Assembly: GCF_003363135.1 (NCBI RefSeq) | Contig: NZ_QRBB01000001.1 | Span: 2,082,501 to 2,146,500, forward strand | Length of the DNA stretch: 64,000 nucleotides | Direction of reading: 5' to 3' | DNA from: Alteriqipengyuania lutimaris | Lineage (GTDB): Bacteria; Pseudomonadota; Alphaproteobacteria; Sphingomonadales; Sphingomonadaceae | In this document: positions 1 through 64,000 of the stretch, in pieces | Layout: the number at the start of each line of letters is the position of its first letter | Numbering within the stretch: the stretch's first letter is position 1 | Translations under genes and position numbers: made by a program | Notes under the pieces: model-generated | What the model was told of the DNA's origin: nothing | Database searches by the model: none | Seen by the model: the letters and a program-made list of their open reading frames with translations, nothing else

Positions 1-1098
1 ACCGGCGTGGTCGCAGTGATGCGCAACGGCGACGGGCCGACCGTGATGCTGCGCGCCGACATGGACGGGCTGCCGGTGGTCGAGCAGACTGGACTGCCCT
101 TCGCCTCCACCGTCACCGCAACGCCCGCGACCGGCGTCGAAACCGGCGTGATGCACGCTTGCGGCCACGACACCCACATGGCCGGCTGGATCGGCGCCGC
201 GCAGCAGCTGGTCGATCACAAGGACGAGTGGCAGGGCACGCTGGTGATGATCCTCCAGCCTGCGGAAGAAGTGGGCCTGGGCGCGCTCGCCATGCTCGAA
301 GATGGGCTCTACGAGCGGTTTCCGAAGCCCGATTACGCCGTCGCCTTCCACGATGCGGCGCAGTTCCCGGCAGGGACGATCGGCTTCTCGCCCGGCTACG
401 CGCTCGCCAATGTCGACAGCGTCGATATCACGGTGAAGGGCATCGGCGGCCACGGCGCCTACCCGCAGGCGACCAAGGATCCGGTGGTCCTCGCCAGTGC
501 CATCGTCATGAAGCTGCAGACGCTAGTGAGCCGCGAGCTGTCGCCGCTCGAGCCCGGGGTCGTGACCGTCGGCAGCTTCCGCTCGGGGTCGAAGCACAAC
601 ATCATTTCGGACGAGGCGAAGCTGCAGCTGACCGTGCGCAGCTATACCGACGAATCGCGCAAGCTCCTGCTCGACGGGATCGCCCGGATCGCACGGGGCG
701 AGGCGATGAGTGCAGGCCTGCCCGAAGAGCTGATGCCGGTGGTGGAGGTGGAGGATCCTTACACCCCCTCGACCTATAACGACCCCGAATTCACCGAGAT
801 GCTGATGGCGGGTTTCCGCGACCGCTTCGGCGAGGATCGCGTGATGCAGGTGCCCAGCGTGATGGGCGGGGAAGACTTCAGCCAGTTCCGCCGGGCCGCG
901 CCCGAGGATGTGAAATCACTGATCTTCTGGATCGGCGGCGTCCCGCAGGATGAGTGGGAAGCGGCGCAGGCGGGCGAAGCCTCGCTGCCGTCGCTCCACA
1001 GCCCGTTCTGGGCGCCCGATGCGGAGAAGGTGATCGCGACCGGTGCCGAAGCGCTTGCTGCGGCGGCGATCGATCTGATGCCGGTCGGCGGCAACTGA
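1..1098 (+). CDS. M20-family amidohydrolase, 5' end cut by window edge
   Basis: Zinc-dependent amidohydrolase/peptidase of the M20D group, which hydrolyses amide bonds of N-acylated amino acids or small peptides. The reading frame is open from the first base, so the N-terminus lies outside the window. Visible motifs are ADMDGLPVVEQTGLPF and the metal-binding MHACGHDTHM, then QPAEEVGLGA with the glutamate pair expected for a ligand and general base, and a dimerisation-domain stretch around GHGAYPQATKDP. A late conserved GGEDFSQF is also typical of the family. The true substrate cannot be told from sequence. The gene is convergent with the small minus-strand gene that follows, with a hairpin between them. 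Confident at family level, not at substrate level. Confidence 0.9.
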   Translation, partial: TGVVAVMRNGDGPTVMLRADMDGLPVVEQTGLPFASTVTATPATGVETGVMHACGHDTHMAGWIGAAQQLVDHKDEWQGTLVMILQPAEEVGLGALAMLEDGLYERFPKPDYAVAFHDAAQFPAGTIGFSPGYALANVDSVDITVKGIGGHGAYPQATKDPVVLASAIVMKLQTLVSRELSPLEPGVVTVGSFRSGSKHNIISDEAKLQLTVRSYTDESRKLLLDGIARIARGEAMSAGLPEELMPVVEVEDPYTPSTYNDPEFTEMLMAGFRDRFGEDRVMQVPSVMGGEDFSQFRRAAPEDVKSLIFWIGGVPQDEWEAAQAGEASLPSLHSPFWAPDAEKVIATGAEALAAAAIDLMPVGGN

Positions 1099-1100
1099 GA

Positions 1101-1147
1101 AAGGGCGAGGCGGGCCGCATCTGCGCGGCCCGCGCGCCCTCGTTATT
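1101..1147. terminator. Hairpin between convergent genes
   Basis: GC-rich inverted repeat: CGGGCCGC at 1111-1118 pairs with GCGGCCCG at 1125-1132 across a 6-base loop, and outer GGGC/GCCC bases extend it. It lies between the amidohydrolase stop and the stop of the minus-strand gene at 1153. The T-rich side is best on the minus strand (CCCTTTCTC), so it may serve the small minus gene more than the plus gene. Inferred from structure only. Confidence 0.45.
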
Positions 1148-1152
1148 CGGTG

Positions 1153-1344
1153 CTATTCCGCGTCCGGAACGTAGGTGCCGAGGCGGTGGTGCAGCGCGTT
1201 GATCTTCGCCAGTTCCTCGCGGTCTTCCGTGGTGCGGGCGTGGCTCGCGAGCGCGGCGCGCAGCAGGCGGAAGTCGGCGGTGGACAGCAGCGCACGGGCG
1301 CGGCCGGGCTCCTTGCTAGGTTCTTGGGGGGTCTCGTCGGTCAT
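1153..1344 (-). CDS. Small hypothetical protein, 63 aa
   Basis: Soluble, charged 63-residue protein starting MTDETPQEPSKEPGRARALL. It has no signal peptide, no membrane segment and no motif I recognise. The C-terminal half is a predicted amphipathic helix rich in Ala, Leu and Glu. It sits about 110 bases downstream of aceA on the same strand, so it may be read through from the isocitrate lyase promoter. The composition is that of a real gene rather than a shadow, and no other frame offers a better candidate here. Function unknown. Confidence 0.6.
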   Translation of the reverse strand: MTDETPQEPSKEPGRARALLSTADFRLLRAALASHARTTEDREELAKINALHHRLGTYVPDAE

Positions 1345-1458
1345 AAGTGCATCCGCTCCATCGGAAAATCAGGTGTCCCGGGGTCGTCGGACAGCAATGC
1401 CGACCCGACGCCCCGGTGACAAGCCCGCCTCTCGAGCTCTTGATTGAATTGTGAAGGA

Positions 1459-3054
1459 CTATGCGGCGAACTGGTTCATGGTGTTGTCCTTGCCGCCCGC
1501 CTTCAGCGCGGCTTCGCCGGCGAAGTATTCCTTGTGGTCGTCTCCGATGTCGGAGCCGGCCATGTTCTGGTGCTTCACGCAGGCAATCTGCTGGCGGATT
1601 TCCTCGCGCTGGACGTTCTTGACGTAGCCCAGCATCGCTTCTTCGCCGAAGTAGCGCTTGGAGAGGTTGTCCGTGCTCAGCGCCGCCGTGTGGTAGGTCG
1701 GGAGCGTGATGAGGTGGTGGAAGATGCCGGCGCGCTTCGCGGCATCGGCCTGGAAGCTCTGGATTTTCGCATCGGCTTGCTGCGCCAGCTCGGTGCTGTC
1801 GTAGTCGACGCTCATCAGCTTGGCGCGGTCGTAGGCGCTCACATCCTTGCCGCTTTCTTCCCACGCATCATAGACTTGCTGGCGGAAGTTAAGGGTCCAG
1901 TTGAAGCTGGGCGAGTTGTTGTAGACCAGCTTTGCGTTGGGCACGGTCTCGCGGATCTTGTCCACCATGCTGGCGATCTGCTCGACATGCGGCTTCTCGG
2001 TCTCGATCCACAGCAGGTCGGCGCCGTGCTGGAGCGAGGTGATGCAGTCGAGAACCACGCGGTCGACCCCGGTTCCGGGACGGAACTGGTAGAGGTTCGA
2101 AGGCAGGCGCTTGGGCGCCATCAGCTTGCCGTCGCGGCTGATGAAGACCTGGCCGTTGGAGATGTTGGCCGGGTCGACCTCTTCTGCATCGAGGAAGCTG
2201 TTGTACTGGTCGCCCAGGTCGCCCGGCTCGGTGGAGTAGGCGATCTGCTTGGTCAGGCCGGCACCCAGACTGTCGGTGCGCGCGACGATGATGCCGTCGT
2301 CGACGCCGAGTTCGAGGAAGGCGTAACGGATAGCGCGGATCTTCTGCAGGAAATCCTCGTGCGGCACGGTGACTTTGCCGTCCTGGTGGCCGCACTGCTT
2401 CTCGTCCGAGACCTGGTTCTCGATCTGCAGCGCGCAGGCGCCCGCCTCGATCATCTGCTTGGCGAGCAGGTAGGTCGCCTCGGCATTGCCGAAGCCTGCG
2501 TCGATGTCGGCAATGATCGGCACGACGTGCGTTTCGTAATTGTCGATCGCGTTTTCGAGGCGCTTGGCTTCTGTGTCGTTGCCCGCTTCGCGTGCTGCGT
2601 CGAGATCGCGGAACATGCCGCCCAGCTCGCGCGCGTCGGCCTGCTTGAGGAAGGTGTAGATCTCCTCGATCAGCCCGGGGACCGCGGTTTTCTCGTGCAT
2701 CGACTGATCGGGCAGGGGGCCGAAGTCGCTTCGCAGTGCGGCGACCATCCAGCCCGACAGGTAGAGGTAGCGCTGCTTGGTGCTGCCGAAATGCTTCTTG
2801 ATGGCGATCATCTGCTGCTGGCCGATGAAGCCGTGCCATGCGCCGAGCGACTGCGTGTACTTCGTGGGATCGGCGTCATAGGCGTCCATGTCCTCGCGCA
2901 TGATCTTCGCGGTGTACCTCGCGATGTCGAGCCCGGTGCGGAAGCGGTTCTGCAGCCGCATGCGCGCAGCCGACTCGGCGTCGATTGCGGCCCAGGCCTC
3001 GCCTCCATCGGCAATGCGGCCCTTCAACTGTTCGATTTCGCGGGTGTAGGTCAT
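1459..3054 (-). CDS. aceA: Isocitrate lyase
   Basis: Cleaves isocitrate to succinate and glyoxylate, the first step of the glyoxylate shunt, letting cells grow on acetate and fatty acids. The product is 531 aa, which fits the longer isocitrate lyase subclass seen in Pseudomonas rather than the roughly 430-aa E. coli type. The catalytic loop reads SDEKQCGHQDGK, with the active-site cysteine in KQCGH. The open frame reaches further upstream, but I chose the ATG at 3054 because GAAGGA lies 11 bases before it and MTYTREIEQLKGRI is the usual N-terminus. Malate synthase is not in the window. The divergent neighbour is a ScfR/RamB-like regulator, the type known to control this gene in other bacteria. 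Confidence 0.95.
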   Translation of the reverse strand: MTYTREIEQLKGRIADGGEAWAAIDAESAARMRLQNRFRTGLDIARYTAKIMREDMDAYDADPTKYTQSLGAWHGFIGQQQMIAIKKHFGSTKQRYLYLSGWMVAALRSDFGPLPDQSMHEKTAVPGLIEEIYTFLKQADARELGGMFRDLDAAREAGNDTEAKRLENAIDNYETHVVPIIADIDAGFGNAEATYLLAKQMIEAGACALQIENQVSDEKQCGHQDGKVTVPHEDFLQKIRAIRYAFLELGVDDGIIVARTDSLGAGLTKQIAYSTEPGDLGDQYNSFLDAEEVDPANISNGQVFISRDGKLMAPKRLPSNLYQFRPGTGVDRVVLDCITSLQHGADLLWIETEKPHVEQIASMVDKIRETVPNAKLVYNNSPSFNWTLNFRQQVYDAWEESGKDVSAYDRAKLMSVDYDSTELAQQADAKIQSFQADAAKRAGIFHHLITLPTYHTAALSTDNLSKRYFGEEAMLGYVKNVQREEIRQQIACVKHQNMAGSDIGDDHKEYFAGEAALKAGGKDNTMNQFAA

Positions 3055-3127
3055 GGGGTTTTCCGTCCTTCGTAGTGCGTCTCTGCTCCTCTCAATATGC
3101 GCCATGCTGCTCACCGGACAGGATTAG

Positions 3128-3196
3128 TTACAAACATTCTTGTTTCAAAGCGCTGAATCGCCAATAGCGTCGTGTGTGATTGTGAAAATGTTTACA
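3128..3196. promoter_or_regulatory. Candidate operator arms in the aceA/regulator intergenic region
   Basis: The 164-base gap between the divergent aceA and regulator starts holds TACAAACATT (3129-3138) and AATGTTTACA (3187-3196), an inverted pair matching at 8 of 10 positions, about 48 bases apart. The gap is AT-rich compared with the rest of the window. RamB-type regulators bind AT-rich TTTGCAAA-like sites near aceA, so this pair is a reasonable operator candidate. That assignment is inference. Confidence 0.4.
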
Positions 3197-3218
3197 AATT
3201 GAAGGAAGATCCTTCGTC

Positions 3219-4541
3219 ATGAGCGAACCCTCTCTCTATGCGGGCGCTGCGCTGCGCAGGCTCCGTCGCCGCGAAGGTCTGACCCAGGCAGCGATGGCGC
3301 AGCGGCTGTCGATCTCGCCCAGCTACCTCAACCTCATCGAACGCAACCAGCGGCCTGTGACTGCGCGTGTCGTGCTCGAACTGGTGGAGCAATTCGATTA
3401 CGATCCGCGCGGGCTTCAGGAAAGCAGCGCGATCGGCGGGATCGACGGGCTTGCCCGCCGCCTTGGAGACGAGCGCTTTGCCGACCTGGGCATCGACCGT
3501 GCCGAAGTTACCGAATTTCTGGCGGCCGCCCCGCAGGCTGCTGCCGCCTTCGCCCGCCTGTTCGACGAGCGCGGGCGGGCCAGCCTGCACACTCGGCCCT
3601 TCGAGGAGGAGGTATGGCGCGCGATCGAACGCTGGCGCAACCATTTCATCGAACTGGACGAGGCGGCCGAAGCCCTGGCCGACGAAATGCGGCTGTCACG
3701 GGCGGACGTCGGCGCAGCGCTGACCGATCACTTGCGCGATCGCCACGAGCTCGCGCTGCGCTTCCTGCCACGTGCGGCCTTGCCAGAGGCGAACCGGCGG
3801 CTCGATCTGCACGCGCGGCAGGTGCAGCTGTCCGAAATGCTTTCGCCGGCCGCGCGCAATCTCGAGATCGCGCGCCAGGTTGCCGATCTCGAACATCGCG
3901 ACATGATCGCCGACATTGTCGACGGAGCTGCGTTCGAGCATCCGGGCGCACGCGACGCCTTTGCCGCGTACCTGCGCAGCTATTACGCCCGCGCGGTCAT
4001 CATGCCCTATGGCCGCTTTCTGCGCGCCTGCGAGGCGACGGGGTACGAGCCCCATGTGCTTGCCCGCCGCTTCGCCACCGATGTGTCAGAGGTCGCACGC
4101 CGTTTCACGACCATGCAGCGCGTCGGGCAACGTGGCTTGCCGTTCTTCGCCGGCCGGATCGACGGATCGGTGCAGCTGTTCGAACGCCTGCTGGGTGCGA
4201 GCGATGCGAGCATCCTCGACCGAAGGCCGGGCTGTCCGCGCTTCGGCTTCGAGCGGCGGACCGAATGGCACGCGCAGGCCGTCATGATGGAGAGCGGCGC
4301 GCTGGGTCCCGAACACTGGCTGATCGCCCATATCGCCGCGCCGCCCGTCGCCGACGAACCGCGCACAGATGTGCTCATCCTCGGCATCGAAGCGCGCCTG
4401 GCCGAGAATTTCGCATTGGCCAGAGGCATTTCGCTGCGGCCCGAGGACGCGACACCGGTCGGCCCGGGCTGCCGCACATGCAGGCGGACCGACTGCCCCG
4501 CGCGCTCGCTGCGAGGTCCCATGCAGGTGCGGGTTGAATGA
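3219..4541 (+). CDS. XRE-family short-chain fatty acyl-CoA regulator (ScfR/RamB type)
   Basis: Cytoplasmic transcription regulator of 440 aa. Residues 10-62 form an XRE helix-turn-helix (LTQAAMAQRLSISPSYLNL). The large C-terminal part resembles the ImmA/IrrE-related sensor region of ScfR/RamB proteins, which control glyoxylate-shunt and propionate genes in response to acyl-CoA. The tail carries three cysteines, C418, C421 and C426 in GCRTCRRTDC, a conserved feature of this family. GAAGGAAG at 3201-3208 is a good ribosome binding site for this ATG. It is divergent from aceA with a shared 164-base promoter region, which strongly suggests aceA is a target and that it may regulate itself. Whether it activates or represses cannot be told. 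Confidence 0.85.
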   Translation: MSEPSLYAGAALRRLRRREGLTQAAMAQRLSISPSYLNLIERNQRPVTARVVLELVEQFDYDPRGLQESSAIGGIDGLARRLGDERFADLGIDRAEVTEFLAAAPQAAAAFARLFDERGRASLHTRPFEEEVWRAIERWRNHFIELDEAAEALADEMRLSRADVGAALTDHLRDRHELALRFLPRAALPEANRRLDLHARQVQLSEMLSPAARNLEIARQVADLEHRDMIADIVDGAAFEHPGARDAFAAYLRSYYARAVIMPYGRFLRACEATGYEPHVLARRFATDVSEVARRFTTMQRVGQRGLPFFAGRIDGSVQLFERLLGASDASILDRRPGCPRFGFERRTEWHAQAVMMESGALGPEHWLIAHIAAPPVADEPRTDVLILGIEARLAENFALARGISLRPEDATPVGPGCRTCRRTDCPARSLRGPMQVRVE

Positions 4542-4611
4542 ATATTGCGGGGAACCGCAAGTTCCTTTGCGCTTTCTGCAAGTCAGATCAGCGGAACAGG
4601 GCTCAAGCACG

Positions 4612-4908
4612 ATGACCGAGGAACGTATCACCCGGACTACCGACGAGGATGGCAACACACATACCACGCATACGGTCGTGTCCGATGGGGAGCGTAGCTC
4701 TGGCGGCGGGATGGGCAAGATCCTCCTGCTGCTGGTTGCCATCGTCGCGATCGTCGCGGCAGTCATGATCTTCAGCAACATGAGCAATGCCGAGGTCGCC
4801 AAGGACAACGCCATCGGCGATGCCGCGGGCGAGGTGGGCGAAGCCGCGGGCCAGGTCGGCGATGCGGCACAGGATGCGGCCGAGCAGCTCGACCCGTCTG
4901 GCGAATAG
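4612..4908 (+). CDS. Small single-pass membrane protein, 98 aa
   Basis: Unrecognised protein of 98 aa. Residues 1-33 are polar with threonine and histidine repeats (TRTTDEDGNTHTTHTVV), residues 36-56 form one hydrophobic membrane helix, and the C-terminal 40 residues are alanine- and glycine-rich with an alternating GEVGEAAGQVGDAAQDAA pattern that should form an amphipathic helix. The arrangement resembles small envelope or stress-related proteins with a tail-type helix. I chose the ATG at 4612 since the frame upstream is in the shadow of the regulator gene. The ribosome binding site is weak. It may be cotranscribed with the regulator, 70 bases upstream. Function unknown. Confidence 0.65.
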   Translation: MTEERITRTTDEDGNTHTTHTVVSDGERSSGGGMGKILLLLVAIVAIVAAVMIFSNMSNAEVAKDNAIGDAAGEVGEAAGQVGDAAQDAAEQLDPSGE

Positions 4909-4982
4909 GCCGCGCACGAGCGGATTTCCGGGCGTTTCAGCCCGCGTGTAAAGTTTACCGACATTTCACCACTCCCGCGTAA

Positions 4983-5021
4983 GCCGGGCCCTCGCACATG
5001 TTTGCGAAGAAGGGGCCCGGC
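4983..5021 (+). promoter_or_regulatory. Hairpin covering the ribosome-binding region of the sugar transferase gene
   Basis: GCCGGGCCC (4983-4991) pairs perfectly with GGGCCCGGC (5013-5021). Nested inside it, TCGCA (4992-4996) pairs with TGCGA (5003-5007). The only purine-rich SD-like stretch before the ATG at 5030, GAAGGGG, falls within the hairpin and its right arm. The structure could hold translation down, or be a terminator remnant, though no T-run follows. Confidence 0.4.
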
Positions 5022-5029
5022 CAGCTGCG

Positions 5030-6415
5030 ATGATCCGCCTGTTCAAGCACTATATCCCGCAGGCAGTGCTGCTGTTCGGGTTGTGCGACCTCGCGCTGCT
5101 GCTGCTCGCGGGCGATCTGGCATGGCATGCACGCGCGTGGCAGATCGGGACCGACGCCGGACCCTGGAGTGAGCGGCTGCTGCCGCTTGCCGGCTTCGTC
5201 ATCATCTGTTGGCTCTCGCTGGTGGCGATCGGCCTCTATAGCCCGGAGGCACTGCGCAGCCCCCGCTATGCCTTCGCGCGCAGCCTCGTCGCGCTTTCGG
5301 TGGGCGGGATCGCGCTCGCGGTCATCGATTTCATACTGCCGACTGTCGGCTTCTGGCGTTCGACATTGCTGTACGCGCTCGGCCTGGCCGCGTTTTTCAT
5401 CGGAATGGTGCGCATTGCGCTCAGCCATGCATTCGACCGGGAGCGGTTCAAGCGCCGCGTGGTCGTGTTGGGGGCGGGGGCACGCGCCGCGCGGCTCAAG
5501 GCCATGGCACAGTGCGAAGATGCGGGATTCGCGATCGTCGGCTTCATCGCCATGAGCGAGGCGCACCGGATCCTGCCCGAGGCGGTGAACCGCGATCAAT
5601 TGGGCGATCTGGGTGCGTATGTGGCGCGGCTGCGCGCGAGCGAGGTGGTGCTTGCGCTGGAAGAGCGGCGCAATGCCCTTCCGCTGGCGGACCTGCTGCG
5701 CGTGCGCACGCGCGGCGTGCCGGTGCACGAGGTGTCCAGCTTCCTCGAACGCGAAACCGGCCGCGTCGATCTCGATACGCTCAATCCCAGCTGGCTGATC
5801 TTTTCCGACGGGTTTTCGGCCGGTCGCCGCTATTCGAGCATTGCCAAGCGCCTCTTCGATATCCTCGTCAGCGGCCTGCTTCTGCTGGTCACCTTTCCCG
5901 TCATCGCGCTGTTCGCCGTGCTCGTGAAGCTGGACAGCAAGGGGCCGGCATTCTTCCGCCAGCAGCGCGTGGGTCTGTATGGTCGCCGGTTCTCGGTCAT
6001 CAAGCTGCGCAGCATGCGCACCGATGCGGAGAAAGACGGTGCCAAGTGGGCCAGCGAGAACGACCCGCGCATCACGCGCATCGGACGCTTCATCCGCAAG
6101 GTCCGGATCGACGAGCTTCCGCAGACATGGAGCGTGCTGAAAGGCGAGATGAGCTTCGTCGGCCCGCGCCCCGAGGTCCCGCAATTCGTGAACGATCTCG
6201 ACGACAAGCTGCCCTATTATGCCGAACGCCACATGGTGAAGCCGGGCATCACCGGGTGGGCGCAGATCAACTATCCTTACGGGGCGAGCATGGAGGATGC
6301 GCGGCACAAGCTCGAATATGATCTCTATTACGCCAAGAATTACACGCCCTTTCTCGACCTGCTGATCCTGCTGCAGACCTTGCGCGTGATCCTGTTTCCG
6401 TCGGGGGCGCGATGA
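5030..6415 (+). CDS. Exopolysaccharide sugar transferase, PEP-CTERM-associated (EpsB type)
   Basis: Membrane polyprenyl-phosphate sugar phosphotransferase, expected to load the first sugar phosphate onto undecaprenyl phosphate to start exopolysaccharide synthesis. It is 461 aa. The N-terminal region holds several membrane helices (from about residue 8), the middle has a nucleotide-fold-like stretch (VVVLGAGARAARL), and from about residue 270 comes the bacterial sugar transferase domain, with KLRSMRTDAE, DELPQ, SFVGPRPEVP and PGITGWAQI. The family is the one found beside exosortase/PEP-CTERM systems. The stop overlaps the prsK start by four bases (ATGA), so the three genes 5030-9896 form one operon. 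No polymerase, flippase or exosortase gene is in the window. Confidence 0.88.
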   Translation: MIRLFKHYIPQAVLLFGLCDLALLLLAGDLAWHARAWQIGTDAGPWSERLLPLAGFVIICWLSLVAIGLYSPEALRSPRYAFARSLVALSVGGIALAVIDFILPTVGFWRSTLLYALGLAAFFIGMVRIALSHAFDRERFKRRVVVLGAGARAARLKAMAQCEDAGFAIVGFIAMSEAHRILPEAVNRDQLGDLGAYVARLRASEVVLALEERRNALPLADLLRVRTRGVPVHEVSSFLERETGRVDLDTLNPSWLIFSDGFSAGRRYSSIAKRLFDILVSGLLLLVTFPVIALFAVLVKLDSKGPAFFRQQRVGLYGRRFSVIKLRSMRTDAEKDGAKWASENDPRITRIGRFIRKVRIDELPQTWSVLKGEMSFVGPRPEVPQFVNDLDDKLPYYAERHMVKPGITGWAQINYPYGASMEDARHKLEYDLYYAKNYTPFLDLLILLQTLRVILFPSGAR

Positions 6416-8523
6416 TCACGGGGTCCGAAGCCATGCAGGCGGCGGGACTCGTCATCAACACGGGCTGCGCAGCCACCTGCACGCTCGCCGCCGTGTGGTT
6501 GAGCCAGCGCCCCATGCCCTGGCGGCGCGAGCGGATCGCGGGCGTTGCCGCCCTGTGCTTCACCGCGCTGTGGGCAGGCGTGCTCGCCGGTCTCGGCCCG
6601 GACAGCCTCGCGACGGGCGCGGTCCAGTCCATTCGCAACCTGTCGTGGCTCGCGCTGATCCATGCGTTGTTCGCAGGCGGCGTCGACCGTGAAAGCGCCC
6701 AGCGCGTTCGCTTCGTCATTGCCAGTCTCGTTTTCGTCGAGCTGTTGCAATGCGCAATCCTCGCCTCGAACCTGCTGTTCGATCCCGGGCCGGGCTTCGA
6801 GTCCGCGGCCCTCGATGTCTCCGCCTTGCTCCATATGCTCGTGGCGATCGGCGCGCTCGTCCTGCTGCACAATCTCTACATCGGGGCATCGCATCGTGAC
6901 CGTGCGGGCACGCGATGGGCCGCTCTGGCACTCTCGGCTCTCTGGGTGTTCGAACTCAATCACTATGCCGTGACATGGTTTGCCGGTGACTTTCCAAGCC
7001 AGATCGCCGTGATCAAGAGCCTGGTGGTCGCGATCGCCTTCATCCCGCTTGCGATGTCGCTAGGCACGGATGTGCGCGGCCTGAAATTCCGCGCGTCGCG
7101 CAAAGTCGCCTTCCGATCGCTCTCCTTGTTGCTCATCGGTGCATACCTGCTCGCCATGGCAGGGATCGCGCGCCTGCTCAGCATGCTCGATGCCGACGGA
7201 GCCCGGCTCGCGCAGGTCGGCTTTCTCGTCGCGCTGTTGACCGTCATGGCACTGTGGCTGCCCTCGGCGCGCTTTCGCGCCTGGCTCAGGGTGACGCTGC
7301 AGAAGCATCTCTTCAGCCACCGCTACGACTACCGCACCGAATGGCTGCAGCTTGCGGACACGATCGGACGCGGCGTCGACGAAGGCGACGGGCTGCACGT
7401 CCGCATTCCCAAGGCCATGGCCGACATCACCGAAAGCCCTTCCGCTGCGCTGTTTCTGACTGATGGCGACGGCACGCTTGCGCTGGCGGAAGCGTGGCGC
7501 TGGCCCACGCTCGAGGAACAGGGCACCGCGCTTCCGTCTGATGTGACCCAATGCCTGGCGGATCGTGACTACGTGATCGATCTGGAGGAATGGCGGGGGA
7601 ACACGTCTCCTATGGGCGAGGTACAGAAACTTCCCTCATGGCTCGATCAACGAAGCCGCGCGTGGGCGATCGTGCCGCTGCGGCATTTCGACCGTCTTCA
7701 GGGCGCAGTTCTGCTCGCGCGGCCGCTGATCGACCGGCAGCTCGACTGGGAGGATTTCGATCTGCTGACCGCGGTCGGTCGCCAGCTCGCCAGCTACCTT
7801 GCCGAACAGACGAGCCAGCGCGCGCTTATGGAGGCCGCACGCTTCGACGAATTCAACCGGCGGATCGCCTTCGTCCTGCACGACATCAAGAACCTCGCCA
7901 GCCAATTGTCGCTGCTGTCGCACAATGCACAGCGGCATGCCGACAATCCCGCCTTCCGCGCCGACATGCTCAAGACGCTGGGCACGAGCACCGACAAGCT
8001 CAATGCCCTGATCCAGCGGCTTGGCCGCTATGGTCCCGCTCGTGATGCGCGGCTTGAGAGCTTCGATCTCGCGACCCTGATCCGCGAGCTGGGGCCGCGG
8101 TTCGCAGAGCGCCACCGGGTCGAAGTCGCTGCGCAGGACGTCTGCATCGTTCGCGGCGATCGCGACGGGCTTGAGCAGGCACTGATCCACCTGATCCAGA
8201 ACGCCGTCGATGCGAGCCCGCCGGCTGGGCCGGTCTGCGTGTCGCTGCGAAGCGATGCCCACCTCGCGCATATCGAAATCGTCGACGTGGGCGAGGGAAT
8301 GGACCCCGCCTTCCTGCGCGACAAACTTTTCGAACCCTTCGTGACCTCGAAGCCCGATGGCTTCGGGATCGGTGCGTTCGAGGCGCGCGAACTCGTCCGC
8401 GCAATGGGCGGTCGTCTGATGGTCCAGTCGCGCGTCGGGCTCGGCACGCGTTTCATTATCGACCTGCCGCGCGTGGCTCCTGCCGAATTGCCCGGCGAGA
8501 CATCATCCAGAGAGGCTGCCTGA
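6412..8523 (+). CDS. prsK: PEP-CTERM system histidine kinase PrsK
   Basis: Membrane sensor kinase of 703 aa. The first 290 residues or so are a chain of hydrophobic helices, followed by a GAF-like region at about 310-465. The dimerisation/phosphoacceptor box is FVLHDIKNLASQLSLL, with the phosphorylated histidine at residue 490. The ATPase domain has NAVDASP, DVGEGM, GFGIGAFEARELVRAMGG. The HDIKN form of the H-box and the many N-terminal helices are the hallmark of PrsK, known to accompany PrsR in exosortase-bearing bacteria. It overlaps the upstream gene by four bases and prsR by one. The signal sensed is unknown. Confidence 0.88.
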   Translation: MITGSEAMQAAGLVINTGCAATCTLAAVWLSQRPMPWRRERIAGVAALCFTALWAGVLAGLGPDSLATGAVQSIRNLSWLALIHALFAGGVDRESAQRVRFVIASLVFVELLQCAILASNLLFDPGPGFESAALDVSALLHMLVAIGALVLLHNLYIGASHRDRAGTRWAALALSALWVFELNHYAVTWFAGDFPSQIAVIKSLVVAIAFIPLAMSLGTDVRGLKFRASRKVAFRSLSLLLIGAYLLAMAGIARLLSMLDADGARLAQVGFLVALLTVMALWLPSARFRAWLRVTLQKHLFSHRYDYRTEWLQLADTIGRGVDEGDGLHVRIPKAMADITESPSAALFLTDGDGTLALAEAWRWPTLEEQGTALPSDVTQCLADRDYVIDLEEWRGNTSPMGEVQKLPSWLDQRSRAWAIVPLRHFDRLQGAVLLARPLIDRQLDWEDFDLLTAVGRQLASYLAEQTSQRALMEAARFDEFNRRIAFVLHDIKNLASQLSLLSHNAQRHADNPAFRADMLKTLGTSTDKLNALIQRLGRYGPARDARLESFDLATLIRELGPRFAERHRVEVAAQDVCIVRGDRDGLEQALIHLIQNAVDASPPAGPVCVSLRSDAHLAHIEIVDVGEGMDPAFLRDKLFEPFVTSKPDGFGIGAFEARELVRAMGGRLMVQSRVGLGTRFIIDLPRVAPAELPGETSSREAA

Positions 8524-9896
8524 TGAGCGACAAACTGCCCAAGCTGCCCAAGCTTCTCGTCATCGAAGACGACGAGGGCCTGCAGCCGCAGCTTAAATGG
8601 GCGTTCGAAGGCTTCGAAGTCTTCATCGCCGGCACGCGAGACGAGGCGCTTGCCATCCTGCGCGCGGAAATGCCGCCGGTCGTCACGCTCGACCTGGGAC
8701 TGCCGCCCGACCCCGATGGCACGAGCGAAGGCTTCGCCGTCCTCGAAGCGATCATGACACAAGCGCCTGCGACGAAGGTTATCGTGGCGAGCGGGCATGG
8801 TGCACGCGAAAGCGCGCTCGATGCGATCGCGGCGGGCGCCTACGATTTCTACAAGAAGCCGCTCGACATAGCTGCGCTGGAGATGATCGTCGGACGCGCG
8901 CTCAACCTCCACCGGATCGAGGCGGAGAACCGGCGTCTTGCGGAGAAGGTGGGCGAGAACAAGACCGTGCTCGGCACGCTCATCACCGGCGCGCCCGAAA
9001 TGGTGAAGGTCGCGCGGACGATCGAACGGGTCGCGGGCACCGACGCATCGATCATGCTGCTGGGTGCGAGCGGTACCGGCAAGGAACTGCTTGCGCGCGG
9101 ACTGCATGATTCGAGCCCGCGGCGCGATGGTGCCTTCGTTGCGATCAACTGCGCGGCGATCCCCGAGAACCTGCTCGAAAGCGAGCTTTTCGGGCACGAG
9201 AAGGGCGCGTTCACGGGCGCAATCAAGACGACCGAGGGCAAGATCGAGCGCGCCCATGGCGGAACGCTGTTCCTTGACGAAGTGGGCGACATCCCGCTCG
9301 CCCTGCAGGTCAAGCTGCTGCGCTTCCTGCAGGAACGCACGATCGAGCGGATCGGCGGGCGCAAGGCGATTTCGGTCGACACCCGGATCGTGTGCGCGAC
9401 ACACCGCGATCTCGATGCGATGATCGGCAATGAAACGTTTCGCGAAGACCTCTACTACCGCCTGGCCGAAATCGTCGTTCGTATACCCTCGCTGGCGGAG
9501 CGGGCGGGCGATGCCGTGCTGCTGGCCAAGGCCTTCCTGACCCGCTTCGCGCGGGAGATGAACGCCCAAGTGAAAGGCTTCGCACCGGATGCGTTGGCCG
9601 CACTCGATGCGCATGCTTGGCCGGGTAACGTGCGCGAACTGGAAAACCGCGTGAAGCGCGCCGTTATCATGGCGGACGGTAAGCTGGTTTCGGCCCAGGA
9701 TCTCGACCTCACCGACCTGCGAGAGGAAGCCGCCGATCCGCTCAACCTCAAATGCGCGCGCGAGCAGGTGGACCGGCATGTCATCCGCAAGGCGCTGGCG
9801 CGGACCGAGGGCAATATCTCCGGCAGTGCCAAGCTGCTCGGCATTTCACGACCGACGCTTTACGACCTGCTCAAGCAGTACGATCTGCAGACCTAG
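8523..9896 (+). CDS. prsR: PEP-CTERM-box response regulator PrsR
   Basis: Sigma-54-dependent activator of 457 aa and the likely partner of PrsK. The receiver domain occupies residues 1-130 with the phosphoacceptor Asp57 in VTLDLGLP. The AAA+ domain follows: GASGTGKELLARG is the Walker A loop, GAFTGA is the sigma-54 contact loop, and GGTLFLDEVGD is the Walker B region. A Fis-type helix-turn-helix closes the protein (NISGSAKLLGISRPTLYDLL). Known PrsR proteins switch on exopolysaccharide and PEP-CTERM genes at sigma-54 promoters. The stop codon (9894-9896) interlocks with the stop of the convergent DUF475 gene (9893-9895), so no terminator separates them. Confidence 0.9.
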   Translation: MSDKLPKLPKLLVIEDDEGLQPQLKWAFEGFEVFIAGTRDEALAILRAEMPPVVTLDLGLPPDPDGTSEGFAVLEAIMTQAPATKVIVASGHGARESALDAIAAGAYDFYKKPLDIAALEMIVGRALNLHRIEAENRRLAEKVGENKTVLGTLITGAPEMVKVARTIERVAGTDASIMLLGASGTGKELLARGLHDSSPRRDGAFVAINCAAIPENLLESELFGHEKGAFTGAIKTTEGKIERAHGGTLFLDEVGDIPLALQVKLLRFLQERTIERIGGRKAISVDTRIVCATHRDLDAMIGNETFREDLYYRLAEIVVRIPSLAERAGDAVLLAKAFLTRFAREMNAQVKGFAPDALAALDAHAWPGNVRELENRVKRAVIMADGKLVSAQDLDLTDLREEAADPLNLKCAREQVDRHVIRKALARTEGNISGSAKLLGISRPTLYDLLKQYDLQT

Positions 9897-10951
9897 GCGC
9901 TATCGACCTCGCGGCCGTGCTTGCGGTTGTACCGCATCGACCACAGCAGCGAGATGCCGATCAGCACCGCGCCGATCAGCCCGGTGATGCTCTCGGAAAT
10001 GTGCCAGTGCGCGGACAGCAGCATGATGAGGCCAAGCGCGATGATCGCCCAGAATGCACCATGTTCGAGGAAACGATATTTGGTCAGCGTCCCTGCCCGG
10101 ACCAGATGAACCGTCATGGAGCGGACGAACAGCGCGCCGATGCTGAGCCCCAGCGCGATGATCAGCATGTTGTTCGACAATGCAAAGGCGCCGATCACCC
10201 CGTCGAAGGAGAAGCTCGCGTCGAGCACCTCGAGATAGAGAAACCCGCCGAGGCCCGATCGCACCGCGCCCTCGGCCATCTTTCGCCGCTCCACCTTGTC
10301 CAGCACAGTGCCGATGGCGTCGACCGCAATATAGGTTACGAGACCGAGGATCCCGGCTGTCAGGAAGACCATCGCGTCGGCGTCGGGCAGCATAGTCGAG
10401 ATACCGTAGAGCAGCAGGAGCAGGATGCCGATTTCAGCCGCCCGGATTTCGGAAAAGCGGCGCAACGCCAGCTCGAGCCCGCGAATCCAGTCCACATCCT
10501 TGTCACCATCGAAGAAGAAGTTCAGCCCGACCATCGTCAGGAAGGCACCGCCGAAGCCCGCGATGCCGACATGGGCGCTGCTGACGATCGCCTCGTATCG
10601 CTCGGGATCGTTCAGCGAGAGGTCGATGGCAGACAGCGGATCGAGCTTGGCGGCGACGGCTACAATGGCGAGCGGGAAAACGATCCGCATCCCGAACACC
10701 GCGATCAGAATGCCCCATGTGAGAAAGCGGCGCTGCCACTTCTCGTCCATTTCGCGCAGCACGGTCGCGTTGACCACGGCATTGTCGAAGCTGAGCGAGA
10801 TTTCGAGGATCGACAGGACGAGCACGATCCACAGCACTTGCGCGACGCCTTCCACACTGCCCGAGCTGTTCCAGGCGTAGATTCCGGCCGCGATGAAGCA
10901 CACCACCGTAAAAAGCAGCGAGCCCCAGTAATGTTTGAAAAGCGTGTTCAC
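9893..10951 (-). CDS. DUF475 integral membrane protein (TerC-like)
   Basis: Polytopic membrane protein of about 352 aa with roughly nine hydrophobic helices. It contains LEISLSFDNAVVNATVL and EVLDASFSFDGVIGAF, two acidic, intramembrane-looking motifs of the DUF475/TerC-like group, which has been linked to metal-ion homeostasis. The open frame runs back into panB territory with no ATG. The best start is the GTG at 10951, giving (M)NTLFKHYWGSLLF. It lies 38 bases after the panB stop on the same strand, so the two may be cotranscribed. There is no clear ribosome binding site before that GTG, so the start is less certain than the gene. Confidence 0.8.
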   Translation of the reverse strand: MNTLFKHYWGSLLFTVVCFIAAGIYAWNSSGSVEGVAQVLWIVLVLSILEISLSFDNAVVNATVLREMDEKWQRRFLTWGILIAVFGMRIVFPLAIVAVAAKLDPLSAIDLSLNDPERYEAIVSSAHVGIAGFGGAFLTMVGLNFFFDGDKDVDWIRGLELALRRFSEIRAAEIGILLLLLYGISTMLPDADAMVFLTAGILGLVTYIAVDAIGTVLDKVERRKMAEGAVRSGLGGFLYLEVLDASFSFDGVIGAFALSNNMLIIALGLSIGALFVRSMTVHLVRAGTLTKYRFLEHGAFWAIIALGLIMLLSAHWHISESITGLIGAVLIGISLLWSMRYNRKHGREVDSA

Positions 10952-10989
10952 GAATGTCGTCGTCCGTGTGATGCCGGGCTGAGGCCGGT

Positions 10990-11859
10990 CTATTTTGGTT
11001 GATACGTCTGGTCGTCGGTCGGGAAGCTGCGCTCGCGCACTTCCCGGGCATATTGCGCAACCTTGTCGGTGATCTCGCCCGCGAGGTCGCCATATTTCTT
11101 CACGAAGCGCGGCACGCGTTCGAACATGCCGAGCATGTCTTCGGTGACCAGCACCTGCCCGTCGCATTTGGCCGAGGCACCGATGCCGATGATCGGCACG
11201 CCGACCGCCTCGGTCACCTGGATGGCGATCGGCTCGACCACACCTTCGACCACGATGGCGAAGGCCCCCGCCTTTTCCAGCGCCTTGGCGTCGGCGACGA
11301 TCTTGTCCGCCTCGGCATCGCTGCGTCCGCGCGCACCATAGCCGCCCAGCACGTTGACCGCCTGCGGAGTCAGGCCGACATGGCCCATCACCGGGATGCC
11401 GCGATGGACGAGGAATTCGACCGTCTCGGCCATCGCCTCGCCGCCTTCGAGCTTCACGGCGGCTGCATTGCTGGCTTTCAGCAGCATCGCGGCACTTTCG
11501 AAGGCCTTTTCCGGCGATGGCTCGTAGGCGCCGAAGGGCATGTCGACCACCACCACCGCGTGATAGCTGCCACGCACCACGGCGGCCGCATGGTTGGCCA
11601 TCATTTCCAGTGTCACGGGAATGGTCGAGGGCAGGCCGTAAATGACCTGCGCCAGCGAATCGCCAACTAGCAGCGCGTCGCAATGCTCGTCGAGCAACTG
11701 AGCCTGGCGCGCCGTGTAGGCAGTCAGCATCACGATCGGATCCTGCGTCACGCCATCTGCCTTGCGGGCGCGAAGCTTGGGCACCGTAAGGCGCTTCATC
11801 GGCTGCGGGGTGGGGGTGGCGCGGCTCGTGGCCGTATCGAGCTGGAAGGTTGTCGACAT
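10990..11859 (-). CDS. panB: 3-methyl-2-oxobutanoate hydroxymethyltransferase
   Basis: Transfers a hydroxymethyl group from methylene-tetrahydrofolate to 2-oxoisovalerate to make ketopantoate, the first committed step of pantothenate and CoA synthesis. It is a cytoplasmic magnesium enzyme with a TIM-barrel fold. Visible are [20 protein letters not shown], the metal-binding VGDSLAQV, and [20 protein letters not shown], all hallmark PanB stretches. At 289 aa it is slightly longer than usual because of an N-terminal tail. The start could be the ATG at 11859 (MSTTFQLDT) or the internal MKRLTVPK 20 residues later. I kept the first, with modest confidence. panC and panD are not here, while coaD lies 35 kb away. 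Confidence 0.93.
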
Positions 11860-11989
11860 GGCACGCCTGCTAGCCCGGCTTTGGGGCAAACGCAAAGCGA
11901 AGCCCTCGACGCGAGGGGCGAAACATTGCAGAAGCGTGACCAATGACAGGGTAATCCGCGTCCGGGGCGCGGCAGGGAGACAATTTTTC

Positions 11990-13426
11990 ATGGTCGCGAC
12001 TTCGACGGGTGAGGGCTGGTCCTCACGTTCAGCCTTTATTCTCGCGGCGATTGGCGCCGCCGTTGGTCTGGGCAACCTGTGGCGGTTTCCGACGCTTGCG
12101 GGTGAAAGCGGCGGCGGCGCATTCGTCATATTCTATCTCGGCTGCGTATTTTTGCTCGGCCTGCCGCTGCTGCTGGCCGAAATCTTCATCGGCAGGGCGG
12201 GGCAGACCGATGCCATCGGCTCCATTCGCCGGGTCGCCAAGGAATCGAGGGTTTCTCGCGGATGGGCTTCGGTCGGCGCACTCGGCGCGTTGGCGGCTTT
12301 CCTGATCGTGTCGTTCTACTCGGTCGTCGCAGGCTGGGTTCTTTATTACGTCGGTGTATTCGCAGGCGACTTCGTGTCGGCGGTCGCGGCGGGCGATCCT
12401 TTTCGCGGGGCCTTGCAGGGGCAGAGCCAGGACGAGATCGCCAATCGGCTGACCAACCTTTTCGCCAGCCCGGGCCTGCTGATCGCGATGCATTTCGCTT
12501 TCATGGGCCTCACACTGTTCATCGTGGCACGCGGTGTTTCCGGCGGGATCGAGAAAGCAGCGACTTGGCTGATGCCCGCCTTTTTCCTGCTGCTGACCGG
12601 CATCACCATTTACGGTGCCGTAGTCGGCGACGTGAGCGAGGCGGCGGCTTTCCTGTTCACGCCCGACTGGTCCCGCCTGACGCCCGACGTGATGAACTCC
12701 GCGCTCGGCCAGGCGCTGTTCTCGCTCTCGCTCGGCGTGGCGGGGATCATCACCTATGGCTCGTATATTCGCGAAGGCACGCCCTTGGCTTCGACCGCAG
12801 TCATCATCGCCGTTGCCGACAGCGCGGTGGCGCTGATTGCCGGCATGATGATCTTTCCGATCGTGTTTTTCGTGGGGCTCGATCCGGCGGCCGGGCCGAC
12901 CCTTGTGTTCCAGACGCTGCCCTTCGCCTTCGAAGCGATGCCTGCGGGCTCGCTGATCGGGCTTCTCTTCTTCGTCCTGGTTCTGGTTGCGGCGGTCACC
13001 AGCTCGATTTCGCTGCTCGAAGTGCCGACCGCGTTCGGCATCGGCGAGCTCGGCTGGAGCCGCACGATGTCCTCGCTGATCTTCGGCGGGGGCGCCTTTC
13101 TGATCGGGATCGCCTGCCTGTTGGGCTACAACGTCTGGTCCGACGTGCGTCCGCTCTCGTTCTGGCCGATCTTTGCCGATACCGATATTCTCGACACGGT
13201 GGATGGATTCACCGGCAAGATCATGCTGCCGCTGGGCGCGTTGCTGGTCTCGATCTTCGTCGGCTGGAAGGCGGATCGGCGGCTGCTGCAGGCGGCCACG
13301 GAACTGTCCGGCCCCATGTTCGCGGTGTGGCGCTTCCTGCTGGCCTGGCTGTGCCCGATCGCGGTGGCGCTTATTCTGCTGACCGGCCTGTTCCCCAGCA
13401 TCCTGGGATCGGCACCGCAGCTGTAA
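11990..13426 (+). CDS. Sodium-dependent transporter, NSS/SNF family
   Basis: Secondary transporter of 478 aa with about 12 membrane helices, using the sodium gradient to import an amino acid or amine. The signature is in helix 1: [12 protein letters not shown], the NSS sodium and substrate site. Helix 6 to 8 stretches ([20 protein letters not shown]) also match. I chose the ATG at 11990, which has GGGAGA about 10 bases upstream and starts just before the polar [12 protein letters not shown] stretch. The substrate cannot be assigned from sequence. It is divergent from panB and ends at a strong hairpin terminator. Confidence 0.9.
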
Positions 13427-13430
13427 AAGC

Positions 13431-13464
13431 AAAAGGGCGCGGCCTTCGCAGGCCGCGCCCTTTT
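13431..13464. terminator. Bidirectional rho-independent terminator
   Basis: Perfect 10-bp stem GGGCGCGGCC (13435-13444) with GGCCGCGCCC (13451-13460), loop TTCGCA, flanked by AAAA before and TTTT after. It therefore works in both directions, ending the transporter gene on plus and the flavin-binding protein gene on minus. Confidence 0.9.
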
Positions 13465-13488
13465 CTTGTCAGCGTGTGAGTGGGCTTT

Positions 13489-13971
13489 TTAGAGCGACGT
13501 TTGCTTGACGTGCTGTTCCTCGGCATCGTCGTGCACGGTCATGCCTAGCGCCATCTTGGCCACGTCGAGCACACCCATTTCACCGTCCCAGATTTCCGCA
13601 TCGCCCAGATCCATGCGCAGGAAGACGATATTGGGATCGTCCTTGCCGCCATCGTACCAGGCCTTCACGAAATTGTTCCAGAAGTGGTCAAACCGCTCCT
13701 GGCTGTCTTCCTTGACGAGCGTGCCGTGAAAGCGCGCGAACATCATGTCGTCGCCCTGGAAAGTCGCGGTGACCGGGCCGAGGCGGACGAAATCGCTTTT
13801 CGTGTGGGTGAAGAACCAGATCGAGCTGTTCGCGTCCTTATCAAGCTGCGGAGCCATCGGCACCGCGCTTTTCGAGACGCCGTCCAGCTGCAGGAACAGA
13901 TAGGGTTTATCCGCCAGTTCCTTCCAGAATTTCTCCCGCAGTTCGTCGGCCTTGCCTTCGTTGTATCGCAT
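13489..13971 (-). CDS. Pyridoxamine 5'-phosphate oxidase-like protein (general stress type)
   Basis: Cytoplasmic protein of 160 aa with the split-barrel flavin-binding fold. Recognisable stretches are PMAPQLDKDANSSIWFFTHT, with the basic and polar residues that contact FMN, and FVRLGPVTATFQGDDMMF in the strand that follows. The family includes general stress protein 26-like proteins of unclear substrate rather than true PdxH. The ATG at 13971 is chosen over one ten residues upstream because AAGGAGA sits seven bases before it. It ends at the shared terminator with the NSS transporter and is divergent from the SOS-controlled imuA, 126 bases away. The biochemical role is not known. Confidence 0.8.
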   Translation of the reverse strand: MRYNEGKADELREKFWKELADKPYLFLQLDGVSKSAVPMAPQLDKDANSSIWFFTHTKSDFVRLGPVTATFQGDDMMFARFHGTLVKEDSQERFDHFWNNFVKAWYDGGKDDPNIVFLRMDLGDAEIWDGEMGVLDVAKMALGMTVHDDAEEQHVKQTSL

Positions 13972-14060
13972 GATTTTCTCCTTCGGGCCTGTAACGGACA
14001 TGGCGGGGGGAAAGTTTCTGACCCGGACCTAGGACGGTAGGTTCGCGTGCCCGGCGGGGC

Positions 14061-14095
14061 TTGCGGGGTGGTTGGATATGGAACATAGTGAGAAC
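14061..14095 (+). promoter_or_regulatory. SOS promoter of imuA with LexA box
   Basis: GAAC-ATAGTGA-GAAC at 14081-14095 is a perfect GAAC-N7-GAAC, the known alphaproteobacterial LexA box. TTGCGG (14061-14066) and CATAGT (14084-14089), 17 bases apart, can serve as -35 and -10, so LexA would sit on the -10 element. The predicted start site is around 14096, at or within two bases of the imuA ATG. Confidence 0.85.
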
Positions 14096-14097
14096 AA

Positions 14098-15009
14098 ATG
14101 AGTCGTTCCACCATGATCCCCAAGACCCCTGTATCTGCATCCGAGACCGCTGCCGATCTGTCATCCGCAGCGCATCTGGCTGCCGCCAATTGTGCGCGTG
14201 AGGAGCGCTGGCGACCCGGCCTGGGCGGGGTCGCGCAGACCGAGATTTTTGCCTCTTCGCGCGAGGCGAGCGGTGTGGGCGCGGCGCTGGCGCTCGCGCT
14301 CGACGCGGGGCGCAGCCGGCCTCGCGAAGAGGGAGACGAGGCGGAGGATCGCTGCGCGGTGGTCTGGGTGCAGACCCGCGCTGCGGTGAAGAGCGGGGGG
14401 CGACCGTTCCGTCCCGGCCTGCCGCCCGAGATCCGCCACCGCCTGATCCACGTGCTGGCCGAGAAGGACGAGGACGCATTGTTCGCGCTGGAAGAGGCGG
14501 TGCGGTGCCGCGATGTCGCTTTCGTGATCGGCGAACTTGCGGGCGCGGCGCGGGCGCTCGACTTCACCGCCTCGCGCCGCCTGACACTGGCGGCCGAGCG
14601 GCATGGCGTCCCGCTGACGCTGGTGCGGCTCGATGGCCCGCGCGAACTTTCCTCCGCCCGCCAGCGCTGGGCGGTGAACGCGGCGCCCTCGGCGCACCCG
14701 CGGTGGAACAAGGCGGCGCCGGGCGCTCCCGCGTGGCAGGCCGAACTGTTCCGCGCGCGAAGCCACCCGCCCGGTACATGGCGGCTGAGCGAGGATGCGG
14801 GGCAGCTGGTGGCAAGCAGGGTTGCGGAACAGTCCGCTCCCCCTGATCGCGGGGAGGGCACCTCGATCGGTCAGGCAATCGCCCGAAAATTCACACCATC
14901 CCGGAACTGCGCTCGTGCTGAGCCTGTCGAAGCACGGTCTTTCACTTTGGTGAGCACGAAGCCCAAAGAAAGTACCGCCCTTCGACAGGCTCAGGGCGAG
15001 CGGGTGTAG
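14098..15009 (+). CDS. imuA: SOS mutagenesis accessory protein ImuA, repeat-extended C-terminus
   Basis: ImuA works with ImuB and DnaE2 in damage-induced translesion synthesis. It is a RecA/SulA-fold relative without known enzymatic activity. The product is 303 aa. The recognisable core is GLGGVAQTEIFASSREASGV through RLDGPRELSSARQRWAV and ends with the TWRLSEDAGQLVASRV stretch near residue 243. Residues from about 272 to the end are encoded by a palindromic repeat (14911-15004), so the native C-terminus has been replaced or extended. The ATG is two bases after a LexA box with almost no leader. A second in-frame ATG at 14113 is possible. imuB starts two bases after the stop. Confidence 0.88.
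   Translation: MSRSTMIPKTPVSASETAADLSSAAHLAAANCAREERWRPGLGGVAQTEIFASSREASGVGAALALALDAGRSRPREEGDEAEDRCAVVWVQTRAAVKSGGRPFRPGLPPEIRHRLIHVLAEKDEDALFALEEAVRCRDVAFVIGELAGAARALDFTASRRLTLAAERHGVPLTLVRLDGPRELSSARQRWAVNAAPSAHPRWNKAAPGAPAWQAELFRARSHPPGTWRLSEDAGQLVASRVAEQSAPPDRGEGTSIGQAIARKFTPSRNCARAEPVEARSFTLVSTKPKESTALRQAQGERV
14911..15004. repeat. Palindromic repeat, GAGCCTGTCGAA type, inside the end of imuA
   Basis: The left arm, GCTCGTGCTGAGCCTGTCGA onward (14911-14935), is inverted against the right arm ending TTCGACAGGCTCAGGGCGAG (14978-15004). Inner CTTTGG (14945-14950) pairs with CCAAAG (14963-14968). The whole 94 bases can fold into one long stem-loop. A diverged copy occurs at 20874-20946. 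This copy is translated and forms the last 32 residues of ImuA. Confidence 0.8.
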
Positions 15010-15011
15010 AA

Positions 15012-16586
15012 ATGTTCCAAGATGGGGGGCATCGCTCCCCCCGCCGCATCCTCTCGATCTGGCTCGTCGCCTTCGCGATTGACCGCTGGCGCATTTCCGA
15101 AGGATGCGTCCGGGGGGAGGGTGCCGATGCGAAGCCGCTGGTGCTCATTACCGAGACCGCGCATGGGCCGCGCATCCAGGCGACCAATGACGCCGCGTGC
15201 GGTGCGGGTGCGCGGGTGGGCACGATGCTCGCCGATGCGCGCACGCTGTGCCCTTCGCTGGTCGCCGTGCCGGGCGATCCGGCAGGCGATCTCGACCTGC
15301 TGGAAAAGCTGGCCGTCTGGGCCCGTCGCTGGGGCCCGTGGTCCGCGCTCGACCCGCCCGACGGCCTGCTCGTCGATGTCACCGCAGTGGCGCACCTGTT
15401 CGGCGGCGAGGCGAAGTTGCTGGAGGATGTGCAGCACGCCTTCGAGCGCCGCGGCCTTGCCATCCGCGCCAGCATCGCGCCCACTGCCGGCGCGGCCTGG
15501 GCGCTGGCGCATTACGGGCCGGCTCACGCCATTCTCCCACCGGATGACGACATGAAAGCACGCCTCGCTGACCTTCCGGTGGCGGCATTGCGCCTTGACG
15601 AGGATGTGCTCACCGTGCTGCGGCGGCTCGGGCTCAAGCGGTTGGGAGAGCTGGGCACGGTAGGCCGCGATGCGCTCCACCGCCGCTTCCGCAACCGCAA
15701 GTCGCCCGCCGCCAATCCGCTGATCCGGATAGACCAGCTGCTCGGCCGCGTGCCCGAGCCGCTGCTGCCGGTCGTCCCGCAACAGGTGCCGCTGGTGCAG
15801 CGGCGGCTGATGGAGCCGATCCGCCATCGCGCATTGCTCGACACCGTGCTGAACGATCTGACCGAAGACATGGTTCGCGAACTGCAAGGGGCGGGGCAGG
15901 GCGCGCGCCGCCTCGACCTCGGGCTATGGCGGGTCGATGGCGAGGTCGTGATGCGCACGCTGGAGCTGGCCGCCGCCACGCGCGACCCGGCGCATATCGT
16001 GCGGCTGTTCGGCGAGAAGCTGGGCGACATAGACGCCGGCTTCGGGATCGAGATGGTCCGCCTGCGCGCCAGCTGGGCCGAGCCGCTGCCTGCAACCCAG
16101 GCCGATATCGAGGCCGCGGCGCAGCACCACGGAACTTCGCTGTCCGCATTCGTCGACCGGCTGAGCACGCGTCTCGGGCCAAAGGCGGTGCGCCGCCCGG
16201 TGCTCAAGGGCAGCCACGTGCCCGAGCGTGCCCAGCGCTGGCAGCCGCCGCTCGAACCCGAGCCACCCGCGCAGGAGGAAATGCGTTTCCACACCCGCCC
16301 GCTCAAGCTGCTCGACCGCGCGGAAAGCATCGCGGTGCTCTATGCGACGCCCGACGGACTGCCGCAGCGGTTCCGCTGGCGCGGACAGGTGCACGAGATC
16401 TCGCGGGTCGAGGGACCGGAGCGGATTGCGCCCGAGTGGTGGCGCGAGCGCGGCAGCGCGCGGCTGCGCGATTACTACCGGATCGAGGACGATGCCGGGC
16501 GCCGTTACTGGATCTATCGCTATGGCATTGCAGGGGACGGGCGTGGTGGACCGCCCGAATGGTTTCTACAGGGACTGTATGCCTGA
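15012..16586 (+). CDS. imuB: Y-family-like mutasome protein ImuB
   Basis: Catalytically inactive relative of Y-family DNA polymerases that bridges ImuA, DnaE2 and the sliding clamp. It is 524 aa. The N-terminus RRILSIWLVAFAIDRW is the typical ImuB start, where active Y-family enzymes carry the first catalytic aspartate. Here the position is not acidic. The fold continues with DPPDGLLVDVTAVAHLFGGE and a helix-hairpin-helix-like LRRLGLKRLGELGTVGRDAL. The C-terminal domain (TRPLKLLDRAESIAVL to the end) is the ImuB-specific part. About ten extra N-terminal residues (MFQDGGHRSP) come from sequence next to the imuA repeat. It is cotranscribed with imuA under the SOS box. Confidence 0.92.
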   Translation: MFQDGGHRSPRRILSIWLVAFAIDRWRISEGCVRGEGADAKPLVLITETAHGPRIQATNDAACGAGARVGTMLADARTLCPSLVAVPGDPAGDLDLLEKLAVWARRWGPWSALDPPDGLLVDVTAVAHLFGGEAKLLEDVQHAFERRGLAIRASIAPTAGAAWALAHYGPAHAILPPDDDMKARLADLPVAALRLDEDVLTVLRRLGLKRLGELGTVGRDALHRRFRNRKSPAANPLIRIDQLLGRVPEPLLPVVPQQVPLVQRRLMEPIRHRALLDTVLNDLTEDMVRELQGAGQGARRLDLGLWRVDGEVVMRTLELAAATRDPAHIVRLFGEKLGDIDAGFGIEMVRLRASWAEPLPATQADIEAAAQHHGTSLSAFVDRLSTRLGPKAVRRPVLKGSHVPERAQRWQPPLEPEPPAQEEMRFHTRPLKLLDRAESIAVLYATPDGLPQRFRWRGQVHEISRVEGPERIAPEWWRERGSARLRDYYRIEDDAGRRYWIYRYGIAGDGRGGPPEWFLQGLYA

Positions 16587-16608
16587 GCCGCTTGTCGAGA
16601 GTGAGCTA

Positions 16609-16923
16609 TCAGTGGCCCGCGAAAGGCGTTCCAAACACGCCCACGGCCAACTCCGCCCACACCAGCACAAGTGCAGCCATGATCGCGAGCACCGTCGCCA
16701 CGCACCAGGTCGGGCGGCCGATATTGCGGATCGCGAATTCGATCGCGAGCGCGGTGGTGCCCAGAAGCATTGCAGCCACGCCGAAATCGAATGCGGTCCA
16801 GCGCACCTCTCCGGTAAACTGCATCGCAACCAGCGGAGCGATCAGAATCGCGAGGAAGGAACCCCACAGTGCCACCCGCCACAGGCGATTGGTCAGTCCG
16901 GAAGTGATCGAAAGATCGTCCAT
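16609..16923 (-). CDS. Small membrane protein, three helices
   Basis: Unrecognised inner-membrane protein of 104 aa with three hydrophobic helices at roughly residues 14-34, 44-66 and 75-95. It contains an FDFGVAAMLLGTTALAIEF segment common to small sphingomonad membrane proteins. The start at 16923 is well supported by GGAGGAGAGG six bases upstream, and an alternative seven residues earlier lacks this. It is convergent with imuB, the stops being about 20 bases apart, and stands alone upstream. Function unknown. Confidence 0.7.
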   Translation of the reverse strand: MDDLSITSGLTNRLWRVALWGSFLAILIAPLVAMQFTGEVRWTAFDFGVAAMLLGTTALAIEFAIRNIGRPTWCVATVLAIMAALVLVWAELAVGVFGTPFAGH

Positions 16924-17059
16924 AGCGCCTCTCCTCCACCACAATCATGCGTGATTGAGGGCCTGAGTGCAAGATGCGGAATGCAAACGGCTTTCTGGCG
17001 CCTCTCGCGAGGACTTATCCACCAAATGATCCACAGCCCCAGCGACGAAACGCGAAAGC

Positions 17060-17087
17060 GACCGGCGGGAGGTGGCTCCCGCCGGTC
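17060..17087 (-). terminator. Hairpin downstream of carbonic anhydrase
   Basis: Perfect 12-bp stem GACCGGCGGGAG (17060-17071) with CTCCCGCCGGTC (17076-17087) around a 4-base loop, eight bases past the minus-strand stop. The following minus-strand bases CGCTTTCGCG give only a weak T-run, so this may be a rho-independent terminator or an mRNA 3' end stabiliser. Confidence 0.6.
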
Positions 17088-17095
17088 CGTAGAAA

Positions 17096-17827
17096 TCATG
17101 CCCCGTCGGGAAGGTCGAAGAAATCGACCGCGCCGGTTTCGAGGCTGTAATAGGCACCCACGACCCACAGCTTCCCCGCTTGTTGAGGCTCCAGCAACAG
17201 CGGATCGGTCTGCTCGCGCAGCTGCCTGACCACCCGTCGCACGTTCGAGCGGACCGAATTGTCCAGCAAATCGCCTTCCTCGCCTCGCGCCTGCAGCACT
17301 GCCGGAATGATCGGTTCGATCATCGGGCCGATCGAGCCCGGGAAGGTCGCATTGTCCGTCACGACCTCGGTCGCGGCCTTCACCGCGCCGCAGCTTTCGT
17401 GGCCCATGACCACCACCAGCGGCGTTTCGAGCACGGCGACCGCATATTCGATCGAGCCGAGCGCGACAGTGTCCACCGTGTTACCCGCGTTGCGGATGAT
17501 GAACAATTCGCCAAGGCCGCGGCCGAACAGCAGTTCGGGCGGCACGCGGCTGTCCGAACAGGTGACGTAGGCTGCGAACGGCTGCTGCCCGCGAGCGAGG
17601 ACGAGCCTGCGCTGGGCACTGGTCAGCACGCTCGTCTGCTCGCCGCGGAGAAAGGCGTTATTGCCTTCGATCAGCAGATCTAGGGCCTGGCGCGGGGTAA
17701 GGTCCGCTCCGGCAGGGGCCACGTTCATGGGCGACGTCTGCTGGGCAGCCAGCGTCGCGCCCCCGCCCATGACAGCGGTTGCGCCGATGGCACCGGTGGC
17801 ACCGAGCATTTTTCTGCGTGAAATCAT
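17096..17827 (-). CDS. Exported beta-carbonic anhydrase (Tat signal)
   Basis: Interconverts CO2 and bicarbonate in the periplasm. The product is 243 aa. The N-terminus MISRRKMLGATGAIGATAVM carries a twin-arginine signal (SRRKMLG) and hydrophobic segment, with cleavage expected near residue 28. The zinc site is that of beta-class enzymes: Cys90, Asp92 and Arg94 in CSDSR, with His143 and Cys146 in GHESCGA. The start at 17827 has GGAGAAA just upstream and puts the Tat motif at the N-terminus. The longer frame to 17899 would bury it. It is divergent from the SOS-controlled repair unit across 220 bases. Confidence 0.92.
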   Translation of the reverse strand: MISRRKMLGATGAIGATAVMGGGATLAAQQTSPMNVAPAGADLTPRQALDLLIEGNNAFLRGEQTSVLTSAQRRLVLARGQQPFAAYVTCSDSRVPPELLFGRGLGELFIIRNAGNTVDTVALGSIEYAVAVLETPLVVVMGHESCGAVKAATEVVTDNATFPGSIGPMIEPIIPAVLQARGEEGDLLDNSVRSNVRRVVRQLREQTDPLLLEPQQAGKLWVVGAYYSLETGAVDFFDLPDGA

Positions 17828-18047
17828 GATTTTTCTCCATCCCTTGGCGTAACGATGGAGGTTCCAGGAATTCGGCCCATCGTACGCGCATCGTTTCAAC
17901 AGGGCTTTTGCCCGTGATTACTCGATGCGGTCCGACATCACGCGCCAAATGACGCGCCAGAGGGGCCCGGTCCCGCAAAGATGCGATATCATGAGGGGGA
18001 AGAAATTCAACTGCCCCAAGGGCTAGGGCTGGCATGTCTCTGAAAAA

Positions 18048-18062
18048 GAACATATAAGGAAC
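18048..18062 (+). promoter_or_regulatory. LexA box of the radical SAM-udgX-dnaE2 unit
   Basis: GAAC-ATATAAG-GAAC is a perfect GAAC-N7-GAAC SOS box. It ends two bases before the ATG at 18065, the same spacing as the imuA box. CATATA at 18051-18056 is a possible -10 element in the same register as at imuA, and AAGGA inside the box is the only SD-like sequence. A matching -35 is not obvious. Confidence 0.85.
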
Positions 18063-18064
18063 AT

Positions 18065-19306
18065 ATGAGTCGCGCACCGATCCTCGACAGGCTGAAGATT
18101 CTCGCCGATGCGGCGAAATACGATGCCTCCTGCGCCTCGTCGGGCACGGCGAAGCGCAACAGCACCAAGGGCGGGATCGGCAGCACCGAGGGGATGGGCA
18201 TCTGCCACGCCTATGCGCCCGACGGACGCTGCATCTCGCTGCTAAAAATCCTGCTGACCAATCACTGCATCTTCGATTGCCACTATTGCATCAACCGCAA
18301 GAGCTCGAACGTGCGGCGCGCGCGTTTCACGCCGCAGGAAGTCGCGGACCTGACGCTCAGCTTCTATCGCCGCAATTATATCGAGGGGCTGTTCCTCTCC
18401 TCGGGCATCATCAAGAGCTCGGACCACACGATGGAACAGATCGTGGAGGCGGCACGCATCCTGCGCGAGGAGCACGATTTTCGCGGGTATATCCACCTCA
18501 AGACGATCCCCGAGGCAGACCCGGAGATCATCCACCGCGCGGGGTTCTATGCCGATCGCGTCTCGATCAATGTCGAACTTCCGACCGATGCGGGGCTGAC
18601 GCGCCTCGCGCCGGATAAGAACGCGCGCCAGATCGAAGGCGCGCTGGGCAAGACCAGCAGCGACATCCTCGAGGCGAAGGACGCGAAGAAGCGCTTCAAG
18701 CACGCGCCGCGTTTCGCGCCCGCGGGCCAGTCGACGCAGATGATCGTGGGCGCCGACGCGGCGAGCGATGCGGATATCGTGGGGCGGGCGAGCCGGCTGT
18801 ATGGTGATTTCGGCCTGCGCCGCGTCTATTACAGCGCCTTCTCGCCGATCCCCGATGCCTCGGCCGTGCTGCCGCTCAAGCGCCCGCCGCTGATCCGTGA
18901 ACACCGCCTCTACCAGTCGGACTGGCTGATGCGGTTTTACGATTACCGCCCGCAGGAAATCATGCAGGCGACCGAGGCCGACGGGAACCTGCCGCTCGAT
19001 ATCGATCCCAAGCTGGCCTGGGCTTTGAAGTTTCGCGAGCGCTTCCCGGTCGATGTCAACCGCGCGAGCCGCGAGGATCTGCTGCGCGTGCCGGGGCTGG
19101 GGGTGAAGGCGGTGCACCGCATCCTCGCCTCGCGCCGCCACCGGACCTTGCGGCTCGACGATGTGGCGCGGCTGACCGTGTCGCTCACCAAGGTTTGCCC
19201 GTTCATCTGCACGGTCGACTGGCGGCCTACGCTGCTGACCGACCGTGCGGACCTGCGCACGCTGCTCGCACCCAAGACCGAGCAGTTGGAGCTGTTCGCG
19301 GCATGA
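18065..19306 (+). CDS. Putative DNA modification/repair radical SAM protein
   Basis: Radical SAM enzyme of 413 aa, of the family regularly found next to UdgX-type proteins and annotated as putative DNA modification/repair. The 4Fe-4S ligands are C68, C72 and C75 in CIFDCHYC. Next come NRKSSNVRRARF and a SAM-barrel core with LFLSSGI and GYIHLKTIP. Residues from about 320 form a helix-hairpin-helix (VPGLGVKAVHRIL) that would grip DNA. The start matches the family N-terminus (LKILADAAKYDASCASSG). The substrate is unproven. Some relatives resemble spore photoproduct lyase, which is only a loose comparison. It is first in the SOS unit leading to udgX and dnaE2. Confidence 0.88.
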   Translation: MSRAPILDRLKILADAAKYDASCASSGTAKRNSTKGGIGSTEGMGICHAYAPDGRCISLLKILLTNHCIFDCHYCINRKSSNVRRARFTPQEVADLTLSFYRRNYIEGLFLSSGIIKSSDHTMEQIVEAARILREEHDFRGYIHLKTIPEADPEIIHRAGFYADRVSINVELPTDAGLTRLAPDKNARQIEGALGKTSSDILEAKDAKKRFKHAPRFAPAGQSTQMIVGADAASDADIVGRASRLYGDFGLRRVYYSAFSPIPDASAVLPLKRPPLIREHRLYQSDWLMRFYDYRPQEIMQATEADGNLPLDIDPKLAWALKFRERFPVDVNRASREDLLRVPGLGVKAVHRILASRRHRTLRLDDVARLTVSLTKVCPFICTVDWRPTLLTDRADLRTLLAPKTEQLELFAA

Positions 19307-19326
19307 GACTCTCTTCCCTCCATCCT

Positions 19327-19409
19327 CATCCCCGCGCAGGCGGGGATCCAGCTAAGGGCTGTGGCACGAGTAACTTCTGTCATCTGGACCCCCGCCTGCG
19401 CGGAGGTGA
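19327..19409. repeat. Inverted repeat pair between radical SAM gene and udgX
   Basis: CCCCGCGCAGGCGGGGATCC (from 19330) is repeated in inverted form by CTGGACCCCCGCCTGCGCGG (from 19384). The two arms are about 30 bases apart and each can also form a small hairpin of its own. It lies between the radical SAM stop and udgX, inside the likely transcript. It has no coding role. It is of the short dispersed palindrome type common in sphingomonad genomes. Confidence 0.75.
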
Positions 19410-19427
19410 CGGCTTGGAGGAGACCTC

Positions 19428-20873
19428 ATGACCGCGCTCCAGAACGTCCGTCCCCATGCGCATTACACTGTCCAGCTGCCGCGCAGCGACGACTTTGCCT
19501 TCTGGCGCGAGCGGGCGCGCGCACTGATCCAGTGCGATATCCCGCCGGACAAGGTCGCGTGGGTCGAGCCGGGCGGCAGCGGCGATCTTTTCGCCAGCGG
19601 CGGCATGCGCCTGCCCGAGCCGCCGGCCGATGCCCCTCCGGTCCGCGCGAGCAAGCGCTACCTCAGCCTTGCGAAGAACGCCGCGCTGCACAGCGATCCG
19701 GCGCGTTTCGCGCTGCTGTATCGCCTGCTGTGGCGGCTCCAGCGCAGCCCGCGGATCATGGAGGACAAGGCGGATCTGGATGTCCGCCGCGTCGAGGAAT
19801 TCGATAAGAATGTCCGCCGCGACAGCCACAAGATGCACGCCTTCGTCCGCTTTCGGCAGGTCGAGGAAGAAGGCGGAGCGGAACACTACATCGCCTGGTT
19901 CGAGCCCGAGCATCACATCCTGCGCGCCAATGCGGGCTTCTTCCGGCGCCGCTTCGCGAGCATGCGCTGGTCGATCCTGACCCCGCAGGGCACGCTGCAC
20001 TGGGATGGCGAAACCATGCGCGAAGGCCCGCCCGCGCAGAAGAGCGACGCGCCGCAGGGCGACCCGGTCGAGGATCTGTGGCGCACCTATTATGCCTCCA
20101 TCTTCAACCCGGCGCGGCTGAAAGTCGGTGCGATGCTGTCCGAAATGCCACGCAAATACTGGAAGAACCTCCCTGAAGCCGCGCTCATCCCGGAGCTGAT
20201 CGCGGGTGCGCAGCAGCGCGAAAGCGCCATGGTGGCAGCGGGTGAACGCGATGACGGCGTACGACCCGAAAGCCTGGAGGCGATCGGCGAGGCCGTTCAG
20301 GCGTGCCGCAAGTGCCCCATCGGCTGCCTCGATAACCGCGCGGTGATGGGCGAGGGGCCTTCCGATGCGACGCTGATGATCGTGGGCGAGCAGCCAGGCG
20401 ATGTCGAGGATCAGGAGGGCAGGCCTTTCGTCGGGCCTGCGGGGCAACTGCTCGACGTGCATCTGGAACGCGCGGGGATCGACCGTGACCGCGCCTATGT
20501 CACCAATGCGGTCAAGCACTTCAAATTCACGATGCGCGGCAAGCGTCGGCTACACCAGTCGCCCACCGCCAAGGAAATCGACACCTGCCGCTGGTGGATC
20601 GAGAGCGAGCGCGAACTGGTGAAGCCGAAGCTGGTGCTGGCGATGGGCGCCAGTGCGGCGCGCGGGATGCTGGGCAAGACGGTCAGCATATCGAAGGTTC
20701 GCGGTGCGCCGATCGCACTGGAGGACGGCAGCGAACTGTGGGTCACCGCGCACCCGTCCTACCTGCTGCGGCTCGATGGCGAGGCGCGCGACAAGCAGGC
20801 AGCGCTGTTCGATGCCGACCTCGCCGCGGTGCGCGAGCGGTTGGCGGAGCTGGTGGAGGGCGGTGTCCCATGA
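19428..20873 (+). CDS. udgX: UdgX-type uracil-DNA cross-linking protein fused to a DUF4130 domain
   Basis: Two-domain protein of 481 aa. The first 240 residues or so form a DUF4130-type domain (KRYLSLAKNAALHSDPARFA, KMHAFVRFR). The second half is a uracil-DNA glycosylase fold of the UdgX group, known to bind uracil in DNA and stay covalently attached through a histidine. Diagnostic features are GEQPG (320-324), FVGPAG, the arginine-rich loop GKRRLHQ with His376 at the cross-linking position, and HPSYLLR (442-448). Cysteines in CRKCPIG and TCRWW would hold an iron-sulphur cluster. It sits between the radical SAM gene and dnaE2 in the SOS unit, with repeats on both sides. Confidence 0.9.
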   Translation: MTALQNVRPHAHYTVQLPRSDDFAFWRERARALIQCDIPPDKVAWVEPGGSGDLFASGGMRLPEPPADAPPVRASKRYLSLAKNAALHSDPARFALLYRLLWRLQRSPRIMEDKADLDVRRVEEFDKNVRRDSHKMHAFVRFRQVEEEGGAEHYIAWFEPEHHILRANAGFFRRRFASMRWSILTPQGTLHWDGETMREGPPAQKSDAPQGDPVEDLWRTYYASIFNPARLKVGAMLSEMPRKYWKNLPEAALIPELIAGAQQRESAMVAAGERDDGVRPESLEAIGEAVQACRKCPIGCLDNRAVMGEGPSDATLMIVGEQPGDVEDQEGRPFVGPAGQLLDVHLERAGIDRDRAYVTNAVKHFKFTMRGKRRLHQSPTAKEIDTCRWWIESERELVKPKLVLAMGASAARGMLGKTVSISKVRGAPIALEDGSELWVTAHPSYLLRLDGEARDKQAALFDADLAAVRERLAELVEGGVP

Positions 20874-20946
20874 CCGTTCGTCCTGAGCTCGTCGAAGGGC
20901 GAACGAGGTGCGGCGTTCGCGGTTCGACAGGCTCACCACGAACGGG
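20874..20946. repeat. Inverted repeat between udgX and dnaE2
   Basis: The left arm CCGTTCGTCCTGAGCTCGTC (20874-20898 with its tail) is inverted against the right arm CGGTTCGACAGGCTCACCAC (20920-20945 with its tail). This is the same GAGC-TGTCGAA core seen at the end of imuA. It starts right at the udgX stop and ends about 20 bases before the dnaE2 ATG, so it fills nearly the whole gap. Confidence 0.75.
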
Positions 20947-20964
20947 TGGGGCAGGGAAATTGTC

Positions 20965-23900
20965 ATGCCAGAAGCACCGCTCACCCCCGACAAGCGCCGG
21001 ATAGAAATCGACCCCGATGACGTCGATCCGCCGCCGCACGCGCCTTTCGTAGAACTGGGGCTTGTCTCGTGCTTCAGCTTCCTGCGTGGGTCGTCGGACG
21101 CGGTCGATCTCGTGCTGACCGCGCGCGCGCTCGGCTACGATGCGCTGGGGATTGCCGATGCCAACACGATGGCGGGGGTGGTGCGCGTGCATGCCGAGGC
21201 GAAGACGCTGAAGGTGCGCCCGGTGATCGGCTGCCGGATCGAGACGGTCGAGGGTCTCGGCTTCCTCGCCTACCCGAGGGATCGCGCGGCCTATGGCCGG
21301 TTATGCCGCCTGATCAGCCAAGGCCGAATGCAGACGCTTTCGGGCGGATGGCAAGACAAGGGCGTGTGCGAGATCGACCTCGCGATGCTCGCCGGCCATG
21401 CTGAGGATGTGCAGCTGATCCTGCTGCCGCCCGATAACCTCGATGCGCGGTTCACGATTGCGGTGCCGAGCAATGTGATCCCTTTTCGCCATCCTTCTTC
21501 GGAGCGGCAGACGGGTAGCGGGACCCAGGATGGGGTCCGGGGTGACGGCAAGGTGGAATTGACCGCGTCTTTCCCCAGCCTCATCCCACACCTTACCGCC
21601 CAGCTGCCGACCCTGCGCCACATTGCCGCCGCCTATCTCTATCGCGGCGACGATATCGCCAGGATCGACCGGCTCGACGCCATGGCGCGCGCGCACCGCC
21701 TCGCGCTGCTCGCCACCAACGACGTGCATTACCACGCGCCCGAGCGGCGTCCGCTCAATGACGTCATGACGGCAATACGCCACAAGACGACCGTCGAAGC
21801 CGCCGGCCACCTGCTCCACGCCAATGCCGAACGGCACCTCAAATCGCCGGAAGACATGGTCCGCCTGTTTGCCCGCTGGCCTCATGCAATCATGGCGTCC
21901 CGCGATATCGTCGATGCCTGCCGCTTCAGCCTCGAGGAGCTGCAATACGAGTATCCGAGGCGCGCCTATCCCGACGGCATGACCCCGCAGCAATATCTGG
22001 AGCAGCAGACGTGGGAGGGGGCAAACTGGCGCTATTCCAATGTGATACCAGATAAGGTTGAGGCCGCGCTTGAGTATGAGCTGGAGTTGATCGGCAAGCT
22101 TGATCTCGCCCCCTATTTCCTCACCATCAAGGAAATCGTCGATTTCGCCCGTAGGCAGACACCTCCTATTTTGTGTCAGGGGCGCGGCAGCGCTGCCAAT
22201 TCCGCCGTATGCTTTTGCCTCGGCATCACCAGCGTCGACCCTGCCGAGCACCAGTTATTGTTCGACCGGTTTCTTTCCGAAGAGCGCAGCGAGCCGCCCG
22301 ATATCGATGTCGATTTCGAGCATGAGCGGCGAGAGGAAGTCATCCAGCACATTTACAGTGAGTATGGACGGCACCGCGCCGGGCTGTGTGCCACCGTCAT
22401 TCACTACCGCCCGCGCATGGCGATCCGCGAGGTGGGCAAGGCAATGGGCCTGTCGGAAGACGTCACCGCGTCGCTCGCACGCACCGTATGGGGTGGATGG
22501 GGACGCGAGATCGGCGAAAAGCACGTAGGTGAAACGGGTATGGATATTGCCGATCCACACTTGAGGCGTGTCCTCACGCTAACCAGCCAAATGATTGGAA
22601 TGCCACGGCATCTTAGCCAACATGTCGGTGGTTTCATCCTCACCGATGGATTGCTGACCGAGACCGTGCCGATCGGCAATGGCGCAATGCCCGATCGCAG
22701 TTTCATCGAATGGGACAAGGACGACATCGACGATCTGGGCATCTTCAAGGTCGATGTTCTCGCGCTCGGGATGCTGACCTGCATTCGCAAGTGCCTCGAC
22801 CTGCTTGAGGACCACTACGACCGCCCGCTGACACTCGCCACCGTCCCGCAAGAGGACCCCGCGGTGTACGACATGCTGTGCAAGGGCGATTCGCTCGGGG
22901 TATTTCAGGTCGAAAGCCGCGCGCAGATGAACATGCTGCCGCGCCTGCAACCGCGCCAATTCTACGATCTGGTGGTGCAGGTCGCCATCGTGCGCCCTGG
23001 CCCGATCCAGGGCGATATGGTCCACCCCTATCTCAAGCAGCGGCGATTGGCGCGCGCGGGAAAGACCGATTTTCAGCTTCCTGCGCCCGCGCCCGAGCAT
23101 GGTCCGCCAGACGAGCTTTCCTCGATCCTCGGGCGCACTTTCGGGGTGCCGATCTTTCAGGAACAGGCGATGAAGATCGCCCTTGATGCGGCCAAATTCT
23201 CTCCGGCCGAGGCCAACCGCCTGCGCCGGGCCATGGCCACCTTCCGCAGCCGGGGAATGGTGCACGCGCACGAGGAAATGATGGTCGGGAGGATGATCGA
23301 GCGCGGCTACGACCCGGATTTCTCCCAGCGCTGCTTCGACCAGATCAAGGGTTTCGGGGAGTACGGCTTTCCAGAGAGCCACGCGGCCAGTTTCGCGCAC
23401 CTCGTCTACGTTTCCAGCTGGCTCAAATGCCACTACCCGGCGGCCTTCGCCTGCGCGCTGCTCAATTCGCAGCCGATGGGCTTCTACGCGCCCGCGCAGA
23501 TCGTGCGCGGCGCGGCCGAGCATGGCGTCACCGTGCTGCCAGCGGATGTGAACTGCTCGGACTGGGATTGTACTTTGGAGGATATTCCTCCCCCATTGGG
23601 GGAGGGGGACCACGCGAAGCGTGGTGGAGGGGCACCGTTCGGAACTGCGCCCGTGCCCCTCCACCATCCTGCGGATGGTCCCCCTCCCCGTGCCGGGGAG
23701 GATAAGGGCCGCCTCGACAGGCATATCGCGCTGCGCCTCGGCCTGCGCCAGATCGACGGCCTGCCCGAGCACGTCGCCGCTAAGCTTGTGGCGGAGCGGG
23801 TCGAGAACGGCCCCTACCGCGACGTGGCCGAATTGCGCGACCGCGCGGGCCTCTTGCCTGCGCATGTCGAGCGGCTCGCCTCTGCTGATGCCTTCCAGTC

Positions 23901-24645
23901 TTTGAACCTGCCACGGCGACAGGCGCTGTGGGACGCGCGGAGCCTGATCTCCTCGCCCGACCTGCCGCTGTTCCGCGCGGCGGACGAGCGTGACGAGGGG
24001 GCGGAAAAGGCGCGCACAGCGCTGCCTGTCATGCCGCTCAGCGAAGAGGTCGTCGCCGATTACCAGACCACGAGGCTCAGCCTGAAGGCGCATCCGATGG
24101 CGTTCCTGCGCGCCGACCTTGCACAGCGCGGCTTCGTGCGCGCCTGCGACCTGCGCGAGAGGAAGTTCCGCTCCATGGTGCAGGTCGCGGGCGTGGTACT
24201 GATCCGCCAGCGGCCGGGCAGCGCCAAGGGCGTGTGCTTCATCACGCTGGAGGACGAGACAGGGGTGGTGAACCTCGTCGTCTGGCCCGACCTCAAGGAA
24301 AAGCAGCGCAAGGTGGTGATGGGTGCGCGTCTGATGGAGGTGCGCGGGCGTGTCGAGTACGATGACGAGGTGATCCACGTGATCGCGCATCACATGACCG
24401 ACGCGACGCACCAGCTGGCCCTGCTCTCCGAAGACACGCTGAACTACCAGCTGGCGCGTGCGGACCATGTCAATTCGCCGCTGCCGTCAGGAAAGATCAA
24501 CCCGCGCGACGATCTGCGCGATGGGGCGGACGATCCGGCTCACGAAGGCGCAATCCGCCCGCGAGACCTGATCGATGAATTGCCCAACACAGGGGGCCAT
24601 CCGCGCAATGTCCGGATCATTCCCAAATCGCGCGACTTTCATTGA
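20965..24645 (+). CDS. dnaE2: Error-prone DNA polymerase DnaE2
   Basis: C-family replicative-type polymerase used for damage-induced mutagenesis with ImuA and ImuB. It has an N-terminal PHP domain, then the palm with CQGRGSAANSAVCFCLG and the catalytic PDIDVDF, the fingers with FPESHAASFAHLVY, a helix-hairpin-helix, and a C-terminal OB fold (FITLEDETGVVNLVVWP). At 1,226 aa it is clearly longer than usual (about 1,000-1,100). The excess is explained at least partly by two in-frame palindromic repeats, around residues 175-198 in the PHP region and 873-913 before the helix-hairpin-helix. The ATG at 20965 is chosen with GGGAAA upstream. The frame is intact. The next gene starts two bases later. 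Confidence 0.93.
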   Translation: MPEAPLTPDKRRIEIDPDDVDPPPHAPFVELGLVSCFSFLRGSSDAVDLVLTARALGYDALGIADANTMAGVVRVHAEAKTLKVRPVIGCRIETVEGLGFLAYPRDRAAYGRLCRLISQGRMQTLSGGWQDKGVCEIDLAMLAGHAEDVQLILLPPDNLDARFTIAVPSNVIPFRHPSSERQTGSGTQDGVRGDGKVELTASFPSLIPHLTAQLPTLRHIAAAYLYRGDDIARIDRLDAMARAHRLALLATNDVHYHAPERRPLNDVMTAIRHKTTVEAAGHLLHANAERHLKSPEDMVRLFARWPHAIMASRDIVDACRFSLEELQYEYPRRAYPDGMTPQQYLEQQTWEGANWRYSNVIPDKVEAALEYELELIGKLDLAPYFLTIKEIVDFARRQTPPILCQGRGSAANSAVCFCLGITSVDPAEHQLLFDRFLSEERSEPPDIDVDFEHERREEVIQHIYSEYGRHRAGLCATVIHYRPRMAIREVGKAMGLSEDVTASLARTVWGGWGREIGEKHVGETGMDIADPHLRRVLTLTSQMIGMPRHLSQHVGGFILTDGLLTETVPIGNGAMPDRSFIEWDKDDIDDLGIFKVDVLALGMLTCIRKCLDLLEDHYDRPLTLATVPQEDPAVYDMLCKGDSLGVFQVESRAQMNMLPRLQPRQFYDLVVQVAIVRPGPIQGDMVHPYLKQRRLARAGKTDFQLPAPAPEHGPPDELSSILGRTFGVPIFQEQAMKIALDAAKFSPAEANRLRRAMATFRSRGMVHAHEEMMVGRMIERGYDPDFSQRCFDQIKGFGEYGFPESHAASFAHLVYVSSWLKCHYPAAFACALLNSQPMGFYAPAQIVRGAAEHGVTVLPADVNCSDWDCTLEDIPPPLGEGDHAKRGGGAPFGTAPVPLHHPADGPPPRAGEDKGRLDRHIALRLGLRQIDGLPEHVAAKLVAERVENGPYRDVAELRDRAGLLPAHVERLASADAFQSLNLPRRQALWDARSLISSPDLPLFRAADERDEGAEKARTALPVMPLSEEVVADYQTTRLSLKAHPMAFLRADLAQRGFVRACDLRERKFRSMVQVAGVVLIRQRPGSAKGVCFITLEDETGVVNLVVWPDLKEKQRKVVMGARLMEVRGRVEYDDEVIHVIAHHMTDATHQLALLSEDTLNYQLARADHVNSPLPSGKINPRDDLRDGADDPAHEGAIRPRDLIDELPNTGGHPRNVRIIPKSRDFH
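21490..21560. repeat. Repeat fragment inside dnaE2, PHP region
   Basis: GGACCC (21521-21526) pairs with GGGTCC (21533-21538) over a 6-base loop, followed by GGGGTGACGG. This is the shape of a widespread short sphingomonad repeat normally found between genes. It encodes about 24 residues (ERQTGSGTQDGVRGDGK region) of low-complexity, polar sequence unlike its surroundings. The boundaries are approximate. Confidence 0.6.
23585..23702. repeat. Long palindromic element inside dnaE2 coding sequence
   Basis: About 118 bases. GGGGAGGGGGACC (23599-23611) pairs perfectly with 23677-23689, and TGGTGGAGGGGCAC (23622-23635) with 23653-23666. A separate hairpin, CCTCCCCC-ATT-GGGGGAGG (23587-23605), sits at the left edge and another GGGGAGG motif at the right. 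It adds about 40 residues rich in Pro and Gly without breaking the frame. Confidence 0.85.
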
Positions 24646-24647
24646 GG

Positions 24648-25412
24648 ATGGCCGAAAAATCCCGCCTGCGTCCGCTGGTTCGTATCCTGCGCCCCTTTGC
24701 CCGGCTGTCGAGCGACCGACTTGTGCTCACTCTGCTACTGCTTCTCGCGCTGCTCGTCGGGGGAAGGGCGTGGCTGGCGGAGAACCCGGGCAACAACCCC
24801 TGGGCCCCGCTCGACCTGCGCGAAGAGCCGGGCTGGGCGACGAAATCCAAGGTCGCGGCATTGCGCGACGACCCCGCGCAATGCCGCGCGGTGCTGGAGC
24901 GAAGCGAGGTGGCGTTCACCGCGCTTGATCCCGTGGGTGAGGCCCCGTGCCTGCGAGAGAACCGCACCCGGCTCGACGATTTTCCCTATGCCGGTCAGCG
25001 ACCCGATACGACGTGTGCAATGGCCGCAGCAATCGAAATCTGGCGGCGCGACAGCATGCAGCCGGCTGCGCAGGCGATCTTCGGGCAGGATGTCGCAGCA
25101 ATCGAGCATTTCGGCACCTTCAGCTGTCGCCGCCTCTATGGCCGCGACGAAGGTCCGTGGAGCGAGCACGCCACCGCCAACGCGATCGACATCGCCGCCT
25201 TCGTGCTGGAAGACGGCACGCGGATCTCCGTCGTCAATCACTGGGATGCCGGTGATGGGCCGGGCGACGATCGCTCGCGATTCCTGCACAGGGTGCGCGA
25301 TGGCGCATGCGGAACCTTCGGCACCGTGCTCTCCCCCGACTACAACGCCGCGCATCGCGACCATTTCCATCTCGATCAGGCGGGGCGAGGCTTGGGGGGA
25401 GTGTGCCGCTAG
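24648..25412 (+). CDS. Extensin-like family protein, membrane-anchored
   Basis: Protein of 254 aa with one hydrophobic segment near residues 25-39 that acts as an N-terminal anchor or uncleaved signal, placing the rest in the periplasm. The remainder is the bacterial extensin-like C-terminal domain: CAMAAAIEIW, HFGTFSCRRLYG, HATANAIDIAAFVL and NAAHRDHFHLD, with histidines, aspartates and paired cysteines. The HxxxxAxD and HRDHFH elements resemble the metal site of peptidoglycan-acting LAS peptidases, so a cell-wall role is plausible but unproven. It begins two bases after the dnaE2 stop, so it may be SOS-induced by read-through. The ATG at 24648 is chosen over a TTG two codons earlier. Confidence 0.85.
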   Translation: MAEKSRLRPLVRILRPFARLSSDRLVLTLLLLLALLVGGRAWLAENPGNNPWAPLDLREEPGWATKSKVAALRDDPAQCRAVLERSEVAFTALDPVGEAPCLRENRTRLDDFPYAGQRPDTTCAMAAAIEIWRRDSMQPAAQAIFGQDVAAIEHFGTFSCRRLYGRDEGPWSEHATANAIDIAAFVLEDGTRISVVNHWDAGDGPGDDRSRFLHRVRDGACGTFGTVLSPDYNAAHRDHFHLDQAGRGLGGVCR

Positions 25413-25606
25413 CCGCGCGGCGTGTTTGCGCTGTCCTACCACCGAAGCACTATGCGAAGACCGAGGAATGCCGGCCAGCGATCGTCGACGCGCCGCACTC
25501 AACGATTTGTGCTGGCCTGCGATGGGTAGTTTTAGGCTCAGGACAGTGTGTCAGGTGTGTCAGGCCACCGGGCGTTGCGACCGCGCTCGATGCGCGAAAA
25601 CGCCCC

Positions 25607-26296
25607 TCAAACCGCTTCCAGCGCGTATCCGGCAGAACGCACGGTGCGGATCGGGTCTTTCGCGCCTTCCAGTTCCAGCGCCTTGCGCAGCCGGCGGATA
25701 TGCACGTCGACCGTGCGCAGTTCGATATCGCTGCCCGTGCCCCACACCCCGTCGAGCAGCTGCCCGCGGCTGAAAACGCGCCCCGGGCTTTCCATGAAGA
25801 ACTTGAGCAGACGGTATTCGGTCGGGCCGAGCTGCAAGTTGCGCCCGCGTCGTTCGACCTTGTGCGCGACGGGATCGAGCCGGATGTCGCCGACCTCGAT
25901 CGTCTCGCCGGCAAGGGCGGGGCGGATGCGGCGCATGACGGCCGCGACGCGCGCCAGCAGTTCGCGCGGCGAAAACGGCTTGGTCAGATAATCGTCGGCG
26001 CCGGTTTCAAGCCCGCGCACGCGGTCGTCCTCTGCCTCGCGCGCGGTCAGCATGATGATCGGGACATGCGCGGTTTCCTTGTCGCGGCGCAGGCGACGGC
26101 AGACCTCGATCCCGCTGGTGCCCTCGATCATCCAGTCGAGGATGATGAGATCGGGCACGTCCTCGCTCGCCATCAACAGCGCTTCGTCGCCATCGGCGGT
26201 GACGCGCACCTGATAGCCTTCGTTGGCGAACCGGAATTCGAGAAGTTCGGCGAGCGCCGGGTCGTCTTCGACGAGGATCAGCTTTGCTGAAGGCAC
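25607..26296 (-). CDS. phoB: Phosphate regulon response regulator PhoB
   Basis: OmpR-type response regulator of 229 aa that binds Pho boxes and activates phosphate-scavenging genes when phosphorylated by PhoR. The receiver domain is residues 1-125 with Asp54 in LIILDWMIEG and the KPFSPRELLAR switch. The winged-helix domain follows (GPTEYRLLKFFMESPGRVFS, RTVDVHIRRLRKAL). The start codon is GTG at 26296. It is the last gene of the pstC-pstA-pstB-phoU-phoB run and sits about 54 bases after phoU. It is expected to regulate its own operon through the Pho box near 30590. Confidence 0.95.
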   Translation of the reverse strand: MPSAKLILVEDDPALAELLEFRFANEGYQVRVTADGDEALLMASEDVPDLIILDWMIEGTSGIEVCRRLRRDKETAHVPIIMLTAREAEDDRVRGLETGADDYLTKPFSPRELLARVAAVMRRIRPALAGETIEVGDIRLDPVAHKVERRGRNLQLGPTEYRLLKFFMESPGRVFSRGQLLDGVWGTGSDIELRTVDVHIRRLRKALELEGAKDPIRTVRSAGYALEAV

Positions 26297-26350
26297 GGGA
26301 ATTCTCGCTAGGTTTGGATTGATCGGGTGTTAGGACCGGACGGACCTAAG

Positions 26351-27022
26351 TCAACTGTCGTCGTCGAGCGGGTAGGACCCGGTCGCGGCGAAATAGACCA
26401 TTTCGGCCACGTTGGTGGCGTGGTCGCCGATCCGTTCGATATTGCGGGCCACGAACAGCAGCTGGGCCGCACTCGAAATGGTCGCAGGATTTTCGACCAT
26501 GTGGCTCACAAGATTGCGAAAAACCGAGTTGTAGAAGGCGTCGACCTTCTTGTCGGACGCGATTACTTCGAGCGCGAGCGAAGGGTCGCGCGCGGCATAA
26601 GCGGTAAGCACATCGTGTACCATCTCGGCTGCAACATCGCCCATGGCGGGCAGCAGGGTAAGCGGTTCGAACCGGGTGCGGCCTTCGATCCGGCCGACGC
26701 GCTTGGCGATGTTCTTCGCATAATCGCCGATCCGCTCCACCACGCCGGCGATCTTGAGTGCCGCGATGACTTCGCGCAGGTCGTCCGCCATCGGCGCGCG
26801 CAGGGCGATGATCTTGACCGCCAGCCGGTCGACCTCGACCTCGAGCGTGTCGAGCTTGCGATCTTCCGCGACGATCCTGTCGGCCAGTTCCTCGTCGCCC
26901 CGGATCAGCGCGTCGAGCGCGTTTTCGAGCGCGATTTCCGCCAGGCCGCCCATCTCGGTGATGAGACCGCGCAGCCGCGTGATGTCCTCGTCGAACGCCT
27001 TGACCGTGTGTTCTGCAATCAT
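26351..27022 (-). CDS. phoU: Phosphate signalling protein PhoU
   Basis: Cytoplasmic helical protein of 223 aa that links the Pst transporter to PhoR and restrains the Pho response when phosphate is plentiful. It has two PhoU repeats, each a three-helix bundle with an acidic metal-binding E/DxxxD pattern: [18 protein letters not shown] in the first half and [20 protein letters not shown] in the second, with [13 protein letters not shown] and [12 protein letters not shown]. The longer open frame upstream is a shadow of pstB. The ATG at 27022 overlaps the pstB stop by four bases (ATGA), which fits translational coupling. Confidence 0.95.
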
Positions 27023-27807
27023 CCGTAGCGTCCAGTGATGTAGTCCTTCGTCCGCTCCTCTAGAGGATTGGTGAAGATCTCGTCCGTGGGGCCATACTCG
27101 ACCATCTTGCCGAGGTGGAAAAAGGCGGTTCGCTGCGAAACGCGCGCGGCCTGCTGCATCGAGTGGGTGACGATCACGATCGCGTAGCGGCCCGCGAGTT
27201 CGTCGATCAGCTCCTCGATCTTGGCGGTTGCGATCGGGTCGAGCGCGGAGGCCGGCTCGTCCATCAGGATGACCTCGGGATCGACCGCGATGGCCCGCGC
27301 GATGCACAGGCGTTGCTGCTGCCCGCCCGAAAGCGCGGTGCCCGATTCGCTCAGCCGGTCCTTCACCTCGTTCCAAAGGCCTGCGCGCTGGAGCGAGCGT
27401 TCGACGATCTCGTCCAGTTCGCCCTTGCTATTGGCGAGGCCGTGGATCTTGGGGCCGTAGGCGATGTTGTCGTAGATCGACTTGGGGAAAGGGTTGGGCT
27501 TCTGGAAAACCATGCCGACCCGCGCGCGCAGCTGCACGACATCCATCCCGCTGGAATAGATGTTCTCTCCGTCGAGCTCGATATCCCCCTCGACCCGGGC
27601 CGAAGCGATCGTGTCGTTCATGCGGTTGAGCGTGCGCAGGAAGGTAGACTTGCCGCAGCCCGACGGCCCGATGAAGGCGGTGACGTACTTGGTCGGGATG
27701 TCGATCGACACCTCGTCGATCGCCTTCTTGTCACCATAGAAGACCGAGACGCCGCGCGCGCGCATCTTGGCCTCGGCCTTGTCGTCCATTTCGTGGAGTA
27801 CGGTCAC
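27019..27807 (-). CDS. pstB: Phosphate ABC transporter ATP-binding protein PstB
   Basis: ATPase subunit of the high-affinity phosphate importer, 262 aa, docking on PstA and PstC at the inner membrane. Walker A is GPSGCGKST, the Q-loop is [15 protein letters not shown], the signature is [14 protein letters not shown], Walker B is [13 protein letters not shown], and the switch histidine is in [13 protein letters not shown]. All are canonical for PstB. The GTG start at 27807 overlaps the pstA stop (GTGA), a four-base coupling. The family-typical [14 protein letters not shown] near residue 24 shows the N-terminus is complete. Confidence 0.96.
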
Positions 27808-29078
27808 CAGCTTTTCTCGAACTTGTTGCGCAGGTAGATAGCGAGGGCATTCATCACGAGCAGGAACAGCAATAGCACGATAATCGCGGCGCTGGTCCGT
27901 TCGATGAAGCCGCGGTCGATTTCATCCGACCAGAGGAAGATCTGCACCGGCAATACGGTGGCGGGCGAGGTAAAGCCATCCGGGGGCGTCGCCACGAAGG
28001 CGCGCATGCCGATCAACAGCAGGGGCGCGGTTTCGCCCAATGCGCGCGCCATGCCGATGATGGTGCCGGTCAGGATGCCGGGCAGGGCCAGCGGCAGGAC
28101 ATGGTGGAACACCACCTGCACGGGGCTCGCGCCGATCGCCAGCGCACCGTCGCGGATCGAGGGCGGAACCGCCTTGATCGCGTTGCGGCCGGAGATGACG
28201 ATCACCGGCATCGTCATCAGCGCCAGCGTCATGCCGCCGATCAGCGGGGCCGAACGCATGTTGGGGAAGATCGTCAGGAATACCGCCAGGCCCAGCAGGC
28301 CGAAAATGATCGATGGAACGGCCGCGAGGTTGTTGATCGACACCTCGATAATGTCGGTCCAGCGGTTCTTGGGCGCATATTCCTCGAGATAGAGCGCAGA
28401 GAGCACCCCGATGGGGAACGCCAGCGCAAGCGTGACGATCATCGTCAGGATCGATCCCTTGAGCGCACCCCACACGCCGACCTGCTGGGGATCGGTCGCA
28501 TCTGATCGGACGAGGAAGCCCCAGTCGAAGCGTTTTGCCAGATTGCCGTCGCGCTGCAGCTGGCTCGCCAGCGCCCGCATTTCGGCGTTGCCTTCGTCGT
28601 CGAGGCCCATCGCAAGATCGCCTGTCGACGGCAGCCAGAAGGTTTCCTGCCCGCGGAGCAGAGACGGGTCGGAGCGCAGCGCAGCGGCAACCTCGCGCCA
28701 GGCGTCCTGGCTCAGTTCCTGCGCGCCCTCCTCGCCGAGGGCCTGCTCGGCGGAGAAGCCGACCACTTCGGGCAGCCCCTGCATCTCCAGCATCTGCAGC
28801 GCACCGGACTTGTTCAATGTGGATGCGTCACCGGAAATGCCCGAGGCGGCGAAATCGATCGGCACCTTCAGTTCGGCGCGCTGGAAACCGCCGATCCCAT
28901 TGATGGTCATATTGGCGAGCAGCACGATGAGGATCGCGATCGAGACGAGGATCGCGAACAGTCCGAACAGCTTGAAGCGCCGTTCGGAGGCATAGCGCTG
29001 CTTGAGCCGTTTTTCGAACGCCTGAGTCCGCGTGGGCTGGCCGTCGTCGAGGGCGGTGGGATCGGCGGGGTTACTCAT
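27804..29078 (-). CDS. pstA: Phosphate ABC transporter permease PstA
   Basis: Inner-membrane permease of 424 aa, noticeably longer than the roughly 290-aa E. coli protein. After the first helix (about 37-58) comes a large periplasmic insert of some 130 residues, as in the DUF3333-bearing PstA proteins of alphaproteobacteria. The permease core follows with [20 protein letters not shown] and the cytoplasmic EAA-like loop with [14 protein letters not shown] and [13 protein letters not shown]. It overlaps pstC by eight bases and pstB by four, so the three are coupled. Confidence 0.93.
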
Positions 29079-30456
29079 AAGCCTCCCGGAAGCGCTTTAC
29101 GACGCGCAGGGCGATGAAGTTGAGCAGCAGCGTCACCATGAACAGGACGAAGCCGAGCGCAAAGGCGCTGAGCGTCGCGGGATGGTCGAAGCTGCCTTCC
29201 CCCGTCAGCAGCGCGACGATCTGCACGGTGACCGTCGTCATCGCTTCCAACGGATTGCCGGTCAGATTCGCGGCGGTCGATGCAGCCATGACGACGATCA
29301 TCGTCTCGCCGATCGCACGGCTGATGGCCAGCATCACTCCGCCCACGATGCCCGGCAAGGCGGCAGGGATCAGCACGCGCTTGATCGTTTCGGACTGGGT
29401 GGCGCCCATCGCGAGGCTGCCGTCGCGCATCGAGCCGGGCACGGCCGCAATGCTGTCATCGGCCATCGAGGAGACGAAGGGAATGATCATCACGCCCATG
29501 ACAAGGCCTGCCGCGAGCGCGCTTTCGGACGACGCATTGTCGATCCCGATGGCCTGTGCGGCATCGCGAATGCGCGGCGCCACGGTCAGCGCAGCAAAAT
29601 AGCCGTAGACCACGGTGGGCACGCCGGCGAGAATCTCGAGCGCGGGCTTGATAATCTTGCGCCAGCGCGGGCTGGCATACTGGGTGAGATAGATCGCGCT
29701 CATCATGCCGAGCGGAATCGCGACGATCATGGCGATGATCGCACCGATGAAAATCGTGCCCCAGAACAGGGGGATCGCGCCGTAGCGATCGCCCTGGGGT
29801 GCGTCGGGGTTGGCCATTGGATCGGGATTCCAGCTCAGTCCGAACAGGAAATCGATCGGCGAGACCATGCCGAAGAAACGGATCGTTTCGAACACCAAGC
29901 TCGCGAGAATGCCGAAAGTGGTGAGGATCGCGACGAGGGAGGCCAGCAGCAGGACGATCATCACGGCGCGTTCCACCTTCACGCGCGCCGTGAATTCGGG
30001 CTTCAGCCGGCTGAAGGCCCATAGGCCGAGGATGGCCGCCATTGCGAGCGCGAAAGCGAGCCCTACCAGATTATAGAACCGCTCTGCCTCACGGAACGGT
30101 TCGATCAGGTCCTGCGCCTGCGGATTGAACACTCCGGCGGCGTTGCCATTGGCCACCGCGCGCGCTTCCGCCAGAATCGACTGGCGCTGGAACCCGAAGG
30201 TCGGCAGGTCCTGTGCGGCAGGGCTCGCAAGCACCCATTGTTCCACCAGTATGGGCGACAGGATGCTCCACAACACCGCGAACAGGGCGAGGGGGCAGGC
30301 AATCCAGATCGCGACGAACCAGGCGTGATAGCCGGGCCGTGCGACCACACGCCGGGGCTCACCACCACGGGTGAACGAGCGGGCCTTGGCGCGGCCCGCA
30401 AGCCACCCGGCAAGACCGAGACCGATGGCCAAAAGAAACAGAAAGGCGGGAGACAT
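29071..30456 (-). CDS. pstC: Phosphate ABC transporter permease PstC
   Basis: Partner permease of PstA, 461 aa, also longer than the E. coli form owing to an N-terminal region with two extra helices and a soluble stretch (residues about 1-160). The core contains AIYLTQYASPRWRKIIKPAL, the conserved loop GATQSETIKRVLIPAALPGI and AISRAIGETMIVVM. It is the first gene of the transport operon. A Pho box lies 128 bases upstream. There is no pstS gene between the Pho box and pstC, or anywhere in the window, although the binding protein is needed for transport. Confidence 0.93.
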   Translation of the reverse strand: MSPAFLFLLAIGLGLAGWLAGRAKARSFTRGGEPRRVVARPGYHAWFVAIWIACPLALFAVLWSILSPILVEQWVLASPAAQDLPTFGFQRQSILAEARAVANGNAAGVFNPQAQDLIEPFREAERFYNLVGLAFALAMAAILGLWAFSRLKPEFTARVKVERAVMIVLLLASLVAILTTFGILASLVFETIRFFGMVSPIDFLFGLSWNPDPMANPDAPQGDRYGAIPLFWGTIFIGAIIAMIVAIPLGMMSAIYLTQYASPRWRKIIKPALEILAGVPTVVYGYFAALTVAPRIRDAAQAIGIDNASSESALAAGLVMGVMIIPFVSSMADDSIAAVPGSMRDGSLAMGATQSETIKRVLIPAALPGIVGGVMLAISRAIGETMIVVMAASTAANLTGNPLEAMTTVTVQIVALLTGEGSFDHPATLSAFALGFVLFMVTLLLNFIALRVVKRFREAYE

Positions 30457-30583
30457 GCTGCGGCCTGAACCCTCGTATCCTCAATTGGGGATTTCGCCGT
30501 CCGGCGACCGACCCCCTTGTTGGTGCTTAACCGCGCGAAGGGTCGCTTGGAAAGCGACCGAGCCGACGCCCTGTTGAAATAAT

Positions 30584-30601
30584 GTGGCAGGGTAATGACA
30601 C
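30584..30601 (-). promoter_or_regulatory. Pho box upstream of pstC
   Basis: On the minus strand the bases read GTGTCAT-TACC-CTGCCAC. The known PhoB site is two CTGTCAT-like heptamers 11 bases apart, and here the halves match at 6 and 5 of 7 positions with the correct spacing. It lies in the gap between phoR and pstC, oriented toward pstC. Confidence 0.7.
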
Positions 30602-30617
30602 TTTGCGTCCCCGCAGC

Positions 30618-31880
30618 CTAGCGGCCCGCTTCAGCGTCGAATTCTTCCTCCGACGCGGATCTCCGCGATGACTGCGCTTGGTCTGGTTCGATCAGATCTG
30701 CCTCTTCGCTTTCGCGAGGAAGACGAACGGTAACGGTCGTTCCCTTGCCCACCGCGCTCTCGATATCAAGCCGACCGTGGTGCCGCTCGACGATGTGCTT
30801 CACGATTGCCAGGCCCAGGCCAGTACCGCCGGACATGCGACTGCGCCCCGGATCGGTCCGGTAGAAGCGCCGGGTGAGGTGCGGCAGGTGCTCGGGCTCG
30901 ATTCCCTCTCCCTGGTCCTCGACTTCCAGCTTCGCTTCACCGAGCGCCGATTCGGTCAGGCGCACGGCGACCGGCGTGCCTGCCCGACCATATTTGAAAG
31001 CATTGTCGACGAGGTTGCGCACCAGCTGCTCCAGCTGTTGCGGGTCGCCCAGCACGAAGAAGCGCCCGTCCGCCCGGTATTCGACCCGATCCGCACGATC
31101 CGCACCGGCGCCCTCATGCGCAGCACGTTTGACCAGGCTGTTGAGGTCCACCTTGGTGTCGGGGCGGTCGTGCTTCTCCGCTTCGACTCGTGAGAGCGAC
31201 ATCAGATCGCTCACGAGATTCTGCAGTCGGCGTGCCTCGCGGTGGATCGTGTCGAGAAATTTGCGCGCGGTGGGCTCGTCGATATCTTCGGGATGCTCGC
31301 TCAGCGTCTCGACATAACCGATGATCGAAGACAGCGGGGTGCGCAGTTCGTGACTGGCGTTCGCGACGAAATCGGTATGTGCCCGGCTGATATCGGATTC
31401 GGCGGTCTTCGAGATCAGTTCGATGACCGCAGAGCGATCATCGATCGCATATCGGCTGACCCGCCATACGTCCTTGCGCCGGACGAGGCCGGTGATGATG
31501 GCTTCGCCGTGCTTGTCGCTGTCCATCAGCGCGATCGCACTCGGATGCCGGATGGCGACGCGGACGTCCTGCCCGATGACGTGATGGCCGAGGAGCGCGC
31601 GGGCCGAGGCATTGGCGATGACCACGCGCTTGCGTTCGACGAGCAGGAGCGGCGAGTATGCATTCTCGATCATCCCGGCCAGGCTTTCGCGCGAAAGGCC
31701 TTCCGGCTGCGCATTCGTTTCCGGGGAAAGTTCCGGCGGATGGCTGATCCACAGGCTGAGCGACCATACCAGCCAGATGGCGAGCGCATAGGAAAAGGGC
31801 ACGCCCGCAAGCATCATCAGCACGGCACTGCACGACGCGATGGCGAGCCCGGCCCAGGGCAGGAGGAGCGGCTTTTGCAT
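30618..31880 (-). CDS. phoR: Phosphate regulon sensor kinase PhoR
   Basis: Histidine kinase of 420 aa that phosphorylates PhoB. Two short N-terminal membrane helices (about 8-25 and 28-46) with almost no periplasmic loop fit PhoR, which senses through the Pst-PhoU complex rather than by binding phosphate. A PAS-like region at about 65-155 is followed by the H-box FVANASHELRTPLSSIIGY with His177, the N-box NLVDNAFKYG, and the G boxes DQGEGI and GGTGLGLAIVKHI. The gene precedes the pst operon on the same strand but is separated from it by a Pho box and 161 bases, so phoR may have its own promoter. There is no clear ribosome binding site. Confidence 0.94.
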   Translation of the reverse strand: MQKPLLLPWAGLAIASCSAVLMMLAGVPFSYALAIWLVWSLSLWISHPPELSPETNAQPEGLSRESLAGMIENAYSPLLLVERKRVVIANASARALLGHHVIGQDVRVAIRHPSAIALMDSDKHGEAIITGLVRRKDVWRVSRYAIDDRSAVIELISKTAESDISRAHTDFVANASHELRTPLSSIIGYVETLSEHPEDIDEPTARKFLDTIHREARRLQNLVSDLMSLSRVEAEKHDRPDTKVDLNSLVKRAAHEGAGADRADRVEYRADGRFFVLGDPQQLEQLVRNLVDNAFKYGRAGTPVAVRLTESALGEAKLEVEDQGEGIEPEHLPHLTRRFYRTDPGRSRMSGGTGLGLAIVKHIVERHHGRLDIESAVGKGTTVTVRLPRESEEADLIEPDQAQSSRRSASEEEFDAEAGR

Positions 31881-31959
31881 GATGTGGGGGCTTAGGGAGA
31901 AAGTTTCGCTTTCGCCAGCCCGCGCGGGGGTGGGCGGCTCAAGCGAAAAACTATCCGGA

Positions 31960-32034
31960 TGGTGACCCCTACGGGAATCGAACCCGTGTTTCAGCCGTGA
32001 AAGGGCCGCGTCCTAACCGCTAGACGAAGGGGCC
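31960..32034 (-). tRNA. tRNA-Glu (UUC)
   Basis: 75 bases including an encoded CCA. Acceptor stem GGCCCCT with AGGGGTC (one G-U pair), then discriminator A and CCA. The T arm holds GGTTCGATTCC and the D arm GTCTAGCGGTTAGGAC. The anticodon loop CTTTCAC gives UUC, reading glutamate codons. Confidence 0.97.
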
Positions 32035-32095
32035 ACATCCGAATGAAGCTTCTGGCAGACCGGCAAAAAGCCGTTAGCGCCGAAGCGAGCCGCGC

Positions 32096-32123
32096 ACTTA
32101 GGGGGGTGGGGCAAAGCGGTCAA
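32096..32123 (-). promoter_or_regulatory. Candidate promoter for tRNA-Glu
   Basis: Minus-strand TTGACC (32118-32123) and CTAAGT (32096-32101) are 16 bases apart, placing a start site about 55 bases before the tRNA. The -35 is good and the -10 is poor. It lies in the 107-base gap after recJ. Confidence 0.4.
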
Positions 32124-32141
32124 GCCCACAATCGTGCAAAA

Positions 32142-33956
32142 TCATCGCTCGACCAATGCGGCGTCTTCCAGATGCAATTCCGCACGTGGCGTATTGGCCC
32201 AGGTGTCCACCTTGGCGCGGCCTGCAAGCCACAGCTGCGTTCCGGGATGGAGGGCGAGGAGGGCCTGCCCCCACTCGGTATCGGCGATGCGGAATGCGAT
32301 CGCCTTGATTGATCCGCCATCGCGCGATCCCGCGACGAGCCGCACGTGATCGTTTCCGACGCGGTCGACCTTCACCACGTGGACCGGCCCGATCGCGAGT
32401 CGCGGCCCGGGCCAGCCCATCCCGTAAGGCCCCCCGCGCTCCAGCGTCTCGACCAAATCGACCGTCAGCCCGCGCGGACCGAGCGAAAGATCGAAACCGA
32501 GCGAGGCTTCGGCGCTGGCTGCCGCAACCTGCTTTTCCAGCCGCGCTTCGAGCCAGTCCGACAGCGCTTCGATCCGGTCTTCGCGCACGGTCAGCCCTGC
32601 CGCCATGGCATGACCGCCGCCCGCTTCCAGCAGCCCTTCCTCGCGCGCCGCCATGATCGCCGCGCCGAGATCCACGCCGGAGATCGAACGCCCCGATCCC
32701 TTGCCGAGGCCGGTTGCGGCATCGCGCGCGATCACGAGGCTGGGCCGGCCAGTCTTTTCCTTGATTCGGCCCGCCACGATTCCGATGACGCCCGGGTGCC
32801 AGCCTTCGCCGTGGACGATTTGCACGGCACGGTTGGCCTGGCCTGCAAGCTGCACCTCGCCCGCTTCCTGCACGGCCGCCTCGATCGCGCGCCGATCCTC
32901 GTTGAGTTCCGAGAGCTGCGCTGCGATGTGTGCGGCCTCCTCGGCATCTTCGGTCGTCAGCAGGCGCACGCCGAGCGTCGATTCGCCCACGCGCCCGCCC
33001 GCGTTGATTCGCGGACCCAGCGCAAAGCCGAGATCGGAGGAGATCGGAGCGCGGGTCAGCCTGCTCGCATCGATCAGCGCGCTCATGCCGGTATTGGCTC
33101 GCTTCGCCATGACCTTGAGGCCCTGCGATACGAAAGCGCGATTGAGCCCGTGCAGCGCGGCGACGTCCGCCACAGTGCCCAGCGCCACGAGATCGAGCAG
33201 GCCGCGCAGGTCCGGCTCGGACCGGTCCTTGAAATAGCCGTCCGCCCGCAAGGTGCGGACCAGCGCGATGGCGACGAGAAACGCCACCCCGACTGCCGCG
33301 AGATGACCGTGCGCTGCCGCGTCGTCCGCTTCGTCGAGCCGGTTGGGATTGACCAGCGCGACCGCAGCCGGGCGTTCGGGCGAGCACTTGTGGTGGTCGA
33401 TCACGATCACCTCCACCCCCGCATCGCGCGCGGCCGCAAGGGCCTCGTGCGCCATCGCACCGCAATCGACGGTCACGACCAGGCTCGATCCTTCCTCACC
33501 CAGCTTCACCAGCGCTTCGCCGCTGGGGCCGTATCCTTCGAGAAGGCGATCGGGGATGTAATGGCCCGCCTCGTGCCCGAGTATCCGGAAGAGGCGAATC
33601 AGCAAGGCGGCCGAGGTCGCGCCATCGACATCGTAATCGCCGTAGATCGTCACCCTTTCGCGGCTGACGATGGCCTTGGCGAGGCGCTGGGCGGCGACGT
33701 CCATGTCCTGGAAGATCGAAGGGTCGGGCAGGAACGCTGCCAGTTTGGGTTGGCGCTGCCGATCCAGATCGTCGCGGCTAACGCCTCGCGCCAGAAGCAG
33801 CTGGGTGAGGATGTCATCGCTCAGGCCCGCCGCCGCGCCCCCGTATCCATCGGCATACTGGTTGCGACCGCCGCGCCAGCGCCAGCTGCGCCCGGCAAGC
33901 GAGCGCTCGACGCCGAAAACATGCGTCGCGGAGGAGGGCGAAGATATGGTGGCCAT
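32142..33956 (-). CDS. recJ: Single-stranded-DNA exonuclease RecJ
   Basis: 5'-to-3' single-strand exonuclease used in RecF-pathway recombination, mismatch and base-excision repair. It is 604 aa. The DHH phosphoesterase signature is complete: GDYDVDG with Asp107, Asp109 and Asp111, then VDCG and VIDHHK (Asp187, His188, His189). The second half has the DHHA1 region with GEGWHPGVIGIVAGRIKEK and the substrate loop GSGRSISGVDL, GGHAMAAGLT, and then the OB fold. The start is supported by AGGA 11 bases upstream. It is divergent from the flavodoxin-like gene across 80 bases, and no SOS box is visible in that gap. Confidence 0.95.
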   Translation of the reverse strand: MATISSPSSATHVFGVERSLAGRSWRWRGGRNQYADGYGGAAAGLSDDILTQLLLARGVSRDDLDRQRQPKLAAFLPDPSIFQDMDVAAQRLAKAIVSRERVTIYGDYDVDGATSAALLIRLFRILGHEAGHYIPDRLLEGYGPSGEALVKLGEEGSSLVVTVDCGAMAHEALAAARDAGVEVIVIDHHKCSPERPAAVALVNPNRLDEADDAAAHGHLAAVGVAFLVAIALVRTLRADGYFKDRSEPDLRGLLDLVALGTVADVAALHGLNRAFVSQGLKVMAKRANTGMSALIDASRLTRAPISSDLGFALGPRINAGGRVGESTLGVRLLTTEDAEEAAHIAAQLSELNEDRRAIEAAVQEAGEVQLAGQANRAVQIVHGEGWHPGVIGIVAGRIKEKTGRPSLVIARDAATGLGKGSGRSISGVDLGAAIMAAREEGLLEAGGGHAMAAGLTVREDRIEALSDWLEARLEKQVAAASAEASLGFDLSLGPRGLTVDLVETLERGGPYGMGWPGPRLAIGPVHVVKVDRVGNDHVRLVAGSRDGGSIKAIAFRIADTEWGQALLALHPGTQLWLAGRAKVDTWANTPRAELHLEDAALVER

Positions 33957-34036
33957 GACACCATCCTAGCCTGCCAGCGCCGCGCGACATAGCGCCATGC
34001 CGTTGACTTTCGACAGCCACGCCCGAGGTTGGCCGC

Positions 34037-34522
34037 ATGGCAGAGAAGCAACTCCTGATCATCTGGCACAGCCGGACCGGCGCAAGCGAGGCGATGGCGC
34101 GGGCGGCGGCGCGCGGTGCAGGCGAGAAGGCGAGGCTGGTGGCAGCCGAAGATGTCGTCCCCGAAGATCTGCTGGCGGCCGAGGGTTATCTCTTCGTCTG
34201 CCCGGAGAATCTCGCGACCATGTCCGGCATGATGAAAGAGATGTTCGACCGCTGCTACTATCCCGTGCTCGGCAGGATCGAGGGGCGCGCTTTCGCCACC
34301 ATCATCGCCGCCGGATCCGACGGGGAGGGCGCGCAGACGCAGATCGACCGGATCGCGAAAGGCTGGCGCCTGAAGCGTGTCGCCGACCCGATCATCATCT
34401 GCATGGAGGCGCAGACCCCCGAGGAAATCCTCGCCGAAAAGCGCGTGCCCGATGATCGGCTCGAGGAATGCGAAGCTTTGGGCGAAGCGCTGGCGGAGGG
34501 GATCGCGATGGGGGTGTTCTGA
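34037..34522 (+). CDS. Flavodoxin-like NAD(P)H-dependent oxidoreductase
   Basis: Cytoplasmic protein of 161 aa with a flavodoxin fold: the first strand and phosphate-binding loop (LLIIWHSRTGASEAMA), a second flavin-contact loop (CPENLATMSGMMKEMFDRCY), and a third strand with FATIIAAGSDGEG. These suggest FMN binding and quinone or small-molecule reduction. The family includes NADPH-dependent FMN reductases and quinone reductases, and substrate cannot be assigned. GAGG eight bases before the ATG supports the start. It is followed 122 bases later by a hypothetical protein gene on the same strand. Confidence 0.8.
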   Translation: MAEKQLLIIWHSRTGASEAMARAAARGAGEKARLVAAEDVVPEDLLAAEGYLFVCPENLATMSGMMKEMFDRCYYPVLGRIEGRAFATIIAAGSDGEGAQTQIDRIAKGWRLKRVADPIIICMEAQTPEEILAEKRVPDDRLEECEALGEALAEGIAMGVF

Positions 34523-34644
34523 CCCGCGACGCAGTGAAGAACCTGCTTCATTTTGGAGCAAACCGCTTCTCACCCCCCTCGACGCGCGAAGGCGAGACGC
34601 GCAAAGCTCGCGACCGAAGACGCGCTCGCTAAGGGGAACTACGC

Positions 34645-35466
34645 ATGGTCGGGGATACGACTCCACCCGATGGCTTTGCGCACAGCGGACATGCCCACCA
34701 CAATCACGCCCACCAGGATGACGCGATGGCGGACGACCTGCTGATCCTCTTCCCGCATGGCAGGCGCCCCACTGCAAGCCAGATCCGCCAGCGCTGCGAC
34801 TCCGCCGACTTTCTCGATTCGTGCGGGCCGGTTCTCTTTTCCGCCGCCGCAGGGAAGGACATAACCGCGCCCGACGGACTGTCGCTGCAGCGGGCAGGGC
34901 TTTCGTTCGACCTCCTCGGCCTTGCTCCCGGCGCGCCCGTTCCGGTCCCGCAAATGGGGGCCGATGTGGTGGCGCAGGCCTCGGTCCTGCCGTCGCGGAC
35001 CGAGGCGAGCGTGTTGCGGCCGGGCCCGCATATCGCGGCGGGGACCGGCGATCTGACGATCCTGCGCGAATGGTTCGGGCTTGCCCATGGCCTGGCCCTG
35101 TCCTTCGACGGGTCCGTGCTGTGCTGGGCTCCCGGCGCGGTGATCCTCGGGGTCAAGCGCTTCGGGGACTGTCTCGATGCCTGGGATGCGCGCGGCGATG
35201 TGCCGGTCGCCCTGCTGGCGAGCTTTCGCCGCACGCTGGACGGGGCGCTTCAGAGCCAGGGCCTCGCCTTCTTCACCGGCCAGGAATTCCGGATCGAGCC
35301 GCAACTCATCCGCGGCGACGAGGATGCGCTGGCCCGCCTGCTGTTCCGCCATCTGTTCTACGCCGGAAGGCAGGAGGAGAGCGGCCAGCTCGCCGCGCCC
35401 GATGGGGTCGCGCTGAGGCTCGAGCCGTCGGAAAACCGCCGCTTCGTGCGCGTATGGCCCGGCTGA
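34645..35466 (+). CDS. Hypothetical protein with histidine-rich N-terminus
   Basis: I do not recognise this 273-aa protein. The first 30 residues hold a histidine-rich stretch (HSGHAHHNHAHQDD) that could bind metal or be a linker. The rest is soluble, mixed alpha/beta, with GLAHGLALSFDGSVLCWAPG, FGDCLDAWDARG and GLAFFTGQEFRIEP stretches. It has no signal peptide or membrane helix. The gene is probably real: AAGGGG lies eight bases before the ATG, composition is coding-like, and other frames are shadows. An alternative start, MADDLLILFPHG, would omit the His-rich region. It is convergent with the nitronate monooxygenase-like gene, 16 bases apart. Confidence 0.7.
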   Translation: MVGDTTPPDGFAHSGHAHHNHAHQDDAMADDLLILFPHGRRPTASQIRQRCDSADFLDSCGPVLFSAAAGKDITAPDGLSLQRAGLSFDLLGLAPGAPVPVPQMGADVVAQASVLPSRTEASVLRPGPHIAAGTGDLTILREWFGLAHGLALSFDGSVLCWAPGAVILGVKRFGDCLDAWDARGDVPVALLASFRRTLDGALQSQGLAFFTGQEFRIEPQLIRGDEDALARLLFRHLFYAGRQEESGQLAAPDGVALRLEPSENRRFVRVWPG

Positions 35467-35482
35467 TGCCAGGGCGACGCGC

Positions 35483-36457
35483 TCAGTAGGGCGCGCTCGC
35501 TTCGTCCAGCGCGGCCTTCGCGTCCTTGTACTCACGCTCCAGCCGGTCGACCATGTCGGCCACGCTGTCCACGGCCTTGACCGCGCCGACGCCCTGGCCC
35601 GAACCCCAGATGTCTTTCCACGCCTTGGCCTTGGAATTGCCGCCGCTGCCGAAGTTCATCTTCGACGGATCGCTCTCGGGCAAGTTGTCGGGGTCGAGCC
35701 CGGCCGCCTCGATCGAACTGCGCAGGTAGTTGCCGTGCACGCCGGTGAAGAGGTTGGTGTAGACGATGCCTTCGGCGCTGCTGTCCACGATACCCTGCTT
35801 GTAACCCTCGTCTGCGTTGGCTTCCTTGGTCGCGATGAAGGCGCTGCCGATATAGCCGAAATCGGCGCCCATCGCCTGCGCGGCGAGGACCGAGCGACCG
35901 GTCGCGATCGAGCCGGACAGTGCCACCAGCCCGTCGAACCATTCGCGAATCTCGTGCATCAGGGCGAAGGGCGACTGCGTGCCCGCATGGCCGCCCGCAC
36001 CCGCGGCGACAGGAATCAGCCCGGTCGCACCCTTGTCGATCGCCTTGTGCGCGAAGCGATTGTTGATGACGTCGTGCAGCGTGATCCCGCCCCAGTTGTC
36101 GACCGCCTGGAAGACCTCTTCACGCGCGCCGAGCGAGGTAATGACGAGCGGCACCTGCCACTTCTCGCACACCTGCATGTCCTCCTCAAGGCGCGCATTG
36201 GAGCGATGGACGATCTGGTTGACCGCGAAGGGCGCGGCGGGGCGATCGGGATTGTCGCGATTATGCGCGGCCAGTTCCTCGGTGATCTGATGCAGCCATT
36301 CGTCGAGCACGCCCGACGGCCGCGCGTTCAGCGCCGGGAAGCTGCCGACGATCCCCGCCTTGCACTGCGCGATCACCAGTTCCGGGCCGGAGACGATGAA
36401 CATCGGCGAGCCGATGATGGGCAGCCGAAGGCGATCGAACGGGGCGGGAAGGGGCAT
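35483..36457 (-). CDS. Nitronate monooxygenase family flavoprotein
   Basis: FMN-dependent TIM-barrel enzyme of 324 aa in the 2-nitropropane dioxygenase / NMO family, which oxidises nitronates or reduces quinone- or enoyl-type substrates. Key features are PIIGSPMFIVSGPELV at the start, the catalytic-histidine loop GAGGHAG (His157) and GADFGYIGSAFIAT in the phosphate-binding strand. GGAGAGAAG precedes the ATG. It is followed by an amidohydrolase on the same strand 70 bases upstream in transcription. The physiological substrate is unknown. Confidence 0.85.
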   Translation of the reverse strand: MPLPAPFDRLRLPIIGSPMFIVSGPELVIAQCKAGIVGSFPALNARPSGVLDEWLHQITEELAAHNRDNPDRPAAPFAVNQIVHRSNARLEEDMQVCEKWQVPLVITSLGAREEVFQAVDNWGGITLHDVINNRFAHKAIDKGATGLIPVAAGAGGHAGTQSPFALMHEIREWFDGLVALSGSIATGRSVLAAQAMGADFGYIGSAFIATKEANADEGYKQGIVDSSAEGIVYTNLFTGVHGNYLRSSIEAAGLDPDNLPESDPSKMNFGSGGNSKAKAWKDIWGSGQGVGAVKAVDSVADMVDRLEREYKDAKAALDEASAPY

Positions 36458-36527
36458 TGATCTTCTCTCCGGAAAGGTTGTTTGCGTGGGGGTCTATGCG
36501 CGGCATCATCCGGTGTCGAGATTGCCG

Positions 36528-37583
36528 TTACGTCAACTCGAACACATGCTCGATATCATAGATCCGCGCGGCCGTACCGGCGAAGAGCGCGCGCTTCTCC
36601 GCCTCCGAGGAACCCGAAGCGAGGCGTTTCAAGGCGTTCCACAGCGTCGCGTAGCTGCCCGCCCACTTGTCGACCGGGTAATTGCTTTCGAACATCGCAC
36701 GGTCCGGGCTGAAGGCCTCGATGCAGGTTTCCACATAGGGCCGCCACATCTCGGCTAGGTCATGCGAGGATACGCTTTCGGTCGGCCCCTTGGGCGGCAT
36801 GCCGCAGAAGGACATGGCCAGTCCGCCGAGCTTGACGACCACGTTCTCGCACGCGGCCAGATCGCGGATCGAGGCCCGCCAGCGCTCGAAATACTCGTCC
36901 AGCCTGCCCGCATAGCAGGCGGTGCCCAGCGGCGTGCCGCAATGGTCGAGGACGATGGGCTGGTCGGGAAAGGCCCGCGCGAGGTCGATCACGTCGCCCA
37001 GCTGCGGCTCGAGCACCCAGGCGTCGAAGCTCAGCCCGCGCTTGCCAAGCTCGGCGAAGCCTTCGCGGAAGGTCGCGTCCCGGTAGAGTCCTTCGGGATG
37101 ATGGAAGGCGGGGCCGAGCACCTGCGGGTCCGCATCCCACGCGCCCGCATGGCGGATGCCCTTGAAGCGCGCGCCGCCCGCCTGCGCCAGCGCATCGAGC
37201 ACCGCGCCCGCTTCCGCGCCCAGCCGCAGGTCTGCATGGCCGACGATCCCGGCGCAGGGGCGCACTTCGCCATAGAGGCCGCTCGCTCCCTGCGCGGCGA
37301 CCCCGCGCGCGAACTCGACCTCGCCAACCACCTTCATCGCCTCGCCGCGCGCGGCATCGTAAAATGCGCCGCATTCCATGAAGACGGTGCCCACGATCCG
37401 ATGCCCGCTGCCCGTGTCCGCCAGGAACTGGTCGAAGGTATAGTGCGCGGAGCGCGCGACGGTTTCGATGAAGGGATGCCGCGGTTCGGGGAAGACCGCG
37501 ATCAGGGGCCGCAGGTCCCACAGGTGGTGGTGCGGGTCGATGATCGGCAGGTCGGGGTCGAGTATGTCTTCGCGCGCGCTCAT
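36528..37583 (-). CDS. Amidohydrolase 2-family metal hydrolase
   Basis: TIM-barrel hydrolase/decarboxylase of 351 aa in the amidohydrolase_2 superfamily. The N-terminal metal-binding motif IIDPHHHLWD gives Asp16 and His18-20. A second cluster is VLDHCGTPLG, and a late ESNYPVD holds the catalytic aspartate. The family covers lactonases, aromatic-ring decarboxylases and similar enzymes, so the reaction is open. GGAG lies five bases before the ATG. The gene runs toward the NMO gene and may be cotranscribed with it. A 165-base gap with nothing recognisable separates it from miaA. Confidence 0.82.
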   Translation of the reverse strand: MSAREDILDPDLPIIDPHHHLWDLRPLIAVFPEPRHPFIETVARSAHYTFDQFLADTGSGHRIVGTVFMECGAFYDAARGEAMKVVGEVEFARGVAAQGASGLYGEVRPCAGIVGHADLRLGAEAGAVLDALAQAGGARFKGIRHAGAWDADPQVLGPAFHHPEGLYRDATFREGFAELGKRGLSFDAWVLEPQLGDVIDLARAFPDQPIVLDHCGTPLGTACYAGRLDEYFERWRASIRDLAACENVVVKLGGLAMSFCGMPPKGPTESVSSHDLAEMWRPYVETCIEAFSPDRAMFESNYPVDKWAGSYATLWNALKRLASGSSEAEKRALFAGTAARIYDIEHVFELT

Positions 37584-37748
37584 GGAGTCTCCACATCATT
37601 CGTCACACAGCGACCGGAAGGCAGTCCCTTCGGCTTGCGTGACCGGGCCGAGCGAAGTGCTGCCGCCATCTGCAAGTTGACAAAGCACATACGCTGACCG
37701 CTCCCGTCGATGCGAACCTGCCGCATCGGGTGCTTGTAGGAAAGGCCT

Positions 37749-38684
37749 TCAGGCGAGCAGCGCGAGCGCCTCGCCGGCGGAGTCGACGCGCGGCCAGTCC
37801 TCGGGTGGCTGGCGGCGGAACCAGGTATATTGCCGCTTGGCGTAGTTGCGCGTCGCCTGTCGGCCCTTCGCAATGGCTTCCTCGCGCGACCATTCGCCGC
37901 GCAGCCACCCCGCGATCTCGCGCACGCCGATCGCGCGCATGACGGGCAGGTCGGGGTCGAGATCGCGCGCGAGCAGCGCCTCGACTTCGGTCACCGCGCC
38001 TTCGTCCATCATCGCCTCGAACCGCGTATCGCAGCGGGCGTAGAGCCAGTCGCGATCGGGCAGCAGGATCAGCGGCGACAGCGCGACCGCATCGCCGATC
38101 CCGCCCTCCTTGCGCCGCTGCCATGCGCCCAGCGTCAGGCCGGTCGCGCGGACCACCTCCAGCGCTCGTGCGACGCGCTGCCTGTCTGCCGGATCGAGCC
38201 GCGCATGGCTTACAGGGTCCTGCCGCGCCAGTTCGGCATAGGCGTCGGCGGCCGGCATTGCGCGCACCGCCTCGCGAATATCCGCGGGGATCGTGGGGAT
38301 CGGCGCGATCCCTTCGAGCAGCGTGCGGATGTAGAGCCCCGTGCCGCCGACGAGGATCGGCACCCCGCCTTGCGCGTGGACATCGGCAATCTCGCGCTTC
38401 GCCGCCTCCGCCCAATCGGCGGCCGAGCACGGCTGCGCGCCGTCCCATGCACCGTAGAGCCGATGCTCGGCCCGCGCCGCCTCCTCGGGCGAGGGGCGCG
38501 CGCTGAGCACCTGCAGGTCGGCATAGACCTGCGCGCTGTCGGCATTGATGACGACGCCCCGGCGACCGTCGGCTGCCAGTTCCTCCGCGCATTGCAGCGC
38601 CAGCGTGCTCTTGCCGCTGGCGGTCGGCCCTGCGATGAGCGCGAGCGGTTTTCGCAATGTTTCGGAGGATTCTTCAGTGCTCAT
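37749..38684 (-). CDS. miaA: tRNA dimethylallyltransferase
   Basis: Adds the dimethylallyl group to A37 in tRNAs that read codons beginning with U, which stabilises codon pairing. It is 311 aa. The ATP-binding loop is GPTASGKST (19-27), followed by [19 protein letters not shown], which resembles the canonical SxQxYxxxxIxTxKP, and later [11 protein letters not shown] and [12 protein letters not shown] in the tRNA-binding part. The start at 38684 has AGGA eight bases upstream. An in-frame TTG nine codons later is possible. Its first codons overlap the 5' end of the divergent serB gene. Confidence 0.94.
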
Positions 38685-39561
38685 CGCCCGCGTCCTATCA
38701 GAGCCTGTGCCGCCCGAGGCAAGCCTTCGCGACCTCGAAGCCGCGCTTGGCGAGGCGGGACAGCCGCTCGCCGGCGCCTCGATGCTCGATCATTGCGGGG
38801 AGGTGCTGGAGATCGCCATCCCGAGCGGGACGCGCGAGGTGGTCGCGCCGCTGGTCGAGAAGCATCTCGCACCCTCGGCCGCGCTGTTCGCGAGGGATGT
38901 GATCGAGATACCGCGCCTGCTGGTCAGCGACATGGATTCGACCATGATCGGGCAGGAATGCATCGACGAACTGGCCGACTTCGCGGGAGTGAAGGAACAG
39001 GTGGCCGGAATTACCGAGCGCGCGATGCGCGGCGAACTCGACTTTGCGGGCGCGCTGAAGGAGCGGGTCGGCCTGCTCGAAGGGCTGGAGGAAAGCGCGA
39101 TCGAGCAGTGCCTGGCAGAGCGGATCGTGCCGACGCCCGGCGCCGCAACGCTGATCGCGACCTTGTCGGCACATGGTGCGCGCACGGTGCTGGTGACGGG
39201 CGGGTTCCATCGCTTCGCCGATCCGGTTGCGGAACGGCTCGGCTTCGATCGGGTGGTCGGCAATCGCCTGCTGGTCGAAGATGGGAAGCTGACCGGCACG
39301 GTGCAGGAGCCGATCTGCGACAGCGCGACCAAGAAACGTACCTTGCGTGAGGAGGCGGAGACGCTGGGCGAGGGCGCGCGCACGCTTGCGCTGGGAGACG
39401 GGGCGAACGACACGCCCATGCTGGTGGCCGCCGATTACGGCATCGCCTACCGCGCGAAGCCGAAAACGCGCGCCGCCGCGAATGGCTGGATCGATGGCGA
39501 GGATCTGACGGCCATGCTGCTGCTGCTGGGCATCGACCGGGAGCGGTGGGTGCGGCGCTAG
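38677..39561 (+). CDS. serB: Phosphoserine phosphatase SerB
   Basis: HAD-family phosphatase completing serine synthesis from phosphoserine. It is 294 aa. The N-terminal ~75 residues are a regulatory-type domain. The catalytic motif [14 protein letters not shown] carries nucleophile Asp85 and Asp87, then TGGFHRFA, the lysine in [10 protein letters not shown], and [10 protein letters not shown]. The open frame starts far upstream, within miaA, but the GTG at 38677 has GGAGG eight bases before it and begins with [10 protein letters not shown], a reasonable family start. That places the start inside the miaA gene on the opposite strand. Confidence 0.92.
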
Positions 39562-39632
39562 GGCCTTTCCCCGGGCCGGCATGCGAAGGAAAACGCGCAA
39601 ACCCTCTTGGAACCATCGCGTCGATGCTCTAT

Positions 39633-39646
39633 TGACAACAATGTCA
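39633..39646. promoter_or_regulatory. Palindromic operator candidate before the Coq4-like gene
   Basis: TGACA-ACAA-TGTCA is a perfect 5-bp inverted repeat with a 4-base spacer. It also contains a TTGACA that could be a -35 element. It lies 14 bases before the ATG at 39661, just ahead of the ribosome binding site. The shape fits a TetR- or GntR-type site, but no such regulator is encoded nearby. Confidence 0.45.
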
Positions 39647-39660
39647 GTAAAGAGGTTCGC

Positions 39661-40503
39661 ATGACCCAAGCCAGCACCTTCACGCCTGATTCCGCGCCCG
39701 AACGCGCGCCCGACGGCACGCCGCTGCGCGATCCCGCGCGCCCCGTGCCCAAATATCGGCCGCTGACCGCGATCCATCATTTTCGCGAGCTGCTGAAGGA
39801 CAAGGAGGATACCTCCCATGTCTTCCGCATCTTCGAGGCGCTGCCGCACAAGAGCTTCATGCCGCGCGTGCGCAATCTCGTCCTGAGCGAGCACGGCGAG
39901 CGGTTGCGCGCACAGGAGCCGTACCTCCCGCCGATTCTCGACGATCACGAAACATTGCGCAAGCTGCCCAAGGGCACGGTCGCGCACGCCTATTGCGACT
40001 TCATGGAGACCGAAGGGCTTTCGGCCGCGGGGCTGGTGGCCGAGGCGGACAAGCTCGGGCGCAAGAAGTTCGACGACCTCACCGCCTGGTTCGCCTATCG
40101 CAGCCGCGACACGCATGACCTGATGCATGTGCTGACCGGATACGGCCGCGATGCGCTGGGCGAGCAATGCGTGCTCCTGTTCACCTACGGCCAGCAGCCG
40201 AGCCATGGCCACCTGCTGATCGGCTATGCCGGCGCGCTCAATATCCGCAACAGCGTGAAGGGCAGCAAGGCGCCCGTGTTCAGGGCCGCCCGGCAGGCGC
40301 AGAAGACGGGCACCGCGTGCCCCGCGCTGGTCGGCATGTCGATCAGGGAGCTGCTGGCGACCGATCTGGAAGAGGCGCGGGCGCGGCTCTCGATTCCCGA
40401 ACCGCACTGGTATCGCGAATGTCATCGCGTCTGGAAGGAAGAGGGTATCGATCCCTACGACCTGCTCGGCAGCGAGCCCCAGGGCACGCCCGCCGCGGCC
40501 TGA
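39661..40503 (+). CDS. Coq4-family ubiquinone biosynthesis protein
   Basis: Member of the Coq4 family, thought to organise the quinone biosynthetic complex or help decarboxylate/hydroxylate the ring. It is 280 aa. The family signature is the zinc-site motif HDLMH (His152, Asp153, His156) with Glu168 eleven residues on, exactly the HDxxHx11E pattern. Most is helical and soluble. AAAGAGG before the ATG at 39661 supports the start, and the longer frame to 39607 would include the promoter. It is convergent with the nitroreductase, the stops being only three bases apart. Known Coq genes are not adjacent. Confidence 0.85.
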   Translation: MTQASTFTPDSAPERAPDGTPLRDPARPVPKYRPLTAIHHFRELLKDKEDTSHVFRIFEALPHKSFMPRVRNLVLSEHGERLRAQEPYLPPILDDHETLRKLPKGTVAHAYCDFMETEGLSAAGLVAEADKLGRKKFDDLTAWFAYRSRDTHDLMHVLTGYGRDALGEQCVLLFTYGQQPSHGHLLIGYAGALNIRNSVKGSKAPVFRAARQAQKTGTACPALVGMSIRELLATDLEEARARLSIPEPHWYRECHRVWKEEGIDPYDLLGSEPQGTPAAA

Positions 40504-40506
40504 TGT

Positions 40507-41193
40507 TCAGAGCCAGCTGGCGATCTGCGTCAGCGGCTTCTTGCGCAGCGCGTGCTCGGGCACGGTCGCGTCGGCTGCGGGGTGCCCGGCCACCACGATC
40601 ATCAGCGGTTTCTCCCACTCGGGCCGCCCGCAGATCTGGCGCAGGAATCCCATGGGCGAGGGCGTGTGGGTCAGCGTCGCCAGCCCCGCCTCGTGCAACG
40701 TCGAAATCATCATCCCGCAGGCGATCCCGACGCTTTCGTTGACGTAGTAGTTCTGCGTGGTGCCGTCCTCGTCGATCCCGCCCTTGCGCTGCGCGAAGCA
40801 GACGATCAGCCAGGGTGCGATCTCGAGGAAGGGCTTGTGCGCGTCGGTACCGATGGGCGTCAGCGCGTCGAGCCATTCCTCGCTCGCTTTCGGCCTGTCG
40901 CCGTCTTCGCCGTAGAAACGGCGCTCCTCCGCTTCCGCCGCTTCGCGGATCGCGCGCTTTTTCTCCGTCGAGCTGACCACCGCGAAATGCCATGGCTGGT
41001 GGTTCGCGCCGTTGGGCGCGGTGCCCGCCGCGAGGATCGCGTTCTCGATCACCTCGCGCGGGACGGGCGTATCGGTGAAGCTGCGGCAGGAGTGGCGGGT
41101 CTTGAGCCGCTCATAGGCCGCCCGCGCCCGCGCGACCCGCTCCCCATCCGAAAGCTCGGGCAGCGGCGGGAAGGGGTGATGGCTTTCGCTCAA
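40507..41193 (-). CDS. Nitroreductase family protein
   Basis: FMN-dependent oxidoreductase of 228 aa. The N-terminal RHSCRSF and the FMN-contact loop APNGANHQPWHFAVV are typical. The NESVGIACGMMISTLHEAGL region and the late PEWEKPLMIVVAGHP complete the fold. The sequence is closer to the BluB/iodotyrosine-deiodinase-like arm of the superfamily than to the classical NfsA/B type, judging by RHSCRSF and GANHQPW. It is the last gene of the purL operon, overlapping the preceding gene by four bases (ATGA). The substrate is unknown. Confidence 0.88.
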   Translation of the reverse strand: MSESHHPFPPLPELSDGERVARARAAYERLKTRHSCRSFTDTPVPREVIENAILAAGTAPNGANHQPWHFAVVSSTEKKRAIREAAEAEERRFYGEDGDRPKASEEWLDALTPIGTDAHKPFLEIAPWLIVCFAQRKGGIDEDGTTQNYYVNESVGIACGMMISTLHEAGLATLTHTPSPMGFLRQICGRPEWEKPLMIVVAGHPAADATVPEHALRKKPLTQIASWL

Positions 41194-41597
41194 CGATGAT
41201 CCTTGGGGATGACGAACTTGAGGCCGGCCCAGGTCTCGTCCACCGCGCAGGTCTTCGTATCGACGAGGCCTGCGACGAGCCCGGCCGCGCGCACGTCGCC
41301 CTCGTCGATCGGGCGCGTGGTTTCCGACGCCTTCTCCGGCCAGCTGACCCAGACGTGCCCGTCCTTCGCCATGGTGCGGCGGAAAGTTGCGAGCCGGTCC
41401 TCCAGCCCTGTCAGGTCGCGCACGAAGATGTGCAGCGCATCGGCGCCCTCGTCGGGATCGGCGACGAAAATCAGGTCGAGCGCATATTCGCCGATCTCGT
41501 CCTGCACGCTTTCGGGCATGTCCTCGAACCAGACCCGCTGGCCGTCCCTGAGGTTGAGCTTTTTGGCGAGCGGGTTTTCGGAATGGCCCGCGCTCAC
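41190..41597 (-). CDS. DUF3052-like small protein
   Basis: Soluble 135-aa protein in the DUF3052-type family, function unknown. It contains HIFVRDLTGLEDRLATFRRT, DGHVWVSWPEKASET and TWAGLKFVIPKDHR, which are characteristic of these small conserved proteins. The start codon is GTG at 41597, one base after the purL stop, with GGAGGGG just upstream inside the purL end. The longer frame to 41642 would sit within purL and lacks support. It overlaps the downstream nitroreductase gene by four bases, so purL, this gene and the nitroreductase are coupled. Confidence 0.75.
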   Translation of the reverse strand: MSAGHSENPLAKKLNLRDGQRVWFEDMPESVQDEIGEYALDLIFVADPDEGADALHIFVRDLTGLEDRLATFRRTMAKDGHVWVSWPEKASETTRPIDEGDVRAAGLVAGLVDTKTCAVDETWAGLKFVIPKDHR

Positions 41598-41598
41598 C

Positions 41599-43863
<2,265 letters not shown>

Positions 43864-43873
43864 GCGGGGCCGC

Positions 43874-44557
43874 TTAAACCGCTCCGCGTTTGAGCGCCAG
43901 TCCCCCGTCCTGTGGTTTCACACGCCTCTTCTGACCCAGCCACGATGCGGCAAGCGTGAGCAGGCCGAACGCGAAGAACGCGGTGTAGGACAATCCGGCT
44001 GTTACCGCCTCGGGTTCGGGCCCGAACCAGTTGATCGCCTGCAGGGCCAGCAGCAGGACCGCAAGGACCAGGGCGGGCAGGACATAGCCGCGCGTGCGCG
44101 TGATGAAGAATGCCATCGCGCCGAAGGTCAGCGCCAGTTCGAGCGGCATTTCGACCAGCGGGACATTCCACAGGCCCAGGCCGAATTTCGGCGGATCGCC
44201 GGCGAGCGTCAGGTCGGGGCGGTGCACCAGTAGATCGAGCACCCAGTGCGACAGGACCACCGCGCCCGCGAGCAGACTGACCACCCTGTCCTTCGTCACG
44301 AGAAGCACGAACAGGGCGAAAGCGAGCGCGAAGCCTGCGCTGCCCAGCAGGCTGTGCGTATAGGGCATCTGGTGAAGGTCCATCGGGTTCATCGCGGTGA
44401 TCCCGGGTACGATCCGCATGTCCTCCACCCCGATCAGGACGAAGACGAAGAACGCCCAGTCGACCAGCTGTGCGGCGAGGAAATAGAGGCCGAGGCGTGG
44501 CCTGGCCGGTGAAACCGCGGCCGCGATGAAGGCGGGCGCAAAATGGCCGATAAACAT
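43874..44557 (-). CDS. YdjM-like membrane protein, putative metal-dependent hydrolase
   Basis: Inner-membrane protein of 227 aa with about six hydrophobic helices. The family signature is a set of histidines near the membrane, [24 protein letters not shown] and [15 protein letters not shown], as in the YdjM/DUF457 group labelled metal-dependent hydrolases. Neither substrate nor activity is established. GGAAGGAACGCAC before the ATG is a strong start signal. It is the first gene of a four-gene minus-strand run leading to purL. It is divergent from xseB across 71 bases. Confidence 0.78.
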
Positions 44558-44628
44558 GTGCGTTCCTTCCCCAGCGCCGCATCGCTCTGCTTGACCCGCC
44601 CGAATGCGCGCGTCAATGCTCGCCCGCG

Positions 44629-44880
44629 ATGCAAGAGGGTACTCCCGATATCTCGGAAATGAGCTTCGAAGAAGCGCTCAAGGCGCTCCAGCAGGTCGTG
44701 CGTCAGCTGGAGGACGGTGACGTGCCGCTCGACCAGTCGATCACGCTGTACGAGCGGGGCGAAAAGCTGAGGCAGCATTGCCAGGCGCGCCTCGATGCCG
44801 CGCAGGCCCGGATCGAGGCGATCGTCCTCGATGCGAAGGGCCAGCCGTCGGGCACCAAGAGCTTCGACGGGCCGGAATGA
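44629..44880 (+). CDS. xseB: Exodeoxyribonuclease VII small subunit
   Basis: Small subunit of exonuclease VII, which degrades single-stranded DNA to short oligonucleotides. It is 83 aa, the usual size. The core SFEEALKALQQVVRQLEDGD and LYERGEKLRQHCQARLDAAQ is diagnostic and helical throughout. xseA is not in the window. The ribosome binding site is poor. The ispA gene follows 63 bases later, a pairing common across bacteria. The stop codon falls in a tandem 18-base repeat that fills most of the gap. Confidence 0.93.
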   Translation: MQEGTPDISEMSFEEALKALQQVVRQLEDGDVPLDQSITLYERGEKLRQHCQARLDAAQARIEAIVLDAKGQPSGTKSFDGPE

Positions 44881-44932
44881 CGGCCCGGCGCGACATGATG
44901 GCCCGGTGCGGCATGATGGTTCGGCGCGACAG
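44879..44932 (+). repeat. Three tandem 18-base units between xseB and ispA
   Basis: gacggcccggcgcgacat (44879-44896), gatggcccggtgcggcat (44897-44914) and gatggttcggcgcgacag (44915-44932) are three consecutive near-copies. The first begins inside the xseB stop codon and the last ends 11 bases before the ispA ATG. Confidence 0.85.
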
Positions 44933-44943
44933 GGGCGCCTGAG

Positions 44944-45852
44944 ATGCACTTCGTGGAAACCGACGACGCGCGGCTGCGCATGGCGCTCGCTTCGATCCGC
45001 ACCGATATCGACGATGCGTTCGAGCAGCTTCTTCCCATGCCCGACGATACGCGCGCGCCGCTGGTCGAGGCGATGCGCCACGCCGCGATCGGCGGGGGCA
45101 AGCGGGTCCGCCCGCTGCTGCTGGTCGCCACCGCCACGATGCTGGGCGTTTCGCGCGAGGCCGCGGTGCTGGCGGGCGCGGCGGTCGAATCGATCCACGT
45201 CTATTCGCTGATCCACGACGATCTGCCGTGCATGGACGATGACGACATGCGCCGCGGCAAGCCGACGGTGCACAAGGCTTATGACGAGGCGACGGCGGTG
45301 CTGGCGGGCGACGCGCTCCATGCGCTGGCGTTCGAAATCCTGACCTTCGAGGGCGTGTCGACCGATCCCTTCATTCAGGCCGAGTTGACCCGCTGCCTCG
45401 CGCTGGCGAGCGGGATGGGCGGCATGGCGGGCGGGCAGGCGATGGACATGGCCGCGGAGAGCGCGACCTACGACCTGCACACGATCACGCGGCTGCAACA
45501 GCTCAAGACCGGCGCTCTGCTCACCGCGAGCGTGGAGATGGGCGCGATCCTCGCGCGGGTGCCGCCCGATGCGCGGTCGCACCTGATCAACTATGCGCGC
45601 GACATCGGCCTCGCCTTCCAGATCGCGGACGACCTGCTCGACCACGAAGGCGACGAGGACAAGGCGGGCAAGGCGCTGCGCAAGGACGATAGCCAAGGCA
45701 AGCAGACCTTCGTCTCGCTGATGGGGGCCGAGGCCGCGCGCAGCCAAGCCGAGGCACTGGTCGAGCAGGCCTGCGGCCACCTCGCGCAATATGGCGAAAA
45801 AGCCGGCATCCTGTGCGACCTTGCGCGCTATATTGTGGAGAGGGACCGGTGA
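44944..45852 (+). CDS. ispA: Farnesyl diphosphate synthase-type polyprenyl synthetase
   Basis: Condenses IPP with allylic diphosphates to farnesyl (or geranylgeranyl) diphosphate, feeding quinones, carotenoids and lipid carriers. It is 302 aa. The first aspartate-rich motif is DDLPCMD (92-98), the bacterial DDxxxxD form, and the second is DDLLD (229-233). GGGKRVRPLLL, HVYSLIHDDL and RRGKPTVHKAYDEATAVLAG are typical of IspA. Chain length is a likely but not certain call. coaD follows with a four-base overlap at the stop. Confidence 0.92.
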   Translation: MHFVETDDARLRMALASIRTDIDDAFEQLLPMPDDTRAPLVEAMRHAAIGGGKRVRPLLLVATATMLGVSREAAVLAGAAVESIHVYSLIHDDLPCMDDDDMRRGKPTVHKAYDEATAVLAGDALHALAFEILTFEGVSTDPFIQAELTRCLALASGMGGMAGGQAMDMAAESATYDLHTITRLQQLKTGALLTASVEMGAILARVPPDARSHLINYARDIGLAFQIADDLLDHEGDEDKAGKALRKDDSQGKQTFVSLMGAEAARSQAEALVEQACGHLAQYGEKAGILCDLARYIVERDR

Positions 45853-46376
45853 GTGCCAGTAAGAATCCGGAACGCGTAGGCATCTACCCCGGCACGTTCG
45901 ATCCGATCACGCGCGGCCATGCGGACATCATCCGCCGCGCCGCGCGTCTGGTCGACCGGCTGATCATCGGAGTCACCACCAACCCGTCGAAGAACCCCAT
46001 GTTCTCGACCGAGGAGCGCTTTGCGATGGTGGAGCGCGAGGTTGCGGGGATGGGGATCGACAATGTCGACGTCGTCGGATTCAACGCGCTGCTGGTCAAA
46101 TTCGCGCAGAAGCAGAAAGCAACCGTCATCATTCGCGGCCTGCGCGCGGTCGCGGACTTCGAATACGAATACCAGATGGCGGGCATGAACCAGCAGCTCG
46201 ACGACGATATCGAGACCGTGTTTCTGATGGCGGACGTGTCGCTGCAGCCGATCGCGTCGAAGCTGGTCAAGGAAATCGCGCTTTACGGCGGAGACATCGG
46301 GTGCTTCGTCAGCCCCGAGGTTCGCGACGATGTGGTTGCGCGGGTCGCGAAGATCGGCCCCAAGGGCGATTACTAG
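45849..46376 (+). CDS. coaD: Pantetheine-phosphate adenylyltransferase
   Basis: Adds AMP to 4'-phosphopantetheine, the penultimate step of CoA synthesis. It is 175 aa. The nucleotidyltransferase T/HxGH motif appears in GIYPGTFDPITRGHADII, and the substrate loop in KKATVIIRGLRAVADFEYEY form (KATVIIRGLRAVADFEYEY here) plus MADVSLQPIASKLVKEIALY are diagnostic. I start it at the GTG at 45849, which overlaps the ispA stop (GTGA) and has GGAGAGG upstream. The open frame is longer but lacks support. panB, earlier in the window, acts in the same route. Confidence 0.94.
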   Translation: MSASKNPERVGIYPGTFDPITRGHADIIRRAARLVDRLIIGVTTNPSKNPMFSTEERFAMVEREVAGMGIDNVDVVGFNALLVKFAQKQKATVIIRGLRAVADFEYEYQMAGMNQQLDDDIETVFLMADVSLQPIASKLVKEIALYGGDIGCFVSPEVRDDVVARVAKIGPKGDY

Positions 46377-46467
46377 ACGCGTCGCCCGCCGCCCATTCGT
46401 TCATTGCGCCGACAGCGCGGGCTTTGTATCGCCAGCCCATTCCGGATTTTCGTTTCCTGTGAGAAAT

Positions 46468-47172
46468 ATGTTCAAGACCCTCCTTTCCGCTGCCGTGCTC
46501 GCCGCGATGGCCGCCACGCCCGCCTTCGCGCAGGATGTTGAAGAGACCCTCGAAGAGGCGGCGACGCCTGCGCCGCGCGCTGCAGCGACCTACGCCCAGA
46601 TCGATTACAGCCTGCAGGCGGACCGCGAGAACATCCTGCTGCTCGACCTGTCGACCGGCCGCCGCGTCGCGATCCGCCTGATGCCCGACTGGGCGCCCAA
46701 CCATGTGGAGCGGATCAAGACGCTGACGCGCCAGGGCTTCTACGACGGCGTGGTGTTCCACCGCGTGATCGATGGCTTCATGGCACAGACGGGCGATCCG
46801 ACCGGCACCGGGCAGGGCGGGTCCGAGCTTCCCGACCTCGAGGAAGAGTTCAACCCGATGCCGCATGTGCGCGGCACGGTCTCGATGGCGCGCGCGCGGA
46901 CCGAAGACAGTGCGAACAGCCAGTTCTTCATCGTGTTCTATCCGCGCTTCAGCCTCGACCGGACCTACACCAATTTCGGCCGCGTGATCTCCGGCATGGA
47001 TGCGGTCGACGGGATCGCGCGCGGCGAGCCGCCCGGCAACCCGACGCGGATCGTGCAGGCGTCGCTCGCTTCGGACAATGCCCAGCCGCCGAGCCCTGCC
47101 GAGCTCGCACAGCCGCAGACCGGCGCACGCGAGATCACCGCCGACGACCTCAACGCGCCGCTCGAAGACTGA
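46468..47172 (+). CDS. Periplasmic peptidyl-prolyl cis-trans isomerase, cyclophilin type
   Basis: Exported cyclophilin of 234 aa that speeds up proline isomerisation during periplasmic folding. Residues 1-21 are a Sec signal peptide (cleavage after PAFA). The core has FYDGVVFHRVIDGFMAQTGD, GTGQGG and SMARARTEDSANSQFFIVF, the usual catalytic and binding residues. A strand-loop extension with acidic residues sits at the N-terminus, and the C-terminal 40 residues are polar and unstructured. The longer upstream frame would lose the signal peptide, so I start at 46468. It is followed by queA 37 bases on. Confidence 0.93.
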   Translation: MFKTLLSAAVLAAMAATPAFAQDVEETLEEAATPAPRAAATYAQIDYSLQADRENILLLDLSTGRRVAIRLMPDWAPNHVERIKTLTRQGFYDGVVFHRVIDGFMAQTGDPTGTGQGGSELPDLEEEFNPMPHVRGTVSMARARTEDSANSQFFIVFYPRFSLDRTYTNFGRVISGMDAVDGIARGEPPGNPTRIVQASLASDNAQPPSPAELAQPQTGAREITADDLNAPLED

Positions 47173-47209
47173 TCTCGCCTTCGCGCCTCCGGCGATGTAG
47201 CGCACCGGC

Positions 47210-48259
47210 ATGAAGGTCGATCTGTTCGATTTCGAGCTCCCGCCGGAGCGCATCGCGCTGCGCCCAGTTTCGCCTCGCGATTCCGCGAAAATGCTGGTGG
47301 TCGGTGGCGATGCGCCTTTCGACGACCGCCAGGTTTGCGATCTTCCCGACGTCCTGCGCGCGGGCGACGTCCTCGTCTTCAACGACACGCGCGTGATCCC
47401 CGCCCAGCTCGAGGGCGAGCGTATTCGCGAAGGCGCTAGCGGCGCCGCCATCGGCGCGACGCTGCACAAGCGGATCGATGCGCGGCGCTGGCAGGCCTTC
47501 GTCCGCAACGCCAAGCGGCTGCGCGCGGGCGAGCGGATCGCCTTCCCCGATGGTGTCGCCGCGATTGCCGAGGCACGCGCCGAGGATGGCAGCTGGACGC
47601 TGGCCTTCGAAGGCGACGAACCGGTCGAAGTGCTGCTCGAGCGGGCAGGGGCCATGCCGCTGCCCCCCTACATCGCCCAGAGGCGCGCGGCGGACGAGCG
47701 CGATGCGCAGGATTACCAGACGCTGTTCGCGCAGAAGGCGGGCGCGGTCGCCGCGCCGACCGCCGCACTGCACTTCACGCCCGATCTGATGGCGCGGCTC
47801 GAGGCTGCCGGAATCGCCACCGAAACGCTGACTCTCCATGTCGGTGCGGGCACCTTCCTGCCGGTAAAGGCGCAGGATACGGCGGATCACCGGATGCATG
47901 CCGAATGGGGCTCGATCACGCCGGAGGTTGCGGACAGGCTGAATACGGCGCGCGCCGAAGGCCGCCGGGTGATCGCGGTCGGCACCACCAGCCTGCGCCT
48001 GCTCGAAAGCGCGGCGGACGAGACCGGCACGATCCGGCCTTTCGCCGACGACACCGCCATCTTCATCACTCCGGGATACCGGTTTCGCGCCATCGACGGG
48101 CTGATGACCAATTTCCACCTCCCCAAGTCGACGCTGTTCATGCTGGTGAGCGCGCTGATGGGGCGCGAGCGCATGCTGGACGTCTACGCCCACGCGATCG
48201 ACAACGAATACCGCTTCTATTCCTACGGCGATTCGTCGCTGCTGCTGCCTCGGTCATGA
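47210..48259 (+). CDS. queA: tRNA preQ1(34) S-adenosylmethionine ribosyltransferase-isomerase QueA
   Basis: Converts preQ1 in tRNA to epoxyqueuosine using the ribosyl part of SAM. It is 349 aa. The N-terminal [20 protein letters not shown] and the later [32 protein letters not shown] and [19 protein letters not shown] are all characteristic. It is the upstream partner in the queuosine pathway to tgt, 3.5 kb further on. In many sphingomonads the two are adjacent. Here an ABC transporter pair, an outer-membrane protein and a small secreted protein separate them. Confidence 0.95.
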
Positions 48260-48413
48260 CCGGGCGATAGCTGCCGATCCATCGCCGCGCACAAGATCCG
48301 GGCGAACGGCGATGGAGCTTCTGCAACGCCGGGAAATCGGGAACAGGCGAATAGTCGTCCATTCTCCGCCCGGCTCCCTTGCAATAAAGATCGATCGCGC
48401 CAAATAGCGCGCC

Positions 48414-49361
48414 ATGTCCGAACCGATCCTAGAGCTCTCCGGCCTGACCAAGGTCTACCCCGGGGGCCTCAAGGCTCTCGACGATGTCGATCTGACGATT
48501 CGCAAGGGCGAGATTTTCGCGCTCCTCGGCCCCAACGGAGCGGGCAAGACCACGCTGATCGGCGCGGTGTGCGGCCTCGTGCGGCCGACCAGCGGGACCA
48601 TGCGCGCCTTCGGGCAGGACCTCGCGACCGACTGGCGCCGGGCGCGCGCCCGGATCGGCCTCGTCCCGCAGGAACTCAGCACCGACATGTTCGAGCCGGT
48701 GCAGCGTGCCGTCGCCTATTCGCGCGGGCTCTTCGGCCTGCCGCCCGACTCTGCGCGGGTCGAGGAAATCCTGCGCTCGCTCAGCCTGTGGGACAAGCGC
48801 GACAGCCGCATCATGCAGCTTTCGGGCGGGATGAAGCGCCGGGTGCTGATCGCCAAGGCGCTGGCGCACGAACCCGACCTGCTGTTCCTCGACGAACCGA
48901 CCGCGGGCGTCGATGTCGAACTGCGCAATTCGATGTGGCAGCAGATCGCAGCGCTGCGCGAACGCGGCGTCACCGTCATCCTGACCACGCATTACATCGA
49001 CGAGGCCGAGGAGATGGCCGACCGCGTCGGCATCATCCGCAAGGGCCGTATCCTGATGGTGGACGAGAAGGAGGCGATGATGGCGCGGCTCGGCCGCACC
49101 GAAGCCTACGTCACGCTCGCGCGGCCGCTCGACACCCTGCCGCCCGCCATTGCGCGCTTCCCGGTCGAACTGGAGGACGGCGGGCGCTCGATTTGCTATC
49201 GCGGCGGCGACGGTACGGGCAAGGGCCGCGAAGAGGTGGCGCAGCTGACCAAGGCGCTGATCGGCGAAGGCATCGACTATGTCGGCATTGACGTGCGCGA
49301 AAGCAGCCTCGAGGAGATTTTCGTCTCGCTGCTGGGCGAGGAAGAGGAGCAGCCGGCATGA
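48414..49361 (+). CDS. ABC transporter ATP-binding protein, ABC-2 exporter type
   Basis: Cytoplasmic ATPase of 315 aa energising an ABC-2 exporter. Walker A is GPNGAGKTT, the signature [14 protein letters not shown], Walker [13 protein letters not shown], and the switch histidine in [15 protein letters not shown]. The composition resembles the YadG/NodI-like group, which exports polysaccharide, lipid or drug-like molecules. The substrate is unknown. The stop overlaps the permease start by four bases. It is probably a separate transcript from queA, with 154 bases of promoter room between. Confidence 0.92.
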
Positions 49362-50125
49362 CCTTCAACGCACGCTCCGCCTGGTCGATCTATCACCGCG
49401 AGCTGTGGCGCTTCCTGCGCACCGCCTTCCAGTCGGTGCTCGCCCCGGTGCTCACCACCTCGCTCTATTTCATCGTCTTCGGCGCTGCCATCGGCGGGCA
49501 GATGCCCGACCTCGGCGGGGTCGATTACGGCGCCTTCATCATTCCCGGCCTGCTGATGCTGACCCTGCTGGGCGAGACGACCAGCAATTCGAGCTTCGGC
49601 ATCTACATGCCGCGCTTCACGGGCACGATCTACGAATTGCTCTCCGCCCCCGTCGGCGTAGCCGAAACGCTGGCCGGCTTCGTGGGCGCGGCGGCGACCA
49701 AGAGCCTGATCCTCGCCGCGATCATCCTGCTGACGGCGCGGCTTTTTGTGCCTTACGAGATCGCGCACCCGATCCTGGCCGTGGGGTTCATCATCCTCGT
49801 CGCGTCGAGCTTTTCGCTGTTCGGCTTCATCCTGGGGATATGGGCGGACAGTTTCGAGAAACTGGGCATCATCCCGCTGCTGTTCCTGACCCCGCTGACC
49901 TTCCTCGGCGGCACGTTCTACTCGATCGACATGCTGCCGAGCCCGTGGGACCAGATCGCACTCGCCAACCCCATCGTCTATCTGGTCAGCGGGCTGCGCT
50001 GGACGTTCTACGGTTCGGCGGATGTCAGCATCTGGGTCTCGCTCGGCCTGACGCTGGCGTTCCTCGTCGGCTGCGTCGCGATCATCGCCTACATCTTCAA
50101 GACTGGCTGGCGGTTGCGCGATTGA
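49358..50125 (+). CDS. ABC-2 type transporter permease
   Basis: Membrane half of the exporter, 255 aa with six hydrophobic segments (first about residue 31-52). It carries [22 protein letters not shown] and the family-typical [19 protein letters not shown] near the end, with [19 protein letters not shown] between. It resembles the YadH/NodJ permeases that pair with the ATPase type found just upstream. It overlaps the ATPase gene by four bases and so is expected to be expressed in equal amounts. Confidence 0.92.
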
Positions 50126-50144
50126 GCCGTTATTGGCGGGTCCT

Positions 50145-51107
50145 ATGTCTCGAACCACGTTGCTCGCCGCAGTTGGCGTCTGCCTGATCGCCGCTCCGGC
50201 ATACGCCGAAAGCCCGCCCGCCGCGATCCCTCCAGAAGTCGAGGCGATGATCGATGCCGCGATCGCCACCGGCGATCCGAAAAAGGTCGAGACGGTCATC
50301 GCCCTGGCCAAGCAGACGCAGCCCGACAGCGCGGACGCGATCGAGCAGATCGCGGTCGCATGGCGCGCCGAACAGAACGAGGCGAAGCGTCTTGCCGAAG
50401 CCGAGAAGGAAGAGGAGATCCGCCAGGCGGGGCTGCTCGACCTGTGGAGCGGGGAAGGGCAGATCGGCGGGTTCGTATCGACCGGCAACAGCGACGACAC
50501 CGGCCTGTCGCTCGCCCTCAAGCTCAAGCGCGAGGGGATCGACTGGACCCATGCCCTGCGCGCGACCGCCGATTACCAGCGCTCGAACGGTCTCACCAGC
50601 CGCGAGCAGTATCTGGTCGCCTACGAACCCAGGTTTCAGATGGGCGAGAACCTGTTCGCCTATGGCCTCGCCCAGTTCGAACGTGACCGCTTCCAGGGGT
50701 TCGACAATCGCTATGCCGTGTCCGGCGGTATAGGTTACAAGCTGCTCGACAGCGATGACGCCAGTCTGGCGATCAAGGCCGGCCCCGCGTTTCGCGTGAC
50801 CGATCGCACCGACGGCACGAGCGTCAGCCGCATTGCGGCGCTGCTGGGTGCCGATTTCGACTGGAAGATCTTCGACCGTGTCACACTGACTCAGGATGCG
50901 AATGCCGTCGCCGAAACCGGCGGTGCGGCGGTCGCCATCATCGACAGCAACAACACCACGCTGAACCTGCTGAGCGGCCTCGAATTCAAGGTCAGCGACA
51001 GGCTGCGCTCGCGCCTGTCCTACCAGCTAGAATACGACAGCAACTCCGGGCCCGACGTCGAATCGACCGACACCATCACCCGTTTCACGCTCGTCTACGG
51101 GTTCTGA
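50145..51107 (+). CDS. DUF481 outer-membrane beta-barrel protein
   Basis: Exported protein of 320 aa. Residues 1-21 are a Sec signal (cleavage after APAYA). A coiled, charged stretch at about 75-100 (NEAKRLAEAEKEEEIRQ) is followed by the DUF481 barrel: GQIGGFVSTGNSDDTGLSLA, LKLKREGIDWTHALRATADY, alternating strands with aromatic ends and a closing TRFTLVYGF with terminal phenylalanine, typical of outer-membrane proteins. Function is not established. The gene starts 20 bases after the ABC permease. I chose the second ATG at 50145, because the first adds four unlikely residues before the signal. Confidence 0.85.
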   Translation: MSRTTLLAAVGVCLIAAPAYAESPPAAIPPEVEAMIDAAIATGDPKKVETVIALAKQTQPDSADAIEQIAVAWRAEQNEAKRLAEAEKEEEIRQAGLLDLWSGEGQIGGFVSTGNSDDTGLSLALKLKREGIDWTHALRATADYQRSNGLTSREQYLVAYEPRFQMGENLFAYGLAQFERDRFQGFDNRYAVSGGIGYKLLDSDDASLAIKAGPAFRVTDRTDGTSVSRIAALLGADFDWKIFDRVTLTQDANAVAETGGAAVAIIDSNNTTLNLLSGLEFKVSDRLRSRLSYQLEYDSNSGPDVESTDTITRFTLVYGF

Positions 51108-51114
51108 GCCAACC

Positions 51115-51630
51115 TCAGTCGGCGATGCATACGCGGAAGGGCACGTCGTCGTTCTCGGCACTGCCGAGTTCGAGGAACAGCGCCATCACGCCCGCGAGGT
51201 TTTGCGGCGGCAACGGGGCAAGTTCGGCCAGCAGGCGGTCGGCGATGCGGCAGCGCTCCGCGTCGAAACCGCGCGCGATCGCCAGCGCCGCGGCCGGAGC
51301 GATCGCGGACTTGGCGATATTCTCGAACCGTCCGTCGACCGGCAGGCTGGTGCCCGCGAAGCGCTGCGCCGCATTGCGGGCACGCGGCCATGCACGATCG
51401 GCCTGCGGCTCGAGCTTTTGCTGGAGCGCGTCCGACCGGCTGCCGAGGAAGGCATCGCCCGGCAGCACCTTGGCACAGCGCGTTTCGAGCGCGGCAATCA
51501 GGTCCGGCAGGACATAGGCGACGACCGCCTCGTTCTCCGCCGGGGTGATGCAGGGGCGCTGCTGGGTCTGGGCGGCTGCCGACGTGCTCGCGGCGAAGAG
51601 GCACGCGGCTGCGGCGAAGGGGCGGATCAT
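51115..51630 (-). CDS. Hypothetical secreted protein
   Basis: Unrecognised 171-aa protein with a Sec signal at residues 1-20 (cleavage after STSAAA). The mature part is rich in alanine and leucine, contains four cysteines and looks helical. There are no enzymatic motifs. The GAGGA ten bases upstream supports the ATG at 51630, while the longer frame begins in the tgt promoter region. It is convergent with the DUF481 gene, the stops being seven bases apart, and divergent from tgt. Function unknown. Confidence 0.7.
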   Translation of the reverse strand: MIRPFAAAACLFAASTSAAAQTQQRPCITPAENEAVVAYVLPDLIAALETRCAKVLPGDAFLGSRSDALQQKLEPQADRAWPRARNAAQRFAGTSLPVDGRFENIAKSAIAPAAALAIARGFDAERCRIADRLLAELAPLPPQNLAGVMALFLELGSAENDDVPFRVCIAD

Positions 51631-51742
51631 GGTCTCGTGGTCCTCGATGGGTTCGCCGTGGTGCCTGCGCCCGGTCCGGTGAGCAAATCGTGAATGGAGA
51701 GCACGTCGACAATCGCGCCGCGCTATCCTAGCGAGCGTGGCG

Positions 51743-52873
51743 ATGAGCACCCGTTTCGACTTTCAGATTTCCGCCACCGGCGGTGCCGCGCGCACCGGGA
51801 CGATCCGGATGATGCGCGGCGAAATCCGCACGCCCGCCTTCATGCCGGTCGGCACGGCCGCGACGGTGAAGGGCATGAAGCCCGAGGCCGTGCGCGCTGC
51901 CGGCGCGGACATCATCCTCGGCAATACCTACCACCTGATGCTGCGCCCGGGGGCGGAGCGGATGGCGAAGCTGGGCGGGCTCCACACATTCATGAACTGG
52001 GATCGTCCGATCCTGACCGATAGCGGCGGATACCAGGTGATGAGCCTGTCGGACCTCAACAAGCTGACCGAGGAAGGCGTGGAGTTCCGCAGTCATCTCG
52101 ATGGCAGCAAGCACATGCTGACGCCGGAACGCAGCATGGAAATCCAGCGCCTGCTCGGCAGCGATATCGTGATGGCGTTCGACGAATGCCCGCGCGCCGA
52201 CCGGCCGCTGAGCGAGATCGAGGCGAGCATGGAGATGTCGATGCGCTGGGCAAAGCGCAGCCGCGATGCCTTCGACGCCGGGGGCGAACATGCGGAGCGT
52301 GCCGCGCTGTTCGGTATCCAGCAGGGCGCGCTCGACGAAGGGCTGCGCCAGCGCTCCGCCGACGCTCTGCGCGAGATCGGCTTCGATGGCTATGCGATTG
52401 GCGGGCTCGCGGTGGGCGAGGGGCAGGAGGCGATGTTCGCCACACTCGACTTCGCGCCCGCACAGCTGCCCGAGGATGCGCCGCGCTACCTCATGGGGGT
52501 GGGCAAGCCCGACGATCTGGTCGGCGCGGTCGAGCGCGGGGTCGACATGTTCGACTGCGTGCTGCCGACCCGCTCGGGCCGCAACGGGCAGGCCTTCACC
52601 TGGAACGGACCTATGAACCTGCGCAATGCGCGCTTCGCGGAAGACACCGGCCCGCTCGACGATCGCTGCGCCTGCCCCACCTGCGCAACCTACAGCCGCG
52701 CCTATCTCCACCACCTGATCAAGTCGGGCGAGATGCTGGGCGCGATGCTGCTGACCGAGCACAATATCGGCTTTTACCAACAGCTGATGGCGGCGATGCG
52801 CGCGGCCATCGCCGACGATCGCTTCGCGGCCTTTGCGAGGGAGTTCCGCAGTACCTATCTGAAACAGGCATGA
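51743..52873 (+). CDS. tgt: tRNA-guanine transglycosylase
   Basis: Swaps guanine for preQ1 at the wobble position of tRNAs with GUN anticodons. It is 376 aa. The active-site aspartates are Asp93 in [13 protein letters not shown] and Asp271 in [14 protein letters not shown]. Zinc ligands are Cys309, Cys311 and Cys314 in CACPTC plus the following histidine. The start could also be a GTG two codons earlier. The gene is followed by the M50 protease gene with a four-base overlap (ATGA). It works in the same pathway as queA in this window. Confidence 0.95.
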
Positions 52874-53592
52874 GCTATCTGGCAGAGCAGGACCGGCAGC
52901 AGCGCATCGCGCTGCTCGTGATTCTCGGGCTGGGATCGCTGATGCTGTGGCAGACGCCCTTCGGCGCGATCCTGCTCTATCCCTTCACCATCCTGACCAC
53001 GTGGTTCCACGAGATGGGGCACGGTCTCGCGGTTCTGGCGATGGGCGAACGCTTCGTCGAGCTGCAGATCTATCCCGATGGCTCGGGCGTTGCCGTCTCG
53101 CAGGTCTCCCGGGGCAGGACGCTGCTGCAGGAAGCGATCATCGCCGCGGGCGGCCCCATCGGCCCCGCGCTGGCGGGGGCGGCGCTCATCGCCTCATCAC
53201 GCACCCTGAATGCCAGCAGGATCGCGCTCGCCGTGCTGGGCGCGACGCTGCTCGTCACCACGCTGATCTGGGTGCGCAGCTTTACGGGCTGGCTGGTGCT
53301 GCCCGCCACGGGCCTCGCGATTCTGGCCATCGCGCGGCGCGCGAATGCCGACCAGCAGCGTTTCGCGATCCAGCTGCTGGGCGTCCAGGCGATCATCAGC
53401 GTATGGGCGCAGTCGGGCTATCTCTTCAGTCGGGGAGGGACGCTGGGCGGAATAGCGCAGGTATCGGACACCGAAGCCATCGCACAGGCCCTGCTGCTGC
53501 CCTACTGGTTCTGGGCCATCGTGCTGAGCGCAGCGAACATCGCGCTGCTGTGGTGGAGCTTTCGCTACGCCTTCAGGCGCTCGCGCCGCTAG
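52870..53592 (+). CDS. M50-type membrane metallopeptidase
   Basis: Inner-membrane zinc protease of 240 aa with six or so hydrophobic helices. The zinc site is HEMGH (His47, Glu48, His51) in [16 protein letters not shown], and [16 protein letters not shown] follows as in M50B proteins. These usually cleave membrane proteins within the lipid layer, and members of this subgroup can also act on unrelated targets. The start ATG overlaps the tgt stop by four bases, so the gene is translationally coupled to it. The end overlaps the convergent 69-aa gene by 20 bases. The substrate is unknown. Confidence 0.85.
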
Positions 53593-53782
53593 CAGGCGCT
53601 TCGGTCTCGATCCCGGGTCGGGTCTTCTCGCGCATTTCCAGAACCGTGCCGCGATAGGGCACGAACGTGCCTCCGGGATCGAGAAAGCCCGCGCCGATCC
53701 GATTGGCGGCGGCCTGCGCCTGGCCGAGCGTGGAGTACCACTTGCCACGGCGTCTGGGGGTCAGAAATCGGTACTCGATCAT
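53573..53782 (-). CDS. Small hypothetical protein, 69 aa
   Basis: A 69-residue protein starting MIEYRFLTPRRRGKWYSTLG, soluble and basic. It has no recognised domain. It resembles small conserved sphingomonad hypothetical proteins in its YRFLTPRRRGKWY start, which is an impression rather than a measurement. The longer frame upstream reaches the rpsD terminator region. The tail overlaps the M50 protease gene by 20 bases on the other strand. There is no clear ribosome binding site. Confidence 0.55.
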   Translation of the reverse strand: MIEYRFLTPRRRGKWYSTLGQAQAAANRIGAGFLDPGGTFVPYRGTVLEMREKTRPGIETEAPASGASA

Positions 53783-53855
53783 CGCGTTTAGCGAATGCCG
53801 ATTTCGCGCCCCTGTTCCAACCAACCGTCTGATTTCGCTTCGGTTCGTCGCAAAC

Positions 53856-53886
53856 AAAAAGGGCGGCCCAGAAAGGACCGCCCCTT
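53856..53886 (-). terminator. Rho-independent terminator of rpsD
   Basis: On the minus strand a stem of GGGGCGGTCC with GGGCCGCCC (TTTC and TG in the loop) is followed by TTTTTGTTT. It begins 24 bases after the rpsD stop. Clear structure and T-run. Confidence 0.88.
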
Positions 53887-53910
53887 GTAATCGTGTCGGT
53901 GGAAAACCGA

Positions 53911-54525
53911 TCAGCGCGAATAGAATTCGACGATCAGGTTGGGTTCCATCGTGACGGGGTAGGGCACCTCGTCGAGCTTGGGCACGCGGGTGAAGGTCAC
54001 CTTGTCGGTGCCTTCGGGCGCCACGTAGTCGGGGATGTCACGCTCGGGCAGGCTCTGCGCTTCGATCACCAGCGCCATGTCCTTGGCCTTCGCACCGAGG
54101 CCGATCACGTCGCCCACTTCGACGCGGCGGCTCGGAATGTCGCACTTGCCGCCATTGACGGTGATGTGCCCGTGGTTGACCAGCTGGCGCGCGGCGAAGA
54201 TCGTCGGCGCGAACTTGGCGCGATAGACGACCATGTCGAGGCGCTGTTCGAGCAGGCCGATCAGGTTCTGGCCGGTATCGCCCTTGATACGCGCGGCTTC
54301 CTGGTAGGTGCGCTTGAACTGCTTCTCGGTCACGTCGCCGTAGTAGCCCTTGAGCTTCTGCTTGGCGCGCAGCTGCAGGCCGAAGTCGGACATCTTGCCC
54401 TTGCGGCGCTGGCCGTGCTGGCCGGGGCCGTAGGACCGCTTGTTGACCGGCGAGTTCGGGCGACCCCAGATGTTCTCGCCCATCCGGCGATCGAGCTTGT
54501 ACTTGGCGCTCTTGCGCTTCGACAT
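53911..54525 (-). CDS. rpsD: 30S ribosomal protein S4
   Basis: Primary rRNA-binding protein that nucleates assembly of the small subunit body. It is 204 aa. The S4 RNA-binding domain is clear: [30 protein letters not shown], and the N-terminal [16 protein letters not shown] stretch, all of alphaproteobacterial type. GAAGGA eight bases before the ATG. It stands alone here, not in the alpha operon with rpsK and rpoA, which is normal in alphaproteobacteria. A promoter candidate lies about 153 bases upstream, leaving a long 5' leader that could allow autoregulation, as S4 does elsewhere. Confidence 0.97.
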
Positions 54526-54677
54526 AATTCATCCTTCGATTTGCTGGACCGCGCCATTCGCGGCCATTCAACCCGGCATCGCACCGATGGAGCAATTCTC
54601 CATCGCGGCCACCGCTTCACCGGGGTGCGGGGCCAATTTCGTGAGGCTTTGTTGGAAAGCTCGCGAGCGAAGCGCGG

Positions 54678-54705
54678 CACATAGCAATTTTGGCCTGACC
54701 GTCAA
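54678..54705 (-). promoter_or_regulatory. Candidate promoter of rpsD
   Basis: On the minus strand TTGACG (54700-54705) and TATGTG (54678-54683) are 16 bases apart. The -35 is close to consensus, the -10 is moderate. It would give a 5' leader of about 145 bases before rpsD, and lies in the gap to the divergent chorismate mutase gene. Confidence 0.45.
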
Positions 54706-54746
54706 GGTCTCGACAGTCCGCGCGGAGCGAGGCAGAGCCGCAGGTC

Positions 54747-55067
54747 ATGAGCGATACCGTTTTAGCACCCGAAGAATGCGAAACCATGGCCGAAGTGCGC
54801 GCGGGCGTCGACGCGCTCGACCGCGAGCTGATGCAGTTGATCGCAGTCCGCTTCGGCTATATGCGCGCCGCCGCGCGGATCAAGCCCGACCGGGGACATG
54901 TGCGCGACGAAGCGCGTAAGGCGCAGGTGATTGAAAACGTGCGCGAAGATGCGCGGCGCGAGAACCTACCCGAAGAAGCGATCGGCGATATTTGGGAAGC
55001 CCTTGTCGAGGCGTCGATCGCCTACGAAATGATCGAATGGGACCGGATCAGGGGCGGCGCGAGCTGA
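54747..55067 (+). CDS. Chorismate mutase, AroQ type
   Basis: Small helical enzyme of 106 aa turning chorismate to prephenate in phenylalanine and tyrosine synthesis. The signature is VRAGVDALDRELMQLIAVRFGYMRAAARIK (shown in part), with an arginine and lysine set at the active site, and DEARKAQVIENVREDAR. A PchB-like isochorismate pyruvate lyase is the alternative, as the two have nearly the same fold, but nothing nearby suggests salicylate synthesis. It is divergent from rpsD. The tail overlaps the convergent small secreted-protein gene by 20 bases. Confidence 0.85.
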   Translation: MSDTVLAPEECETMAEVRAGVDALDRELMQLIAVRFGYMRAAARIKPDRGHVRDEARKAQVIENVREDARRENLPEEAIGDIWEALVEASIAYEMIEWDRIRGGAS

Positions 55068-55335
55068 ACTGCGCCAGACCGATTGCGCGGTCGCGCTGGG
55101 CGGCCAACGCTTGGAGTTCGGCCAGCCGGGCTGCCTCGTCCCATTCTGCGCGGGTCATGCAAACAATGTCGGCGTTCCAAGCATCCGGCCCGTCCACGCA
55201 TACAAGGTTCTGCGAGACGCCCGCCATGATGGCGGCTTTGGCGGGCTCGGAGACGAGTGTGCTTTCATCTGTAATGATAGCCGCCTGCGGCGAAATGGCG
55301 AAGACGGTGGCGGCGATAGCGGTAAAACCAAACAT
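55048..55335 (-). CDS. Hypothetical secreted small protein
   Basis: A 95-aa protein. Residues 1-18 are hydrophobic (MFGFTAIAATVFAISPQAA), probably a signal peptide or anchor. The mature part contains two cysteines (VCVDGP and IVCMTRAEW) that could form a disulphide and a coil-like LAELQALAAQRDRA. I do not recognise it. GAGGAG nine bases before the ATG is one of the best ribosome binding sites in the window, so this is a real gene despite its size. It overlaps the tail of the chorismate mutase gene. Confidence 0.72.
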   Translation of the reverse strand: MFGFTAIAATVFAISPQAAIITDESTLVSEPAKAAIMAGVSQNLVCVDGPDAWNADIVCMTRAEWDEAARLAELQALAAQRDRAIGLAQFSSRRP

Positions 55336-55443
55336 GCAACGCTCCTCTTATGATTGCTCGAAGGTCTGCCCGCGCGACTTAACGCGATATGAACGGATAC
55401 CGTAGCGAAGAGGATCGCTCGCACGAGTACGAGCGCGCTCTGC

Positions 55444-56160
55444 CTAATCTCTGGGTGCACGTTCCAGAGAAGACAGCACCCCGCGCAGGGTCCGCAACTC
55501 AAGATGGTTCCAGCCCGGCTTGGTCAGCACGCCCCGCAGGGTCCGCCGCGTCGCCTCGGCGCGGTTTTCGGGCAGGAAATAGCCCTTCGGCTCCAGCAGG
55601 CGTTCGAGATGCGCGATCAGCCCGTCGAGTTCCTCCTGCGAGCCGGGCGGAAGAAGGTCTTCCTTCGGGGGCTGCGCCAGTCCCTTGCGCTTGGACCATT
55701 CATAGGCGCACAGGATCACCGCCTGCGCGAGGTTGAGCGATCCGAAATCGGGGTCGATCGGCACCGTCAGGATCGTGCGGGCGAGCGCCACGTCCTCCGT
55801 CTCAAGCCCCGAGCGTTCGGGTCCGAAGAGGAATGCGCTGCGGCCCGGTTCACCGTGGATCGCGTCGGCGGCTTCCTCGGGCGTCAGCACCGGCTTGGTC
55901 ACGCCGCGCTTGCGCACGGTGGTGGCGAAGACATGCACGCAATCGGCGACCGCATCGGCCGTACTTTCGTACACCTGCGCCTGGTCGAGCACGAAGTCCG
56001 CGCCCGACGCCGCCGGGCCCGCCGCAGGGTTGGGCCAGCCATCGCGCGGGGCGACGAGGCGCATCTCGCGAAGGCCGAAATTGGCCATCGCGCGCGCTGC
56101 CTTGCCGATATTCTCGCCCAGCTGCGGACGGACGAGGACGATGACCGGAGTTTCGCTCAG
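55444..56160 (-). CDS. trmJ: tRNA (cytidine/uridine-2'-O-)-methyltransferase TrmJ
   Basis: SPOUT methyltransferase for position 32 of tRNA. It is 238 aa if read from 56160. The conserved start VRPQLGENIGKAARAMANFG and the later FGPERSGLETEDVALA and NLAQAVILCAYEW (knot) are all present. The first standard start codon in frame (ATG at 56088) would delete the conserved VRPQLGENIGKAAR part. Between the upstream stop and that ATG no ATG, GTG or TTG occurs. The CTG at 56160 overlaps the stop of the preceding gene as CTGA, exactly where such a start is expected, so CTG is my call. Last gene of rpiB-glyA-small gene-trmJ. Confidence 0.85.
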   Translation of the reverse strand: MSETPVIVLVRPQLGENIGKAARAMANFGLREMRLVAPRDGWPNPAAGPAASGADFVLDQAQVYESTADAVADCVHVFATTVRKRGVTKPVLTPEEAADAIHGEPGRSAFLFGPERSGLETEDVALARTILTVPIDPDFGSLNLAQAVILCAYEWSKRKGLAQPPKEDLLPPGSQEELDGLIAHLERLLEPKGYFLPENRAEATRRTLRGVLTKPGWNHLELRTLRGVLSSLERAPRD

Positions 56161-56378
56161 CGCTTGATCCGTCGGTAAAGCATGTAGCCCGCGCCCGCCG
56201 CGAGGCCGAAGGGCCAGGTGATGACCGGCAGAATCGCCGCGCCGACCACTCCGACCGCTGCGCCGGTCAGGACGGGCTTGGTGGAGGGATGGTCCATCCC
56301 TTCCTTCAGCATGCCCGAAAGCTCGCGCCGGGCATCTTCGACCCAGTCCTGGCCGTTATCGGGATCGCGATCGTTCAT
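56157..56378 (-). CDS. Small membrane protein, 73 aa
   Basis: A 73-residue protein. The first 35 residues are polar and acidic (NDRDPDNGQDWVEDARREL), followed by two hydrophobic segments (about 35-68) and a basic tail RRIKR. I do not recognise it. It lies 19 bases after glyA and overlaps the trmJ start by four bases (CTGA), so it is in the operon and possibly needed to couple trmJ translation. AAGGA eight bases before the ATG supports it. Confidence 0.75.
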   Translation of the reverse strand: MNDRDPDNGQDWVEDARRELSGMLKEGMDHPSTKPVLTGAAVGVVGAAILPVITWPFGLAAGAGYMLYRRIKR

Positions 56379-56397
56379 CGGCGTTGTCCTTGGTTTC

Positions 56398-57729
<1,332 letters not shown>

Positions 57730-57732
57730 GAT

Positions 57733-58197
57733 CTATGCGCTTTCGGAAGTTGGCGTGGCGGTTGCGGGCGGTGCGGAGAGCTTGTCGACCCGGCCCTGGT
57801 GCCGGCCGCCCTCGAACGCGGTTTCCAGGAAAGTCTGTACGCAGGCCTTGGCCTGTTCGATGCCGATCAGGCGTGCGCCCATCGCGATCACGTTCGCATC
57901 ATTGTGCTCGCGCGCAAGCCGGGCCGAAGTCGGCTCGGACACCATCGCGCAGCGGCAGTTCGGATTGCGGTTGACGCTCATCGAAATGCCGAGGCCCGAA
58001 CCGCACAGGGCAATGCCGCGCATCGCCGTGCCGTCGGCGACGACGCTCGCCAGCTTGTAGCCGTAGTCGGGGTAATCCACCCGCTCGCCGTCGGCCGGCC
58101 CGAGATCGGCGACCTCGTGCCCCTTCTCGACAAGCCATTCGTGCAGAGCGGCCTTCATTTCGATGGCGGCATGGTCTGAAGCTATCGCGATACGCAT
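57733..58197 (-). CDS. rpiB: Ribose-5-phosphate isomerase B
   Basis: Interconverts ribose 5-phosphate and ribulose 5-phosphate. It is 154 aa. The start MRIAIASDHAAIEMKA, the phosphate loop GIALCGSGLGISMSVNRNP and AREHNDANVIAMGAR fit RpiB. There is another ATG four codons upstream (58209) with GGAAGG close before it. That could be the real start. I kept 58197 because it matches the family's usual start. It is the first gene of a run to glyA, the 73-aa protein and trmJ. Confidence 0.93.
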   Translation of the reverse strand: MRIAIASDHAAIEMKAALHEWLVEKGHEVADLGPADGERVDYPDYGYKLASVVADGTAMRGIALCGSGLGISMSVNRNPNCRCAMVSEPTSARLAREHNDANVIAMGARLIGIEQAKACVQTFLETAFEGGRHQGRVDKLSAPPATATPTSESA

Positions 58198-58381
58198 GGG
58201 GAGGCACATAAGGCCTTCCGGCGCGCTATGCTACCCGGAGGAACACGCTCTTTCGCAGGTGCGTGCGCTTGCCTGCGGATCAGCAGAAGAAACGACCAGA
58301 GAGGCCGTCACGCGTCGCATGATGAGCGGCGCGTTTACCGGTCTGGTCAGTGTATTCATAAAATAAAGAGGATTGCAGAAC

Positions 58382-58396
58382 CATACGGACCGTATG
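58382..58396 (+). promoter_or_regulatory. Palindrome on the EAL gene start codon
   Basis: CATACGG-A-CCGTATG is a perfect 7-bp inverted repeat around one base. Its last three bases are the ATG at 58394. It could be an operator or an RNA hairpin blocking translation. Confidence 0.5.
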
Positions 58397-59647
58397 ACTG
58401 CGAATCTTGCCCTTGCCGCTCCTACCGCCGGTTCCGATGCGGGTACGCCGATCCGGTTCGAAGCGATCGAGAACGAATCCGTGCAGCGGATCCTGAAGGC
58501 GACGAGGGAGCATCTTGGCACGGAGATCGCCTTCGTCGGGCGCTATGTCGAGGGCGACCAGCGTGAGCTGATGCACGTCGATACCGATCTCGACCTGCCG
58601 ATGGGCGCGGGATTTCGCGAGCCGCGCGAGGACAGCTTCTGCTGGCACATTCTGGAAGGACGCCTGCCGGAACTAATCCCCGATGCGCAGGCCATCCCGC
58701 TGGCGCGGAGCTTGCCGGTGACGGGCATGCTCCCGGTGGGATTGCACCTCAACGTGCCGCTTCGCCTTTCCGACGGGAGCGTGTTCGGCAGTTTCTGCTG
58801 CGTGAGCAGGGATGCAGACCGCACGATCACCCAGCGCGACATGAACGTCCTGCGCGCCTTCGGTCGCCTCGCCGCCGAACAAATCGAAACCTCGCTGGCC
58901 GGAGAAGAGCAGCGCCTTGTGACGAGGCGCAAGATCGACGACGTCATGGCCGCCAGGGGCCTGTCGATCGCGATGCAGCCGATCCACGAGTTGAGCACGA
59001 ACAGGGTCGCAGGGTTCGAATGCCTGTCCCGATTCGCCGCGAACGGCGACCTGCGCAGCCCGGACCTGTGGTTCGGCGAAGCGAAAACGGTCGGCATGGG
59101 CGTGGATCTCGAAATATTCGCGATCGAATGCGCGCTCACCGAAGCGCGCAGGATGCCGGGTGACATCTACATATCGCTCAACGCCTCGCCCGAAACGATC
59201 CTGAGCGGACGGGTGGCGCAGGCCCTGCGTACGGCCGGCGACCGGCGGATCGTCCTCGAAGTGACCGAGCACGAGCAGGTGGGCGATTTCGCAGGTCTGG
59301 CCGAAGCCCTGAGAGAGATTGCGCCATTCGCGAAGATCGCGATCGACGATGTCGGCGCGGGCTATGCCGGGCTACGATACCTCGTGGATCTTGCGCCCGA
59401 CATTCTCAAGCTCGATACGAGCCTGACGACCAACATCGATACCGACCTTGCGCGGCAGGCAATGACCGCGGCCATCGTCCATTTCGCCAAGGCGATCGGC
59501 AGCGAAGTGGTGGGCGAGGGGATCGAACGGCAGGGCGAACTGGACATGCTGCGCGAGCTCGGCGTGCATTACGGGCAGGGCTATCACTTCGCCAAGCCGA
59601 TGCCGTTCGTCAGGGCGAACCAGTATCTGCTCAAGAGCATGATCTGA
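58394..59647 (+). CDS. GAF-EAL cyclic-di-GMP phosphodiesterase
   Basis: Cytoplasmic signalling protein of 417 aa. Residues 20-175 are a GAF-like sensor (FVGRYVEGDQ, FCWHILEGR, FGSFCCVSRDADR). The rest is an EAL domain that would cut c-di-GMP to linear pGpG. The EAL motif itself is divergent (GFECLSRF), but the metal and catalytic residues appear in place: IYISLNASPE, VLEVTEHE, AIDDVGAGYAG, LKLDTSL, VGEGIER and YGQGYHFAKP. It is therefore probably active or a weakened enzyme, but this is inference. Start: the TTG at 58373 has a GAGGA only one base away, so I took the ATG at 58394. No GGDEF domain is present. Confidence 0.85.
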   Translation: MTANLALAAPTAGSDAGTPIRFEAIENESVQRILKATREHLGTEIAFVGRYVEGDQRELMHVDTDLDLPMGAGFREPREDSFCWHILEGRLPELIPDAQAIPLARSLPVTGMLPVGLHLNVPLRLSDGSVFGSFCCVSRDADRTITQRDMNVLRAFGRLAAEQIETSLAGEEQRLVTRRKIDDVMAARGLSIAMQPIHELSTNRVAGFECLSRFAANGDLRSPDLWFGEAKTVGMGVDLEIFAIECALTEARRMPGDIYISLNASPETILSGRVAQALRTAGDRRIVLEVTEHEQVGDFAGLAEALREIAPFAKIAIDDVGAGYAGLRYLVDLAPDILKLDTSLTTNIDTDLARQAMTAAIVHFAKAIGSEVVGEGIERQGELDMLRELGVHYGQGYHFAKPMPFVRANQYLLKSMI

Positions 59648-59934
59648 GAGCAGGCACGAGGGCCGAGCTCGCGCATCGCGGCAGAGGTCCTTTCGGCTAT
59701 CCTGCGCCCCGCTATCAACGGCACCGATGATCGTGTGTCGCCCGGGCGCGAAGCCCATGAAGCGGAAGATGTTGCGTCTCGACCTCTTCAGGCAGTGACC
59801 TCCGGCCGCGCAACCTTGGCATAGGCATCGGCAAGGGCGTGGACGAACCGCGCCGGATCGGGGTCGGGTGGCCGTCGATAAGCGCTCGCGGCGATCGAAC
59901 AGCGCGGCCTATTGAGCTGATCCAGACGGACATG
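59648..59934. other. Gap without a gene
   Basis: Between the EAL gene and the rpoD terminator I find no convincing gene. The open frames are shadows with poor start signals, and no tRNA or repeat is visible. Both neighbours end here (convergent). Confidence 0.7.
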
Positions 59935-59960
59935 AAAAACCCCGCCGAAGCGGGGCCTTT
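59935..59960 (-). terminator. Rho-independent terminator of rpoD
   Basis: On the minus strand CCCCGC-TTCG-GCGGGG is followed by TTTTT, five to ten bases after the rpoD stop. A perfect 6-bp stem with a stable UUCG loop. Confidence 0.9.
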
Positions 59961-59965
59961 CGAAG

Positions 59966-61966
<2,001 letters not shown>

Positions 61967-61975
61967 AGGGCCTTG

Positions 61976-63871
61976 CTAATCCGTTTCCTGGCCGATGCGT
62001 TCCCCGTTTTCGGGAGAAGCCGCAGCGGCTTTTGAATTTTCAACCGGTCGCGGTCGCGCGATCCGTCTCGTTGCCATCTGGCCCAAGCGTGCGTCGAACG
62101 CCAGCTTCCGCTTGAGCAGTCGCTGCTGTTCGGCGAACGCGCCCTCCGGATCGTGATCGAAGCGCTCCGTCGCGGCGGCCAATGCTTTCTCGAGCGCCGG
62201 CCCTTCGACCAGCAACTCGATGGCTTCGGCCAGGTCCTCGCGCGCGGTCGCTGCATCTGTGGCCTCATCGAGGAGGCCGGATACGGAGTGTTCAGCGGAC
62301 CGGGAGCCCCAGCGTGCCCCAGATATGGCCTTTCCGCCGTCGGCTTCAAGCGTTTGTGCGCGGCTCATCACCGGTTCGAGCAAAGAAACCGTTGACGGAT
62401 CGGTTTCGCCCAGCTCGCTCAGCGCCTCGCGATGGGTCTCGACCAGCTCCGGAAAGGTCGCGAGCTTGGCCAGCACATCGGCCAGCAGACGGGCCCGCGC
62501 GCCGCCCTGGGCAAGGTTGGCGAGCCGCTTTGCGAGGTCGGGTGCGAGCGGTTCGGGCGCGTCGCGCTTCCATGCTTTTCGTGGCTGAAACGGCGCTTTT
62601 TCGCGCTTGGGAAAGGCGAACGCGGAAAAACGATCGAGCAGTTCGCGGCGGTAAAGCGCGCGCACGTCGGGCTCTTCGATGGTCTCGACATGCGCCATCA
62701 GGCGGGCCTTCAGGCCGGCCTTGGCCTCGGGGCTGTCGAGCGGCGCGGCGCGCGCCTCGAGCGTCCACAGCGCCTCGAGCAGACCTTGCGCTTTTTCGAG
62801 CACCTGTTCGAAAGCGGCAACACCTTTGGCCTTGATCAGGTCGTCGGGATCGAGCCCAGAGGGCAGCCACGCGATCCTCAGCGTGTGTCCGGGCCTGAGC
62901 AGCGGCAGCGAACGCTCGATCGCGCGGCGCACTGCACGCTGGCCCGCAGCATCGCCATCGAAGCACAGGATGGGGGAGGGGGCGTGGCGCCACAATTCCT
63001 CGATGTGGTTCTCGGTCAGCGCGGTGCCGAGCGGGGCGACGCCTTCCGCGATCCCCGCATTGGCGAGTGCGATGACGTCCATGTAGCCTTCGACGACGAC
63101 GATCCGGTCGGCCTTGCGCGCCGCCGCACTGGCGCGGTGGATATTGTAGAGCGTGCGACCCTTGTCGAAGAGCGGGGTCTCGGGCGAATTGAGATACTTC
63201 GGCGCGCTTTCCTTGGGCGTCAGGATGCGCCCGCCAAAGGCGATGACCCGGCCGCGCACATCGTGGATCGGGAGCATCAGGCGATCGCGGAAGCGGTCGT
63301 ACGGGTCCTTGCCGTCGATCGCGATCCGCAGGCCCCCTTCGACCAGCAGTTGCGGCGGCAGGGAGCCGAGCGCGGCGGCGAGCGCCTGCCTTTCGTCGGG
63401 CGCGTAGCCGAAGCCGAATTCGCGCATGATGGCGGTCGAGAAACCGCGCTTGGCCAGATAATCGCGCGCCGCACTACCGCGCGGGCTTGCGAGTTCCGCG
63501 ACGAAGAATTCCTGCGCCGCGCCCATCGCATCGTGCAGCCCGGCGCGCTTCTTCGCCCGCTGCGCTTCGCGCGGGTCGGGCGCGGGCATGTCCATGCCTG
63601 CCGTGACCGCCAGTTCCTTGACCGCATCCATGAAGGTGAGGCCGCGCTGGTCGGTCATCCAGCGAATCACGTCGCCATGGGCACCGCAGCCGAAGCAATG
63701 GTAGAAGCCCTTCTGGTCGTTGACCGTGAAGCTGGGCGTCTTCTCGTCGTGGAACGGGCAGCAGGCCTTCCATTCGCGGCCCGCGCGCTGCAGCTTGGTC
63801 GTGCGCATGATGACGCTGGAAAGCGTCACGCGGGTGCGCAACTGATCGAGCCATTGGGGGGAAAGCGCCAT
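61976..63871 (-). CDS. dnaG: DNA primase
   Basis: Makes RNA primers for replication. It is 631 aa from the ATG at 63871. The zinc finger is Cys38, His41, Cys59 and Cys62 in CPFHDEKTPSF and HCFGCGAHGD. The TOPRIM core has VVVEGYMDVIALANAG and the acidic FDGDAAGQRA. The C-terminal helicase-interacting region is divergent, as usual. The longer frame to 63931 would add an unsupported tail. It runs directly into rpoD, with nine bases between. rpsU, first in the E. coli operon, is not seen before it. The 129 bases from there to the window edge hold no gene I can support. Confidence 0.95.
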   Translation of the reverse strand: MALSPQWLDQLRTRVTLSSVIMRTTKLQRAGREWKACCPFHDEKTPSFTVNDQKGFYHCFGCGAHGDVIRWMTDQRGLTFMDAVKELAVTAGMDMPAPDPREAQRAKKRAGLHDAMGAAQEFFVAELASPRGSAARDYLAKRGFSTAIMREFGFGYAPDERQALAAALGSLPPQLLVEGGLRIAIDGKDPYDRFRDRLMLPIHDVRGRVIAFGGRILTPKESAPKYLNSPETPLFDKGRTLYNIHRASAAARKADRIVVVEGYMDVIALANAGIAEGVAPLGTALTENHIEELWRHAPSPILCFDGDAAGQRAVRRAIERSLPLLRPGHTLRIAWLPSGLDPDDLIKAKGVAAFEQVLEKAQGLLEALWTLEARAAPLDSPEAKAGLKARLMAHVETIEEPDVRALYRRELLDRFSAFAFPKREKAPFQPRKAWKRDAPEPLAPDLAKRLANLAQGGARARLLADVLAKLATFPELVETHREALSELGETDPSTVSLLEPVMSRAQTLEADGGKAISGARWGSRSAEHSVSGLLDEATDAATAREDLAEAIELLVEGPALEKALAAATERFDHDPEGAFAEQQRLLKRKLAFDARLGQMATRRIARPRPVENSKAAAASPENGERIGQETD

Positions 63872-64000
63872 CGCGTCGCCGACCCTACTCCGGTGCCGGT
63901 CGAGTGACCAGAGTCGAAGGTGCCCCGCCACCCATTTCAGGGAGCGGAGCCGCGATCTCCGCCGTCCTCTGAATCCTTCGCGCGGGGCGGGAAGGGGCCC

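Follow-up and report, generated by a model that had tools for sequence, protein, structure and literature searches.

Palindromic repeats recurrently found, and probably tolerated, in one loop of the error-prone DNA polymerase DnaE2 of Alteriqipengyuania lutimaris and its relatives

Introduction

The dnaE2 gene of Alteriqipengyuania lutimaris contains a DNA palindrome that lies in frame and is predicted to be translated together with the rest of the polymerase. This raises the question of what the element is, how it came to lie in the coding sequence of an error-prone DNA polymerase, and whether its position in the protein is a matter of survival, of targeting or of function. The window is the whole stretch of DNA that was analysed (64,000 nucleotides), and coordinates refer to it unless a genome and contig are named.

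The kind of element is already known, since REPs in DnaE2 and truB genes and Rickettsia palindromic elements (RPE) in Pol III alpha have been printed. RPEs (Ogata 2000, 2002) are palindromic repeats of 100–150 bp, some of which lie in frame in genes, at solvent-exposed places (PMC3767692, PMC10969869). The R. japonica genome paper places RPE-4 or RPE-6 at one locus of Rickettsia Pol III alpha and leaves insertion hot spots possible (PMC3767692), and a review of MITEs finds a similar process conceivable in other prokaryotes (PMC10969869). Di Nocera et al. (2013) describe REPs in DnaE2 genes and in R. conorii DnaE, in truB of E. litoralis, S. alaskensis and S. maltophilia, and in recB of two Xanthomonas, where the two sites roughly coincide; REPs in the remaining genes of this category lie, by their account, at different sites. 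They also speculate on mutator effects of REPs (PMC3733652). An earlier note on the window had presented the insertion as not known to be described for DnaE2 of sphingomonads; palindromic repeats in DnaE2 genes had already been printed in that paper, where the species are given in a figure and in the supplement. The present repeat family, and the convergence of repeats on one loop of DnaE2, did not appear among the papers listed in searches of the open-access literature.

The element and its host gene

The host gene is recognized by the NCBIfam model PRK05672 (1354.4 bits, cut-off 939) and by Pfam domains. Its frame is open throughout (ORF 20908–24645, likely start at 20965). The features that matter in the following, all on the + strand, are listed here.

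20965..24645, +, dnaE2, error-prone DNA polymerase
21490..21549, +, second insertion-prone spot of dnaE2 (S2), here HPSSERQTGSGTQDGVRGDG, defined by congener comparison, insert scan and CGTC-REP scan
23586..23702, +, palindromic repeat element, read in frame as about residues 874–913 of DnaE2 (IPPPLGEGDHAKRGGGAPFGTAPVPLHHPADGPPPRAGED), defined by its arms, its repeat family in the genome and its frame
23587..23605, +, left terminal hairpin CCTCCCC-N5-GGGGAGG, with the same stem letters in all 10 half-units aligned
23599..23612, +, outer 14-bp perfect arm, partner 23676–23689
23609..23625, +, inner hairpin of the left half-unit, whose sequence differs among copies
23622..23635, +, inner 14-bp perfect arm, partner 23653–23666
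23636..23652, +, 17-nt spacer between the two inverted half-units, which varies among copies
23663..23679, +, inner hairpin of the right half-unit
23683..23701, +, right terminal hairpin, which as a direct repeat matches the left one at 74% identity, 96 nt (32 codons) away

The element is a 117-bp palindrome whose two 50-nt arms are 80% complementary and 17 nt apart. It had been placed at 23585..23702, which is accurate to within 1–2 nt, and said to add about 40 residues in frame without a stop; it does supply 40 residues. The perfect nesting of its arms was also rightly seen, except that both are 14 bp long (13 and 14 bp had been given), and the single terminal hairpin turns out to be one of two, each half having in addition an inner hairpin. 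Half-units conform to the pattern (A/T)TCCTCCCC-loop-GGGGAGGGGGACC-variable stem-GGTGGAGGGGC, and 33 of 49 columns are invariant among 10 half-units chosen from the same genome. The element folds as a single strand far better than its shuffled versions, both as DNA (z -5.46) and as RNA (z -6.65), none of 200 shuffles being as good in either case. Such a stem might stall replication, as the earlier note proposed. In the protein, it falls in the helix-hairpin-helix region, and the Pfam domain HHH_6 is stretched across it (854–987).

The element contains no stop in any of the six frames, where 300 dinucleotide shuffles contain 4.11 on average (P 0.053), which is barely beyond what base composition gives. 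Since the same P ranges from 0.013 to 0.89 in 11 other inserts, we dropped the idea that openness of the frames is a special adaptation of the element. A search of Rfam gave no meaningful match to the element (three hits, all far under the gathering scores), and no NCBIfam model was found for the inserted peptide.

A multi-copy repeat family

In what follows, G000 is the genome of A. lutimaris, G001 to G009 are its congeners, L-numbers designate other loci, and R1 is a covariance model of the half-unit of the element. A BLAST search of G000 with the element gives 46 matches at E<=10, counting weak ones and those on either strand. R1 finds at least 25 half-unit matches at E<=0.01, which group into at least 17 sites; these numbers are lower bounds, 150 of 5613 first-look candidates having been scored. 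Over 49 nt, the right half of the dnaE2 copy has the same sequence as a half-unit in truB of G000. R1 matches are present in nine of the ten genomes of the genus, that of A. lutimaris included, and there are none in G009 among the matches listed; under stricter filters, R1 occurs at E<=1e-6 in 75 of 149 genomes and 52 of 96 genera of the wider family.

Open frames were inspected at 13 of the 17 sites in G000, and three of them lie in frame inside conserved genes, namely dnaE2, truB and bchB, each copy having conserved protein flanks on both sides. Several of the other ten sites are intergenic by eye. Some of these presumably lie before pgk and before bchZ, the genes being named from the starts of their proteins. 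The two other copies inside genes are the following.

G000:C2:68360-68500 (locus L004), element in frame in TruB (TIGR00431)
G000:C1:1259954-1260000 (locus L013), half-unit in frame in BchB (TIGR01278)

Other copies, which the earlier note proposed to look for across the genome, do exist, and some of them sit in genes. The reading of the element as a repeated palindrome translated in frame, resembling those of Rickettsia, is borne out: it is a multi-copy palindrome in the range of about 100–150 bp, in frame in dnaE2, truB and bchB, and homologues that lack it are known for dnaE2 and truB. BchB of G000 contains a second repeat-like stretch further on (HAELVSAS...QVQGDD).

In TruB, the stretches that match PDB structures (36–194 and 262–381) flank most of the insert. 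The same loop carries an insert in eight of the nine genomes of the genus that were read (G008 was left out), and none in G009. These inserts resemble four repeat types, by eye, copy number having been checked for R1 alone: that of R1 in G000 and G006, a second one in G001 and G002, HAELVSAS in G003, G004 and G005, and RPEPVEG in G007. A stop in the G006 match is upstream of the likely start of the protein and outside the insert. Repeats turn over in the TruB loop as they do in the DnaE2 loop, which is described next.

The same spot of DnaE2 in the genus

We compared the spot between WDCTLE and ALRLGL of DnaE2 (hereafter S1) in the ten genomes of the genus. The present element occurs there in G000 alone. 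G009 has KVDGAV only and no insert, G007 has QRGEADEAKQGRLDRH, and G004, G005 and G006 have a different insert of about 45 residues. A peptide that corresponds to a single hairpin is found exactly in G002 and G003 and, in a diverged form, in G001 and G008. The homologues do differ in presence and absence at exactly the same spot, which is what the alignment proposed in the earlier note was meant to reveal.

In G002 and G003, the stretch ATT CCT CCC CGT GCC GGG GAG GAT AAG resembles the right terminal hairpin of the G000 element preceded by the left edge of that element. The terminal hairpins are direct repeats 96 nt (32 codons) apart, and therefore slippage between them would leave an in-frame scar like that of G002 and G003. 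The single-hairpin peptides of these two genomes may thus be what is left after loss of an element by slippage, although the order of events may also have been the reverse. In a tree of the dnaE2 core, G000 groups with G004 and G005, with a bootstrap of 71% only.

The paralogue DnaE1 has no insert at the equivalent hairpin (ERTDEGYAVRYGL) in any of the ten genomes; eight were read across the turn, and G000 and G005 were assessed from the unchanged distance to the motif GPGRGSGAGS.

The same spot across Alphaproteobacteria

The alignment was extended to the best 80 of at least 583 named DnaE2 loci, together with the ten genomes of the genus; L081, L091 and L120, which are wrong-frame ORFs, were left out, which gives 87 sequences. 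Inserts of at least 18 residues were collected, protein ends excluded, and their RNA folding was compared to 50 shuffles each. At S1 (reference position 868) there are 17 inserts, 14 of which have z<=-2.9 (G005, L110 and L122 are above this cut-off). Two other length-variable sites, with nine inserts at position 87 and 20 at positions 1126–1130, have none that is palindromic, the lowest z being -1.6. The difference (14/17 against 0/29) gives a Fisher p of 3e-9, which is descriptive, the cut-off having been set after the values were seen and the rows being related. S2, near positions 163–170, is the second spot, where 14 of 35 inserts have z<=-2.9, and lone inserts with such values occur at positions 104, 127 and 896. 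Background tiles from seven of these dnaE2 genes have a mean z of -0.2 (sd 1.45, n=60, lowest -6.7), tiles that overlap inserts being included. The DnaE2 of Erythrobacter sp. EC-HK427 (L072) has palindromic inserts of about 90 residues at both hot spots.

All seven S1 inserts used as queries, out of 17, are multi-copy in their own genomes. The counts that follow take in the query site and both strands of the palindromes, at E<=0.001 (E<=10 in the case of G000): 25 matches for the insert of Novosphingobium aquimarinum (L104), relatives of which in G004, G005 and G006 have 5, 13 and 23, 24 for Erythrobacter (L072), 60 for Caulobacter (L101), 72 for L099 (titled Roseomonas), 24 for Reyranella (L103) and 68 for an uncultured Erythrobacter (L062). 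Among 15 insert DNAs, similarity joins G004, G005, G006 and L104, as well as L066 and L072, and, through 21-nt stretches, L099 and L103; L095 is weakly linked to G006 and L104 through a 17-nt stretch. By DNA similarity there are about ten groups of inserts at S1, six of which were tested for copy number. Neither A. lutimaris nor its element is unique in this respect: several repeat groups use the same loop.

R1 gives 22 matches at E<=0.1 in 17 DnaE2 loci; they are strong in L085 alone, where the pair lies outside dnaE2. We speak of groups rather than of unrelated families because R1 also matches weakly (E 0.001–0.1) inside the dnaE2 inserts of L095, L101, L103, L118 and L099. A distant relationship of some groups to the G000 family may underlie these matches, or the likeness may be merely that of GC-rich hairpins.

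The first alternative that these data bear on is the null of the earlier note, according to which the insert is simply a loop of the DnaE2 family whose DNA happens to be GC-rich and self-complementary. The loop is indeed length-variable in many alphaproteobacteria, as such a reading would have it. This null is refuted, and we regard it as hardly conceivable, because copies of the repeat exist elsewhere in the genome, one half being identical over 49 nt, and because the relatives have inserts that differ in sequence or, like G009, none; the homologues do not all share one loop with non-palindromic DNA.

Structure of the loop and evolutionary rates

An AlphaFold2 model of residues 642–1226 of DnaE2, calculated with 28 sequences, is of moderate quality (mean pLDDT 70.9, pTM 0.64). 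The strands TLED (229–232 of the model) and IALR (280–283) flank a segment with pLDDT<50 (240–272), which makes up most of the insert (233–272). The insert is predicted to be mostly disordered; a likely surface loop had been proposed from the sequence. The two flanking strands would pair as a hairpin, and the insert most likely sits at its tip, on the surface of DnaE2. The best Foldseek matches of the model are structures of bacterial Pol III alpha; the sequence match with E. coli Pol III alpha breaks off near residue 821 of the latter, immediately ahead of the spot, and in one chain picks up again beyond it.

Rates of evolution were obtained for the inserts common to G004, G005 and G006, that is, for three related species that carry another repeat group than that of G000, and the three pairs share branches. 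Their pN/pS is 0.93, compared to 0.19 for the core in the same three pairs. At S2, the values are 0.87 and 0.11 (four pairs). The C-terminal tail of DnaE2, which has no palindromic insert, has a pN/pS of 0.15–0.28. The orthologous inserts of this other repeat group evolve near-neutrally; the G000 copy has no full-length orthologue among these genomes. In the G004/G005 pair alone, the insert has 13 nonsynonymous and 2 synonymous changes (Fisher test against the core, p 5e-7), which could also reflect weak positive selection.

Survival, targeting or function

We argue that palindromic repeats repeatedly land in one loop of DnaE2 and are tolerated there, which we consider likely. In this mechanism, a multi-copy, non-autonomous palindromic repeat made of two inverted half-units, akin to BIMEs and RPEs, would have inserted into dnaE2 without shifting its frame, at a point that lies between two short strands of the protein and just ahead of the helix-hairpin-helix domain. 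Such insertions would survive in this loop because they add a disordered peptide under almost no constraint; purifying selection acts on the remainder of the polymerase. Different repeat groups would visit the same loop over time, and elements would be lost again, presumably by slippage, leaving short in-frame remnants. The hot spot would then arise from survival through tolerance rather than from targeting.

In a second mechanism, insertion would be directed to the spot, either by a mobilising enzyme or by the way dnaE2 is structured or transcribed during damage. The presence of several repeat groups at one spot would be expected in that case too, and S2 of dnaE2 and one loop of TruB are further sites of repeated insertion. 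On the other hand, the groups are unlike in sequence, and their mobilisers may differ accordingly; no consistent target duplication is seen by eye. The C-terminal tail is length-variable as well, but it is constrained (see the rates above) and its 20 inserts are non-palindromic, as expected if survival decides. We consider targeting unlikely.

In a third mechanism, the inserted peptides alter DnaE2 (its processivity, the binding of partners or mutagenesis) and are kept by selection. This would agree with the mutator effect speculated by Di Nocera et al., in whose paper repeats recur in replication and repair genes (PMC3733652), and positive selection would give an excess of nonsynonymous changes such as that of the G004/G005 pair. 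The near-neutral ratio over the three pairs that share an insert argues against it, as does the fact that both the sequences and the groups differ among close relatives, so that co-option appears very unlikely.

A broader proposal is that the loop is a landing pad on the scale of the class, which at least six multi-copy repeat groups (about ten by DNA similarity) would have entered independently, in the same codon neighbourhood, across Alphaproteobacteria, as a result of active targeting or of a selected effect on damage-induced mutagenesis and not of mere tolerance. We find this doubtful.

Relation to known repeats

Like RPEs, the element is a multi-copy palindromic repeat of about 100–150 bp that lies in frame within genes for conserved proteins; unlike them, it occurs in another lineage, its host is DnaE2 and not DnaE, and it consists of two inverted half-units with two hairpins each. 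The likeness drawn here is one of kind. With BIMEs and MITEs, it shares inverted repeat ends, multiple copies and the lack of a transposase of its own; it differs from them in that no RAYT gene was found in G000 and no target-site duplication was recognised by eye, none being consistent among the copies compared. The RAYT domain PF01797 (Y1_Tnp) has no match in G000, while 5 of 14 control genomes match, and a RAYT encoded in G000 was rejected as the mobiliser of the element.

The CGTC and GTAG REPs are also small palindromes, often inverted dimers, and they too are reported in DnaE2 genes and truB (PMC3733652). In contrast with CGTC REPs, the stem signature CGTC is missing from the S1 element. 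A scan for a CGTC, TGTC or CCTC tag followed by a stem of 8–9 bp and a loop of 4–5 nt, one mismatch allowed, gave no hit in S1 of G000, G004 and G006, nor in S2 of G008, and the S1 element of G000 was rejected as a CGTC REP. The scan gave hits in S2 of G000, G001 and G004, the stem starting with AT in G001 and G004 only; these two congeners have CGTC-REP-like stems at S2, and HPSSERQTGSGTQDGVRGDG in G000 may be a decayed repeat. A further difference from the REPs of Di Nocera et al. is that several repeat groups share one loop of DnaE2, the one shared site given in the text of that paper being in recB (PMC3733652).

With this newly seen repeat family, free-living Alphaproteobacteria join the record of protein-coding palindromic elements, and the re-use of one loop of an error-prone polymerase by several repeat groups is seen here with internal controls. 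The inserts are natural replicates for asking if such peptides are carried along neutrally or affect mutagenesis, as was suggested to be possible in 2013 (PMC3733652). They are also a warning for annotation: these residues are derived from a repeat and are not a feature of DnaE2.

Other repeat-like stretches around the element

The window contains other repeat-like stretches. Between a UDG-like ORF and dnaE2, the stretch 20879–20950, which we take to be of the RPELVEG / VSLSN type, provides a GTG start codon in frame and upstream of where dnaE2 probably starts. In the congener G001, the dnaE2 match is preceded, at a distance of 4 nt, by the end of an R1 element pair. At the border of two ORFs, positions 19326–19409 form an imperfect inverted repeat with 26-nt arms (88%), presumably of the WIPACAG-peptide type. 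Last, the inverted repeat at 14910–15002 has 29-nt arms that are 86% complementary and is of the CTGAGCCTGTCGAAG type.
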